Shown here piece after piece: positions 1 through 64,000 of a DNA stretch of 64,000 bases. Source of the DNA: Watersipora subatra (taxonomy: Eukaryota; Bryozoa; Gymnolaemata; Cheilostomatida; Watersiporidae). How positions within the stretch are numbered: position 1 is the first letter of the stretch; each line of letters starts with the position of its first letter. The position numbers and the translations under genes were made by a program. The notes beneath the pieces were generated by a model. That model was not told the origin of the DNA, did not search any database, and worked only from the letters and a program-made list of their open reading frames with translations. The DNA lies in the NCBI RefSeq assembly GCF_963576615.1, contig NC_088711.1, positions 36,444,121 through 36,508,120 of the forward strand, in the 5' to 3' direction.

Positions 1-698
1 CATCACTGCGTGATGCAAACTGGTCTTTAGAATGATAGTGATATCGCCGACATCGCACTAACCATTTTTTGATATTATATTAATATAATATCGGTATAAT
101 ATCAAAATTAATATATTAATATAATAGATGATATTGATATAACCAGCATATCAGCATCTACCTCCCATACACAATAGATCACCCACACTATATAACTCAT
201 CTGTAACTTATCACATACCAAATACATGCACAAAAATACTATACATAAATTATCTGCAAATACAACTTGAAATAATATTATGATTTGAAAAAAAATCTGA
301 TGCTTAAATAAGTTTGAATAGCAATTTAATTAGCAATCTAAAACTTCTATGGACATCTTTGAGAAAGAATAGAAACTTGAGAAATGACAGAAATCAAAGC
401 AACAAAAACATATAAACCGGCTGATGCCTCAAATTATCAACCTTGAATTTGACCCCAACAGACGCCTTCAATAAACCTGTGAAAGAACTCAGTTTAACAG
501 TTTATCTATAAATATGGCTTATCCTATTTCTACTTAATTCAAAAGTGATGTATGATTGAAAATAATAAAATAAAATTCAATAGATTGTTTAGAACTTATC
601 TAGGAATATGGGTATTTAGAATCTAGATGACTAGTTGATAAAAACAGTTGCTAGAGTTAGCAGAAAGTTTTAACTGAAACCAACTGAATCTATCTGTG
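1..698. other. AT-rich non-coding stretch at left edge
   Basis: No supported exon, RNA gene or transposon end was seen here. It should be intron of the zinc-finger gene, because the last exon seen (ending at 940) finishes in phase 1 and needs a further exon. The segment at 85-130 is made of short repeats of ATTAATATAATA type. Confidence 0.4.
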
Positions 699-965
699 TC
701 TGATATCTCCTCAGTCTTTGACAAAGGTATAATCCAGCTGCTATACTCACCTATGCACGAGTCTGATATCTCCTCAGTCTTTGACAAAGGTATAATCCAG
801 CTGCTATACTCACCTATGCACGAGTCTGATATCTCCTCAGTCTTTGACAAAGGTATAATCTAGCTGCTATACTCACCTATGCACGAGTCTGATATCTCCT
901 CAGTCTTTGATAAAGGTATAATCTAGCTGCTATACTCACCTATGTACGAGTCTGATATCTCCTCA
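699..965 (-). repeat. 63-bp tandem repeat containing an exon end and its splice donor (about 4 copies)
   Basis: Four copies, spaced exactly 63 bp, each carry the complement of TCGTGCATAGGTGAGTATAG. Each unit is about 34 nt of exon end plus about 29 nt of intron start. Donor GT dinucleotides fall at minus-strand 939, 876, 813 and 750. The two copies nearest the exon have TAG in the downstream frame; the two farther ones have TGG, so those stay open. Confidence 0.9.
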
Positions 966-1669
966 CTCTTAGTATCGGTAGAATCAGCTGTGAGAGAATC
1001 CGGCTCAACATAACCATCTGATTGAGAAGAGCTGTTGTCTGCTGCTTGAGCATGCGAAATTTTCTCAACTTTCACAAGTGAATCGGTTTCATTCTTCAAG
1101 CCATCAATGATCTTCACTGAAGTAGCCACAAGTTTAGATGTTGGTGCATGTTTTATGATGCGTCTGAGACCAAGTTTAACACCCTGGTTATCCTTCGTTG
1201 TAGCCAACACGGTCTGTTCACCTTCCAGCAATGAGCCATCCACCATATTCTCATAAACAACAAAGTTGCCTGATCGTGATACTGGCAGAGGAGAAAGCAG
1301 GTTTAACACTTTAACCTTCTTGAGCTCTTCAAAGGTCATACTAAGACTAGGCTGCGAAGTGACTTTTGTATCATTATTTTGTACGGACACAACATGGTAT
1401 GGGGTGAGGCCTGTCTTTGGTGGCAAGGGAGCAATAGGAATGACTCCAGACTTTTTAACAGTTTCTGATGGCGCGCTAGAAGCAGAAGTATCTGCAGCCT
1501 TAGCCTTGACATCTACCGGCATTTCTTCATCACTCTCTTCCGATTCCTGGTTGACATTTACCGTGACAAGTTTGCGCAAGTCCATTTCCTCCTCATCGCT
1601 TTCAGAATTGAATAAGACATCCGCTTTTTCTCGGCTAGTAGAAGGAGCTCCAGTAGATAAGACTTTCAC
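940..1669 (-). CDS. Zinc-finger gene, large exon with acidic Ser-rich region
   Basis: Acceptor TATATTTTAG and donor ATAG|GTGAGT. The exon holds 243 codons plus 1 base and has no other plausible frame. Acidic clusters such as NSESDEEEMD and NQESEESDEEMP are typical phosphorylation-rich segments of nuclear proteins. The donor is the first of four copies in a 63-bp tandem repeat. In-frame read-through would add only GEYSS before a TAG at about 923. Confidence 0.65.
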
Positions 1670-4600
1670 CTAAAATATAAATAAATCATGCATCTCAAAC
1701 CAATTCTTTGACAACTCTCACTGTGAAATTAATTCAACAGGTTTTCAACCTCACCAAAAAATCTAGCATTTATATGGCGATCTTGCTGGGTTGCACATGT
1801 AACAGTTACAATGTGGCCTCTTGGTTGCAGAACTACTGAACAGCACTTATGACAGCGCTAATAGATACAGCATCTCCTGCTAAGCAACCAAACTCTTTTC
1901 ACTGTGAAATTGCAGAAAGTTGTTTAAGATTGGTAAATGATTGCAGTGTAAAAAAGGTTTTGAATAGCTGGCAATGCAGAAGGAAGCAACATCTCATTTG
2001 TTAAGAGGAATGGACTTTACTACATTTTATCAAATTAAAAAGCTTCTTGTCAAGTTTGCAGCAGGAAGTATTGAGCTGAGAGGCAAATTGAGGTCGATAG
2101 ACGCCTGTATATGCGGAGGTGGAATAATGAAAAAAGGCGTTTCATTATTCACTATACGTTGAACAGCAAAACTTGCAACAGGTTTAGACAAAATATCTTT
2201 ATGACGTTATTATCCTATTTGCTATCAATGAAGAGGGTATAATATGTAGTTCAAAATAGCAGTGATTAAAATAAGAGAATAATAACAGTGATTAAAATAA
2301 GAGAATAATAACAGTGATTGGAATAAGACAAGAATAACAGTGGTTGGAATAAGACAAGAATAACAGTGGTTGGAATAAGACAAGAATAACAGTGATTGGA
2401 ATAAGACAAGAATAACAGTGGTTGGAATAAGACAAGAATAACAGTGATTGGAATAAGACAAGAATAACAGTGGTTGGAATAAGACAAGAATAACAGTGAT
2501 TGGAATAAGACAAGAATAACAGTGGTTGGAATAAGACAAGAATAACAGTGATTGGAATAAGACAAGAATAACAGCGGTTGGAATAAGACAAGAATAACAG
2601 TGGTTGGAATAAGACAAGAATAACAGTGGTTGGAATAAGACAAGAATAACAGTGATTGGAATAAGATAAGAATAACAGTGGTTGGAATAGGACAAGAATA
2701 AGTGATTGGAATAAGACAAGAATAACAGTGATTGGAATAAGACAAGAATAACAGCGGCTGGAATAAGACAAGAATAACAGTGATTGGAATAAGACAAGAA
2801 AAACAGTGATTGGAATAAGATAAGAATAACAGTGGTTGGAATAAGACAAGAATAACAGTGATTGGAATAGGACAAGAATAAGTGATTGGAATAAGACAAG
2901 AATAACAGTGATTGGAATAAGACAAGAATAACAGTGATTGGAATAAGACAAGAATAACAGTGATTGGAATAAGACAAGAATAACAGTGATTGGAATAAGA
3001 CAAGAATAACAGTGATTGGAATAAGACAAGAATAACAGTGGTTGGAATAAGAAAAGAATAACAGCGGTTGGAATAAGATGAGAATAACATTGGTTGGAAT
3101 AAGACAAGAATAACCTGCAATATTCACTTTTCTGATAGCTATAGCCTGTGTATAATGACACCTCACCTCATCTGGAATGGTAGTTGCCTTCCTCCTTTCA
3201 TTCATATCAATGCTTGAGGTAGATGACTCCGCTGCTGCTACCGCTGCCGGAGGAGAGTCAGAGGAGGCCTTGCTACGCTTAGTTCTTGAGTAGACTTTGG
3301 TCATCCGCTTTGTCAACTTTTCTGGTTCTTCTATTTCAAGAAATTCTTGTTCAGGTCGCTTCCTTTTCTCACCAACTTTGCTCTCGTCAGACTCGTCAAC
3401 TAAAATTGAGCCATTGTAGAGATTGAGGGCCAATCAGAAATAAGGATTTTATAATAATAATGTTATAATATACATGATGTTGGCAGCAACCATGATGCAG
3501 TGGGTAACACTCTGGGCTACCAAGCAGCAGGTTAGCAGTCTAAAATCCACTATGGGATGTGAGGAAGGCCATTGGTCTTAAAATGCTCTCGTGTGTCAAG
3601 ATGACGTGGAGTTGTAACCCACTAAGGAATTGTATTCCTGTAGGACAGGGTTCTTCCGCAGCCGTTGCACCTGGAATTCCCCTCAGATGTACTGGCTGTG
3701 CTTCTTCTCTGACTCAAAAGATTTATGGCAAGAGAAGCTAAGACCACCCAAGGCAGCTAAATCAATTCTGGCAAGTTTTTTTCAAATATGTGAAATGATC
3801 CAATCATTGTCAATTATGACATTAGTATCCCAAACATACATACTTGTTGGATCTATAGCTAGATAAATAGCCTGTAGGTCACTTTTTTAGAGAAACCATA
3901 CATGATAGACAGGAAGTGCTAACTTCAATTTTTATTATTTTTTACATAAAGTGAAGTCTTATGAAATGATCATCTGATGTCTTTTTACCTGGTCACAGTT
4001 TGAGACTCCTATGTATGAAAAACTGTCATGGTTAATTTTCACCAACAAGGGCACAAGAGGACACAAGCTTATAAAAAAAGCGGTAAGCAGGTAAAAAGGA
4101 GGTAGGCAGGTTAAAAAAGACATACATTTTTAGGCTGCCTTCACAGGGTTGTTTTACATCAAAATTCGTTTTATTTCAAATGTTAACAAGGCGAAAAAAC
4201 ATGTTAAAAGTATATTGTGCTTGTGCAAGTAATTAGGGTATCCCTTAGGGCTTAGGCAAAGCAATAGATTTTAGAGCCATGAATTACATCCATTCATGAC
4301 AAGATTGTAGAGTCGTAAGTTATCATAGATGGGTTTACCCTGGGTCAGTTATTGTTAGTGTGTTTCCAGGGACCTATTACTCGCATGTGTTACTGTGGAT
4401 GCATAATTTTAGACACGATGAAGCGATATGTGGATATACTATAAATAATTGTCCATTGTTCCAATGATGCCCCACGGAAATCAGACAACTTTCGGCATTA
4501 GTAATTTTAGCCAATGTGGCACCAATGGGTCGATCTGAGCGATTAGGTTGCAATAGGCTGCAACATTGACAATGGTAACAGCTTTGATTTTAGTTGTACT

Positions 4601-7600
4601 GTACTAGTTAAAAATAAGTGAGATAGTAATGAGAAGGCAACTCTACTCAATCTATTCGGCATGGTAATGGACAGGAATGGCAATTATTAGAACTGTTGCT
4701 CATGAATGGTGAGAAGGCATTGATTAAAGGGAACTCTACACATTCACCAAATTTATGTGTAGTTCAGTGAACGGGTAGAGGAGATCTCACGAACTAATTC
4801 ATTTTTAGGTATAAATATAGATTGTGCATTAGCATCGATTTCATTTCAACCAACAGACAACTATCAGACAACTTGTATCGCTGGATTAAAGCTGGATTTT
4901 AACGATTTTTGCTGAGCTTACGGGAACATTAGTGTAGCCATCAATAGGTTTGACATGTTGATAAACAAGAGACGAATTTCCCTAATGACCATGGTGCCTA
5001 GTAGGAGTTAGTGAAAGTCTTAGTAAATCCAATGAATAACTAGTCGTTGCATTTACTAAGATTAGTAAATACTGAGGTTAAGGAATCCATATCCCTTAAA
5101 CAAATACACTAGCGTGTCATTACAGATACATCTGCTTCCAACACTACACCAGAATTATACCTGTGCTGCCACTACACTCAAGGGCTGTCTCTTAGATGAA
5201 AGCTTGTGGCATTATTTTTCAAGTTAACTTGTTGAGAAATGCCGAGTTTACTGAACTTGCTGTTTGGATAAATCTTATAATCTAAATTAACAAAATTAAT
5301 TTTAAAATTTACCAAAATATTCCATAGCATCCCGCAATAATGTACATTGTCTGTAGTAACCTTGACGTACGTCATTTAATATTATTTTATTCTGCTGCTA
5401 TTGTATTAAAATGAGCAAAGAATGGCACATTGAGGATAACTATTCTACTTTGACTGTGCTAACAAAACATTTTGGATTTCTTGCAACTGTGTCAACGATA
5501 ACAAAATCTTGAGTAGGTGCAACACAAGGTCACCAAGTGCCTGTCAAACATTAGTCTCGAGACACCAAGATACTGCACAGATTAACAAGCATATGTATTA
5601 CAGTCATCCTCAACATACGAGCTTAATGCGTTCCGAGACCGAACTCGTATGTCAATTCTCTCGCATCTCAAATAAAATTTTCCTATATAAAATAATTAAA
5701 CACAAAATTTATCCGTCCACAACCACGGAAATAAACGCCTAAAACAGAACATTACAATGGATAAAAATATGTTCTCAAGTGTTCTAATTCACCACCTACG
5801 CTCACAAAGTAACAAATACCAACCTAGTGGATATGATCTGCGATAAAATGTAACATTATTATGTACAGTACTGTTTGGCCTTCTTATCTTCAAGACAGAC
5901 GGTAGTGGCTAACAGCGGTGCACGAGAGACTCGACAACAACCGTTGGGCATACTACACTTTTGTAACGTAAACTTTAAGTCTAACTTAAATGAATTTATA
6001 TTACTAAACACCAACATAAAAATAAGTTTTAATCTTACACTAAACTTAATTCTAATTTTGTCTTCATGTTTATTTTTATTATCTTCTTCCAGCTTGGCTT
6101 TTTGTCTCACATTCAGACTCCTTTCACTTTCACTTTTAGGCAGTCTTTTTAAATCCTATTTTATCCGATGAGAGAAACTGAGTGATGAACAAGAGAAACT
6201 CTTGTTGAAAGCGGGCCTCTCACATACTCAGCTACCTAGCAGCCACATCAAAAACCGTCTCGTCTACTCATATCTCAAATTTGTCTCGTATCTCATGGAG
6301 GAATTTGCTAGAAAGCTTCCTCATATTTCAAATCTCTTGTATGTCAGGACACTCGTATGTCGAGGAATCATTGCATATACAATTCCTATGTATGTATGAC
6401 AATAATAACTCATTGCAAATAGGGTGACTGAAAAAAGGCCAACCTGGCATCTATCTGGAGACGTGAGAGGTTATGTTATGATGATATTAATCTCATTTGC
6501 GTCTAATTTGAAGCGCACATTAGTCTAGCCTGGGTTTCATGCAAAAAACCAATCTTACAGTCTAAAGACTCAAATATCCAGGGTGTAGATGCTTTCTGAG
6601 ACTTTTTTGGAGCTGGTTCCACTTTTGCCTGCTCTGCCTGTTCAACATCTGAAGCCTTAGAATCCAACTGACGATTCTACAAAAAGTTCACACTAATTGG
6701 CAGCATTGACACGCAACAGCTAGACTGCGCTTTGTTGCTTACTTAAGACATACACAGATATCTGGTGGTGACACTTAGAGAAGTCGATTGCTACCTTTCC
6801 TTCAAGATATTATATTCAACATAGCGTATTCAATATGGCCATATATGGATCAACAGTAATGACTAATCTATATTGAAATATTCTAGTTGGGGGAAAAAAG
6901 AGATCACAGGAGAGCGAGCGGTGATGTAAGTACACTGTCCCTTGCAGCTCAACTGTGATCTACACTAGCACCATTTACATTTTATTGAAATGTAGATGGC
7001 AAGTGTAATAATAAGGTCTTTATTGCTGCTGATCTATTAAAAACGATAGAATTATGGTGCACAAATTGACCAAAGAATTGTAATAGATGTATGCATTTCT
7101 TTAAAGTAGCGGCAAGTTTTACTCAGGAAAAAGATAAAATAAGGGCAAACATATGTTACACATATGAGAAAACAAGATGAGTAGGATGCGCCTGATAGGA
7201 GTAAAATTGCCAACACACCTTGCAATCAGACTTCTTGTGGAGAATAAACTTCTCAAGAGATTTAAACTCTGTGTTACAAGACTTGCAGGTAACGAGCATG
7301 TCACACTCCTTCGACAAGTCATATTCGTCGTAGGTAAGATCGTCTCCCTTAAACCAGGCATGCTTATAGAGTAGGCAGCCCATAAACATTATTTACTACC
7401 ATAACACAGGTGGAAATTAAAACATACAAACAAAAAAACTAACACACCATGTATTTGTTCAATTGAAAGCTTAAGACAATGCAAAACTGCTGTCTATGAA
7501 ATTTAAGGGTTATCAAGCGATATTCCAATTTTTTTAGGAAAGGCTTGGCAGCGATAAAACAAAATAATTACAGAATTGATAATTCTGTTTATCTTGAAAA

Positions 7601-8820
7601 AATATACTCCTAAAATAGGTCTGTAATCACTCAGAGTCCGACACTTCCATAAAGTCTAATTAATTTATAAGAAATATGATGAAATACCAAAACTCATCAA
7701 AATGTGAAGCTTTATTTCATGAGAGCCTATTCCCAAGTATAACAATCTCAGAGCATTTTAAAAATCAGCAAAGTCATATAACTGAACTGGATCTTTAATG
7801 TTATGTGATTGATTCATTACACTATTAGATTTTATGCACTTTCAGTGCAACTGGCCACAAGCGATAAAAGTAGAACTTTTTTGGTTGACAAACAGGCTTG
7901 CAAGTACTGCATCAAGGGCAGGAGCAAATATAGTTTGAATGAAATATACCATCCGAGATAAATTTAGGTTTTTCTATAGAATAATCCAAATGATGAAGCT
8001 GTTGCCTCCCGATACTTTACAAAATAGGTGACTTACTAAAAGCATTGAAATTTTAACAGTGGACACGGCCTAAAGGTGCATACTATTTCTAAAGTACTAT
8101 GCGACAATGCTGCCTGCACCGCGTTAGATACTCAGTACTGTTACCACTAAGTAGATTTGGTTGTTATAGTTGAGTAGATGTCAAACATAAGTATTCTGAA
8201 ATAGAGCAATTTCTGCTGGAACTGCAATTACTGTAATCATTCTGTAGCCTCTATGAAGTCATTTTTGGGCATGCTGATCCTGTTCGGGGAGATTTTCTAT
8301 TGAATTACTGCTCAATTGTTATCAATAAAGTTGATTTTGATAATAATGAAGAGAATCTTTTTAATATCAGGCGATCATATCATAGTTTAGCATATCTGCA
8401 CACTGATGAGAACAGGACGTATTATAGTCATGTACTCTAAAGTCGATATTTTCATTTTCAGTGGAAGTTACATCTGCAAGGTTGATGAACTGCCGTTATT
8501 TGGGAAATTGTTTTTCTTTCTTTTGAAGTTAACTTGATTTGTTCAAGGCTGAGTAAAGAGCTAACCATTTTATCATTTTGATTAGCTCCTAATAACATTA
8601 CAATTGCTACAAACTGTTTACAACAAAACTAATTTCTCTTGGAAGAAGCAGGGAATGCCCAGGCTAATTTTGGAGTTGTCACCCTACACCAACACTGCAT
8701 TCCATTTTCCAGCAAACTAATAACAGCTATTTGGCTTCTTTCTTAGAATTTGAAAGATTCTCTACCTTCTCAGCAACATCGGCAGCTTTAGAGGCAGCAC
8801 TCATGGTTGACAACACCAAC
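940..8820 (-). CDS. Zinc-finger nuclear protein gene, five exons, 3' end beyond window
   Basis: Five exons join in consistent phase: 8820-8766 (ATG at 8804), 7362-7219, 6676-6559, 3399-3167 and 1669-940. They give 421 codons plus one base, so the gene continues past the left edge. Residues 14-61 carry one zinc finger, C39-x2-C42-x12-H55-x4-C60, the spacing of the isolated N-terminal finger in ZNF800 and close to those of BCL11 and SALL. The rest is low complexity: an Ala/Pro/Glu/Lys linker, a basic run KRKRP near residue 112 that could be a nuclear localisation signal, acidic Ser/Glu/Asp clusters around residues 200-230, and a less biased block around residues 255-345. This suggests a nuclear regulatory or chromatin protein. 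I do not recognise the family, and the finger alone does not settle it. The acceptor of the finger exon (CTATAAG) is the weakest junction. The intron between 3167 and 1669 is mostly a 26-bp minisatellite, and the last donor lies in a 63-bp tandem repeat. Confidence 0.6.
2258..3113. repeat. 26-bp minisatellite, about 32 copies
   Basis: The unit is GGAATAAGACAAGAATAACA followed by GTGATT or GTGGTT. It fills most of the intron between 3167 and 1669 of the zinc-finger gene and ends about 53 bp from the donor at 3166. A longer segment marked by GATAAGAATAACAGTGGTTG and a shortened unit recurs at about 2660 and 2815, which shows segmental amplification inside the array. The 284 to 402-codon minus-strand frames across it are repeat artefacts. 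Confidence 0.95.
3167..3399 (-). CDS. Zinc-finger gene, basic/acidic exon
   Basis: Acceptor CAATTTTAG and donor GAG|GTGAGG. Seventy-seven codons plus the split codon, starting DESDESKVGEKRKRPEQ and containing two lysine/arginine clusters. It enters in phase 1 and leaves in phase 0. Confidence 0.6.
3480..3870 (+). mobile_element. Probable tRNA-related SINE
   Basis: The left part resembles a Pol III promoter: GATGCAGTGGGTAACACTCT is box-A-like and TTAGCAGTCTAAAATCC is box-B-like at about the usual spacing. A non-tRNA body follows. It lies in the intron between 3399 and 6559. No second copy in the window defines its 3' end, so the boundary is approximate. Confidence 0.4.
5601..6374. mobile_element. 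Pogo/Tigger-like non-autonomous DNA transposon, copy 1
   Basis: The left end is CAGTCATCCTCAACATACGA and the right end carries the inverted motif CTCGTATGTCGAGG. The left flank is TA, as expected for Tc1/mariner-superfamily insertions. The interior matches the copy at 11585-12355 along its length. No transposase frame survives. It is in the intron between 3399 and 6559 of the zinc-finger gene. Confidence 0.75.
6559..6676 (-). CDS. Zinc-finger gene, linker exon
   Basis: Acceptor TTTTTGTAG and donor GTAAGA are both good. The 39 codons plus 1 base are rich in Lys, Glu, Gln and Ala and end with TPWIFESLD. The phase fits the exons on either side. Confidence 0.6.
7219..7362 (-). CDS. Zinc-finger gene, exon with C2HC finger
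   Basis: Forty-eight codons in phase 0/0, with donor GTGTGT. The exon contains TCKSCNTEF and, after it, FILHKKSDCK, forming C-x2-C-x12-H-x4-C. The acceptor (CTATAAG) is unusual but is the only in-phase candidate before the finger. Confidence 0.6.
7363..8765. other. Intron of the zinc-finger gene, no other feature seen
   Basis: Between the finger exon and the first coding exon I see only AT-rich unique sequence. Confidence 0.4.
8766..8820 (-). CDS. Zinc-finger gene, first coding exon
   Basis: The exon has acceptor AATTTTAG before 8820, the start codon at 8804 and donor GTAGAG after 8766. It encodes MSAASKAADVAEK and ends in phase 0. An untranslated exon should lie upstream. If the donor were not used, the frame would run 12 codons further to a stop, so a tiny separate peptide cannot be ruled out. 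Confidence 0.45.
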
Positions 8821-11584
8821 CTAAAATTAAAAAATGAAAAATTTTACAAAGAACATACCATTTGAAACCTGTGGATAACATCAACAGTAAAAAGCAACTC
8901 AAGATTTTTACGATCCGATATAGAAGAAAATGAAATGCAACATACCATAAATTCCAGCGTATAAGTTAAGAATTTGACACCAAATTTCAAGCTTGAAAAT
9001 CTATCAACTGATACGACAGTCACATTTTCCATGACATGAATTTTAGTGAAATTCAACTTCAAAAAGCCATCGCAAACCAAAATTACATGACATATAGGGA
9101 TGTATTTATTAAATAGTAAAATACTAGTAATCCTACTCAACATAAGATGGATCAAACACAAAGTTCCATTCTTCACCATTTAAATCATCATCGCTACGAT
9201 TCTTTTCTAAAATAAACTGGTTTTTTTAATTTAATGCTTTTTTTCGTAGCATCTGCCCACAAGCCCACTCTTCAGTAATCCATTGGACACATCCATTATC
9301 GTTCTTCCATCATTTTTCTTGCACACGAATCACAATTTCTGACAGAAATCTGTCTTGTGGGATAGCTTTTCGCTTAAATGCTTATTGGCCAGAGATGGCT
9401 TTTTGTTTCATTGGCGAGGCAGACCGATACGATGGCGAAGTATTGTTTTTCATGCCTTATGGTTTTTCCTAAAACTGTCATCTCTTGTTCTTGTGCTAAT
9501 TGTTACATACCTATTGCCGAAACCATGAAAAAAACATGGACGTTTTGAATGCCATTTTTTCAGCTACGCATCGCCTGCCTCTGATGCCAGACTGAACTAT
9601 TAGCGATCAGATGATTTGAGCATAAAAAGGATGTCGGCTTATACGATAGGCACATGTCAAATCCAGGATTTTTAAACCAAACTTTAGACCTCGAATTATA
9701 CATCGGGTCAACTTGTACGCTGAAATTTAGGGTATGCATCAAAACTGTTAGTGAATAGAGAAAAAACTCATGAAAGACAATGGGAATTTGCCTAAAATAT
9801 GTAGTGAAATTTGTTTGCTATTGCCGCAAAGATCTTTTTCAAAAATTCTGCAAGGCATTTAATATCAAGTTATCTGCGCAGTCACTTCTAAGTAAACAAA
9901 CACTCAAGTCAGTTGTCCTGTTCACCAGTTTTGTGGCAAAGACCTTTGTTTAGTTAATAAGTAGGTAGCTTATATAACGCATTTGAATTTCGGCCACTCA
10001 ACGGATTACAACGTTGCTTTGGCTGATTACAAGTAATCAACACAGGTTTTAAAAAAAGTGCTGAGTGTATACAGTAGTAATGTTTCGCACAACACAACAG
10101 CTGCACCAACGTAGAAGTATACCCAGCCTGCTGAAATATTGCGTGTTTTATGAACTAACTACATGTAGGATACATGGATTGGATGATACATGGATTGGAT
10201 GTAAAAGGTTTTTTGTAACAGGCAAATAATTTTCAGCCATTATTAGCTCCGGATCTTGATAAAATCACCTGGCTTGCTATAATGGTGCCAGTACCTCCAA
10301 TACATACATAGAATAACTGAATTAAAAATGCTTCCTGCACCGAAACTAACTCTGAATACTGGCCTACAAAGACACACTACCATTAGTTTTGAAATTCAAC
10401 CACTACATAAATATAAAGGTAATTTGAACATATTATTGAGCATCCTACTTAGTGTTCAAACATAGCTAATGAGAATAATGCAAAAAAAAAACAAAGTCAT
10501 CGGTAATCATGACACTGAATTGCTTCACTATTTTCACAGAATGCAACATACAACTGACATTGATGCTGATGCCCACGGACAAGCCAAATGGAAGTCTTGC
10601 TCCTTCGTGGTAGAAAAATCCCACTGAGCTCTTAAGTGCCTCATGTTTGTAATGCGAAAGAATAAATCCCAGATATGCAACTGGATTTGCAAGCAACCAA
10701 CACCAAGTGTAATAGAAATTAGACTGTTTGTCCAGTCAATCTAACATCTTTCCTCCTTTTGTTGAAGCTATGTATCTTATGCTTAGTAATTATTGGTACA
10801 AATGTCAAATGGTACAAATCTGGCTACATATTTGTGAGGCACCGAATGGGTGAACTGTTGGCATAACAATTTTGTGGTTCATCATACTATTTCGCATCTC
10901 TGCATTGAGTTTGTTTATCGGCTCAAGTGAAATCAGATCAAGTTACTGGAAATAAGATTAGAGACAGAAAAAAACTGCATAAACCAATGAGTCATCGGAA
11001 AGAATTAGCTGAATGCAACTAGCTCAAAAAGTCAATCAATAGAGGTCAGTAGAATCTAAAAAATCATATCATGTCCAAACAACAAACTCATTCAATTAGA
11101 AAACAAAGCTTCCAACATTACTCACTAGCCTACTTTTTGGAAGCTTTATGGAAGATACAAATGAGTGCAGATGCCATTCAACATTGAGAGTAGATCTGAA
11201 GAGTTTCAGATCCTTTAAGAAGAGTTTAAAAAACCTCTAAAAAGACTTGAGAAATTGCCTATGATTGCAAAACCTGCTATAAAACGCTGCATGTAGTTCA
11301 TTTGATATCTAGCATGTATTTGGCATCGTGTGGTCTCTAGCAAAACAAGTCAGTTTAAGCTGAACTTGCCCACAAACTGCTACAAAACAAATGTTTGTAG
11401 CGGTACAATCAGATATATTTGTTTGTTCAGCCCAAGAACTATTGAATCAAGCAGAAACCTCCAGTATCTCAATTTTTACTGCCTGTTGGTTGTGCAAACA
11501 GACGCCTTCACGGCCGTACCCCTAGAAACCAGTTACATAGTTAACTCAAATCACTCATTGAATGCAAAAAATTATGCATATATA
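8821..11584. other. Presumed 5' region of the zinc-finger gene
   Basis: An untranslated first exon and promoter should lie here, because the start codon exon is preceded by an acceptor. No TATA box or clear first donor could be fixed. A short direct repeat of GATACATGGATTGGAT lies near 10171-10200. Nothing else is supported. Confidence 0.3.
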
Positions 11585-12355
11585 CAGTAATCCTCAATAT
11601 CCATATGAGCTTGATGCATTCTGAGACTGAGCTTGTATGTCAATTTGCCCGTATCTCAATGCAAATTTTTTTTACAATATAACTAAATAATACACATTAA
11701 TCCGTTCTCATACAAAGAAAAAACCTAAAAACAACAATCTACGACGGAAAAACACATCTTTAATTGCTGTAATTCACTACCTACTAATTCACATTGCCAC
11801 TAATTCACTACCTACGCTCACAAAGTAGGAAATACTTAGCAATAAAATGTAACAGTAGTATGTACAGTACTGTATGGAGTGCTTACCATCGAGACAAACA
11901 TAGTGGCTAACAGCGGTGTGAGAGAGACTTGAGAGCAACGTATTCGGCACACTAGACTTTTTTTAAGCTATGAAACATAACAAACTTTCAATTTAACTTG
12001 AATGAAATTAGCTTACTAAACAAACACATAAAGCAGTTTTAATCGTTTACTCAACCTAAGTGTAATTTTGTCTTCGTTTTTTATTATCTTCTTCTGGCTT
12101 GGCACTTCTTGCTGCGCTTTCACCATAACTTGAAGCTGACCTTTTTGACACTTTTTCTAACTGATTCGATGAACTGAACCACACGAAAGTTATCCTTGAA
12201 AGTGGCATCTCACATACTTAGTCACTTGGGGCTGCATCAAAAGCTGACTTGTATTTAAGTTTCCTCGTATCTCAAGGCATAAACCTGCTTAAAATTTTGC
12301 TCAAATCTAAGTTTTGTCGTATGTTGGGTATGGCTCGTATGTCGAGGTATGGCTG
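11585..12355. mobile_element. Pogo/Tigger-like non-autonomous DNA transposon, copy 2
   Basis: This 771-bp element is flanked on both sides by TA. Its ends, CAGTAATCCTCAATATCC and the inverse of CAGCCATACCTCGACATACG, are imperfect inverted repeats. It is a diverged full-length relative of the copy at 5601. It has no coding capacity. Confidence 0.8.
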
Positions 12356-12764
12356 TACAGAATTAAATATCTTGGCTATAATGTATACCGTGTCAGAGTT
12401 GAATGTTTTTGGTTGCCATGAGTAACTCATTGACCATGACTACACATTCAGCAAACTGATTTTGTAAGCATCACTTAGACTCCAGTCAATGCAAGTTTGT
12501 CTGCCGGGATACTCAGAAGATAAACTAATCTAAAAAATTGTCAACGAGTAAGGCAATGTTGACCTTTCAGCTTGAGATCGTTAAAAAGAAACTTGTAACA
12601 CAATAAAATTGTGAGACCATAACCGTACCACCAAAGTGCCGACCACAGACCTGCCATTATCACACATCATATTGTAGATGCTGGCTCAAATGATGCAGAA
12701 CTGACTTGGGATCAGCAAGCTGTGCTACATGGTTGGCCATTAATAAATGGGATAGCCGCTTCCC

Positions 12765-13384
12765 TTAAAGGTTGACTTGCAACAAAATTCACATTACAGT
12801 TATTTGATATGAAAAGATTCACCATGTCTCACTCTGTTGTGTTGTAGGTGTAAAATATGTGGAAAGGTGATTACAAGCTCTTAAAAGCTCAAAAACGAAC
12901 AGAAAATCGCAGCCACACGAGACCGTCGTAATTTGGATTCTCTTTCCAAAACGGCTCAAATGTGACGTAGTTGTGGGAGATGGTTTCTGTTTACACTTTC
13001 ATGCAACCTTATTCGTCAAAATATTTTCACAAACATACTTCACGCATTCAATAAAACCCTGTCTATTGTTCTTACGTGTCTGTTTTATTGTCAAGTAAAA
13101 CCCCAAGTGTTTGTCATAAACTAGCGCTACGATAAGTTTTATATTGAGCTTTTTATTGGCCTTTCAATTCACATGAGAACATTGACAAGACAACAGCCAA
13201 ATTTCATGGCTACGTCATCAAAATAAAGAGATTCCAATCTACGGCGGCTTTTCGTTTTTGAGCTTTTAAGAGCTTGCAATCACATTTCCACATATGTGGC
13301 ACCTACAACACAACAGAGTAAGACATGGTGAATCTTTTGATACCAAATAACTGTAATGTGAATTTTATTGCAAGTCCATCTTTA
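12765..13384. mobile_element. Long-TIR MITE, full copy
   Basis: The left arm begins TTAAAGGTTGACTTGCAACA and its inverse, ending TTGCAAGTCCATCTTTAA, closes the element. The arms are about 150 bp, 12765-12920 and about 13230-13384. A third arm-like copy is at 34866-35020. There is no reading frame. The superfamily is undetermined. Confidence 0.8.
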
Positions 13385-16340
13385 AAAAATATTGTTCCAG
13401 TCTGAATAAAAAATTACGTTGGCACTGATTAAGTGACTGTCCAGGTGTTAATAGATAACACATATATATGGTTTTTTTTTGTTCTTTTCAAATTGTATGT
13501 TAAATCTCATCACATCTCTGTTTTATTGTAACCAATGGGATGTTGCAGTGCAAATTCTTTCACATATTATTACAAACAACTATGTGTATGTCAGTGCTAT
13601 AGACAAGGTTGTGACACATTAGAACTGCACTGTATCACTATAGTGCAGTATGTAATGATTTTGCAGTGCATTACAACATTCTAATGCGTAGTAGACATTT
13701 ACTGCTATTGCACTCCTGCTGCTAATTGTTCACTGTGATCTACTGCCCATTTATCTTCATAACGCAGATCCTAAAACCCAGCACTTCATGCATACAGCAA
13801 ATGCGCATTCTTCAAAACTTGAAACTGCATGTGTACTGTGTACTTCACCAGCACATTGGTATAAAGTTGTTACTGTGGATCAACTGCATTACTGACTTTC
13901 TAAGTGTCTCTATTGCAATTTCATTGTTACTGCACATTGCCCGAAGTTCCCAACACAATTGATTAATGTTTGAAAGTTAAAAACGGAACCAGATTATACA
14001 TACATCTTCAGCTTTGATTGCCTTCAGTAATTACCAACAACTAATTGAACTTGCAGCCTAATTCCCACATCATTTCAGAATCAGCAGTCTGGCATTATCA
14101 CCATTCTTATGAAATTTGGGTCATTGTATTGTATGCTTATTAACATTATACACTAAAACCATTATATATTCTCATTTCAAGCATATACAGCATGCTCATT
14201 GTGATCAAGTTATTTATCCACACATACTCAAGCTTACGCAGCATTAACATCTGGCAATTGTGTTGGGTCACGGTTACCTCAATAGGTAATTCTGCTGAGT
14301 TTCCATGAAAATGTGTTGTGCATGTAGATATAAAAAAATACAAAAGTTTCTACTGCAGCTAGCATTCCGAAATGCGCATTAGCAACACTGCCACTGCATC
14401 GAGCATTACATCTTGTGCCATAATCACTACTGCACCAATACTGCTTACTATGTTTTGGAAATTAGGTGTACTGTATGTATACTAGATTGTGTAATAGTAA
14501 AAGTATGCAATGTGATTATACTGCACATTGCATTTTTGCACTATGCAATATACTATAGGATTCTACATTTTAGTGTTGCATATTGCTCTACTATTGCAAC
14601 TGCATTTATATCCAAGAACAAAATTACTGTAAATGTAATGCCCACTAAATCTGGGCATGAATGGGCAGTTATGTCTTTTCCATATTGGCCACAACCCTGG
14701 CTATAGACAATAGGCCCAAGCTCAATCAAGTTTCACATGATCATTTTTCTACTATTTAACGATTCTCTGATACATGGTGGGCTTTACTTGTGGGAACAAT
14801 TTTAACAGATATCCGAGCCGATTCTACATGCGTAGGCTATACTTAGGCCAATGATCAAGCTACACGAGCTTGCGCAAAACTCAATTCAATACGCAACGTT
14901 TATCGGCACCTACAGTCTAAACATTATAGGAAAAGCAACTCACAATTACGCCATTTTTTGTTTTCCCAAATGGATTCCCAGTAAAAAACCACGACAAATG
15001 GTAATGCATTTTATAATACGACAATTTTTTATAGTTATAAAGGAAATTAATAACATGAAAACTAAAACCGCGATAACAGCTCACTTCTTGTAGCGTGAAG
15101 ATGCCTGGCTAACGAATTTAGCAGTTAGCTGCTTCCATACTCGTGATTTGGAATCTTCTTGGAAAAGCTTTACGCAAAGAATTGTAGTCCGATATACTAT
15201 GAAAAGTCAGCTTGTAAACAATTGTCAAGCTGTGAACAATTAATACATGCATACGGCTGTAAATTTCGGACTATGACGTTCGGTGTTACTATTGGTTCAA
15301 CTTGTAGCGCTGTATTTCATACAAATAGAGGACAACTATTACCGTGACATTCTAACCCACTCGTGAAAGGATTATTATGCTATACAAAAGATAGTTGTCT
15401 TCTCCAGTTGAACTCACACATTAGACTCCGAAAATACATGTAATAGTTTGTAGTCCTTGCTTAGATACGATTTTTCACTAAGACTGCTATGAACGTTAAC
15501 GAACGTGAGAACACAATTCCAACAATTTTTTAATTCTTCACTTTTTTTACTCTTTTAACGTAAACATTTTTCTAAGATCTCAGTTTTCTCATAATTCTCA
15601 TTCAGAAGGATTGATAAAATTGACATGCATGAATAAAAAGGGTATATGTGCTTTTTTTCTGGCTAGTGTCAAGGGTTTGATTAATACATGTATCTGTAAC
15701 ATATGATGGTTCAAGTTGTTCAGCACACTGAGCACAACAGCATAAGCACAGCACAAATTTTCTTCTTTCTGATGGTAATTGAAAACCTGTGTTTTTTTAT
15801 TTTTATAAAGCTAACATGACCCACCAATCTGAACATAAAACGCAAGGCCTGATTTTGAACTTTTTTTTAACTTTTAACTTTTTTAATTTGAATTTGTTTT
15901 TTAACACGCTTCTTTGATAGGAATCTCATAATTGAGAAGCAAAATCAATACAAAATTTAATAACAGACAAGTATGTTACTTTCCTTGTTTTGGTATCTAA
16001 AGTTTTTAAAACTCTGTGAAGCATAGCTAAATATTTGTTGGCTTTATGAACAACAGCATCAATATGAAAGTCCCATTATAAGAGAATTGAGGATCTGCTA
16101 AATGTTTACCTTCAACTTTAATAAAAAACACTAAGAGGCATTAAAGTTTTTTGCTATTTATCAACAAAAATCACTAAGCTTTTTAAAATATTGTTGCAAC
16201 ATATTACAATCAGTGTAGTAAACCAAAGCGTCATCTGTTAACAAACAACACATTGAAGAAACTCGTGATAGTAACTTATTTATGTATAAAAAGAACACAG
16301 TGGCTTAGGAACATATCTCTGAAGAAACCCTCAGGGATCA
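13385..16340. other. Non-coding AT-rich region
   Basis: I see no supported exon, tandem array or transposon end. If the plus-strand gene ending at 20554 has upstream exons nearby, they could lie here, but none could be fixed. Confidence 0.3.
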
Positions 16341-16344
16341 TTTC

Positions 16345-16620
16345 TTGGCAAAAATAGAGGATACTGTTTTAGTATGTGTATATTTGTTGTATTTGATTAC
16401 AGAGGCTGTACCTATAAAAACAACATTTTACAGGTAAAATCTTTACAGGATATATCTCGTTTAATATTAATCTTATTCATATATATAGATATACGTGTAT
16501 ATCTATATATATGAATAGGATTAATATTAAAAGGGATATATCCTGTAAAGATTTTACCTGTAGAAAATCCCGGTTTTACCCAATGATTGATTAGTTTTTA
16601 AATGTTGTTCTTATAGAATA
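16345..16620. mobile_element. Interspersed element with a 65-bp-arm palindrome
   Basis: Segment 16345-16425 (AGAGGATACTGTTTTAGTAT and onward) is repeated in inverse orientation at 21770-21835. Bases 16431-16495 and 16496-16560 form a near-perfect palindrome beginning CAGGTAAAATCTTTACAGGA. The right flank GATTAGTTTTTAAATGTTGT also recurs at about 21744. It is an unclassified non-autonomous element. Confidence 0.55.
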
Positions 16621-16633
16621 AATAAAAATAAAG

Positions 16634-16682
16634 ATTGCTCATATATATATAATATATATTTATAATATATATATGAGCAATA
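16634..16682. repeat. AT-rich palindrome
   Basis: ATTGCTCATATATATATAAT and its inverse meet near 16658. Confidence 0.8.
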
Positions 16683-17083
16683 TCATATACCTACATCTAT
16701 GTAATCTATGTCTATATGAAAAATTCTACATCATATGCAGACCTGAAACCGCTACTTTGAACAAAAGGTGTGAGCTTGTGTCAACACGTAGACATGCTGG
16801 CAGATTCCTTACGAGTAATTTTAAAACTTAGCTTTTAACACATAAATTGTTAAGCTTTGTCCCATTACTTTGTACATCATCGCATCGCTTGCTAAATATA
16901 ATCCTGCTTATTAGTAATGCTTTCAGGTATTTTAACAGCTATGCTTTTATTCCACCTATTAATAATATATACACCACAATTTTAGTGTTAGCACTTTTAT
17001 CTAATGATTATTGCTTTGCAATATGAAATTATTAGTAATAAAATTGTTTTAAACTAAACTTAAACCTTCATCTTACCCAATTT

Positions 17084-17090
17084 TTTATAA

Positions 17091-17123
<33 letters not shown>

Positions 17124-17570
17124 AATATATATATTATAAACTAGCTGTGCCACCTGGCGTTGCCCGTGTAATAGAAGAGTCTTTGGACAGAAACACGATT
17201 TGTATTTAACATATAACAACATTTGCCATTCTAACTTTCAAACTACATATCATGAGAGAAGTGTGTCTTGTAGTTGAAATAAATTAAGAGAAAAATAAAA
17301 AGAACTGTAAAGGTTTTAAAACTAGCTAGTAGTCTGGCAAATTGCCAATGGAAAACTCCACTAAGCTAGTTAATAAGGTTAGGCTTCCAAGGATGGTAAG
17401 CCATGACTTACCATTCTGCATTGTTGTCTGCATTGTTGTCCAGCTCAGCTGTTCTAGTAATAGCTATAGCCGGAAAATCAACAGACAGATATACGACATA
17501 CAGACGGACTTTGAGAAATATATATATAGAAGATATAAGATATATATATATGAGCGATCTTTATTGTGGT
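17084..17570 (+). mobile_element. Microsatellite and SINE-tail-like sequence
   Basis: An (AT)n tract at 17084-17138 is followed by CTAGCTGTGCCACCTGGCGT and TGCCCGTGTAATA. This motif recurs in related form at 46907, 56291 and 58080, so it is part of a dispersed element, probably a tRNA-related SINE or its partner. The ends are not defined. Confidence 0.4.
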
Positions 17571-17895
17571 AATAAATAGACATACTTAACAACATGGTTT
17601 CCACAAGGTACCACAGCAACTAAACTAACTAAGAAGCAGTGTACAAAAAAAGGAACAAGACAAAAAAAATTATAGTTTAACTTAAACTAATGAATATTCT
17701 AACTAATATAATAATGTTGGAACTAAACGCGTAAAATATGTAAAAAGCAAGCTTGAAGATTGATATGAGTGTTTAAACTAAAAGTGGACAAATAAAAGCT
17801 CTGTGAAAACAGTTATGCATATCTATGACAACAAAGTTTTAGCTACGAAAACAACATATAATATACTGAAAATTCTCCTGTCATACAGCCCACGA

Positions 17896-18623
17896 CCAAA
17901 GTGACATTGGAAAAAAGAAAGGGTACTGATGGTTGAGAAATGCAATATTAGCAGTCAAATGGCACTGCAGTGCAATAGGATAACTGCAATGGTAGCTGTA
18001 ATGTACTGGGTGTGGGTGTTATTCTATACAACAAACAGCAATAATGAAAGGAAAAGATTATATATTTATATCTCTCCCTCTGCAATAAGAGAATTGCAAT
18101 ATTGGCCAATATTAGAAGTAAAATGCACTGATAATATTAGAATAATCAATATTATTAATATGTTAATAATAGAAAACCAATGCACAATTTTGTTTCCATT
18201 TCAAAACGTCATAGCTAACAATATCAAGAAGTTGTGATATTTACATAGATTTTTAGAAAATCTATTTAAAAAAGTGTTTGGTCATGACAAACAGCAATAA
18301 TGAAAGGAAAAGATGTTTATATCTCTCCCCCTGCAATAGGAGAAATGCAATATTAGAAGTAAAATGCACTGATATTATTAGAATAACCAACATTAATAAT
18401 ATAGTAATACAGTAATAATAGAAAGCCAATGCAATGCAGGGGGAGAGATATAAACATATAATATTTTCCTTTCATTATTGCTGTTTGTTGTATATAATAA
18501 CACCCACACCCAGTACATTACAGCTATCATTGCAGTTATCCTATTGCACTGCAGTGCCATTTGACTGCTAATATTGCATTTCTCAACCATCAGTACCCTT
18601 TCTTTTTTCCAATATCACTTTGG
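17896..18623. mobile_element. Fold-back element with about 190-bp inverted arms
   Basis: The arm at 17896-18086 (starting CCAAAGTGACATTGG) is repeated in inverse at about 18431-18623. The central 345 bp also contains a shortened direct copy of part of the arm near 18285-18350. Reading frames in the two arms give the same peptide start (MVEKCNISSQMALQ), confirming the symmetry; these are not genes. Confidence 0.85.
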
Positions 18624-19141
18624 CTTGGCAGGTTTTAATTACGATTTTCGGGCAAATTAATCTGTCTATTTGTGTATAATCCGATCAGATGGGTAAGGTT
18701 TTGGAATATGTCGACAATTTTAAAAGACTTGGTAACATATTTAAATATGTTCTTATGTGTTTTGTATCGTTATTTTTTTTAAACGACTCTACACAAAAAT
18801 GGTTAAATTTGTTGATGAGATTTTGGTAGAAGGGTTTGCGACGTTGTTGATTAATAATTTTCGTGAGTTGTGTGCACATGCATTTATCATAAAACTCTCA
18901 AACATTCGCTCTGCTCGTTTGGTCGTGGGAAAAGTGTTAAAATAGGTAAGGCTAGATGGTGCATGCTATTATTGGTCAAAGGATACTAGATGTAGTTTGA
19001 GTTTTGTTTTAAAAAATTGCAGAGGAAGAGTTCTTAAATGATTGCAGAGGCTATTAAATGAATTTAGCAGGTTACTGTTGAGTTTGTTGTGGTTTATGGC
19101 ACTAGGTAATTTAAATCTGGTCCTGGTTTTGTGATCAAGAT

Positions 19142-19156
19142 ATGATATATATATAT

Positions 19157-19220
<64 letters not shown>
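19142..19220. repeat. (TA)n microsatellite, 5' flank of LINE
   Basis: An alternating AT tract, interrupted once near 19160, directly abuts the LINE fragment at 19221. Confidence 0.95.
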
Positions 19221-19223
<3 letters not shown>

Positions 19224-19262
19224 TTGCCTTGTTGGGAGCAAGTGCTCCCAACAAGGCAACTC
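19221..19262. repeat. Perfect 20-bp inverted repeat at LINE 5' junction
   Basis: GAGTTGCCTTGTTGGGAGCA at 19221-19240 is exactly complementary to 19243-19262, with spacer AG. The right arm belongs to the element's coding sequence, so the left arm looks like a fold-back copy made at insertion. Confidence 0.95.
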
Positions 19263-19945
19263 CAAACGAAAATCTATCACACTAGAGATGATCCTAGATG
19301 CAGACTGTGCAAAGATGCACCTGAGACCATCCAACACATCATCAGTGGATGCAAGCAGCTAGCAGGGAACGCATACACTGAGCGGCATAATCATGTCACA
19401 GGTGTTGTGTATAGAAGTCTATGTGATGAGTATGGCCTTAATAAATCACAACACTGGTGGGAAGCTCCTGGTAAGGTCAATGAAAATGACCGGGCTAAGA
19501 TCCTCTGGGACTTCTACATCCAAACTGACAAGCATGTCCTGGCAAACCAACCAGATATAGTGGTGGTAGACAAGGAGAACAAGAGGGCTACTATAATAGA
19601 TATAGCAGTACCCAATGACTACAATATAGCCAGCAAAGAAAAAGAAAAGGAAGAGAAATATCTCCCTCTTGGAGAAGAAATTGAAAAATGCTGGAATGTA
19701 AGAACAACTGTAATCCCAGTAGTCAATGGGGCACTGGGCGCAATAACACCAGCGCATGAAATTTGGCTTGCCCAAATACCAACAGCAATCAACTCAGGTG
19801 AGTTGCAGAAAAGTGCGCTATTGGGAACAGCTAAGATCTTGAGGCGAGTGCTCAAACTCCCAGGTCTCTGGTAGGAGACCCGAGTTAGAGCAGAATTTAC
19901 CACCCAAGCGGGGGTATCCGGGGTGAGGAAACAATTTTTTTTAAA
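19221..19945 (+). mobile_element. 5'-truncated LINE with CCHC knuckle and restriction-like endonuclease (R2/R4/NeSL-type)
   Basis: The frame from about 19221 to a stop at 19872-19874 encodes the C-terminal end of a non-LTR retrotransposon polyprotein. It contains a zinc knuckle C-x2-C-x8-H-x4-C (CRLCKDAPETIQHIISGC) and, about 70 residues later, PDIVVVDKENKRATIIDIAV. The latter fits the PD...D core of the restriction-like endonuclease found after the reverse transcriptase in R2, R4/Dong and NeSL-type elements. The conserved tail VIPVVNGALGAI follows. The reverse transcriptase itself is missing. The 3' UTR contains CCCGAGTTAGAGCAG and ends in a T-rich/(TA)n tract. The first 42 bases form a perfect hairpin. 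The frame is intact, so the insertion may be fairly young, but this fragment cannot move by itself. Confidence 0.88.
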
Positions 19946-19949
19946 TTTA

Positions 19950-19970
19950 TATATATATATATATATATAC
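19950..19970. repeat. (TA)n microsatellite, 3' flank of LINE
   Basis: The alternating AT tract resumes after the LINE 3' UTR, so the LINE sits inside or beside a (TA)n locus. Confidence 0.9.
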
Positions 19971-20304
19971 ATACATGATATATGATGCTCAAAATTATCA
20001 AACAATTAGGACTCCAACATTTTGCAGATGATTGCATTCATGCTAATGTTGTGGGCAAGTGTTGAATCGCTGCAAAGAAAATGACAGCACAGTTGACCTG
20101 AATAAGATGGATGACCAGCGAAGACTGAAAGGATGAAAGCATGAAAGGAACTCATGCTAGTAAAACTATATTCTAACTTTTAACACCAACTGTAATACTG
20201 TCAGTATATATTTTTATGTTATATTCCAGCTATCTTCTATAATGAAATTCATTCAAGATACCAAATATTTCCAACAAATTTATATTGTTTAATGATTGTT
20301 ACAG

Positions 20305-20554
20305 GTACTCAATAACATTTGAACCATATCTAGAGAATGTACAGATAATAGTACATGGTCCTTCAGTATACACCTATGCAGGAAGTCCAGCTTTTCAGGA
20401 AGGAAATAATAGCTTTAAATGTAGGAATGAATTTTACACAGATGCAACTGAAGGAGAATCAGAACTAGTTATCATAACTGATGGTTGTAATGAGGATGGT
20501 ACAGAACATTTCCTCAAACCAGTTAGGTTTACAGCCTACAGAACTGGCGGTTAG
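20305..20554 (+). CDS. Probable terminal coding exon of an unidentified plus-strand gene
   Basis: An acceptor-like TTGTTACAG precedes 20305. The frame starts with one base of a split codon and runs 83 codons including the stop (20552-20554): YSITFEPYLENVQIIVHG, then a segment with NNSFKCRNEFYTD and ESELVIITDGCNEDG, ending FTAYRTGG. Composition is balanced and not repeat-like, with alternating hydrophobic strands typical of a beta-sandwich. A polyadenylation signal AATAAA lies at 20851-20856. I do not recognise the family. Upstream exons were not found; the LINE at 19221 and other transposons lie in the region where they would be expected. It could also be a decayed or retroposed fragment. Confidence 0.45.
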
Positions 20555-20850
20555 ATCTGCAACTAAACTAAATACTTTGTCACTTTATCTTTCGGCCGTC
20601 CAAGTGATAAAGTTGTGATATTCAAATGTATTTATACTCTTTATACAAAGTCACCTCCAAAGCTGTAAGCATCTCCTCAACATGTTTGAAGATATATAAC
20701 TTACTTCATAAACAATTGCAACTGTAGTAGTTATTCAGAATACTTTTTAGAAATTTAGAATAGAATGTTATATAATACTATTTATTCTTATGGTAATTCC
20801 CTCTTCACCACAAAAATATTTCTTGTGCATTTATCTTTAGCACCAGTTTT

Positions 20851-20856
20851 AATAAA
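20851..20856 (+). promoter_or_regulatory. Candidate polyadenylation signal of the plus-strand exon
   Basis: AATAAA about 300 bp after the stop at 20554. Confidence 0.4.
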
Positions 20857-20879
20857 AGGCTAATAATACAATATTTTGC

Positions 20880-23800
20880 TACATTTATTACAATTTTTTA
20901 AATTGAGTTATTTATTTTATATTTCTATTAGAGTACTTAGGTATATCTTTGTCGCAAAAATGAAAGCTTTGCAACCTGAAATATTTCATCTGTAGCTGCT
21001 TATCAAAAGTCCTGTGTTAACTGTATGGCAGTGAAAGGAGACAAACATATTGAGTGTTCTTTTGAATGAAGCCTGAATGGATTTCTCTGCTTTGCTGAAT
21101 GGCACAGACCAGCCATCAGATAGAGTAAATCTTCAAATCATTTTACGTTTGAATAAACGAAGAGCTTAACATTTTAGAATATAATAAACAATCCAGAGAA
21201 TGTATCAAAACCATGACCACAGAGTAGTAGATGCTGTGAAGGCTCTTTTATTCAATTGTTTGCAAGACGACACAATTTAAAACGCAGTTAACATTATGAT
21301 ATGGCCCAGAAGCTCATTGTTGAATGCCAAAGGGAAAATAATCATACAATGGCTCAAATGCTCCTAGAAACACATTTCAACCCTCCTGTAGCTGCCTTTC
21401 ATTCATTATACCTTTTCCTCGCCGCGCATTGATGAAGTGAAGTCCTTGCAAAGCCGCCACCTGTTCATAATACTCATTCAAACCCCTGCATATTATACAC
21501 ATTTGAAATTCAATTTGTACAATTATTACGATATTATTGAATACAATTCACTAATATCATTAACTGCATGCACCGTTGTACATCACCATATGCATATGTA
21601 ATTAGGTTTATGCATTACTGTGATTTGTTTGTTTTTCTTATTTGTTGATATTTGGTTGATATTTTGCTGATGTTCATTTTTCTTTTTCTTCCTTTTGCTG
21701 CATAAATTACCTGTAAAGAATTACAACTCTATGCAATGATCAATTAGTTTTTAAATGTTGTTTTTTATAGGTGCAGCCTCTGTAACTAATTACAGCAAAT
21801 CTACACATACTAAAACAGTATCCTCTATTTTCAGCGTCATCCGGCCCTTTGATATCATTTGGTTTAGCTGAATCAGCTCTTTTGTCTTATCTGAACCCAT
21901 ATTCAGTAATAATACATGTAACACCAGTCAACTCTTCAACCTGCTGCAACCTTGACCCTAATACTGGTTTGCCCACATATGAACTAATAGTATTCAGCTA
22001 TTGTGAGTTGGCTGAAATGTAGACATTTTATCCTTTCTGTCTCAGAAATATAACGAAATTTGTGCTGTTCAAAGGCCAGACTCCTTGGTCAGGTTGAATG
22101 GTGTTGAGTGCTAATTTCAAAATTAGTTCTATCTGTTTTATCGTTTAGCATCCTCCGGCGAGTTTCATTGAAATCTCTGCTTTTTAAGCGATCAAGATAG
22201 GTGCAGGTCCAATAAATTATTACTACATAATTTGTGGAGTTGTTTTCCCATGCTGTAATTCTATTGTGACGTGTGGTAAGTTTGTCTTCTTTAGCATACA
22301 GTATTTTTCAGTTTGAAAGATGTCTGTACAGGAGTTTAGCATCTTAAGAATGTGTATGACCATTTGAAGTTCTTAGGTCAACAATATTTATTTTTGACTG
22401 GTTATACAAACATTTTGGCAATTTTTCTAGTGCATAGCATCTGTTCCATTTAGCATCTTTGACTTCCATTTCAGCTGGGAATTTCATGCAAATAACCAAA
22501 ACTTTCTACCAAGCGAACCACTAATAAATTTCAATTCGTTGCTTCAATATAATGGCAAGGAAGGAATAGTAGCTTGTGTCTGTATGCATTGAGTTTAGTT
22601 TAAATTGCAATTATATTTGCTGTTATTTTTTGGCACCATGTTTAACCATAGAAAAACATTGTATTTCACAAAAACCCGTGAATCCTTCAACTGTTGTGTT
22701 TGTTAAAATTGGTCTATTGACACATTTTAACAGTCCTCCAGAACATTAGCTATAAAAGTAATATGAAAATCAATCTAGCATCTGGGCAAATAAATATTGA
22801 AAGGGCAGCCTTGGCAGACTCTCGTAAGATTTTGTCCCAACACTCAGCAACCCAGGCTTTGATAGACAATGCCACTTCACAAGAGCCCTACAAACCAAGC
22901 CTACATAGATTGAAGCAGGTAAACTCACTGTCAGGCGCTATGTTAAAAAATTAAGGCATTGAACACCTTTTGCAGATATATGGTTCAGTAGAACATGATG
23001 ATCGTGATCAGGAGCAAAGATTTTAAGTACTTACAATGCAGGCTCCGAATTACATTGCAATTAGTTAATTTCATGTTAAATCATTTAATCTTGTGTAGGA
23101 GTTGTATGTCATATGATGTGTGACAGCATCCCCTCTCACAATACAAGACTATATAACAGAAAATTAAAACTATTAAGAATAATTGTGTAATATCTGTGAT
23201 CATCAAATTCTGTCCGTGTGCCGGCACTATCGCAGCGTGATGACTGCAAGCGCACCGATTAACCTAGTTAAGGTCTCATCACTACCTACATTTTAGGTAG
23301 TGATGCAATAGTTTTAGAAAGGTAGACAATGATTTGGTTTCATTCAAGCCCTCTTGTAGAGGTTAGCATACTTTCCAAGCTGGTCTGACTATTTACATTT
23401 GTGACATTTTTCTCTGCCTAACATAGATAATAAAAGTTATTGTTTACACTCTCCTGGACAAATGACAGAGGTACATTTTAATCAACCATTAATATATTTT
23501 GTTTTTGCTAATCCTAGTTATAAACTAACATTGTTGCTATTTTGTTAGTATAAAACGATGTACTATTTTATTAATTAATTTTATTTCTGGCTCTGCATTA
23601 CTGTACACTTGTCTTTTTAGGTATTGTAATTTCACGGTTTAGTTAACAGGAGGTTCACTACTCCAAACTATCAGTCAATAAATGAGAATATCATTCATTG
23701 CAACGTCTTAACATCAGTTGGAACCTTCATTGCATTATTATAGCCGGGAGAGACGTTGCAAATAGGCCAAGGAAAAATATTGTGAGGACTGGTAAATCCT

Positions 23801-24030
23801 AATGGAACCATTTACCGGTATATTACGATCTCCTAATCTCTAAAATCTTTAGGATGATGATCAGATATCGCTAATCACTATCAAGATTGATCAGCATTTG
23901 ATCAAATATTTCTGTAAGAAAAAAATGGGGAGGTGAGAGAAAGTGGGTGGAAGCTAGGTGGGAGGACATGAAAAAGGAGAAAAGAAAAAATTAGGGAAGA
24001 AGAAGGCAGAAAAAGGAAGGAGCGAAAAAG
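20880..24030. other. Intergenic region between convergent genes
   Basis: It separates the plus-strand exon at 20.3-20.5 kb from the 3' end of twisted gastrulation. It contains an inverse partial copy (21740-21835) of the element at 16345 and a short hairpin, CATCACTACCT with its inverse, at 23278-23305. No exon is supported. Confidence 0.4.
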
Positions 24031-24037
24031 AAACGCA

Positions 24038-24043
24038 TTTATT
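24038..24043 (-). promoter_or_regulatory. Candidate polyadenylation signal of twisted gastrulation
   Basis: TTTATT on the plus strand is AATAAA on the minus strand, about 600 bp after the stop codon at 24642. Confidence 0.35.
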
Positions 24044-24321
24044 TTATAAGCGGTTGTGGCAGTAAAGTATGACCTTTTCTCTATGTTCTCAACAAATGAA
24101 CTAACTATAATGTTTTCTCATTTGTCTATTAGGTATACACAAAGACGTAGAGATAGTTGAAAAGAAATTATGTAAAGGAGTAGCTACATCAAAGCACTGC
24201 GGTGCGGTATAAAATGATATGTACAGAGCGATATTTGCAAAAAAATTAAGCAATGGAATCAGTACACAAATAAATGAAAATCGGTGAGCTAGAAAGACAG
24301 CCAATACTAGTAGCAGTTTCA

Positions 24322-24417
24322 AACATGGCTTCATACAACTAACCAATAGGAAGACATGCTTCGTACAACTAACCAATAGGAAGACATGGCTTCGGTACAA
24401 CTATCCAATAGGAAGAC
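24322..24417. repeat. Three tandem copies of a 30-34-bp unit with CCAAT
   Basis: Each copy carries ACAACTAACCAATAGGAAGA or a close variant, giving three CCAAT pentamers in about 95 bp. It lies within the likely 3' UTR of twisted gastrulation. Confidence 0.8.
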
Positions 24418-24641
24418 ATAGGTCCAGCAGTTTATACAGTGATATGAGCAGTTGTTAAAAATTATTTTAGGTTAAGCTAATAAAATCGCCAATATACCAA
24501 CATTTGTTCATGATAGCTATTCTGGAGTTATAATGAAACACCCTAAGGAATGGAATAACAAGCCACACAGACACTCTGAACACATTAAAATCGGTGATAA
24601 GAATTATCTAGAATAAGTGTAAAGAAGTGTTGCAGGACAGC

Positions 24642-24758
24642 CTATAACTCATCGTCAGGTATGTTGTCCAAGTCTTCAAAATCATCAGAGCATCGCTCAC
24701 ACAAGGCCTCATTCCTGCCGTAGTCTATGCACTTGTCTCCTATACACTCACAACAGCC
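24642..24758 (-). CDS. TWSG1: TWSG1 exon 4: C-terminal Cys-rich domain, part 2, and acidic tail
   Basis: Acceptor ATTTGTAG. It encodes GCCECIGDKCIDYGRNEALC, then ERC and a 14-residue acidic tail (DDFEDLDNIPDDEL after SER) to the stop at 24642-24644. Compared with the vertebrate FHNACCEC junction, one residue is inserted at the exon 3/4 boundary. Confidence 0.95.
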   Translation of the reverse strand, partial: GCCECIGDKCIDYGRNEALCERCSDDFEDLDNIPDDEL

Positions 24759-27700
24759 CTACAAATAAGATATCCATAAAAGTTAAATCAATGCCTTTAT
24801 TTTACTGCATTTTTGTGTAGTATATTTTTATTGTTAATATATGTGCCAGTTCTCTCTAATAACATAGGGCATTTGCAACCAAATCTTTTACCAGAATCCA
24901 TCCAAATTCAATGGCTAATCTTTACATTTTATGGATAGGTAATAAATCATGGAGGATAGTAATATATCATAGAGGATAGTAATATATCATAGAGGATAGG
25001 TAATATATCATAGAGGATAGATAATATATCATAGAGGATAGTAATATATCATAGAGACTAGGTAATATATGACAGAGAGCAGGTAATATATGATAGAGAA
25101 TAGGCAATATATGACAGAGAGCAGGAAATATATGATAGAGAATAGGTAATATATCATAGAGAATAGGTAATATATCATAGAGCTCTAGCCGAGTAAGACT
25201 ACCATTGATAGGAGTGAGCTAACAAAAGAAATGAAACTTACCCTGTTGTGAAACCAGCGAAAGCGGGCGGCACCCATCGAACGACAAGTTTCTTTGCACT
25301 TTGATAATTGGAGACAACTTTTGACAAAAGCAACTGTGCAGTTTTCCATCTTAACTGTGCTGAGTACCTCTTTGTCCCAAGAGAATCTCACCAGACTGTT
25401 TTCTAACAAAGACCAGGTAATAGTGAATTATAGGAGCTATCCATGATTTCGAGTAATACAAGAGCTATAAAGGCTATTAAGCCAGTCAAAACAGTTTTAA
25501 AAAACTGGTTATACTTTTAATATGCACGTAATAAGACTTGAAAGGTAGTGCTGCGGTAACTTCACAGATGTTGATCAACACATTCTGTCAATGATTCGAA
25601 ACAATCTCATATATTTTCATTAGGTCTATGCCCGTTCGGGATATCTTGAGGCTGACCAGTTTTTTAATCACAAACTATAAAGAAAGTAATATTGTGAAAT
25701 GCAACTCTCTGACAAGGTTTTGTTTACTTGTTATGTCTTATAGAAATTTTGAATGATGAATCTAAACCTCCAAAATAAATTTAAAAGTATTAATGAAATG
25801 TAATGGAAAGAAAATTTGAATAATGTTTAAACTCACCCTACGACGAGAGAAATGTTCACACTAAAGGTTATACAAAACGCAATGTTGCGTGGGAATTAGA
25901 AACACATTAGCAAATGCATTGAATGCGAATAGGATATAATATTCTGTGCAGAGACATTGGAATTGTTTCTAAACTAAGACAGAAACAAATTGTTAACCAA
26001 CTCTGGCTTCGGCAAACCATAGATGCAAACATGGCTTCATTACAGCGTTTCCTGAGCAATCGCTAAATGAAGACATCGCTTAAACTGAATGAAAATTTCT
26101 GGTGGAAAGCAATTCGGTATCACTACGCGAGGACTACAGGAATGAAGAACGTATGAATGGGACTGTAGCGAATGACTGAAATAATAGAGCGTCGATCGGT
26201 TTGGAGTACTACAATTTTTGGAACATCTCCGAGACCCTTGCTCGCAGTTATCCTAGAGGAATGAATAAGGACAGAAAAGATAAATGATAGGACAGTTGGG
26301 TTCCCTGTATATATGGAGTAAGTGTATGCCATTGAATTCCTATGGTCTATGTTGAGCATTGAGACTGGGTATGGTAATGCCTCCATGACGCATCTTGGAT
26401 AAATGTGGCCTGAGATCTTCATCAATATTAAAAATTTATTAATAGGCTATCGGTGTGTTTTCATTGTGAGGATGACGAAGATTGGGAGTTGTGCACACAT
26501 TGAGTTACTGTGCATTATGTGTTTCCATAGACATTCATGCGTTGCGGTCAAATGCGTTCGGATTTGTTAAGTAAAATAAGGAAGTTTATGCCAAAGGTCA
26601 TAGCAGCGCACTCCTGTATCACTCAAATCGAAATGACTGACATGTGAAAAATGTTTAAGATGGAATAGCTTACTTGAAATTTTCTGGCTATTATTCGCAA
26701 TGGCGTTTCTATCTTGTGCGTTGCATAACCGACATGCTCGGTAAATGCTCTGCTCAATAGAGTCACTGTGCCAGTTTATCGAAAGTTCGTATAGAGGACA
26801 ACCCCTAGTTTATATGTACACCAGCAAGCCTCAATGCATGCGCCTAGATCAAACCCACTCAATAACAGATAGACTTCCCACAGGGATACGCATAATCTGG
26901 ATGCACCTTTAATGAGAGAAGAATAAAACTAGAAGTAGCTAGTAATAAACTTAAAGATCAAAGTTCATTCCATCCTCTTCCTTCATTCTGATCAGTTCTC
27001 AGCTGAATCTATTGATAGATTCAGCTGAGAACCTGAGACAAAACCTGAGAAGCCCTAAAAATATGCACTGCCGTAAACCTGCATCTCCTGCTACTCTGTG
27101 AAAATTTAATAAAAACAATTAGTACAAGTCTAAAAAAAGCTAATAAACATGAAGTCTCACAATCAGTACTGCTTCAACGCTAAGGCAAGGAGAGAAAACT
27201 CCACAAAAATGTGACACGAGACCTTTATAACAAATACTACCTCACTGCTAAGAATCAAATGAGAACTCTGAATATTCTGATATGAAAGCTGTGTAACGAC
27301 CGAGAGTCAAGGGTAGTTAACTCCATTAATACTGCAATATGCAAGCTGTGTAAGCAGTATCGCTGTTGCTGAGAGTCAAGGAGAGAGAATGCCATAAATA
27401 TTGTTGATGGGCATCCTTGCATTCAGTGAACTGTTGATACACTCATAGTTAATATATTACTAAAATACATTACTCATAGAGGGTCTAAGGAAAGAAACCA
27501 TACTATTTTAGCCATAGTAGCTATGAATCCTCAATAATAGACCACTTTCATTCCATTAACTTTTATTCACCCCACCTAGGCATTCAAAAGAAGTTAGCAA
27601 AAGGACCTTAGGCTAGATAGTTAATGTAGAAAGACAACTCAAAGCACCAGTCATTCTGGGTAAGCTTATTACCAGCCAGCGCATTCCCCTACTCCCATGT

Positions 27701-30700
27701 AGATCTGAATACATGTAAATGTCTAGCAGGAAATGTGATCAATTGTGTCATTCTAGGCACTGACAAGCTGAAGGGAATACCAGGATGAACCAGACCGATA
27801 AATATTTTAGGAATGGAGGTAGGAGATTACTCGGGCTATTAAGCAGCAAATGGCACAGCTGAACTATACCCTAGATCCTCTTATGTTACAAGTATATAAA
27901 ATTCACTGAAGATCCTCATCAGCAATGCTATGTGAGGTATGTGAGACTTTGCCTTAATTACAGATATATGGAAGGATTACGTAAGTGTGGCAGATGAATA
28001 GAGCAGCCGGTGTGTAGCAGAGTGGTGGCCAGCCATTTGCAACAATCAATCACAAACGCCTTGTGAATAACAGAGATGTTTGGTATTGCCAGTCTATACC
28101 ACTTAGCTTGTTCTCTACGTCAATAATGCATAGTCATTAGTTTTTATATTCTTTCGCCTAGCAGAATCCAGTCTATTTTATGATGTTAGAATAAGTGGAA
28201 TGCGATATGCACAAAACTGTTTGACAAGCGAAAGAGCGAGGGTGCACATCTCTCTTCGTTCCTCACTACTGGATGGCTTATTTGTGGTCCAGCCATTCTG
28301 GTGTGTGACCGATGGCCGCCACCAACCAAAAGACTTTCAGAAAAGGTTTTCTCACGGCAAACTTAGAAACACACGCTCATCTCATCTGGAGTAACCAAGT
28401 ATTCTATCTAACGACGGTTAATTCTTGCGCTGTCACGCTTGAAGAATTGGTCATCTTAAGATCCTTTGATAAAGGAGCCATAAGAAGATATGAGGATGTC
28501 AATCAGAGAAAGAAGCTTGTGATCTTTAAATGATCAATTAAGGCATACCTTCGAAGTCTCACAGCTCTTTCCAGTACATTTGCACTTAGCAAGCGATGAG
28601 CTAGTATACAAAGTTATTTGACCCGTTTTAAACAATTTATTGCCTAAAAATATTTAAGTTTTGATTTGAAAACAAAATAAGAAGCAAAATTTAAGCAATG
28701 AATCAACAACTAAAAGAAATGAAACTTTAAAAGTGATAGTTATTTGCAGTTGGTGCTAAAAACTCCTTAGTGGTTGCAGAAAAACAGAATTCCGAGCGTT
28801 TAACCGCGATCAATTTCTGTCGATTTTAACCTTGAAACATCCTGGCAGTCAGATCACCTCAATCAAAAAACAATCGCAAATGATAGAATAATACTGATAC
28901 TTTCTGATAAAATTTTGTGCCGAGTTCATCTGTAAATATCAAGTGGCCCGGTTCTGAGATTTTGATCATGATGTCAAGCTGTGTTATGTGAATATTTATG
29001 TAAGGGTACTGATTCAACCTACTGATTGTTCAACCTTTGCTGGCACTTCTTTATTCCAAGTATTCTAAGGTAGGAACATTTAAGAGATCCAATGTTGCGT
29101 CATCGATAGTGGCTAATTGGTGCTTCAACACAAATAAGAAAGGTCGATTGCGACATCAGCTACAGAACCAATAATAATTCGCCTCCATGAATCATAAACC
29201 CAATCAAAGCAATCCCGGGTTAATGGAGAATCAGCAGGCCCGTGTGCAGCAAATGTCAAATTCCCTTTGACTCTTTAGAAGATAACGCCTTCAAAGGAAG
29301 ATTAGTAACTCGGACTAATTTGTGTTAATTATAGATGATGAGCTGTGAGCAATCGCTGCGCCAACCTAGATGATAGTTCGTAAGTGTTTTTTCATTTTCA
29401 TTTTACTGACAGCACAAAAAGTGACGAAATAGCTGCCCTCTGGGAGCCACAAGTATCTCAGTTAGAAACTTCTTCATTTAACCAATCACTTGCAAGTGTA
29501 TTTGGGCTCACGTGAAGGAATTTCTATAGCAAACTGGATTTTCATTTGCTCCAATTACTAAAAAACTAGGTTCTGAAGCTCTGAAGTTTACAGCAAAATA
29601 TAAATGGTCAAGTTAGTTTGCACTATACTGGTACCCTGGCTGTCTGGTGTGCCATAAAACATCATCATGTGTAATAAGTATCAACACCATTATTACAAAA
29701 TGCAGCAAGATGGTTGAGTGTGCCTGACTGCTAAGCCTGGTGTCCGAGTTTGAATGCTTTGCACGGCAATATTTTTTCCCAACATGCAACTGTGGCTTCG
29801 GAAAGACGAACACAGATCTTATTATAGTGAGGTTTTGTAAACTCGGGGTAATATTTTGCTGAAAGATGCAATTAGACTATACGATATATACCTATAACTA
29901 CTATAGGAGGAGAGTAGAGGTATAAGTTACCTCTAAAAAGCCTCAACGATGAACAACCAGAAAAGATTAACAACTAGAATAGATTAACAATCAGAATAGA
30001 TTAACAACCAGAGTAGATTAACAACTAGAACAGATTAACAACCAAAATAGATGAACAACCAGAATAGATTAACAACTAGAATAGATTAACAACCAGAAAA
30101 GATTAACAACCAGAATAAATTAACAACCAGAATAGATTAACAACCTGAATAGACTAACAACTAGAACAGATTAACAACTAGAATAGATTAACCACCAGAA
30201 TAGACTAACAACCAGAATAGACTAACAACCAGAATAGACTAACAACCAGAATAGATTAACAACCAAAATAGATTAACAACCAGAATAGATTAACAACTAG
30301 AATAGATTAACAACCAGAAAAGATTAACAACCAGAATAAATTAACAACCAGAATAGATTAACAACCTGAATAGACTAACAACTAGAACAGATTAACAACT
30401 AGAGTAGATTAACCACCAGAATAGACTAACAACCAGAATAGACTAACAACCAGAATAGACTAACAACCAGAATAGATTAACAACCAAAATAGATTAACAA
30501 CCAGAATAGATTAACAACCAGAATAGATTAACAACCAGAATAGACTAACAACCAGAATAGATTAACAACCAGAATAGATTAACAACTAGAACAGACTAAC
30601 AACCAGAATAGATTAACAACCAGAATAGATTAACAACCAGAATAGATTAACAACCAGAATAGACTAACAACCAGAATAGATTAACAACCAGAATAGATTA

Positions 30701-33700
30701 ACAACCAGAATAGATTAACAATCAGAATAGATTAACAACTGTGTAAAATAGACCCGGCAGATTATTAGCCTCTGAACCAACTTTAGTGTTGGAACGACGA
30801 TCAACTAGAAATTATAAAATTGTCTATCCACATTTTTCTCTAACGGTAAAGAGAAAAGCCTACAATATTTCTCCACTAGATATTACTACTATTGATAGAC
30901 TATTACTACTGAACAGATATAAATGGCCTCCCTCTGATCTCTCTCTCTCATCACTCCGAGCAGTTTAAGGCTACCTGTTGAATTGATTGCCTAATAAATT
31001 ATTCCTTCAAGTTATTGACTGACAGATGTTAAAGACCAACACTAGACATCCCAAGCAGCTCACCGCTACCATAAGCTGGGGTTTGAACACAGGCAAGTGA
31101 TTGAAACCGCAAGTCATTGCTAGACAATCTTTGGTCGACAGACCAATCTCAAATACGAACGAGACACAAGAACACAAAGACCTTGGACATTACAGATGAA
31201 ATGAGCTCCATCGAAGGGGACTGCATTCTTCCTGGGGCTTGGCAAGGTTCTCTTTGTCACAAGAATGTGATTGGATAAAATTAATAATATATGCATCGAG
31301 TGGTAGCGATTGGTAAGGAAAACACATTCACCATATCGGCAAAGGCTACTGCAAACCACATTGCGATGATGAAAAACTTTTTGTCGATCATGCCTGCAAT
31401 GCCCTAAAATGTCAATTAACAAGAATACCCTTACTTATAATAATGCTTTGCCTTCACATAGTTGGCAGGTGTATGGCAAAATGTATGAAATCATAAGGAG
31501 GCGAAAAGGTTTCAAACCGGTGCAATTACGATGTACCACTGCATCACTGTTTCCACGATGTGGTTAATCCGCAGGTTTCCATCATCTGCAAGTCCCGAAA
31601 GTCAGCAAGAACGAATACGACCAAAAAGAAAGATGCACAAAAACCTGGAAGTCAAATGAATTTTGTTACTCAAAAATTTTCAGCGAATGTTTCATGCTTG
31701 CAGAAGATGGAAATGACACTTACGAATGATGCGCAAGGAAATGCCGCGCAGGCTATTCCATGTTACAGACATTCTAGTTGTTCCTATTTCGAAAGTGTGT
31801 TACTAAGTACCTAAGCCACTTTGACCTCTGAAGTAGAACTCCTTATCTCTTTTAACAAAGCACTCGCGTTAATCGGCAGCATGCGAATATCCATTGAAAC
31901 ACTTATCACATGGTCACTCAACGAGCACGCAATTCCAAATCTACATCATCTGCACAACAGAAACATAGTGTATATTACACTACTATTAGACATGAGAATT
32001 TGTGGTAGCCCCAGTCTATAATTCGTTGCTAAGCACGGCCCTCACCTGTATCGACGGCCCTAACCTGTATCAACGGCCCTAACCTGTATCGACGTCCCTA
32101 ACCTGTATCGACGGCCCTAACCTGTATCGATGGCCCTAACCTGTATCGACGGCCCTAACCTGTATCGACGGCCCTAACCTGTATCAACGGATACTCCAAA
32201 GTTCTTGTGGTGAAGCAGACTCTCATAGGCTGGATACTTTATCACACTCCACATATCATTTGTTGGCTCCTCTGATTCTGTCAGTGCAGAAAATAGTCCA
32301 GGAATAGGATCACGCAGGTCTTCGACAGAACTAGAGTTGAGTGCACCATGTATGACCTCTGGAGGTTCACACATTCCTAAAATAGTCATTTGTGGTTGAT
32401 AAAAGACAACAAACATCCCATGAATACATGAATGCAAAGGTTGTCGGTGTGTAGGGAGAATGTAGAGCACGACCATTGCTCATGTCATAGATTTCTAATA
32501 CAGTCAAACCATGGCTTACAATCATATCTACATACAAATTTTTGACACACTATCAAATTCAGGCTAATATTTGTCTCAGAATTCAAAGTAACTGTCAATA
32601 TATGCCGTACGGAGTTTCTCAAAACAAAAGAGTTTGGTAAGTGCATATGCATGCGGTTCTCCTTCACAATCTTTGGTTCTCTGACGTTCAAATAAACAAG
32701 CTTCGAACCTTTCTTAAATTTAAAATTATGAATCACCAGACTAGTGCTAATAGTAGTGAAAAAAAGGAAAGGTTTTTTTAGAATTTAGCAAGAAATTATA
32801 AAAAACATGAGCAAAGATCTTTGATATAATTTTCTAAAAACTTTCTAAGCTATTAAGAAGTCAACATGATAAAAAAGGTGGTGCAGAGGAAAACTCGGAA
32901 TGAGCGAGTACAAAGACTGATAACAATGAAAAAAAGTGAAAAAATATTATTTATAACCAAAATAACAAAATAACCTATAATAATGTTAGGCCAATGTAGT
33001 CTAAGATAGGCTAGCTCCGTATCGCGACTGTCGGTCTCTTGTATCATCAAATTTACCCTTTGCCTTTAGAGTAAAGACAATTTAAAAATAAAGCCTCCTA
33101 TTGATTATTACTTTATATGTTACGTCTTTTAAACATAATTAAGTTTTTAGATTTTTATGTAATGTATTTAATTTAATACAAAAAATATATAGGCCTATAT
33201 ATACTCGGCAGGCTTTAATATTAAAGATACTGATGGCGAATATAACTTAGGGGATCATAAACATGATCATCATTATGTTAGACTAGCTTTACATTTTGTA
33301 CAAAGTAAGATGAAGGAAGTCTAGAAACAAGACTAATCTATGAGTAGTCTTGCCTGCTCTAATTTTACAAGAAGTTTCCGAGAAATTGAGTGTGATAACT
33401 GAGCAAAATATGCTAAACAGGCCAGTACGAGCTGTTAGTAGATATCGCGAGTATGTACTTGCAGATGTTCTAGCGTCAATGTAGCGCTACGGTCTAAATA
33501 CAACTAGACGATTGTGTGTTTAGTGAACTAAATCCCACCAGTATAAACTGCAATCATACACTATGTTTCCATGATGCGCAGTGCTTCGGAGTTGCGCTAT
33601 CTCCGAATCATGGAAACGGCGTCTTCGCACTGAAATCACTGCGCACTGATCAGTGCGAAGCCAGTGCAAATTCGCAGCAAGGAAACAGCGACTGCGCAGT

Positions 33701-36700
33701 GGCTGCGCATAGCTCTCATGCCGTGGAGACGGATTCTTCGAGGGCCATAAACTAGTACAAAGGTTGTCCTGCTAATCTTGTTTTTTTACTATTCTTCCGA
33801 TCTTCTTTCACCTAAATTTAATTATGATCTGCATTCACGAGGATGATGAGGTGATTACTTTCCTGGACTTTGTTATCGATGCCAACACTTTTCAAAAAAT
33901 AGGTGGCAAGTCCTAAATTAACGTTTAAATAATATACTTAAAAATACTTATTAAAAATATATTACTATGTAAAAAGTGTGTTAAGGTTTGTAAAACCTTG
34001 TGAATGTTTATTGTAAATAAAAGTATGACGACAGAATCATAAAAAACCGTTTATGACGTTCGGTATCTGTGATCGATTCTATTTCTCCATCAGGCGATTC
34101 GATTTATACAATTTCTCTTCTCTGGCTAATTTGCGGTATTTGCTGAAAACCACTGCGCAGCATGGAAACGTACAATCCCCTCGACTTCAGAGGGGGCTGC
34201 TTCGCAGTACTGCGCACCATGGAAACATAGTGATACAACATTAACTGATAGTTGAGAAATGATATAATTTGACAATACATAGCAGGTGTCTACAGAGTAG
34301 TAAAAGCCACTTTATCATGACATCTGGCATGCTTTTGAAGCAGTGGGTGAACACCTGGCAGAGACAACACGCCGTCACTAAGGAAAGTTCAGTGAACAAA
34401 GACAGACTCCCCAATTGTTTTTCCACTTGAACTGCTCTAGGGTGCCCGAAACACAACATCTCAGGCGATCTCCAAAGTAGGGTTGGTAAAACTTTATACA
34501 AAAGTGTGTCTTGCGAATGACAGTTGTTCATACAATTAGTAATAAAAATATATACATGTATTGTGAATGCCTGGTTGGTACAATTGAGACTGAATTCTGC
34601 TAGTTAATACATGGTCAGGTAGCATTGCTGTTTCCAAACTGTGTTACAAGCCGAGTAACTAGTAACTCACTCAGCTGATTAAAACTGTTACCCTTTCATG
34701 TCAAGTTTGACAGAATTTGTCAATCCATATTCAAAAAGGGAATATTGAATTTATAGTTGCACAATCATTTTGCTATGTAATGCTTGTTTTTTTTATTGTT
34801 ATATGTGCATTTCTTTACTCGCCTCTCAAACCGATATTATTAACCTTTTGTCTAGTATAACCTTGCTTAAAGGTTGACTTGCAACAAAATTCACATTACA
34901 GTTATTTGGTGTCAAAAGACCACCATGTCTTACTCTGCTGTGTTGAAGGCGCAAAATATGTGGAAATGTGATTACAAGCTCTTCAAAGCTCAAAAGCGAA
35001 CAGTTAATTGTGGCCATCCCGAAACTCAAAGAAGAATACTCAAATGAAACAAAGATTTTTTTTTCATGTTACAAGATACAAGAGTAGGTTTGTGCTGAGT
35101 TACTTGATTTATGTTGCAACCTTATATAAGTAGAAATATGCAAATGCAATAGCCGTCCCGTAACCAAGTTCATAATCACTTTAAATGCATGTTAAAGTGA
35201 TAGCAAATGTTAAATGTAAATGGCATTAAATGTATAGCATTGCCACTAACTTTCAATACATTGCTTATATAACTAAATAAAACACCATATTGGCAAGAGA
35301 AAATCATCCGCAGATGGATTGAAAGTTGGCATTCCAAGCAAAGTTTATTCTTAACGTTGCGCTCCAATCAGAGGTGATGCTGGGAAATTCATGTAGCACT
35401 GATGCGAGCTATGATACCAGAGTTTCACACCGTATATATGGCTAATGGTTTTTAAATTAACATGAAGTTTATTTGAAGTTATACAGACTATGTTTAATGC
35501 TATAATAGTATAGGAATCTGTGACCTAGTACAAGCGGAGCTTTATGATCTAATTACTTTTGTCACATTTAGATTATCAAAACTAGATTTTGATTTGCTTC
35601 TTAATTTTTGCTTCATTAAATTGTTACAGCGGCCAATAGCAAAACTCATGTAAATGTTACCGGTGAAAGATTAAAAAATTGGACTATCTTATTTTTACTG
35701 CCGCCAAAAATGGGAATTCCACATTTCTCATATATATATAACATAAAGTCAAGTTTGAGAAAACAAAATTAAAATGCATAATAATAGACTTGCTGAACTA
35801 TTATAGCAATGACATCATATAGCTTACATTGGCGGGCAGCCATACCTAACAGACTAATACGTAAAGATGGACATGTGGAGTATTCACAATAATAGGCAGT
35901 ATGATTTGTAACCTGGACTCCTTATTAACTTCAACACAGTGCGCCTTAAGATATAAAATAAAATAACCCAGCATGGCAGCAATAGTTCATCGCATAGTTT
36001 TTCTGTAAGTCAAATTGATAGTTGACACATTACAATAATAATTCATGCGTGTGAGCAAACAGGACACATGATTATAAATTATTCTCGTAAGAAATTACTC
36101 TGGGTTTGTTCCACAATCACGTTTGACAAATGAAGAAATATTGCATTGTCACACCAGGTTTAGGATTCTGCATACGCTAGCGACTTATGACTTGAAACGT
36201 TGACATTGGCTGTTAGCAATAGCAAATTCATGCTAGACATCATGACGTCACAGAAAACATTAATAGATCGATAGATATTAACTTTATTTACACAACTCAA
36301 TGCCGTTTAAAGCAAATTAGACCAGGAGACAAAAACAAGCAAGAAAAGTAGTAAATTAAATTATGTGTATCGAAAGAAAAAGCTCTTTTTGTAAAACGAT
36401 GTTCTATGATGTAAATTGGCCAAGTGTTGGTGCCTGGTATAAGGCATATTGCTTTATTTGGGATGTAGGAATGGAACAAATGATCAGGCAGATTGGAGAT
36501 ATGATTTGAGTATTTTAAACAGCAAATATCTAGAAACACATTTGGCTCCTCAGTATATACTATTAATTATAAAAGAGTGAGCAAACAGTAGAGCTGTAGA
36601 ACAATCAAATGTGACGTGTATGGTGTGTGTAAAATCAAGCGTGATGGACTATCGGTAAATACTGGCTGCAACAAAAGTGGATTGCTTACTGGCGACTACT

Positions 36701-39700
36701 GCAGGTGCTCTTGATATGAATCACCGATAGTGTAAGATAGTGTAAATGAAACTTTTAGAGAATGCCAATGTCAAGCATAAAAAGTAGGCGTAGTTGAAGA
36801 ACATACAAATATCAACCGAGGTTCCTCACAAAATTCTTTCAAGTGCATTGTTCTGTAAGTAGTGAACAGCAATAGGTAAGGCTTTTCAGAGACGATGTCA
36901 GAAGACCGACAGGTTAAAACTGGAAAGTTTAAGTTGAAATGTTGACAGCTCGGACAAGCGATGGGTTGCCATGTCTCTTTGTTGTGGTCATGCTATAGCA
37001 ATGAAAGAAAGCTGATACTCAAATAATATGCTAATAGGCTCTTTAAAGGAATGTGAAGCAACGGAACCGAGATTCAAACACGAGGGTGTCAGGTGTCGCA
37101 TTACAATAAGGCTGAATGCTCAACTCAAGTGATAGTCAACCCGCTTCAGCTCAGTGTGCAGGGAAATATGCTGTAAACTAGCATATAGATGAGACGAGAG
37201 GGTCTTATGTCAAACAGTCGAGTATCAGGTGGTTTAAAACAGCCTCGTGTGCTCAAAGGTATTTTTGAAGTTGATGTAGCCAATGATTTACCACAAGACA
37301 GGGAGATAGTTCATAGAGGAGCCTCAACAGCTTTGCGAATATCTCAGGGAGAGCTGGGAGACTGTCAAATCTAGACCCTCATTTTGTTATTGATATAGCA
37401 AAACATTGTAATAAGGCCTCTAAAGCCATACTAGCCTCAATCATGACAGACATGAAAAAAAGACATTTTCATTGAACAAAATGTTACTTAAATTCACATT
37501 GGGTAGACAATGAGAGGCCCCAAAACTTAAGGAATGTGATTTGATTATGGTAGTGTTGCAGTAAACGCAGTGGTACTATTAGGTACTGCTTGACCTATAT
37601 CGTACATAGTGGCTGTTTGTATTGCTCTGGTAACAGCCGACAACAAGTGTCTACATATTAGCCTGTGTACATGAATGACATTAGGTTGTTCATCTGATTA
37701 CTGCTAAGACGTACATTTGTGATATTTTACTATCGGCCTTCTTCAATAGCTCCATGATGTCCTATTCCAATCATAGACGAATGTCAAGGTAATATTTAGA
37801 GGCGGTGCTAGAGGTAGAGCTCAGTAATGCATGCAGATTGCAAGATTACTAAAATGCGCATTTCACTTTTTGTTTTATTTAGTTTATTATATATACAACT
37901 TTTGGTCATTTGAGATATCTAGTTGTTATAACTTTTTGCTCTGCCACAGTTTGCTACGGTACCTTTGATTTATTTTAAACTAATTTTTCAGGACCAACTG
38001 TCTACCATGAGCACTATTCTCTTAATAGAGTTGATCGTTAAGCTTGTTTTGCAACAAATGTATTGACCGTGGTAATGCGATTTTCGCCTGGCTTTTTTTG
38101 CGTGCAAGTATTACCCACATGCTGAAAATTTAAAAAGCAGTACACATGTATGCCATTTCTATCCCACTTAAGATCAAGCCTTTGGTTAGCTGTCCCATCA
38201 AAAACTGCACATCAGTTATTAACAAGCAATAATTTTTTAGGATATCCGCTTGACTACTAAAACAACTAGCCAATGAATAATTAGTTTATCATCTACCTGA
38301 TAACTAGTTAATGAAGGCATGAGGTGAACATCTACGAATTTTATCCAGTAATTTCTTTGCATGGTTATCAACCTTTGAGAGAAAAGAGAAGTTTTCATGT
38401 ATTAAAAGCCAATTAATATTGTTTTTTTTGTGTGAAAACCAAATGTGCAACAGCAAAGGCATGTTTAAAAGCTGATCGATTGTTAATAATTAATTGCATA
38501 ATCATTTTGGCAATAATTACAAGTAAAAAATCACTTATGTGTAAAAATTGTCTCTATAACAAACCTGTGAGGGTAGAATGTTTTTCATCCAGATCGTCAG
38601 TGTGCTATTTGACTTTCATGAAGGTAATTTAGAATTCGGCAGGATTTGTAAACATGCTAAAAAGCCGCAACCTAAGTTTTAATTAGTTTAAAGATCCGTT
38701 CTTTTTATATTCGGTAAAATAAGCGGATGCTTGCAAAAGAACAGCGGAGCCAAAGGTGCGACTGATTATCTGGCAGGAGTACGAATCAATACTGCAGAGA
38801 AATTCACACAGCATTAAATATGCAGCACGTAAAAATGTGCAAATAACTACATAACAAAATCTAAATGATGTGTTAAAGACTAAATTACTAAAGTAATAAT
38901 CAATATATTATTACTGAAAGAACCCAGGAATGAAAATGCAGGTTTAGTGATGAGAAGATTTAGAGCTGGTGATAGAAACATGTTCGGCTTCAATTAAATA
39001 AAGATTCAACTGCTTGTGCACTTTTTATTACTTTTTAAGTTTTATTTTCCATTTGCAACAGCCTTTTACATTTCCTTAAGAAGCTGTTTTGTGTTAGAGA
39101 ACTGAATACTGTAGGCTGAATATTACTTCAGCAGTAGGGTAAATATTTGTTCAAATTTGAGATGTTACGCTTTAAAATTAGGTGAGATCTTTCTTATGGA
39201 CTAACAATCAATAAAAAAGGATTTATCGTTATAGTACCTTACGGACACCTTATAGACACATAAAGTTGGTGACGAGTAGGCCCTGATGTAGAAGTGTTGA
39301 GAGAGATATACAACATAACTTTTCTTAACTTACACTAAGTAAAGTTAACACTATTTTAGATATTATACTTGACAATACTTGTTTTTTACATTTTCACCAG
39401 TAGCTTTAGTTCTACTAATAAAATTCTTCAAGACACTAGGAATGTCATAAGTTGGAAATTACTTCAGATGTCGACTTTAACGTTTGCTGAAACTTTACAT
39501 CACACATGGAGAAGTTTGTATGCAGAGGCAATTGTAAAAAATAGGTTTTACTGTAAGCATGTTTGATGCTAAGTGACACAACAACAGTCAATTGGCACAA
39601 AGAGGGGAAAACCAATTTGATACATCCTGGAGTCTGATACCTTAATTAATGTTTTCAGCACAGCGTTTGGAATGACTGACCGCATTTTTGAGTTGATCGT

Positions 39701-39953
39701 GAAATCTAATCTTCAACTTACCTACACACGAGCAACAGCTGGGGTATTTGTCCTCCAAACAAGCAGCACATGTAGCGCAACAAGGACAATCTTCCTCTGT
39801 TGCTCCTTCAGGAACATCACAGTTGCAAGACTTGAGGAGCTGACATTTAGTAACGATTGGGCCACATACGATGTCATTGCACGATGACACATTTTTCACT
39901 ATTAGTGATAATAAATAGAAGCAACAGTAGAAGAGAAGCTGTTGATGTTTCAT
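24642..39953 (-). CDS. TWSG1: Twisted gastrulation (secreted BMP modulator), complete coding sequence in four exons
   Basis: Exons 39953-39722, 32376-32179, 25402-25242 and 24758-24642 join in phase into 235 codons plus stop; the vertebrate protein is about 223 aa. Residues 1-24 form a signal peptide (FYCCFYLLSLIV). The N-terminal Cys-rich domain includes CNDIVCGPIVTKC, CNCDVPEG and CCSCVGMC. The middle region has the family signature SVEDLRDPIPGLFSALTE. The C-terminal Cys-rich domain has CRSMGAARFRWFHN and GCCECIGDKCIDYG. The predicted mature protein has 24 cysteines. TSG proteins act outside the cell, binding BMP and Chordin and either stabilising the inhibitory complex or promoting BMP release by Tolloid cleavage. 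The start codon follows an acceptor directly (TTTACAG|ATG), so an untranslated 5' exon lies upstream; GTGAGT donors near 40153 and 40484 are candidates. Oddities are an acidic tail after the last cysteine and an eightfold repeat of the exon 2 donor. A separate gene-wide frame from further upstream is intronic. Confidence 0.96.
24945..25180. repeat. 20-22-bp minisatellite in last TWSG1 intron
   Basis: About 11 degenerate copies of ATATATCATAGAGGATAGTA. The array starts about 60 bp from the exon 3 donor. Confidence 0.9.
25242..25402 (-). CDS. TWSG1: TWSG1 exon 3: C-terminal Cys-rich domain, part 1
   Basis: Acceptor TTTGTTAG and donor AGG|GTAAGT. It encodes ENCTVAFVKSCLQLSKCKET and CRSMGAARFRWFHNR. 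The nearly invariant RWFH motif is present. Confidence 0.95.
26513..26740. mobile_element. Degenerate copy of the GTTTCCATG MITE family
   Basis: It starts CATTATGTGTTTCCATAGAC. Its interior (GTTTAAGATGGAATAGCTTA and ATTCGCAATGGCGTTTCTAT) resembles the elements at 44257 and 46396. The ends are eroded. Confidence 0.5.
26995..27032. repeat. Perfect 18-bp-arm palindrome
   Basis: GTTCTCAGCTGAATCTAT and its exact inverse are separated by TG. Confidence 0.95.
29943..30738. repeat. 17-bp minisatellite, about 46 copies, with 221-bp higher-order repeat
   Basis: The unit is AACCAGAATAGATTAAC. A block of 13 units with the same variants (marker AACCAGAAAAGATTAAC at 30091 and 30312) is duplicated at exactly 221 bp. 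It is in TWSG1 intron 2. Confidence 0.95.
32034..32189 (-). repeat. TWSG1: 19-bp tandem repeat of the TWSG1 exon 2 splice donor (8 copies)
   Basis: The minus-strand unit CCGTTGATACAGGTTAGGG covers the last 12 nt of exon 2 and the first 7 of the intron. Donor motifs recur at exact 19-bp steps, with the plus-strand CCTGTATC starting at 32178, 32159, 32140 and so on down to 32045. The copy farthest into the intron reads CAG|GTGAGG, closer to the U1 consensus than the GTTAGG of the others. Reading past the first donor meets TAG at once. Confidence 0.93.
32179..32376 (-). CDS. TWSG1: TWSG1 exon 2: linker with family signature
   Basis: Acceptor CTATTTTAG. The split glycine codon restores the VGMC motif. 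It encodes VEDLRDPIPGLFSALTESEE, then a segment with LLHHKNFGVSVDT. The donor ACAG|GTTAGG is the first of eight 19-bp repeats. Entry and exit phases are both 1. Confidence 0.95.
33559..34232. mobile_element. TIR transposon (family A), copy 1, possibly Harbinger-like
   Basis: The ends are inverted repeats starting CACTATGTTTCCATG, with TGCGCAGT following one base later. The flanks are ATA on both sides, compatible with a 3-bp target duplication. The subterminal regions are GC-rich and carry many TGCGCA palindromes. The interior matches the copy at 56696 in reverse orientation. A 27-codon frame (MICIHEDDEVITFLDFVID) conserved in part may be a transposase or accessory-protein remnant. Length 674 bp. 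Confidence 0.8.
34866..35020. mobile_element. Long-TIR MITE, solo arm
   Basis: AAAGGTTGACTTGCAACAAA and about 150 bp beyond match the left arm of the element at 12765. The other arm was not found nearby. Confidence 0.75.
39722..39953 (-). CDS. TWSG1: TWSG1 exon 1 (coding): signal peptide and N-terminal Cys-rich domain
   Basis: The ATG at 39953 is immediately after the acceptor. Seventy-seven codons plus 1 base; donor TAG|GTAAGT. It contains the signal peptide and 13 of the 14 cysteines of the N-terminal domain. Confidence 0.95.
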
Positions 39954-42017
39954 CTGTAAATATATTACAAGACTCAACAAAATACATTCTTCAAAAAGCG
40001 AGCACAACATCACATATACAAACATACATAAGAAGTCGCTGAAATGTAAAGACCAAGGTGAAAGTTTATGTGTCATGTGTCCTTCTGCTGCAATCACATC
40101 ATTATTTCATATCCCGAGTACTCATTTTGACAGGTCTAGTCACAGGTACTCACGTTGTGATTTAGCACCATAATATATCGATGCAGAGCCTTAAAAACTC
40201 ATAGTTGTTGCTATTTTAAATGCCATATGCAATTGTGATATTATCATCTCCACAGTATTTCAAAGCAATAAAATTTGATGGCCAGAACTTAATGCCAGCT
40301 GAGGTAAACCACCATTTACCTTTTTCCCAATGAATCGAAACCTGATAACCCAGTTCAGATTTGTAATGTTTGAACGCGAACACCTATGAACTGGAACACC
40401 AGGAAAAACAAATACTTCAATTAATGGTCAATTTGCGGAGTCTAGGATAATGATGCCTAATACATATAGTACAAGCAACTCACCGTGTGGTACAATATTA
40501 ATCCGTGTTATAATAAATCCGCAAAAGTGATTGATTGTTGAGATGTTTGTCCTTAAAATAATACGAGCTATTATTTAGTTTACAGCATATTGAAAAGAGC
40601 CTATTGGTATCAAGCGGTTCAACACATCAGAACAATAGCCGTTGAATGTGCTGTTCCACGTCCAACACTAAAGTCTAATAGTGTATTAAAAATGTAAATA
40701 ATGACTATCAAAATAAAATTTATTGCTGATAACAATCACTGGTCGTTTACGATAAAATTGCGGCGCGTTTCCACCAGGCATGCAAACCGCGAATGACTTA
40801 AGAGCAACAGGTGGTCCGCCTACATGTATTAATAAAATCGTATCAGCCGTAAGAAGTCAAGGTTGACATCGATTCGACATAGCCTTGGTTTTTTTGTGAT
40901 TCGAAGTTATCTATGTAATTATTGTACCTACATTTGAATGGACTTCGGCAAAAACAACTTAAACGGTGTAGGACAATTCCATAATACTCTTCTATTTGTG
41001 TAGGAGCAAAGCACTTAGGTCAGTGGTTCCCAACATTTTTCATTCAGTTTCTCCTTGCCTTTTCATAAATTTGATTCCCTCGCACTTTTGACTCACATGG
41101 CTAAAAACAACTGATACAAACTATAATCCCATTTTATTGTACATATCTAAACATATAACAACATATTATTAATTTTTACACAGCACAACAATACATGACC
41201 TGCATGGCAGTGTATTGGTTTATGACTAGGTTAACTTACTATCTAATCATATTCTGGATGGACGTATTCACATAAATCTGGGTTCTGACTAGTAGCTCAT
41301 GATTAGCAACTAATAGTATAAATAAAACCGAAATGTTAAATGATGAAACCTAAACTCACACGGCACTACAGGACATAAATTAAAAATTTAATGAATCAGA
41401 CACCTTTCTGTTCACCCCTCGTCTATTAAAAATTTCCCTCAAGGTTGAATTCCTCTCTAGTTGGGAACCCCTGATTTAGGTAGTATGTGTGTCAAATAAA
41501 AGAATCCCACTTCATACATATTCTAATAGCTGTTTTCATCACCTAACTAAGCCGATTAGAGAAGCTGCTGTAGGTAACAGGTGCAAAGATGATTATATTG
41601 AACAGCATAAATATAGCAAACAGCTGCCAGATGCCATAGCATCAAGAATATACAAGAATATAAGGTGCAATTGATATCACAAGAATGTGTGGTTTCAAGA
41701 AATGTTCCAGTACTATTTGTAACAAAACTTAGAACCAGATTCTCAAACGGTTCACGGCATACTGCATTTTCAAGACACTAAATTAAGATTTCTCTATGAA
41801 AAACTCCACATGCAGGAAAGCTATAATGCTACAAAAGCTATTAGTAAAAATTTGTTCTTGCTAAATAAAATGTCAGCTCTGTTCTCAAAATCATTAAATT
41901 TAACAGTTACAGCTCATGCAGCAACTCAACTATGGCATGCCCCAAAATAGTATAACAAAGCACTATGCATGACACTAAGCGAATATAATCCATGAGATAT
42001 AGCTTTGAAACCATTGT
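39954..42017. other. Region between TWSG1 and the fibrinogen-like gene
   Basis: It should contain the TWSG1 5' UTR and promoter and the 3' UTR of the fibrinogen-like gene. Two GTGAGT donors on the minus strand (about 40153 and 40484) are candidates for the untranslated exon. It also holds a hAT element. No TATA box was fixed. Confidence 0.4.
41021..41473. mobile_element. hAT-type non-autonomous element
   Basis: The ends are CAGTGGTTCCCAAC and the inverse of CAGGGGTTCCCAAC. The 8-bp flanks ACTTAGGT and ATTTAGGT match at 7 of 8 positions, the target duplication size of hAT elements. Length is 453 bp with no transposase frame. Confidence 0.85.
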
Positions 42018-42238
42018 TCAGCTCCATGGGTTATCTTGGCAGACAACGTTAGACACAGAGATCTGAGCTTGATCTCTGTTGCTCAGCATGTCTCCCAATG
42101 TAAAAGCTGTAACAGGAAGACTTCGCTTGTCTGTCACCACAATCCTATCCCGCAGCCAACTGTTCGGCGAGTCAGCAGCGCAGTTACAGAGAGAGGAAGA
42201 CTTGACGCAGCTGTTATCCTTGCCGCACTCACAAAGTC
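42018..42238 (-). CDS. Fibrinogen-like gene exon 6: C-terminal CNC...LPV segment
   Basis: Acceptor GCTGTTTAG. It encodes LCECGKDNSC, CNCAADSPNSW, TDKRSLPVTAFTLGDM and, just before the stop (42018-42020), VVCQDNPWS. The CNC, W, TDK and LPV pattern is the closing signature of the CASPR fibrinogen-like region. Confidence 0.87.
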
Positions 42239-45200
42239 CTAAACAGCAATAATTACAGAAAAGTATGCAAACAGATAAATGGTGAAAGGAATTGTGATAC
42301 AAGTTAAACAGCAAGCTTGACCGTCAATTTGGAGTTGTTCTATCGGTAAAATGCCAATGTGTATAAAACAGGCAATGAGCTAACTGTATGAATGGACCAG
42401 TTAACAGAGAATTGTGTCAGCAGCGCAGCAGCTCAATGCATCTCTAATTGACTCAAAGAATTGATTCCCACTTGATAAAATTTTGATATTATTTCAATCA
42501 GTTTTAAATCCAAACGTTTTGATGTTAAATTCACCCTTTAATAATTACATATAAATTGCTGTTGTTTAATAGGCCTGCTTTATTTGTGTAGATAATTCTC
42601 ACATAGAAACTGATGAATTCGTTAATTTCTCAGGTTTCGTGATAAAGGTTAAACAAGTGGCTATTGAATTTATCGCAAATTTTCGGAAGTGATGAACTGT
42701 TCACAAAATCCAGCATTATCTTCATGACCTTCACTCTATCTAATTCAGAGCTCAGCAAAACTGCATGTCTGAGATGCAGCATGTGATGCCAGAAGTACGT
42801 CTCAGTGACCCATGAACTACTCATGTGTTGTGTAGAAAGATAGTACTATCGTCTATAATAGATTAAGATTCTTAAAGGTATCAAGAAACCATGAACCATT
42901 ATGATTTACAGATAAACGCTACTACTCTGCATTTACCTTGTGAAAAGTATTCAAAAGACTCCAATGGCATTCCAAATGCCATAGCTTTAGTTCCAAGAGA
43001 ATCCAAATAAAGCATGCTGCTTGCATGGCAGTCCCAGTCTACCCTATTACAACAAAATAACCCAAACTATAAACAAACACATTGCCCATGTAAAAGTTAG
43101 ACCTAATATAATAAGAACAGCGTTTATGAGCAAGTTGACTTAAACTGGTTTCCAACATCTAATAAACTCATGTTGACCTTGGTTGGTGACTGTAGCAATT
43201 AATTTATGTAGAAGATCATCAATAGCAAGCAAAATTGTCTCAGCAACAACTCAGTGACTACGAGCTCCAAAGAATAATACAAGTTAAGGAATAAACGCTT
43301 CGACAACTTTGGTATAAATCAGTACAATAGCCGATCGATCATCTGTTATTAGCAAGCGCGTACATCAGTTGTCCCAACTGTACAATCGTGCGCAAATTGA
43401 ACAAATTCAAACTAGAGTATCGCTTGTTAGTGTACCCTGGCTCGTTTTAACAGAGAAAAAGAAATTGACTCGATCTGCTCTGATTGGTTATGCCAACTGA
43501 ACAATCGGTCGCAAGTCGAACAAATTGAACTTGCATTTTGGCCAATTTTTTTAAACATTTTTAGTCTGGCAAAAAAAAGTTTTGTAATTAATCATCCTAT
43601 CAAGATTTAGGTAAAATCTGTCTGACTATTGACTAGTGTACACACAGTGATAGCGTATTAACCCGTTGACAACTGTACTATAAACTAGTGTTTGAACCCT
43701 TTGACAACTGTACTATAAACTAGTGTTTGAACCCTTTGACAACTGTACAATAAACTAGTGTTTGAACCCTTTGACAACGGTACTATAAACTAGTGTTTGA
43801 ACCCTTTGACAACTGTACTATAAACTAGTGTTTGAACCCTTTGACAACTGTACTATAAACAGTGTTTGAACCCTTTGACAACTGTACTATAAACTAGTGT
43901 TTGAACCCTTTGATAACTGTACTATAAACTAGTGTTTGAACCCTTTGACAACTGTACTATAAATTAGTATTTGAACCCTTTGACAACTGTACTATAAACT
44001 AGTGTTTGAACCCTTTGACAACTGTACTATAAACTAGTGTTTAAACCCTTTGACAACTGTACTATAGACTAGTGTTTGAACCCTTTGACAACTGTACTAT
44101 AAACTAGTGTTTGAACCCTTTGACAATTGATCAGTTGCGTGATGTTCTTCGAATGTCATTGTGTTTTTGCAGCAAAACAATTAGACCAGCGTTTGAAATG
44201 GTGATCTGTTCTCAGGATCGTGTAATATGTTTAGATCAGCAGAAAAAGATTTTATTCACTATGTTTCCAATGTGCGGATGATGATGATCTGGAAGTTTTG
44301 TGAACATCCAGTTACCATCCAATAAGTGTTTTAATGGACATTTGCATGCTGCGCATTAACACAAGCGCTTTGTGAAAAAATTAGGAATTCTATGTCAAAG
44401 GTCAATGCGGTGCATAGCGGTCTCCTGCCTCATCAACTTGAAATGGAAACGATTGAAGTATGGACAATATTTAAAGTGGACTTACTTGCGCAACATTTTC
44501 GTGCGCATCATTCACAAGTGGCGTTTCCATCTCCACAAGCATGAAAAAATCTGCGAGTAATAAAATTCTCTTGACTTGCAGGTTTTTCCCATTTTCATCT
44601 CGCGGATGATGCAGACTTGCAGATTTACCGCATCAGGGAAACGCAATGATTCAGACAAAAACAAAGACAACTGAGTTGTTCCGGCCATTGTGTCTACTAC
44701 CAGTGTGAAAATATACATGCATGAACTTATCTTAATGCTATGAGCAAACTTTTCTTCTCAGTATCAACCTGAGAGTTATGCCTAAATACTTTTAGGCATT
44801 CTATTAGCTGCCTTTGTCATGAAGCCATGAGTATTTGTACCAAAGGCATGTAACTTAACTCAACTTAAATTTAACATGAAGTTAACCGACGACTTTTGTG
44901 ACAACGTACACTGCTTCAGACTAATTAACATGCAACAAAATTTATTGCTGATATTTACCGCTGGCTGCAGTTGCCGGAGACATGCACGGCTGCTCTCATC
45001 TGGTCGAGGGACAGAGCATAGTCTATCTTAGTCTTGGTTGTTGGACAATAGTCAGCTGCCCCTGGTACACCGAAATCCCTGTGATCAATACAGTCACGCG
45101 GACCCCCTATATTCTTCATCCAGTATGAGTTCGAAAACCCAAACTAAAATTACATGTTTCATTTAAGCACTGTTTCTCCAAGTTTAATAGTTGTTCACAA

Positions 45201-48200
45201 GAATAAAATATATTATTAAAATAAGACCATGATCAAAGCAAGCGGAAGTAGAAATTCAGCTAAGGGTAACATTAACTTGACCTCTACTAAGAGTAGGTCT
45301 AGCCATGAACAGCTTTCAAATCACGAATGAAATTACACGTATATCTTTCATCTAGTAAATATAAACAGACAGCAGCGAGCAACATCTACCTTCTTGATGT
45401 ATGAGCTGAGCGGCTAGTGGCGGACAGAGCTAGCTCATAGTTGCACATGGCTATCTCATCTCATAGTAACACACAGTTAGCTCATAGTAACACACAGTTA
45501 GCTCATTGTAACACACATATAGCTCATAGTAACACACTTATAGCTCATAGTAACACACAGATAGCTCATAGTAACACACACATAGCTCATAATAACACAC
45601 ACACATATAGCTCATAGTAACACACATATAGCTCATAGTAACACACATATAGCTCATAGTAACACACACATAGCTCATAGTAACACACATATAGCTCATA
45701 GTAACACACATATAGCTCATAGTAACACACAGATAGCTCATAGTAACACACATATAGCTCATAGTAACACACATATAGCTCATAGTATCACACACATACA
45801 TGTATAGCTCATAGTAACACATTTATAATAGCTCATAGTAACACACTTATAGCTCATAGTAACACACTTATAGCTCATAGTAACACACTTATAGCTCATA
45901 GTAACACATGTATAGCTCATAGTAACACACGTATAGCTCATAGTAACACACATATAGCTCATAGTAACACACATATAACTCATAGTAACACACATATAGC
46001 TCATAGTAACACACACATACATGTATAGCTCATAGTAACACATTTATAATAGCTCATAGTAACACACTTATAGCTCATAGTAACACACTTATAGCTCATA
46101 GTAACACACAGATAGCTCATAGTAACACACAGATAGCTCATAGTGACTCATGTACAATATATAAATTCCAGTGTCCGTCTGTCCAGTTATAGCGACAAAG
46201 TTTTACTAATGAAAAACCCGTTTTGAAGAAGATTTGAACTCAGAACCTCCAGTTCTGGAGACATCAAGCTTGTCCATTGGACTACATCGTACAACTAGCA
46301 GAGCCGTGAATAATAGTGAAAACATTCAATACATCCGTTAAAATACGCATAACGAAGTTGCCTCACACGTAACGATTACTAGCTGGGATCACTAGCATTA
46401 TGTTTCCATGACACACATGATGCGCATTTGGAGTTGTGCGCAATTGAGTGTTTTAATGAACATTCGCTGGATGGGCATTTGATGCCAGCGCTTGACCCCA
46501 TAGGTCAAGTATTAAGCTAAATACCCCATAAAATGCTACACAGTCTTGTCACGCTTAGCTTAGCAGTATTCGTTCAGAACATTGGAGCTGCTCAAATAAA
46601 AATAAAAATGGCTGAAGCGTGAAAATTTTTAGAATGGAATAGCCTGTGCGATATATTAATGCGCATCCTTCGCAAGTGCCATTTTCATTATTACCAAGTA
46701 TGATGGATTTGATAACATGTACGAGTAGCAAAACTTGCTTAGCTTTTAGATTTAGGCCGTTTCTATGATGCGGATTGGCTCAAATTTGCGCATCATGCGC
46801 GTCATGGGATACTGTTGTATAAGTGAATCATAGACCTATTAGCTATATTTAAGTATACATGTATTTAAGTTAACTATATTAAGCATAGTTAATTGGTCTA
46901 TGAAGTGAATGCCCGGCGTTGCACAGATAATAAAACCGCTGATAAACAGTTGCAAGTAATGTAATAAATAGGTAATGTTGTAGGTAAGGTAATGTTTATA
47001 AGCTGTTTTTTATTACCATTGCAACGCAGGGCATTCAGCTAATTTCTGTATAACTTCTAAAATTCAGTCGCATCACATCGATAGCATATGCTTATTATTT
47101 ACCAAGTATGATCATTTGGGACATGGCCAGGCCGAGGTAATAGCTACATGTAGATTATCTAGACTATTGCAGATTGCAAGACGAGTACCTCGGTGGTGAC
47201 AGCGGCTCCACTCCAACCACATCGAACGGAGAATGGCTTAATTGATCTCATAGGTCCATCTGGATCAATGTATGTCCATCTATCATGTCTAACAATTTTG
47301 GAGCTCAGAGCTTCCCGACAGGTTCTTGGGTAGTTACTCCTTTGGTATTGCAGGTTATCAGGCGGAGACGTACTCGGAGGCTCACGTAACCTGATGAGGG
47401 CATTATCTACAGATGATAGAATTCATGTAAGGTGATGAGGTGATGGGCATCATTTATCAATATTTGTTTCTAGCCAACATTACTATAAGTAGAAAAAGAG
47501 AAGCACAACGCAGGAAGCCAGCAGATTCAGAGTTGTACTGCGCTACATTTTGAGTTAATATTTGCACATATGCATGTATAAATAAGCATATGATATGCAT
47601 GTCTCAACTGACAGCAACAAACCTAGAATAAAAAGTTTTCATATGATAAGCATAAAACTTTGCAATATGCAATGAAGGAAATTTTCTAAACTCAACCTGA
47701 TGCTTATTTGTTACTATCAACAACACGGAAACCTATTAGATAGATGCAAGAGCGAATAACTCTTAAACATCATACAAGGTAATTTGTGTCTTTAGCGTTC
47801 ATTAGGTAGAAAGGAATGGTTTGTCCCTCGGTGTACTTTTTAGTTGTTACAACAAACTGCTTTAAATTTAAAAGTTGTTGAAGTTGATGTGGCAATCATC
47901 TACATAAATGTCTGTTGAAAATAGTGTTTAAAATCTGGTATTTGTTCACCAGACTTACCAATCCTAGCCAAGGTAGAGCTCAGTTTCCCTATTTGAGCTT
48001 TCATGTCCGATTTTAACGTCTGAAATTCACTTGAAACCTGAATATAAATAAATGAAGAAAGTAAAACTGATGATCAGATGGTTTAGATAGAGCTGCGAGG
48101 ATTCGCTATGAGAGGCATTCGCTATGAGAGGCATTCGCTATGAGAGGCATTCGCTATGAGAGGCATTCGCTATGAGAGGCATTCCCTATGAGAGGCATTC

Positions 48201-50119
48201 GCTATGAGAGGCATTCGCTATGAGAGGCATTCCCTATGAGAGGCATTCCCTATGAGAGGCATTCCCTATGAGAGGCATTGGCTATGAGAGGCATTCCCTA
48301 TGAGAGGCATTCCCTATGAGAGGAATTCGCTATGAGAGGCATTCGCTACGAGAGGCATTCGCTACGAGAGGAATTCCCTATGAGAGGCATTCCCTATGAG
48401 AGGCATTCCCTATGAGAGGCATTCCCTATGAGAGGCATTCGCTATGAGAGGCATTCCCTATGAGAGGCATTCCCTATGAGAGGCATTCCCTATGAGAGGC
48501 ATTCGCTATGAGAGGCATTCGCTATGAGAGGAATTCCCTATGAGAGGCATTCGCTATGAGAGGCATTCGCTATGAGAGGAATTCGCTATGCTCGGGAGTC
48601 GCAAAGAGCCCATCTGCCTGGGTTTTGTGAGTACCCAAGAGGTATTAGTAAATTCCCTAAATAACATTCTAATATTGAACAACCATTGGAACTAGTAGCT
48701 GCAAAAGCAACAGATCTTTTAAAATAGGTTTATTTTAAAGCAATATTCAGAGCAAACTATGTCAGTAAAATCACAGAGCAAACTATGTCAGTAAAATCAC
48801 AGAGCAAACTATGTCAGTAAAATCACAGAGCAAACTATGTCAGTAAAATCACAGAGCAAACTATGTCAGTAAAATCACAGAGCAAACTATGTCAGTAAAA
48901 TCACAGAGCAAACTATGTCAGTAAAATCACGGAGCAAACTATGTCAGTAAAATCACGGAGCAAACTATGTCAGTAAAATCACGGAGCAAACTATGTCAGT
49001 AAAATCACGGAGCAAACTATGTCAGTAAAATCACGGAGCAAACTATGTCAGTAAAATCACGGAGCAAACTATGTCAGTAAAATCACGGAGCAAACTATGT
49101 CAGTAAAATCACGGAGCAAACTATGTCAGTAAAATCACGGAGCAAACTATGTCAGTAAAATCACGGAGCAAACTATGTCAGTAAAATCACGGAGCAAACT
49201 ATGTCAGTAAAATCACGGAGCAAACTATGTCAGTAAAATCACGGAGCAAACTATGTCAGTAAAATCACGGAGCAAACTATGTCAGTAAAATCACGGAGCA
49301 AACTATGTCAGTAAAATCACGGAGCAAACTATGTCAGTAAAATCACGGAGCAAACTATGTCAGTAAAATCACGGAGCAAACTATGTCAGTAAAATCACAG
49401 AGCAAGTATTACTAAAGGACAGGTTTGCATGAATAAAAGAGGATAAACCCATAGTAAAACTATGAAACGTATTATTGGCAGAATTATATTTTGTCAGGAT
49501 TTAACTTGACTTAAGTTGATATATATATGTATATAGCTTTACTGACGCAACATAAACATTCCTACTCTAGCGTCTAGCTTATGGTGAGCTTAGCCAACAG
49601 CAGGTCTCGCAGTCATTGATTATGAGAGAATGTATTGTTTATGTGATTTTATCCAAACTTTTTTCTAAACTAGATTTTGTGAGACAAATTAATCAGGATG
49701 AGATTTCGGTTTGCAAGTTCTATGCTTGCAGATTATCGAAAAACAAGCTCATCAGCTTGATAGACCAAGTTTTCTTTCTATCTTGATGAGGTCACTATCC
49801 ACTATTACAATTACAACAAAAGTTTTTTCTTTAAAAATGTATAAAAGAAAAAAACTCCTGCCTGTAATCGGTCATATTGTTAAAAATAACTGTAAGCACA
49901 GCTAAACAACTACAGAACTTTGGGAAAGGAACTATAGCAAGGACTGGAGTGCTCTTGCTCCTAAAAGGGTGCAGCGCTAGAAAATGAAAACATGCAAACA
50001 AATACTCTAGAATGATATTAACCACTTACCCATGCCGGCATCGGACTCTGTGCCTGATCACCGAGAGTTACAAGCGAGAGCACGAGGAGTAGAACAGACA
50101 GCATGGCGGTAGACAGCAT
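42018..50119 (-). CDS. Secreted coiled-coil and CASPR-type fibrinogen-like protein, complete in six exons
   Basis: Exons 50119-50030, 48037-47959, 47406-47189, 45143-44959, 43043-42937 and 42238-42018 join in phase into 299 codons plus stop. Residues 1-23 are a signal peptide (MLSVLLLVLSLVTLGDQAQS after a short start). Residues 31-57 form a short amphipathic helix (QTLKSDMKAQIGKLSSTLAR), likely an oligomerising coiled coil. From about residue 83 the protein follows the fibrinogen-like region of contactin-associated proteins/neurexin IV: YPRTCREA, WTYIDPDGP and FSVRC, then CSQRVDWDCHAS, then LCNCAADSPNSW with VVTDKRSLPVTAFTLGDM. In CASPRs this region is followed by laminin-G domains. Here the protein stops soon after VVCQDN. 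It is probably a secreted lectin-like, matrix or immune protein; that role is inference. The first ATG (50119) and a second at 50104 both leave a usable signal peptide. Confidence 0.83.
42937..43043 (-). CDS. Fibrinogen-like gene exon 5
   Basis: Acceptor GTAATAG and donor CAAG|GTAAAT. It encodes VDWDCHASSMLYLDSLGTKA and a short hydrophobic stretch ending EYFSQ. Confidence 0.83.
43663..44127. repeat. 35-bp minisatellite, about 13 copies
   Basis: The unit starts TTTGACAACTGTACTATAAA and closes CTAGTGTTTGAACCC. It lies in the intron between exons 4 and 5 of the fibrinogen-like gene. Confidence 0.95.
44257..44648. mobile_element. Degenerate MITE of the GTTTCCATG group
   Basis: It starts CACTATGTTTCCAATGTG and ends near GGGAAACGCAATG. 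The interior includes CGTGCGCATCATTCACAAGT and GGCGTTTCCATC, shared with the copies at 26513 and 46396. Confidence 0.6.
44959..45143 (-). CDS. Fibrinogen-like gene exon 4
   Basis: Acceptor AATTTTAG and donor GCG|GTAAAT. It contains KIDYALSLDQMRAAVHVSGN followed by CSQ, the segment that in CASPRs precedes the conserved Cys-rich stretch. Entry phase 0, exit phase 2. Confidence 0.83.
45430..46146. repeat. 21-bp minisatellite, about 33 copies
   Basis: The unit is AGCTCATAGTAACACACATAT. A stretch of about 223 bp (marker ACATACATGTATAGCTCATA) is duplicated at about 45790 and 46013. Because 21 is a multiple of 3, it creates 61 to 94-codon minus-strand frames of MCYYELYV type, which are not genes. 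It lies upstream of exon 4 in intron 3. Confidence 0.95.
46196..46320 (-). mobile_element. tRNA-related SINE head
   Basis: Read on the minus strand, TGTAGTCCAATGGACAAGC resembles box A and GGTTCTGAGTTCAAATC resembles box B, at a tRNA-like spacing. Confidence 0.5.
46396..46813. mobile_element. MITE of the GTTTCCATG group with long imperfect TIRs
   Basis: It starts CATTATGTTTCCATGACACA and ends with the inverse of CAGTATCCCATGACGCGCAT. The interior is shared with the elements at 44257 and 26513. Confidence 0.65.
47189..47406 (-). CDS. Fibrinogen-like gene exon 3: start of fibrinogen-like region
   Basis: Acceptor CATCTGTAG and donor GAG|GTACTC. It contains PRTCREALSSKIV, WTYIDPDGPMRSIKPFSVRC and AAVTTE, matching the opening of the CASPR-type fibrinogen-like region. 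Confidence 0.85.
47959..48037 (-). CDS. Fibrinogen-like gene exon 2: coiled-coil segment
   Basis: Acceptor TATATTCAG and donor ATTG|GTAAGT. Heptad-like VSSEFQTLKSDMKAQIGKL followed by SSTLARI. Confidence 0.85.
48098..48590. repeat. 16-bp minisatellite, about 30 copies
   Basis: The unit is CTATGAGAGGCATTCG, with a G/C variant (TTCGCT or TTCCCT) distributed along the array. It starts about 60 bp from the exon 2 acceptor in intron 1 of the fibrinogen-like gene. Confidence 0.95.
48748..49406. repeat. 26-bp minisatellite, about 25 near-identical copies
   Basis: The unit starts AGAGCAAACTATGTCAGTAA and closes AATCAC. The only common variant is an A/G change: A in the leading block and the last copy, G in the large central block. 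Homogeneity suggests recent expansion. It is in intron 1 of the fibrinogen-like gene. Confidence 0.95.
50030..50119 (-). CDS. Fibrinogen-like gene exon 1: signal peptide
   Basis: Thirty codons in phase 0, donor ATGG|GTAAGT. Hydrophobic core LSVLLLVLSLVTL with a likely cleavage after residues such as DQA. Confidence 0.85.
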
Positions 50120-51831
50120 AGCAGCGATCAACCAGCAAGTGTGAAATCTGCTGCCCGAGTTTACCCATATTGTAGGCCGGCAGCGAGCAGATGCTTATCG
50201 GTACCATGACTTATCAGAACAGCCAAAATGGTTACATAACAGGAAGTGCTGCCCATGGAGTAGATATCTATCAATGCAACTGTTTATATGTTGCATGTTT
50301 GGGCTTTCTTGTCAAGTGTTGTGCAGTTTTCATTAGATGTATGTAATTTGTATACATGTTATATACTCTTCTACACGTTCATTTTTAAAATGTTGCTTTT
50401 GTTACAAAATCATATGTACAGTACAAAGGGAAAAATCAAACCTGTTACAATATAACATGTTTAGGAATACTTGAGATTGACATTGGAGAATAGGCTCTGG
50501 TGTAAAATCTAATATGACTACTATTTCTATGGATAAAGAGGTGTATATCATCTAGGATATGGCATGAATTAGAGTGAGCTAGGATACATGTACATATATA
50601 CATATTACACACTTTCCTGCCGGCAAAGAACAGATATTACTACACAATACCCGATCAAAGCACAAACAGCGAGTAGATATGAATACCACAAGGATGTACA
50701 ATACAGTACAAACGCTTGAGCAAGTGAACAAAGTGACATATCGCTGTGCTCAGACTGTACGAGAAAAGATGCCTATAGAACCTGTCTTACTGCCTATAGA
50801 ACCTGTATTACTGTCTATAGAACCTGTCTTACTGTCTATAAAAACTGTCTTACTATCTATAGAACCTGTCTTACTGTCTATAGAACCTGTCTTACTGTCT
50901 ATAGAACCTGTATTACTGTCTATAGAACCTGTCTTACTGTCTATAAAAACTGTCTTACTATCTATAGAACCTGTCTTACTGTCTATAGAACCTGTCTTAC
51001 TGTCTATAGAACCTGTCTTACTGTCTATAGAACCTGTCTTACTGTCTATAAAACCTGTCTTATTATCTATAGAACCTGTCTTACATAGATCAGCTTCTCA
51101 GTTAAACCTCACTCTCTTACCTTGTTTGCTGACTTCTAGCCACTGGCCATAGTATTATCAACTACATGTATTTTAGTTCAAATTCTGGCAACTCAGATGT
51201 TTATATGCAGACATTGGATAAGCATTGAATCCAATTTTAACACAAACTTTGTTAAAATGTTGAAATAATTTGAACATGGTCTGTTAAGAATTGCACAAAC
51301 TATATTGAGCAGCATACATAACCCTGCCGAGGCTGAGGAGATGAAACACATGAGGTTTAATAAATAAATTGATTAAACTGTGGAAACTACTAAAAGCCTC
51401 CCACCACGAGGAGACAAACACCTAATTAGCGACCAGACTGTTCAGTCTTTGAACAATGTTTAGAAATAGGAGATACTGATGTGTAGTCACAAGAGAACTT
51501 TGGCTTCGTGAAAACAGTTGCAGCAGCCAGTCGCTGCCTTGAAACCCACAAACAGATTTCAAGTCGAAACTAGCAATTTAAAAAGGCGTCGCGAGACTAA
51601 ACAGCAATGTGCAATCTGTGATGAGTCGGCTCGTATGTAAATAGATCAGGTGTGTAAATCAGTATTAAAAACAAAAATTGTCTCTGTATTGGAACTAAGC
51701 AATCAGCTAACAGCAGTGTATAGCTCAGCCTAAATTCAGCCTAACCTCTGTCAAACCTTAGTATAGCTTTTGGCTCCAGCCAGACATACGCGGACCTAAG
51801 AAGACATATTGGCAGCATAAAACATGCGGCA
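50120..51831. other. Region between the fibrinogen-like gene and SLC9B
   Basis: It should contain the promoter of the fibrinogen-like gene and the 3' UTR of the SLC9B-type gene. No TATA box is clear near 50119. It contains the 21-bp array at 50770-51085. Confidence 0.4.
50770..51085. repeat. 21-bp minisatellite, about 15 copies
   Basis: The unit is CTATAGAACCTGTCTTACTGT, with variants TATAAAAACTGTCTTACTAT. The array yields a 157-codon frame of repeating LLSIEPV, which is judged an artefact. Confidence 0.95.
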
Positions 51832-51904
51832 TCATACTGGCTGAGTCGTATGCGTATCATCACCATCATCATCGATTTTACTCATCTCTGGACTTTCTTT
51901 AGAC
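51832..51904 (-). CDS. SLC9B: SLC9B terminal exon: short hydrophilic C-terminus
   Basis: Acceptor CTTGCAG, phase 2 entry, 23 codons and stop (51832-51834). It encodes SKESPEMSKIDDDGDDTHTT then QPV. It is too short for family comparison, but its phase and frame fit. Confidence 0.65.
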
Positions 51905-54900
51905 CTGCAAGAAAATATTATATAGTCTGTACTCTATGTTTAAGGCTCATGACAGGTAGACTGGTCAAGTGTCACCAAGGCATACCCGTCAGATATCTCT
52001 TTATTGGTTATATGGTCATTCTCCAATGATGATATGTACATACAGGTATGTAAAATACAAGCTTTCAACTTCTATGGCCCACGCAAGTTGATACCTATTC
52101 TTATGACTGTAAGATACAGGGCTGGAATCTTGACTGCAATCTTTACTATAACTAAAACCGTGCTTGGCTGTCTGCCTGTCCGAAGCAACAGCTAGATGTT
52201 AGAAAAAAGATTGCATTATACGGGAATTGAACATACAACATTTAGCTGGGCAGACGGACACTAACACCTGAACCAATAAACCGTCTTACCACACTTTGCA
52301 ATAATTGTATGTCTAGTTATTAGACCCAATGATCTCTTACGGCATATCAAATTGCCAGGGTACTAGTTTCTTAGGGGCATATTGGCAGCCCAAGCATTAC
52401 GATAGACTTTCTGACAAAAAGGACAAGGTTCTCTCTCTATTCAGTGTTACTGTGCCCACTCACTTTTCTTTAGACTTTTGTAGAAGTCGAGGACCAGAGA
52501 GGCTGATGAGTGCTGCACCGGCTGGTGCTGTGAGGATGATACAAAGAACAGCAATGGTTAGAATATGCAGACCCCAGCGTAGCGTGTCTTCATCAGCACC
52601 TCTGTACAGAGCTGTGTCGTAGGCCCGAGAGCCTATAAGAGCCTGTGGATAATAGGCCTGATGATTAACAAGAACAGGCTGAGAGAAGCATGATGTACAG
52701 TCAGTCAGAGCCTTTTCTTTAGCCTTTTCGGGGAGAGCATAAAAATAGCAACTATACCGGTACAAAAGTGTAATACACTGTTACACAACTGTTGTATACT
52801 AGTACATAGGTGTTATACACTGGTATACAAGTGTTTAATACTAGTACATTAGTGTTATAAGCTGATATACAACTATTATACACTAATAGATAAGTGCTAG
52901 ACACTGGTATAAGTGTTATACAGTAGTACCAAAGTGTTATACCCTGCTACACCGTGTTATACAGTAGTACACACAAGTTTATCTACATCGCTTCATGAGC
53001 AGTAACAATTTGAACATAGAGTTCACATTAGCGATTTGAAATAGTAGTAGGCCTATTGCTTTTATAGTCTGCACGCTATTACATAAATGATTCCAAAAAT
53101 GAATTGATTAATGATTTGCTCACAAAATGTAGAAATCACACTAGTTATAGATGAAAGTAAAGAATATTCACAAAAGTCCGCATTAAATATAGATGTATGT
53201 AAGGCAAACTGATTGCATGAATAAAAAACATAACTGTGAGTTGAAGCATGAGTGAGTCTTGAACTGTAACTCGCGCTATTTTAGTAACCAACTGGCAAGT
53301 TATCAACAATAGACATAATTTTAATGCATTACAGATTACTACTAAATTTCTGATAAGCCAGGAGGGATAGGATTTTATAACCCTATCATCCGAGGCCGGA
53401 GACAGTCTTCCACATCTGAACACCTTTCCTACCTTCCGCCAACACATTAGAGTTTATTTTTCTTTTCGGTGCAAGTCTTAGATTCCCCAAATAAAGGTGT
53501 AAGTCTTAGATTCCCCATATGAAGGTGTAAGTCTTAGATGCCCCAAATGAAGGTATAAGTCTTAGATTCCCCAAATGAAGGTGTAAGTCTTAGATTCCCC
53601 AAATGAAGATGTAAGTCTTAGATTCCCCAAATGAAAGTGTAAGTCTTCGGTTCCCCAAATGAAGGTGTGAGTCTTAGATTTCCCAAATGAAGGCGTAAGT
53701 CTTAGATTCCCCAAATGAAAATGTAAGTCTTAGATTTCCCAAATAAAAATGGAAGTCTTAGATTCCCCAAATGAAGGTGTAAGTCTTAGATTCCCAAATG
53801 AAGGTGTAAGTCTTAGATTCCCCAAATGAAGGTGTAAGTCTTAGATTCCCCAAATGAAGGTGTAAGTCTTAGATTCCCCAAATGAAGGTGTAAGTCTTAG
53901 ATTCCCCAAATGAAGGTGTATAGTTTATGTATCAGCCGGTGCTCATGAGCAGCTCCCTAGGAATAATAATTTAATAATAATGATGATATAATTATGAAAT
54001 ATTAATAATTCGCAGCTAAGGCGTAATCTATATGCAAGTATATATAAATCTAAGTGTTTGTTGGTCTGTTGTATGTCCATTTGTAGAGATAAAATAAGCG
54101 CGCTAAGAACGAAACAATCGCCTCGAACTGGAATTGATCTCGGAAACACCGGTTTTGCAGACAGGCGCGCTAAAGGTGGCTACGCGGCCACCTTACCATA
54201 CTATGAAATAATTGTGGAAACGCTTATTAAACCCGTCAATCTTTAATGGCGCACGGGACGGTCAGTGTACTAAAAAAATACGTGCTCAGACTTCCCCAAA
54301 ATGCTATAAAGATAAGCATATATAATAAAAACTTAATTATAGCGCACACAGAAATAAACAAGCTCCTCTGCACCATTCAAGATAACTTTATGATAAATTA
54401 TAACAGCTGGAGGTCTATTAAAATTTATCATAAAGCTGAAGGTCTGGCTGGAGTATATAGGAGGTATAGCATAATCTGTGCTGAGAGATGGAGTTAGTGG
54501 TAGAATCGCTTCAGATCATTACTCTAGCCCTAATTCAGACATCATCAACATATTGTGGGGTAACATGGTTATCAGCTCGAGGCATACACGATTATTATAG
54601 GCCTATAATTGTATGTTTCTCAGGATACAAGCAGCATTGTCAGAGGCAGTCATTCAAACAGCCGGTACTGCGTAATACACTGATCTTCATCAAGGATGCA
54701 GGAAGTCTCTACACCCATCCTATCCTGATGATCAACCGTATGAAAGTACATGAGCCTGGGAGTCTTCATTAACCGGACATGCAAAAAGATTGCACGCCTT
54801 GCATGACATGCAACTTGCTGTAACCCCAATGATAACTATTTCATACTTGGCCGTACAAAGGAATGATTATAATGAGCTCAGCTTTGACAAACCTATTCTC

Positions 54901-57900
54901 TATCTTTCTTACTAATTTAACCGCTTTAGGTAGACCAAGGCTGAACCAAGAATGAATACAATAAAATTAAGGCTACACATACAATGAAACTAAGGTTACA
55001 CATACAATGAAATTAAGGCTACGCATACAATGAAACTAAGGCTACACAACACACAATGAAACTAAAGTAAGGCTACACATACAATGAAATTAAGGCTACA
55101 CATAAAATGAAACTAAGGGTACACATACAATGAAACTAAGGCTACACATACAATGAAACTAAGACTAAACATACAATGAAACTAAGGTTACACATAAAAT
55201 GAAACTAAGGCTACACAACACACAATGAAACTACAGTAAGGCTACACATACAATGAAATTAAGGCTACACATAAAATGAAACTAAGGGTACACATACAAT
55301 GAAACTAAGACTACGCATACAATGAAACTAAGGCTACACATAAAATGAAACTAAGGTTACACATAAAATGAAACTAAGGCTACACATACAATGAAACTAA
55401 GGCTATGCTCACATTAAAACCATGACTATGCACACATTGAAACTAAGGCTATGCACACATTGAAACCAGGGCATTATTATTAATATTGTTTCATTTGTTT
55501 ATGCTTTTTTGCTTTTGTCGGCATTGGTCGGCGAAATAACTTTGAGATCAAATTCAAATCAAAAGGCTCTTCATACAACGGAACCAAGGCTAAGCATACA
55601 ACAGATTCAGGGCTAAATTAAAATATTAACAATTAAAATGCTGTTCTTAATATCTTCAAGCGTATAAAGAGTATGAACAAATTGCACAACAATGTCTCAT
55701 CGTTGATGTGACTATTAAAACTACAAATGTTAAAAAACAAATAAGAGAACTTATTATAAAAAACCATCACACTATCACCTCATTTCACAAGCTCCCAGCA
55801 AATAGGCAAGGATGCCAAAACATTAGGAGGCATTAAAATGATGCGAATTAAGAGATACCAAATGTAAGAGGCAATATTTGATTTGAATACTGATCTAGTC
55901 TATTTAACCATATTTAAAAGCTAACCCAATCTAGATCTTGGATATTGAGTAGTTGATCATTTCTTATCACAAAAAATGCAAATAAAGCATATGTCTATTT
56001 ACTTATTAGTATTTAAGAAAGAAAAAAATATTCATATTTAATTTCATAAGATTTGTTAGAGAAATACTACAATGCATTCCTATTGAGTGACAGATTGTAA
56101 CAATTGCCAACATTGCAGATGGTAATAGTGAGAAATATTATTTATGTATGGACCAAAACAAGGAGATTGTCCATCATACATATATTTATCAGCTGCATTA
56201 ATAAGTTATGAATATAAGTAATTCTTCAGTATCAGAATTTATCTGTAATTTATATCAGAATGATAAATAACTTACAGTTTATGATATATATTACACTAGC
56301 GGAATGCCCGGCGTTGCACGGGTAATACAAAGGTTTTTGTAGAGAAAATTTACTTTTAATCAACATTCAACATTAACATTTACCAGTCTAACTTTTAAAT
56401 AAAGGTGTTTGTTGATTTCTGTGTAATGTGCTATTATTGTTTACTGTGTTTATTTCTGTGTACTGTGCTATTATTGTTTACTGTGTTTATTTCTGTGTAC
56501 TGTGCTATTATTGTTTACTGTGTTTATTTCTGTGTACTGTGCTATTATTGTTTACTGTGTTTATTTCTGTGTAATTCATACCATACCGGCTGCAGTGCCT
56601 ACTACAGATCTATACTGATTTCAATAGGATTATTATCTATTATATGAGTTTAAGCGTTTTTCTTCACTTATGAGCATGCATTTTTCTTCTAGAATCACTA
56701 TGTTTCCATGGTGTGCAGTACTCCGAAGTCGAGGGGATTGTACATTTCCATGTTGCGCAGTGGTTTTCAGCAAATTAGCAAAGGAGAGAAATTGTATTAA
56801 TCGAATCACCTGATGGAGAAATTGAATCAATCAAGGATACCGAACGTCAGAAACGGTCTTTTTATGCTACTGTCATCATTATACTTTTATTTACAATACA
56901 CATTCACAAGGTTTTACAAACCTTAACACAATTTTTTATAAAGTAATATATTTTTAATAAGTATTTTTTAAGTAATATATTATTTAAACGTTAATTTAGG
57001 ACTTGCCACCTATTTTTCGAAAAGTGTTGGCATCGATAACAAAGTCTAGGAAAGTAATCACCTCATCATCCTCGTGGGTGTAGACCATAATTAAATATAG
57101 GTGAAAGAAGATCGGAAGAATAGAAAAAAACAAGATTAGCGGAATAACATTTGTACTAGTTCACGGCCCTCGAAGAATCCGTCTCCACGGCATGAGAGCT
57201 ATGCGCAGCCACTGCGCAGCAGCTGTTTCCTTGCTGCGAATTTGCACTGGCTTCGCACTGATCAGTGCGCAGTGATTTCAGTGCAAAGCCGCCGTTTCCA
57301 TGATTCGGAGAGGGCGCCACTCCGAAGCACTGCGCATCATGGAAACATAGTGTATGGCTTTACCATACCAACGCTAGCTGCAGTGTTTAACGTGAAGCCA
57401 TAAAAGATTGGCATGTATTCCATGTGCTAAATTTATTCCATGGTATAGCCAGTTGGACAGCATAGTGTATTGGATAAATGGATGTTCGCGGAACTGGGGG
57501 TTGTGATTTCAAATCCAGTTCACAGCAGATATATCATTCTTAAAACTTAATCGCTATAGCTGGACAGAAAAAGGTAAAGACAGACAAACATCAATATTTA
57601 AATATAGAGATTTGTTTGAAACTAATAGTGTGACCTTTTATAATGATGATGTCTCAATGCTGAATACAAGTAAATATTTATTAAATTTGTAAAACTCATA
57701 TTTGTAAAATATTAATTTCATCCAGTGTTGTTTCCAACTTGAGCTGGTTAAGGCTCCAGTATTATTAGCATAAATGTTAAAAACATTTTTCTTCTAGTGA
57801 GGCTTCACAGATTTTTCTTTTGGTATGGCTTTACACATCAAGCTAGCTGTAGTGTTTAACGTGAAGTCATGAAAGATTGGCATGTATTCCATGTACCAAA

Positions 57901-60900
57901 TTTATTCCATGGTGTAGCAAGCGTATCGTATAAATAGTGTATCGGATAAATGAATGTGCAGCAAAACTGGAGGTTGTGAGTTCAAATTCAGTTTGCAGCG
58001 TATTTGTCACTCTTAAAACTTTATTGCTGGGCAGACAATAATACAGACGGACAGGAGATATATATATATATATATATAGAGTAGCTGTACTACCTAGCAT
58101 TGCCTGGTATTAAAAATCAGCTTATGAGTTGCCTGCCACTTGCTATTAGCCTGGCACATTGCCAATGGATGATTTGAGTAAGCTTACTAATAAGAGCTAC
58201 CCTTCTCTGTGACGTTAAGTCATATAGCAACATATATCGCCTAGCGAATCTATCAAGCTCGTGTGGGTGAATTGGTAAGGTGTTGGACTAACAAACGGGA
58301 GGTTCCAAGATCAAATCTTCTGCATTAAGGATTCTTTATTCCAAGATTTTAATAGCAATAACCGGACATGTACAACAAACTTTGAGAAAGATAGATATGT
58401 CAAACACTCCTATATGGTAGTATCAGCAACAACGCCTGCGATATCACCCTTAAAGAATTCACGCGATATTTCTGCAGGATATTTTAGCTTTCACACTGCC
58501 TAAACGTATAAAAATATCCAAGAGAAGATAACTTTAAAAAATTAAAGTAGCAACTATCATTCCAAAAAAAATTCTAATTCCTTATGACAACTGTGCTGAT
58601 GGACAATATTTCAACAAAGCTGCACACCCTTGACCTCCTAATTAGACTAAAATTATTGCTCCCAGCAGCCTATACTCCTAACTAACATCTAGCGCACGCA
58701 AAAATATATTGCGTGTATTTATTAGTAGAAGCAAGGATTTGAATACTAACTGCTTGTAATGAAAAACATCTTAAATCTAATAGCAGTTTTTCAGCAGGTC
58801 CTACCTAGCCTAAAGGCAGGTTTACACCATATAGCAGTATGTCGGCGTTAAGCTCACAATTTATAATAATAAGTGATAGTGATAACAATGTTCATACTAC
58901 CACAAACCCATCGGCGTTTACATCAGCAAATAGTATGTAACAGAGTATTCTCATTTTACAATGTGGTCGATGAAACGATCATATACTAGTCCCGCAGCAA
59001 CAGTCAGAATAGGAAGTATAGATTAAGCACTCCGCGACAGCCAATCACCATCGCCAAAGGGGTGCGGAATTACACAGACATGGCGAAATATCAAAAAAGT
59101 TTGACAGCTGCAATATTTCTCAACATATCCTCGGTTGGTGCCTCGGGTTGTCATCGATTTTCGATGCGCATTGTTGATGAATAATCGCGGAGGAGACAAC
59201 CCTGACATACGAAGATTTAGTGTGAACCAGCCACATGATAACTAGACCGCTCTGAATGGCTAGTCCTATACATAAAAAATCCAAGTAGAGAGACAGACCT
59301 GGACAGTGGCCTTAGGAAGCCAGGCAAGAGGAATGAAAAGTTTTTCCTTGAGAGTGAAACCAGAGCCTAGAACTGCCAGAAAGGATACAATTACCCTGCC
59401 GACCAATCCAATGAGGAGAACTGCCAAACCCAGACCTAAAACAAGTTTACGGTTTATTACCAAAACTGACCCATTATTGTGCTGACAAAACGCAGCCTCC
59501 TTGGTAAAGATCAGCATACACAAATCTGGACCAGGTTGATTTCCTATAATGATTAGGTAAATTCAACTAGTAGATTATTCTCCAGCTAGCTCAAAATAAC
59601 AAAGATTTTGGTCACACAAAAATCCTAACTTTTTTATTAAATGTCAGCCCATGCGCGTATTTATTCTTTGCAAGACATTTTGAAGTATTTTACACTGACA
59701 TAAGCGATAGTTATCTAATGCTTGCAGTGAATACACAAGAACCAATACGTACAGAGAACATAATGAGAACAGAATGACATTACTACAGGGCTAACTGCCA
59801 TAACGGATACGCCAGCCACTCGGCATGACTATACAGTAAGACGTAAGATCTACCCACCCACGACTCTGGCATTTATCTGTTGGAAGTCCACAGCTGCTCC
59901 GATGAGTCCAAACAGTAGGGGCTGAAAGAGAGTCCACAGATACCCCATGTGCCTCTCAGATGGCAGCTGCAACACAATTCAAAAGACTCTGTAACTGATA
60001 ATGGAGTCTGCTGCGAACTAAGAGAGAGAGAAAAGATATGACAGCATTCAGAGTATACAGAAGAGGTCTTACGATAAAAATAAAGTTGATGCAGTCCACT
60101 AGATAGGGAAGGTTTTCCAACCTTGCAAGTGATTTTATAAACAAAAAAGAACAAATTTTGTTGATTGTCAAAATATTATCAGCATTGTCAACTATTAATA
60201 TTATCCGATCGTTAACAACTATCCCATAAAAATAACAAAATGTCACAAAATGGTAAAAGAAAATCACACCTTGGCAAAACAACAGTTTGAAAATAAACTT
60301 TGCCATTAAAAAGAGTAACATCCTAAAGGAGACCCTTAAAAGATCCACAACTGTAATGATAACAGCACTGAACAAATTTCAATTAAATTAACACCGATTG
60401 AGATATAATATCTCTATAATAGAGATATTATATCTCTATAATAGAGATATTATATCTCTATAATAGAGAGATTATATCTCAATTATAGAGATATTATATC
60501 TCTATTATAGAGAAACAGCGTCAAGTGCATTAACTACTCAGCTAGTTTGACAAGGAGTAGATTGAAACAGCTGATGGACAGGAAAAGATTACAAAGGGGT
60601 ACCCACTTTGTAAGGTGATGATTGAATTGCAGAGAAAGGAGCCACACAATAATAAGTTATTCTACAAACTACATGATGTTAATTAAAAAAAAAAATAGAT
60701 GACACTTTCAAATCATGGCACAGAATCATCCCTTTTTATTTGTATTTGAGGTTGACAATTGTTACTATCTCAGCAATTAAAAAAGATCAATAAAGGCCGG
60801 TTATAGGAACGCATGAGGTCTGGTTGTAAAGATGGCTTGCAAGTACAAACCAACTAGCAATGACGTAGCAGCAAGTTCTCATGTTGAGGCTTGAAAACTA

Positions 60901-63900
60901 AATTAATCAAGTTCAATTATGATGGGGAGACACACACACGCACGCACACACATACACCAGCCATTACAGAAAAAACTCGGCTGAATTGATACATATTTTC
61001 ATCTTAAAATTGCAATTGGTAGCCATGAAGTCATATATGTATCCCACAATGCATTGTATTCTCTACATCACTAAATGGAAAAGGTGTGATAACTACTATA
61101 TTTGCCAGCTTCCTAACTGGCTAATGATTACTGACGACAGCTGACTGGCTTCACAGTATATACTCAAATGTAGTTAATACCTTCGATTGATAAATAAACA
61201 GGATGAGATCAACATGAGGTCAACATGAAGTCAATGTTGACCAGCTCATTTCACAAGTTATCTAAGGAATAACGAACACCAATACACACCCCCAACTTAA
61301 TGATATCACATAAACGGAGTATATTGAAAAACTGTGCAAGCTAAGGAAGCTTATCCTTTAAATCTCAAATAGACTGTGATTTCTAATGTCAGTTGCTAGG
61401 TTCAGACTTGCTCAAGCTACAAGTTTTACGATGACTGTAGAGGCTTTTCTAGTGTCCAACAAAATGATAGATGAGTCCATAGATATAGTAAACCCTACTA
61501 TAGTTTAGGGTTTACTATATCTATGGATGAGTCACTCAAGATGAGGGCCTTTTTGATAATAAACAACTCCTTATAGGAAATACATGAAGGAGATGATTGC
61601 TTGCTATTCTTCCAAGCTACAATGTATGTATGAGACAAAATTGTTGTATAACAAAGATCAGGGTATACATATGGACGTGTACTTGTTGATACGCATGTAC
61701 TCATTGATATATACATGTATATACTTATTGATACACGTGTGCCTATCGGTACAAATGTACTTATTGGTACACATGTACTTATTGGTACACATGTACTTAT
61801 TGATATACATGTACTTATTGATACACATATACTTATTGATATACATGTACTTATTGATACACATGTACTTATTGATACACATGTACTTATTGGTACACAT
61901 GTACTTATTGGTACACATGTACTTATTGATACACATGTACTTATTGGTACACATGTACTTATTGATATACATGTACTTATTGATACACATGTACTTATTG
62001 GTACACATGTACTTATTGATATACATGTACTTACTGGTATACATGTACTTATTGATATACATGTACTTATTGGTACACATGTACTTATTGATATACATGT
62101 ACTTATTGATACACATGTACCTATTGATATACATGTAGTTATTGGTACACATGTACTTATTGATATACATGTACTTATTGATACACATATACTTATTGAT
62201 ATACATGTACTTATTGATACACGTGTACTTATTGATACACATATACTTATTGATATACATGTACTTATTGGTACACATGTACTTATTGATATACATGTAC
62301 TTATTGATACACATGTACTTATTGATACACATGTACTTATTGGTACACATGTACTTATTGATATACGTGTACTTATTGATACACATGTACTTATTGATAT
62401 ACATGTACTTATTGATACACATGTACTTATTGATATACATGTACTTATTGGTATACATGTACTTATTGGTACACATGTACTTATTGATATACATGTACTT
62501 ATTGGTATACATGTACTTATTGATATACATGTACTTATTGAATCACATGTACTTATTGATATACATGGACTTATTGGTACACATGTACCTATTGATATAC
62601 ATGTACTTATTAATATACATGTACTTATTGATATACATGTACTTATTGGTACACATGTACTTATTGATATACATGTACTTATTGATACACATGTACTTAT
62701 TGGTATACATGTACTTATTGGTACACATGTACTTATTGATATACATGTACTTATTGATACACATGTACTTATTGGTACACATGTACTTATTGATATACAT
62801 GTACTTATTGAATCACATGTACTTATTGATATACATGGACTTATTGGTACACATGTACTTATTGATATACATGTACTTATTAATATACATGTACTTATTG
62901 ATATACATGTACTTATTGGTACACATGTACTTATTGATATACATGTACTTATTGATACACATGTACTTATTGATATACATGTACTTATTGATACACATGT
63001 ACTTATTGATCCACATGTACTTATTGGTACACATGTAGTTATTGGTACACATGTACTTATTGATATACATGTACTTATTGATACACATGTACTTATTGAT
63101 ACACATGTACTTATTGGTACACATGTACTTATTGATATACATGTACTTATTAATACACATGTACTTATTGATATACATGTACTTATTGATACACATGTAC
63201 TTATTGATATACATGTACTTATTGATACACATGTACTTATTGATATACATGTACTTATTGGTATACATGTACTTATTGATATACATGTACTTATTGGTAC
63301 ACATGTACTTATTGATACACATGTACTTATTGATACACATCTTGTACTTATTGATCCACATGTACTTATTGATACACATGTACTTATTGATACACATCAT
63401 GTACTTATTGATACACATTTACTTATTAATGCACATGTACTTATTGATATACATTTGCTTATTGATACACATGGACTTATTGATACACATGTACTTATTG
63501 ATGCAAAAAAGAAAACCTAAACAAAGCTAGAGCACTAATAAAATACTAACAATTTTATTACTTCGAGTGGCTGATGGAGCCTGATCTATTAAGGATAACG
63601 TAATGGTTCAAATTGATTAAATATTTTTGATTAAGAAAAATTTTACAGCGAACACCTACAACAAAATCAGACTCACATGAACTAAATAGCTTTACCTCAG
63701 TGACTCCCTGAGGCAGCTGCTGCCTCCATTTGATTGCTGCTACAAATGGTAGGGTGAGACAACCAAGTGCTCCAGATCCTTCAATGCCGGCAGCTGTGCT
63801 TCCAAACAGTGCAAATAGACCTCCACAAAGAAGCAGAAATGATCTCGTCACATCGAGATTTTTCTACAAGGAGAAATACTCTCATCACTAATTTCCGATG

Positions 63901-64000
63901 ATAGTAAAAAATAAAGCAACAGCTAATGCCTAAGTATAAGTCCTGATTTAGGTATTCTATAGCTACACACTGAACAGCTTACCTTAAACATTGAATGATG
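51832..64000 (-). CDS. SLC9B: SLC9B/NHA-type Na+/H+ antiporter, 3' six exons; 5' part beyond right edge
   Basis: Exons 64000-63983 (partial), 63863-63696, 59966-59858, 59435-59299, 52642-52464 and 51904-51832 join in phase into 227 codons plus stop, the C-terminal part of a 500-600-aa antiporter. Family signatures are LFQPLLFGLIGAAVDF, SGFTLKEKLFIPLAWLPKAT, ALIGSRAYDTA and ILTAPAGAALISLSGPRLLQ, all of which have direct counterparts in animal SLC9B1/B2. Five or so hydrophobic segments remain. SLC9B proteins exchange Na+ (or Li+) for H+ at plasma, endolysosomal or mitochondrial membranes. The ion-binding aspartate pair lies upstream and is not in the window. The C-terminus after GPRLLQK is short and acidic and ends TTQPV. 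Introns of 6.7 and 3.7 kb are full of repeats. Confidence 0.94.
52140..52330 (-). mobile_element. tRNA-related SINE head
   Basis: On the minus strand, GTTTATTGGTTCAGGTGTTA is box-A-like and ATGTTCAATTCCCGTAT is box-B-like. Confidence 0.45.
52464..52642 (-). CDS. SLC9B: SLC9B exon: last membrane segment
   Basis: Acceptor TTATCCACAG and donor AA|GTGAGT. It encodes ALIGSRAYDTALYRGADEDT, then ILTIAVLCIILTAPAGAALI and GPRLLQKSKE. If the donor is skipped, a TGA follows one codon later and the protein ends KSKEK. Confidence 0.94.
52760..52980. repeat. Degenerate about 30-bp tandem repeat
   Basis: Copies around GTGTTATACACTGGTATACA alternate with ATACTAGTACA variants. It is old and diverged. Confidence 0.75.
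53462..53922. repeat. 28-bp minisatellite, about 16 copies
   Basis: The unit starts AAGTCTTAGATTCCCCAAAT and closes GAAGGTGT. It is in the 6.7-kb SLC9B intron. Confidence 0.95.
54040..54245 (-). mobile_element. tRNA-related SINE
   Basis: On the minus strand, GGTGGCCGCGTAGCCACC is box-A-like and CCGAGATCAATTCCAGT is box-B-like. The GC-rich head contrasts with its AT-rich surroundings. Confidence 0.55.
54957..55462. repeat. 23-bp minisatellite with about 178-bp higher-order duplication
   Basis: The unit is ACAATGAAACTAAGGCTACA plus CAT. The irregular segment GGCTACACAACACACAATGA occurs at about 55030 and 55208 with the same neighbours. Confidence 0.93.
56282..56404 (+). mobile_element. Dispersed GGCGTTGC element fragment
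   Basis: CTAGCGGAATGCCCGGCGTT and GCACGGGTAATAC is a short GC-rich motif also seen at 17143, 46907 and 58080. It is probably an end of a SINE or related element. Confidence 0.45.
56405..56572. repeat. 37-bp tandem repeat, about 4.5 copies
   Basis: The unit starts TGTTTATTTCTGTGTACTGT and includes GCTATTATTGTTTACTG. Confidence 0.95.
56696..57352. mobile_element. TIR transposon (family A), copy 2, inverted relative to copy 1
   Basis: The ends are CACTATGTTTCCATGGTGTG and the inverse of CACTATGTTTCCATGATGCG. The interior is collinear with 33559-34232 in reverse. Its subterminal regions also carry many TGCGCA motifs. Flanks are AAT and TAT, so the target duplication is unclear. Length 657 bp. 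Confidence 0.82.
57353..58110 (+). mobile_element. Two direct copies of a tRNA-related SINE-like unit
   Basis: Segment 57353-57610 and segment 57826-58075 share GTGTTTAACGTGAAG, GATTGGCATGTATTCCATGT and a box-B-like GGTTGTGAGTTCAAATTC. The second copy ends in (TA)n and the GCATTGCCTGGTATTA motif. The first copy is interrupted on its left by the transposon at 56696. Confidence 0.65.
58255..58420 (+). mobile_element. tRNA-related SINE head
   Basis: GTGGGTGAATTGGTAAGGTG is box-A-like and GGTTCCAAGATCAAATCT is box-B-like. A complete cloverleaf with paired acceptor ends was not found, so it is not called a tRNA gene. Confidence 0.5.
59299..59435 (-). CDS. SLC9B: SLC9B exon: LKEKLFIPLAWLPKATVQ signature
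   Basis: Acceptor CTTGTTTTAG and donor CAG|GTCTGT. It encodes a membrane segment (LAVLLIGLVGRVIVSFLAVL) and the family's most conserved motif. Confidence 0.96.
59858..59966 (-). CDS. SLC9B: SLC9B exon: FQPLLFGLIGA signature
   Basis: Acceptor TGTTGCAG and donor GTGG|GTGGGT. It encodes LPSERHMGYLWTLFQPLLFG and LIGAAVDFQQINARVV. Confidence 0.95.
60391..60513. repeat. Self-palindromic 20-22-bp tandem repeat
   Basis: The unit AGATATTATATCTCTATAAT is built from GAGATATAATATCTC palindromes, about six copies. Both strands read almost the same. Confidence 0.93.
61476..61527. repeat. Perfect 20-bp inverted repeat with 12-bp spacer
   Basis: TCCATAGATATAGTAAACCC and its exact inverse flank TACTATAGTTTA. 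Confidence 0.95.
61679..63506. repeat. 18-bp minisatellite, about 100 copies (1.8 kb)
   Basis: The unit is TGTACTTATTGATACACA with T/C and A/G variants. A 270-bp (15-unit) higher-order block marked by TTGAATCACATGTACTTATT is repeated, with the marker at 62541 and 62811. Because 18 is a multiple of 3 and several frames lack stops, it gives frames of up to 601 codons (LIDTHV or YMYLL repeats) on both strands. These are not credible genes: the array sits within an SLC9B intron. Confidence 0.97.
63696..63863 (-). CDS. SLC9B: SLC9B exon: two membrane segments
   Basis: Acceptor CTCCTTGTAG and donor GAG|GTAAAG. Fifty-six codons, phase 0/0. It contains FLLLCGGLFALFGSTAAGI and ALGCLTLPFVAAIKWRQQ. Confidence 0.92.
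63983..64000 (-). CDS. SLC9B: SLC9B exon, partial at right edge
   Basis: Eighteen bases ending AAG|GTAAGC encode HHSMFK in the frame needed by the next exon. Confidence 0.75.

Follow-up and report, generated by a model that had tools for sequence, protein, structure and literature searches.

Known systems and the present locus

Mirages in the Adh3 gene of amphioxus were reportedly described by Canestro et al. in 2002. Intron gain by tandem genomic duplication, in which an AG/GT site is likewise copied in tandem, is said to be covered by a review.

According to one account, mirages are minisatellite-like tandem copies of exon–intron boundaries, found in amphioxus Adh3 and in the globin genes BflGb6 and BflGb9; their units measure 10–72 bp in Adh3 and about 150–160 bp in the globins, and they are unstable in length (PMC3087553). 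The same source, citing data for Adh3 and RT-PCR for the globins, holds that regular splicing is undisturbed and that the copies could be cryptic sites (PMC3087553). A further account adds mirages in TnC and PGBD5; splice sites are duplicated in the mirages of Adh and TnC, but according to this source no aberrant mRNAs result (PMC3902484). The Rogers model, which is named in PMC3087553, is that of intron gain by tandem genomic duplication.

The locus described here is a ladder of splice donors at the boundary between exon 2 and intron 2 of the twisted-gastrulation gene, TWSG1. It has the structural features of a mirage, and the phenomenon as such is already described. As in amphioxus, the repeat units span an exon–intron boundary and the copies carry splice signals, the AG/GT being intact in many of the amphioxus copies. 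The 19-bp unit of TWSG1 lies within the range given for amphioxus in PMC3087553, and the units of ten other ladders in the same genome measure 18–67 bp. In amphioxus either side of an intron, donor or acceptor, can be copied; in the present genome acceptor copies are seen in two decayed cases, the CCT exons C4_4 and C7_8. The amphioxus examples, however, come from the genes of a cephalochordate in which splicing and length polymorphism were examined, whereas the TWSG1 ladder is known from the sequence of one assembly and one haplotype.

Two other comparisons help to place the ladder. It shares with the Rogers model a tandem duplication containing an AG/GT site, but the TWSG1 array lies within an existing intron 2, with Tsg homology on both sides, and no new intron has arisen. 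With ordinary intronic minisatellites it shares period, copy number and divergence, which are as in the other arrays of the window; in contrast to them, its unit holds coding sequence and a live donor.

The TWSG1 gene and its ladder

The window, that is, the whole stretch of DNA that was analysed, is 64 kb long (G000:C4:36444121-36508120) and belongs to a genome of 784 Mb in 239 contigs. TWSG1 is encoded on its minus strand in four coding exons, and the joined protein of 235 aa matches the Pfam families Tsg (E 3.3e-37) and Tsg_N (E 4.9e-14). The features of the gene, in the order of transcription, are as follows.

39722..39953, minus strand: TWSG1 coding exon 1, with a presumed ATG, a signal peptide and Tsg_N; donor GTAAGT
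32179..32376, minus strand: TWSG1 coding exon 2, GMCEPPEVIHGALNSSSVEDL...HHKNFGVSVDT, which joins exons 1 and 3 in frame; Pfam Tsg
32035..32190, minus strand: 19-bp donor ladder at the exon 2/intron 2 boundary, eight copies of CCGTYGATACAG|GTTAGGG
32173..32178, minus strand: first donor GTTAGG, the sole frame-keeping donor among the eight; score 3.9
32040..32045, minus strand: last donor copy GTGAGG, with the highest score of the ladder, 8.6
25242..25402, minus strand: TWSG1 coding exon 3, acceptor at 25402 in frame with exon 2; donor AGG|GTAAGT
24935..25182, minus strand: 21-bp array in TWSG1 intron 3, beginning about 60 bp past the exon 3 donor and not donor-centred
24642..24758, minus strand: TWSG1 coding exon 4, GCCECIGDKCIDYG...DDEL, followed by a stop

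The placement of exon 2 by homology, on which the sequence-only reading of this locus relied, is secure, given the Tsg and Tsg_N matches and the in-frame join to the acceptor at 25402. The 21-bp array is a second array near a donor in the same gene.

At the end of exon 2 stands CCGTTGATACAG|GTTAGGG, a junction that is present eight times at an exact, gapless 19-bp period. Each unit consists of 12 bp of exon and 7 bp of intron, and the exonic part of the array runs from 32190 to 32179. Tandem Repeats Finder (TRF), applied to 32035-32190, returns a period of 19, 8.2 copies and 94% matches with a score of 277, against scores of at most 62 (periods of at least 8) when the 64-kb window was resampled ten times under a first-order Markov model. 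The TWSG1 exon–intron boundary has thus been duplicated, and the duplication is real. Paired exact copies of CAGGTTAGG at the ladder spacing have six matches in the 784-Mb genome, and all six are the TWSG1 array.

The earlier description of eight copies with a 19-bp period stands, with the correction that GTTAGG is found in seven of them. These seven (CAG|GTTAGG) have their donors on the minus strand at 32178, 32159, 32140, 32121, 32102, 32083 and 32064; the eighth, at 32045, reads CAG|GTGAGG, and GT is retained in all seven downstream copies. On a metazoan donor matrix, the first seven copies score 3.9 and the eighth 8.6, which bears out the claim that the copy deepest in the intron has the stronger donor. 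Also borne out is the claim that any downstream donor would bring an immediate in-frame TAG: splicing at each of the seven would lead to a premature stop and a protein of 144 aa ending in ...SVDTG.

This anatomy had been taken to suggest that choice among the donors sets the level of intact BMP modulator. A weak first donor and a strong last donor would then compete, and the 144-aa poison product would tune TWSG1. The idea draws on the position of the strongest donor at the very end of the ladder and on the stop that follows every later donor. Vertebrate spliceosomes tend toward the intron-proximal of two donors when U1 binding is saturating. Set against this, the same anatomy is present in genes that are unrelated and for the most part housekeeping (CCT, kinesin, myosin and a topoisomerase-like exon) and that have no common logic, the donor copies are without constraint, and amphioxus mirages are reported to be free of aberrant mRNA (PMC3902484). 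Regulated donor choice is therefore quite improbable, and a regulatory role for the ladder, including control of the level of the BMP modulator, is unsupported.

Tandem arrays are also known for assembly error, so that a sequencing or assembly artefact might in principle have turned one junction into a ladder. Nothing specific to this locus speaks for such an origin, which is very improbable: the ladder copies differ from one another at several sites and in mixed order, other loci are built alike from different units, and the scaffolds are chromosome-sized, with 11 of 46–79 Mb holding about 736 of the 784 Mb.

The TWSG1 ladder is probably a passive, mirage-type minisatellite, in which the donor at the exon edge is used and splicing takes out the later copies along with the intron. 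A short segment that happened to straddle the boundary, with 12 bp from the end of exon 2 and 7 bp from the start of intron 2, would have been duplicated in tandem, and the duplication would then have grown to eight copies through slippage or unequal exchange. The ladder would be a by-product of a genome in which minisatellites form freely near both ends of exons. It would persist because the splicing machinery picks the exon-edge donor, so that the later copies leave with the intron and drift neutrally. This account supposes an origin by slippage, a first donor that is used exclusively or predominantly, and a selective filter that spares exons from arrays.

Other arrays of the window

The sequence-only reading had noted another donor ladder in the window, unrelated to TWSG1, and both TRF and the sequence confirm that it is real.

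698..970, minus strand: donor ladder with a 63-bp unit in 4.3 copies, ...SDSYI|GTGAGT; GTGAGT is present in all three downstream copies

Its junction, ATAG|GTGAGT, follows an acidic open frame on the minus strand (926-1669), for which Pfam gave no family at a useful E-value. That 64 kb should hold two donor ladders is less surprising than it appears because the window is rich in minisatellites, with 28 arrays making up 13.7% of the sequence. In a non-exhaustive look at two of these, at 53468-53920 (with a unit containing GTGTAAGT) and at 4074-4120 (GCGGTAAGC), no exon was seen in the stretches read.

Also in the window are 61678-63502, where an 18-bp unit is repeated about 100 times and is open in several frames of both strands, and an open frame at 19146-19871 that adjoins a run of AT dinucleotides and that we take to resemble the C-terminal region of a non-LTR retroelement.

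Frequency of donor ladders in unselected exons

The frequency of ladders was estimated from 179 exon ends, chosen by homology and blind to repeats, in genes for the CCT chaperonin, the myosin head and the kinesin motor. The CCT sample comprised 65 exons of eight genes, drawn from 90 matches after the exclusion of partial genes and of the single-frame copies on C3, and the myosin sample comprised 74 of 75 myosin-head exons. For kinesin there were 131 matches, less two with many stops, from which 80 were drawn at random and 40 were read.

Clear donor-spanning ladders were found at six of the 179 exon ends, or 3.4% (95% interval 1.2–7.2%), a rough rate, as some of the ends may not be donors. Two apparently decayed examples, in a CCT gene on C11 and in the kinesin exon L136, raise the count to 8/179; the line between clear and decayed was drawn by eye, after the sequences had been seen. 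The six clear ladders are listed below.

CCT gene on C7: donor ladder, 43 bp, at least eight copies, GATATT|GTGAGT
Myosin exon L064: donor ladder, 43 bp, two copies, exact
Myosin exon L112: donor ladder, 31 bp, 2.3 copies
Myosin exon L080: donor ladder, 30-bp units, partly decayed
Kinesin exon L151: donor ladder, 32 bp, seven copies
Kinesin exon L167: donor ladder, 67 bp, at least 2.5 copies

Together with three of the 14 donor-motif arrays found on C1 (see below), these cases uphold the view that this genome makes donor ladders repeatedly. At L092, L106 and L164, arrays start no more than 5 bp from the donor, and their exonic part is not clear. Five further candidates (L100, L105, L087, L159 and L166) were rejected as ladders and left uncounted, their arrays lying about 13–78 bp inside the intron.

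Two observations on the sampled genes may be added. The kinesin exon L136 (G000:C2:17326012-17326282) ends in TTTGAG|GCGAGT, an apparent GC donor, with a 21-bp array directly after it. On C3 (G000:C3:22626527-30651493), about a dozen CCT-like matches are spread over 8 Mb, each covering some 340–370 model positions with largely open frames, as if they were retrocopies or members of an expanded intron-poor family.

Do arrays favour donors?

From the two ladders of the window, it had been suggested that minisatellites repeatedly nucleate at splice donors. Recurrence is well founded, but for nucleation at donors, or a special pull of donors on arrays, the support is weak at best. An alternative to passive growth is that donors are mutational hot spots, with transcription, R-loops, U1 binding or GT-rich sequence at the exon/intron edge starting tandem duplications. 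The evidence that bears on this explanation comes from the position of arrays relative to donors, from a comparison with acceptors, and from a genome-wide scan for the donor motif.

Nearby introns provide a baseline for position, with nine arrays starting 61–200 bp past the end of the exon match in 23.9 kb. If periods are summed and placement is uniform, 2.2 donor-spanning arrays are expected, against the six observed (P 0.025). This excess speaks for a hot spot, and more so when the decayed examples are included (eight arrays, P 0.002), but it falls to P 0.07 once the partly decayed L080 is dropped and five arrays remain. The arrays at L092, L106 and L164, which begin no more than 5 bp from a donor, point the same way. 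Neither these starts nor the excess of 6 over 2.2 is required by the passive account.

Acceptors were compared at 131 exons (57 CCT and 74 myosin, the latter viewed up to 150 bp upstream). Counting TRF arrays with scores of at least 80, none of 131 acceptors was spanned, against 6/179 donors (Fisher P 0.04), where the 179 include eight last-matched CCT exons that lie outside the TRF donor table. The contrast, which would also favour a hot spot, is reduced when donors are counted strictly, with the array start placed in the exon by TRF itself (5/179 against 0/131, P 0.08). Decayed acceptor-spanning copies in the CCT exons C4_4 and C7_8 change the counts to 8/179 donors and 2/131 acceptors (P 0.20), and in a more sensitive, mirrored test, near-copies were found at 14/179 donor sides and 8/131 acceptor sides (P 0.66). 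The contrast is thus lost, and near-copies are as common on one side of exons as on the other, which would be expected if arrays arise anywhere. The proposition that arrays span donors yet spare acceptors, contradicted by the near-copy test and by the two decayed cases, was accordingly dropped, and a preference for donors over acceptors is not established.

Two acceptor-side loci deserve description. At C4_4 (L049 7900-8200, G000:C4 near 30060271), a decayed 60-bp duplication takes in the acceptor and the start of the exon; the upstream copy reads GCGG and the acceptor GCAG, so the AG has been lost and the upstream acceptor is dead. The array at L127 1-671 (G000:C1:29490750-29491420), which has a 28-bp unit with AAGGTGAGT, was rejected as a donor ladder, as it adjoins the acceptor (GTTTTGCAG) of an exon that is read from the other strand. 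Arrays therefore crowd acceptors too.

The whole genome was scanned for the donor 9-mer MAGGTGAGT, with the reversed pattern as control. Triples of the 9-mer at 3–33 bp spacing number 580 in the whole genome, against 153 for the reversed pattern, overlapping matches being counted. On their face these figures support a hot spot. As a sign of strong enrichment, however, the raw excess (580 against 153, and 394 against 75 in another triple-donor search) was rejected, the counts being of overlapping matches; in the 394 against 75 search, one array fills most places among the matches listed.

Counted as arrays, and among the first 100 matches listed, there are 14 for MAGGTGAGT on C1 (79.35 Mb) and 12 for the reversed pattern in about 266 Mb (C1–C3 and C4 up to 33 Mb). 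Single 9-mers number 18,832 against 8,647 for the reversed pattern, so that donor-motif arrays are 1.8 times as frequent per occurrence (P 0.10, among the matches listed). On C1 alone, the 14 arrays compare with two reversed ones (P 0.08, among the matches listed).

The end of a coding exon is recognisable at three of the 14 C1 arrays.

L118: C1 array at an exon that we take to be DNMT1-like; acceptor visible
L129: C1 array at an exon that is presumably MFSD14-like; acceptor visible
L130: C1 array at an exon with a topoisomerase III-like zinc finger, open over 85 codons; matches Zn_ribbon_Top1 in Pfam (E 2.7e-10)

The short exon pieces of L118 and L129 had no Pfam match. Three of 14 is below the 54% share of 9-mers that exceeds the control (P 0.014), and with two arrays with repetitive flanks left out the fraction is 3/12 (P 0.04); untranslated exons would escape this test. 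Fewer arrays thus lie at coding exon ends than would be expected if real donors were favoured. Mutational hot spots at donors are on the whole an unlikely explanation.

Fate of the extra donors

Across 11 ladders (two in the window, six in the exon sample and three on C1), 42 of the 53 downstream copies have kept GT. Eight of these ladders have three or more downstream copies, and in them departures from the copy consensus are as frequent in the donor nonamer (25/450) as in the rest of the unit (56/876; P 0.63), with the qualification that the cells compared are non-independent, copies sharing states through duplication. Later donors thus show no added constraint or decay, a pattern that fits passive decoys skipped in splicing. 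The GT columns by themselves are lost slightly more often (11/100 against 56/876, P 0.09), which could reflect weak selection against decoys.

Donor strength cannot single out the first copy because later copies are often its equal or stronger, as in TWSG1 and also in L151 (8.2 against 6.3). A broader proposition, which we put forward tentatively and consider doubtful as a whole, concerns the animal itself, which is probably a lophotrochozoan: a few per cent of its donors would be trailed by ladders of equal or stronger decoys that are ignored. A strict first-donor rule would then operate, set by exon definition or the order of transcription and not by strength, and such a rule would let minisatellites spread across exon boundaries.

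Donor ladders are in this respect natural experiments in the choice of 5' splice sites, with equal or stronger copies tens of bases away and a frameshift or stop as the read-out. Should ladders of this kind follow a few per cent of the donors in one genome, RNA-seq could read the positional rule across thousands of natural constructs.

Lineage and wider occurrence

Among the open-access papers listed for mirages and donor minisatellites, which were the amphioxus accounts, general work on intron gain and unrelated studies, titles and abstracts mentioned no such ladders in animals other than amphioxus, which is no proof of absence. The genome studied here is apparently not that of a cephalochordate. 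Fragments of one of its muscle myosin genes score 583 bits against 3i5f and 578 against 1dfk, which we take to be from squid and scallop, followed by Myosin-6 (538), Myosin-7 (524) and two other entries, presumably from insects (513 and 507). These scores, which come from one protein and do not amount to a phylogeny, point to a lophotrochozoan and away from amphioxus.

If this is true, mirages would occur outside amphioxus as well, and they would provide raw material for intron sliding or gain. What is new is the frequency of ladders in unselected CCT, myosin and kinesin exons, which is unexpectedly high; the lineage, too, is probably new for the phenomenon.
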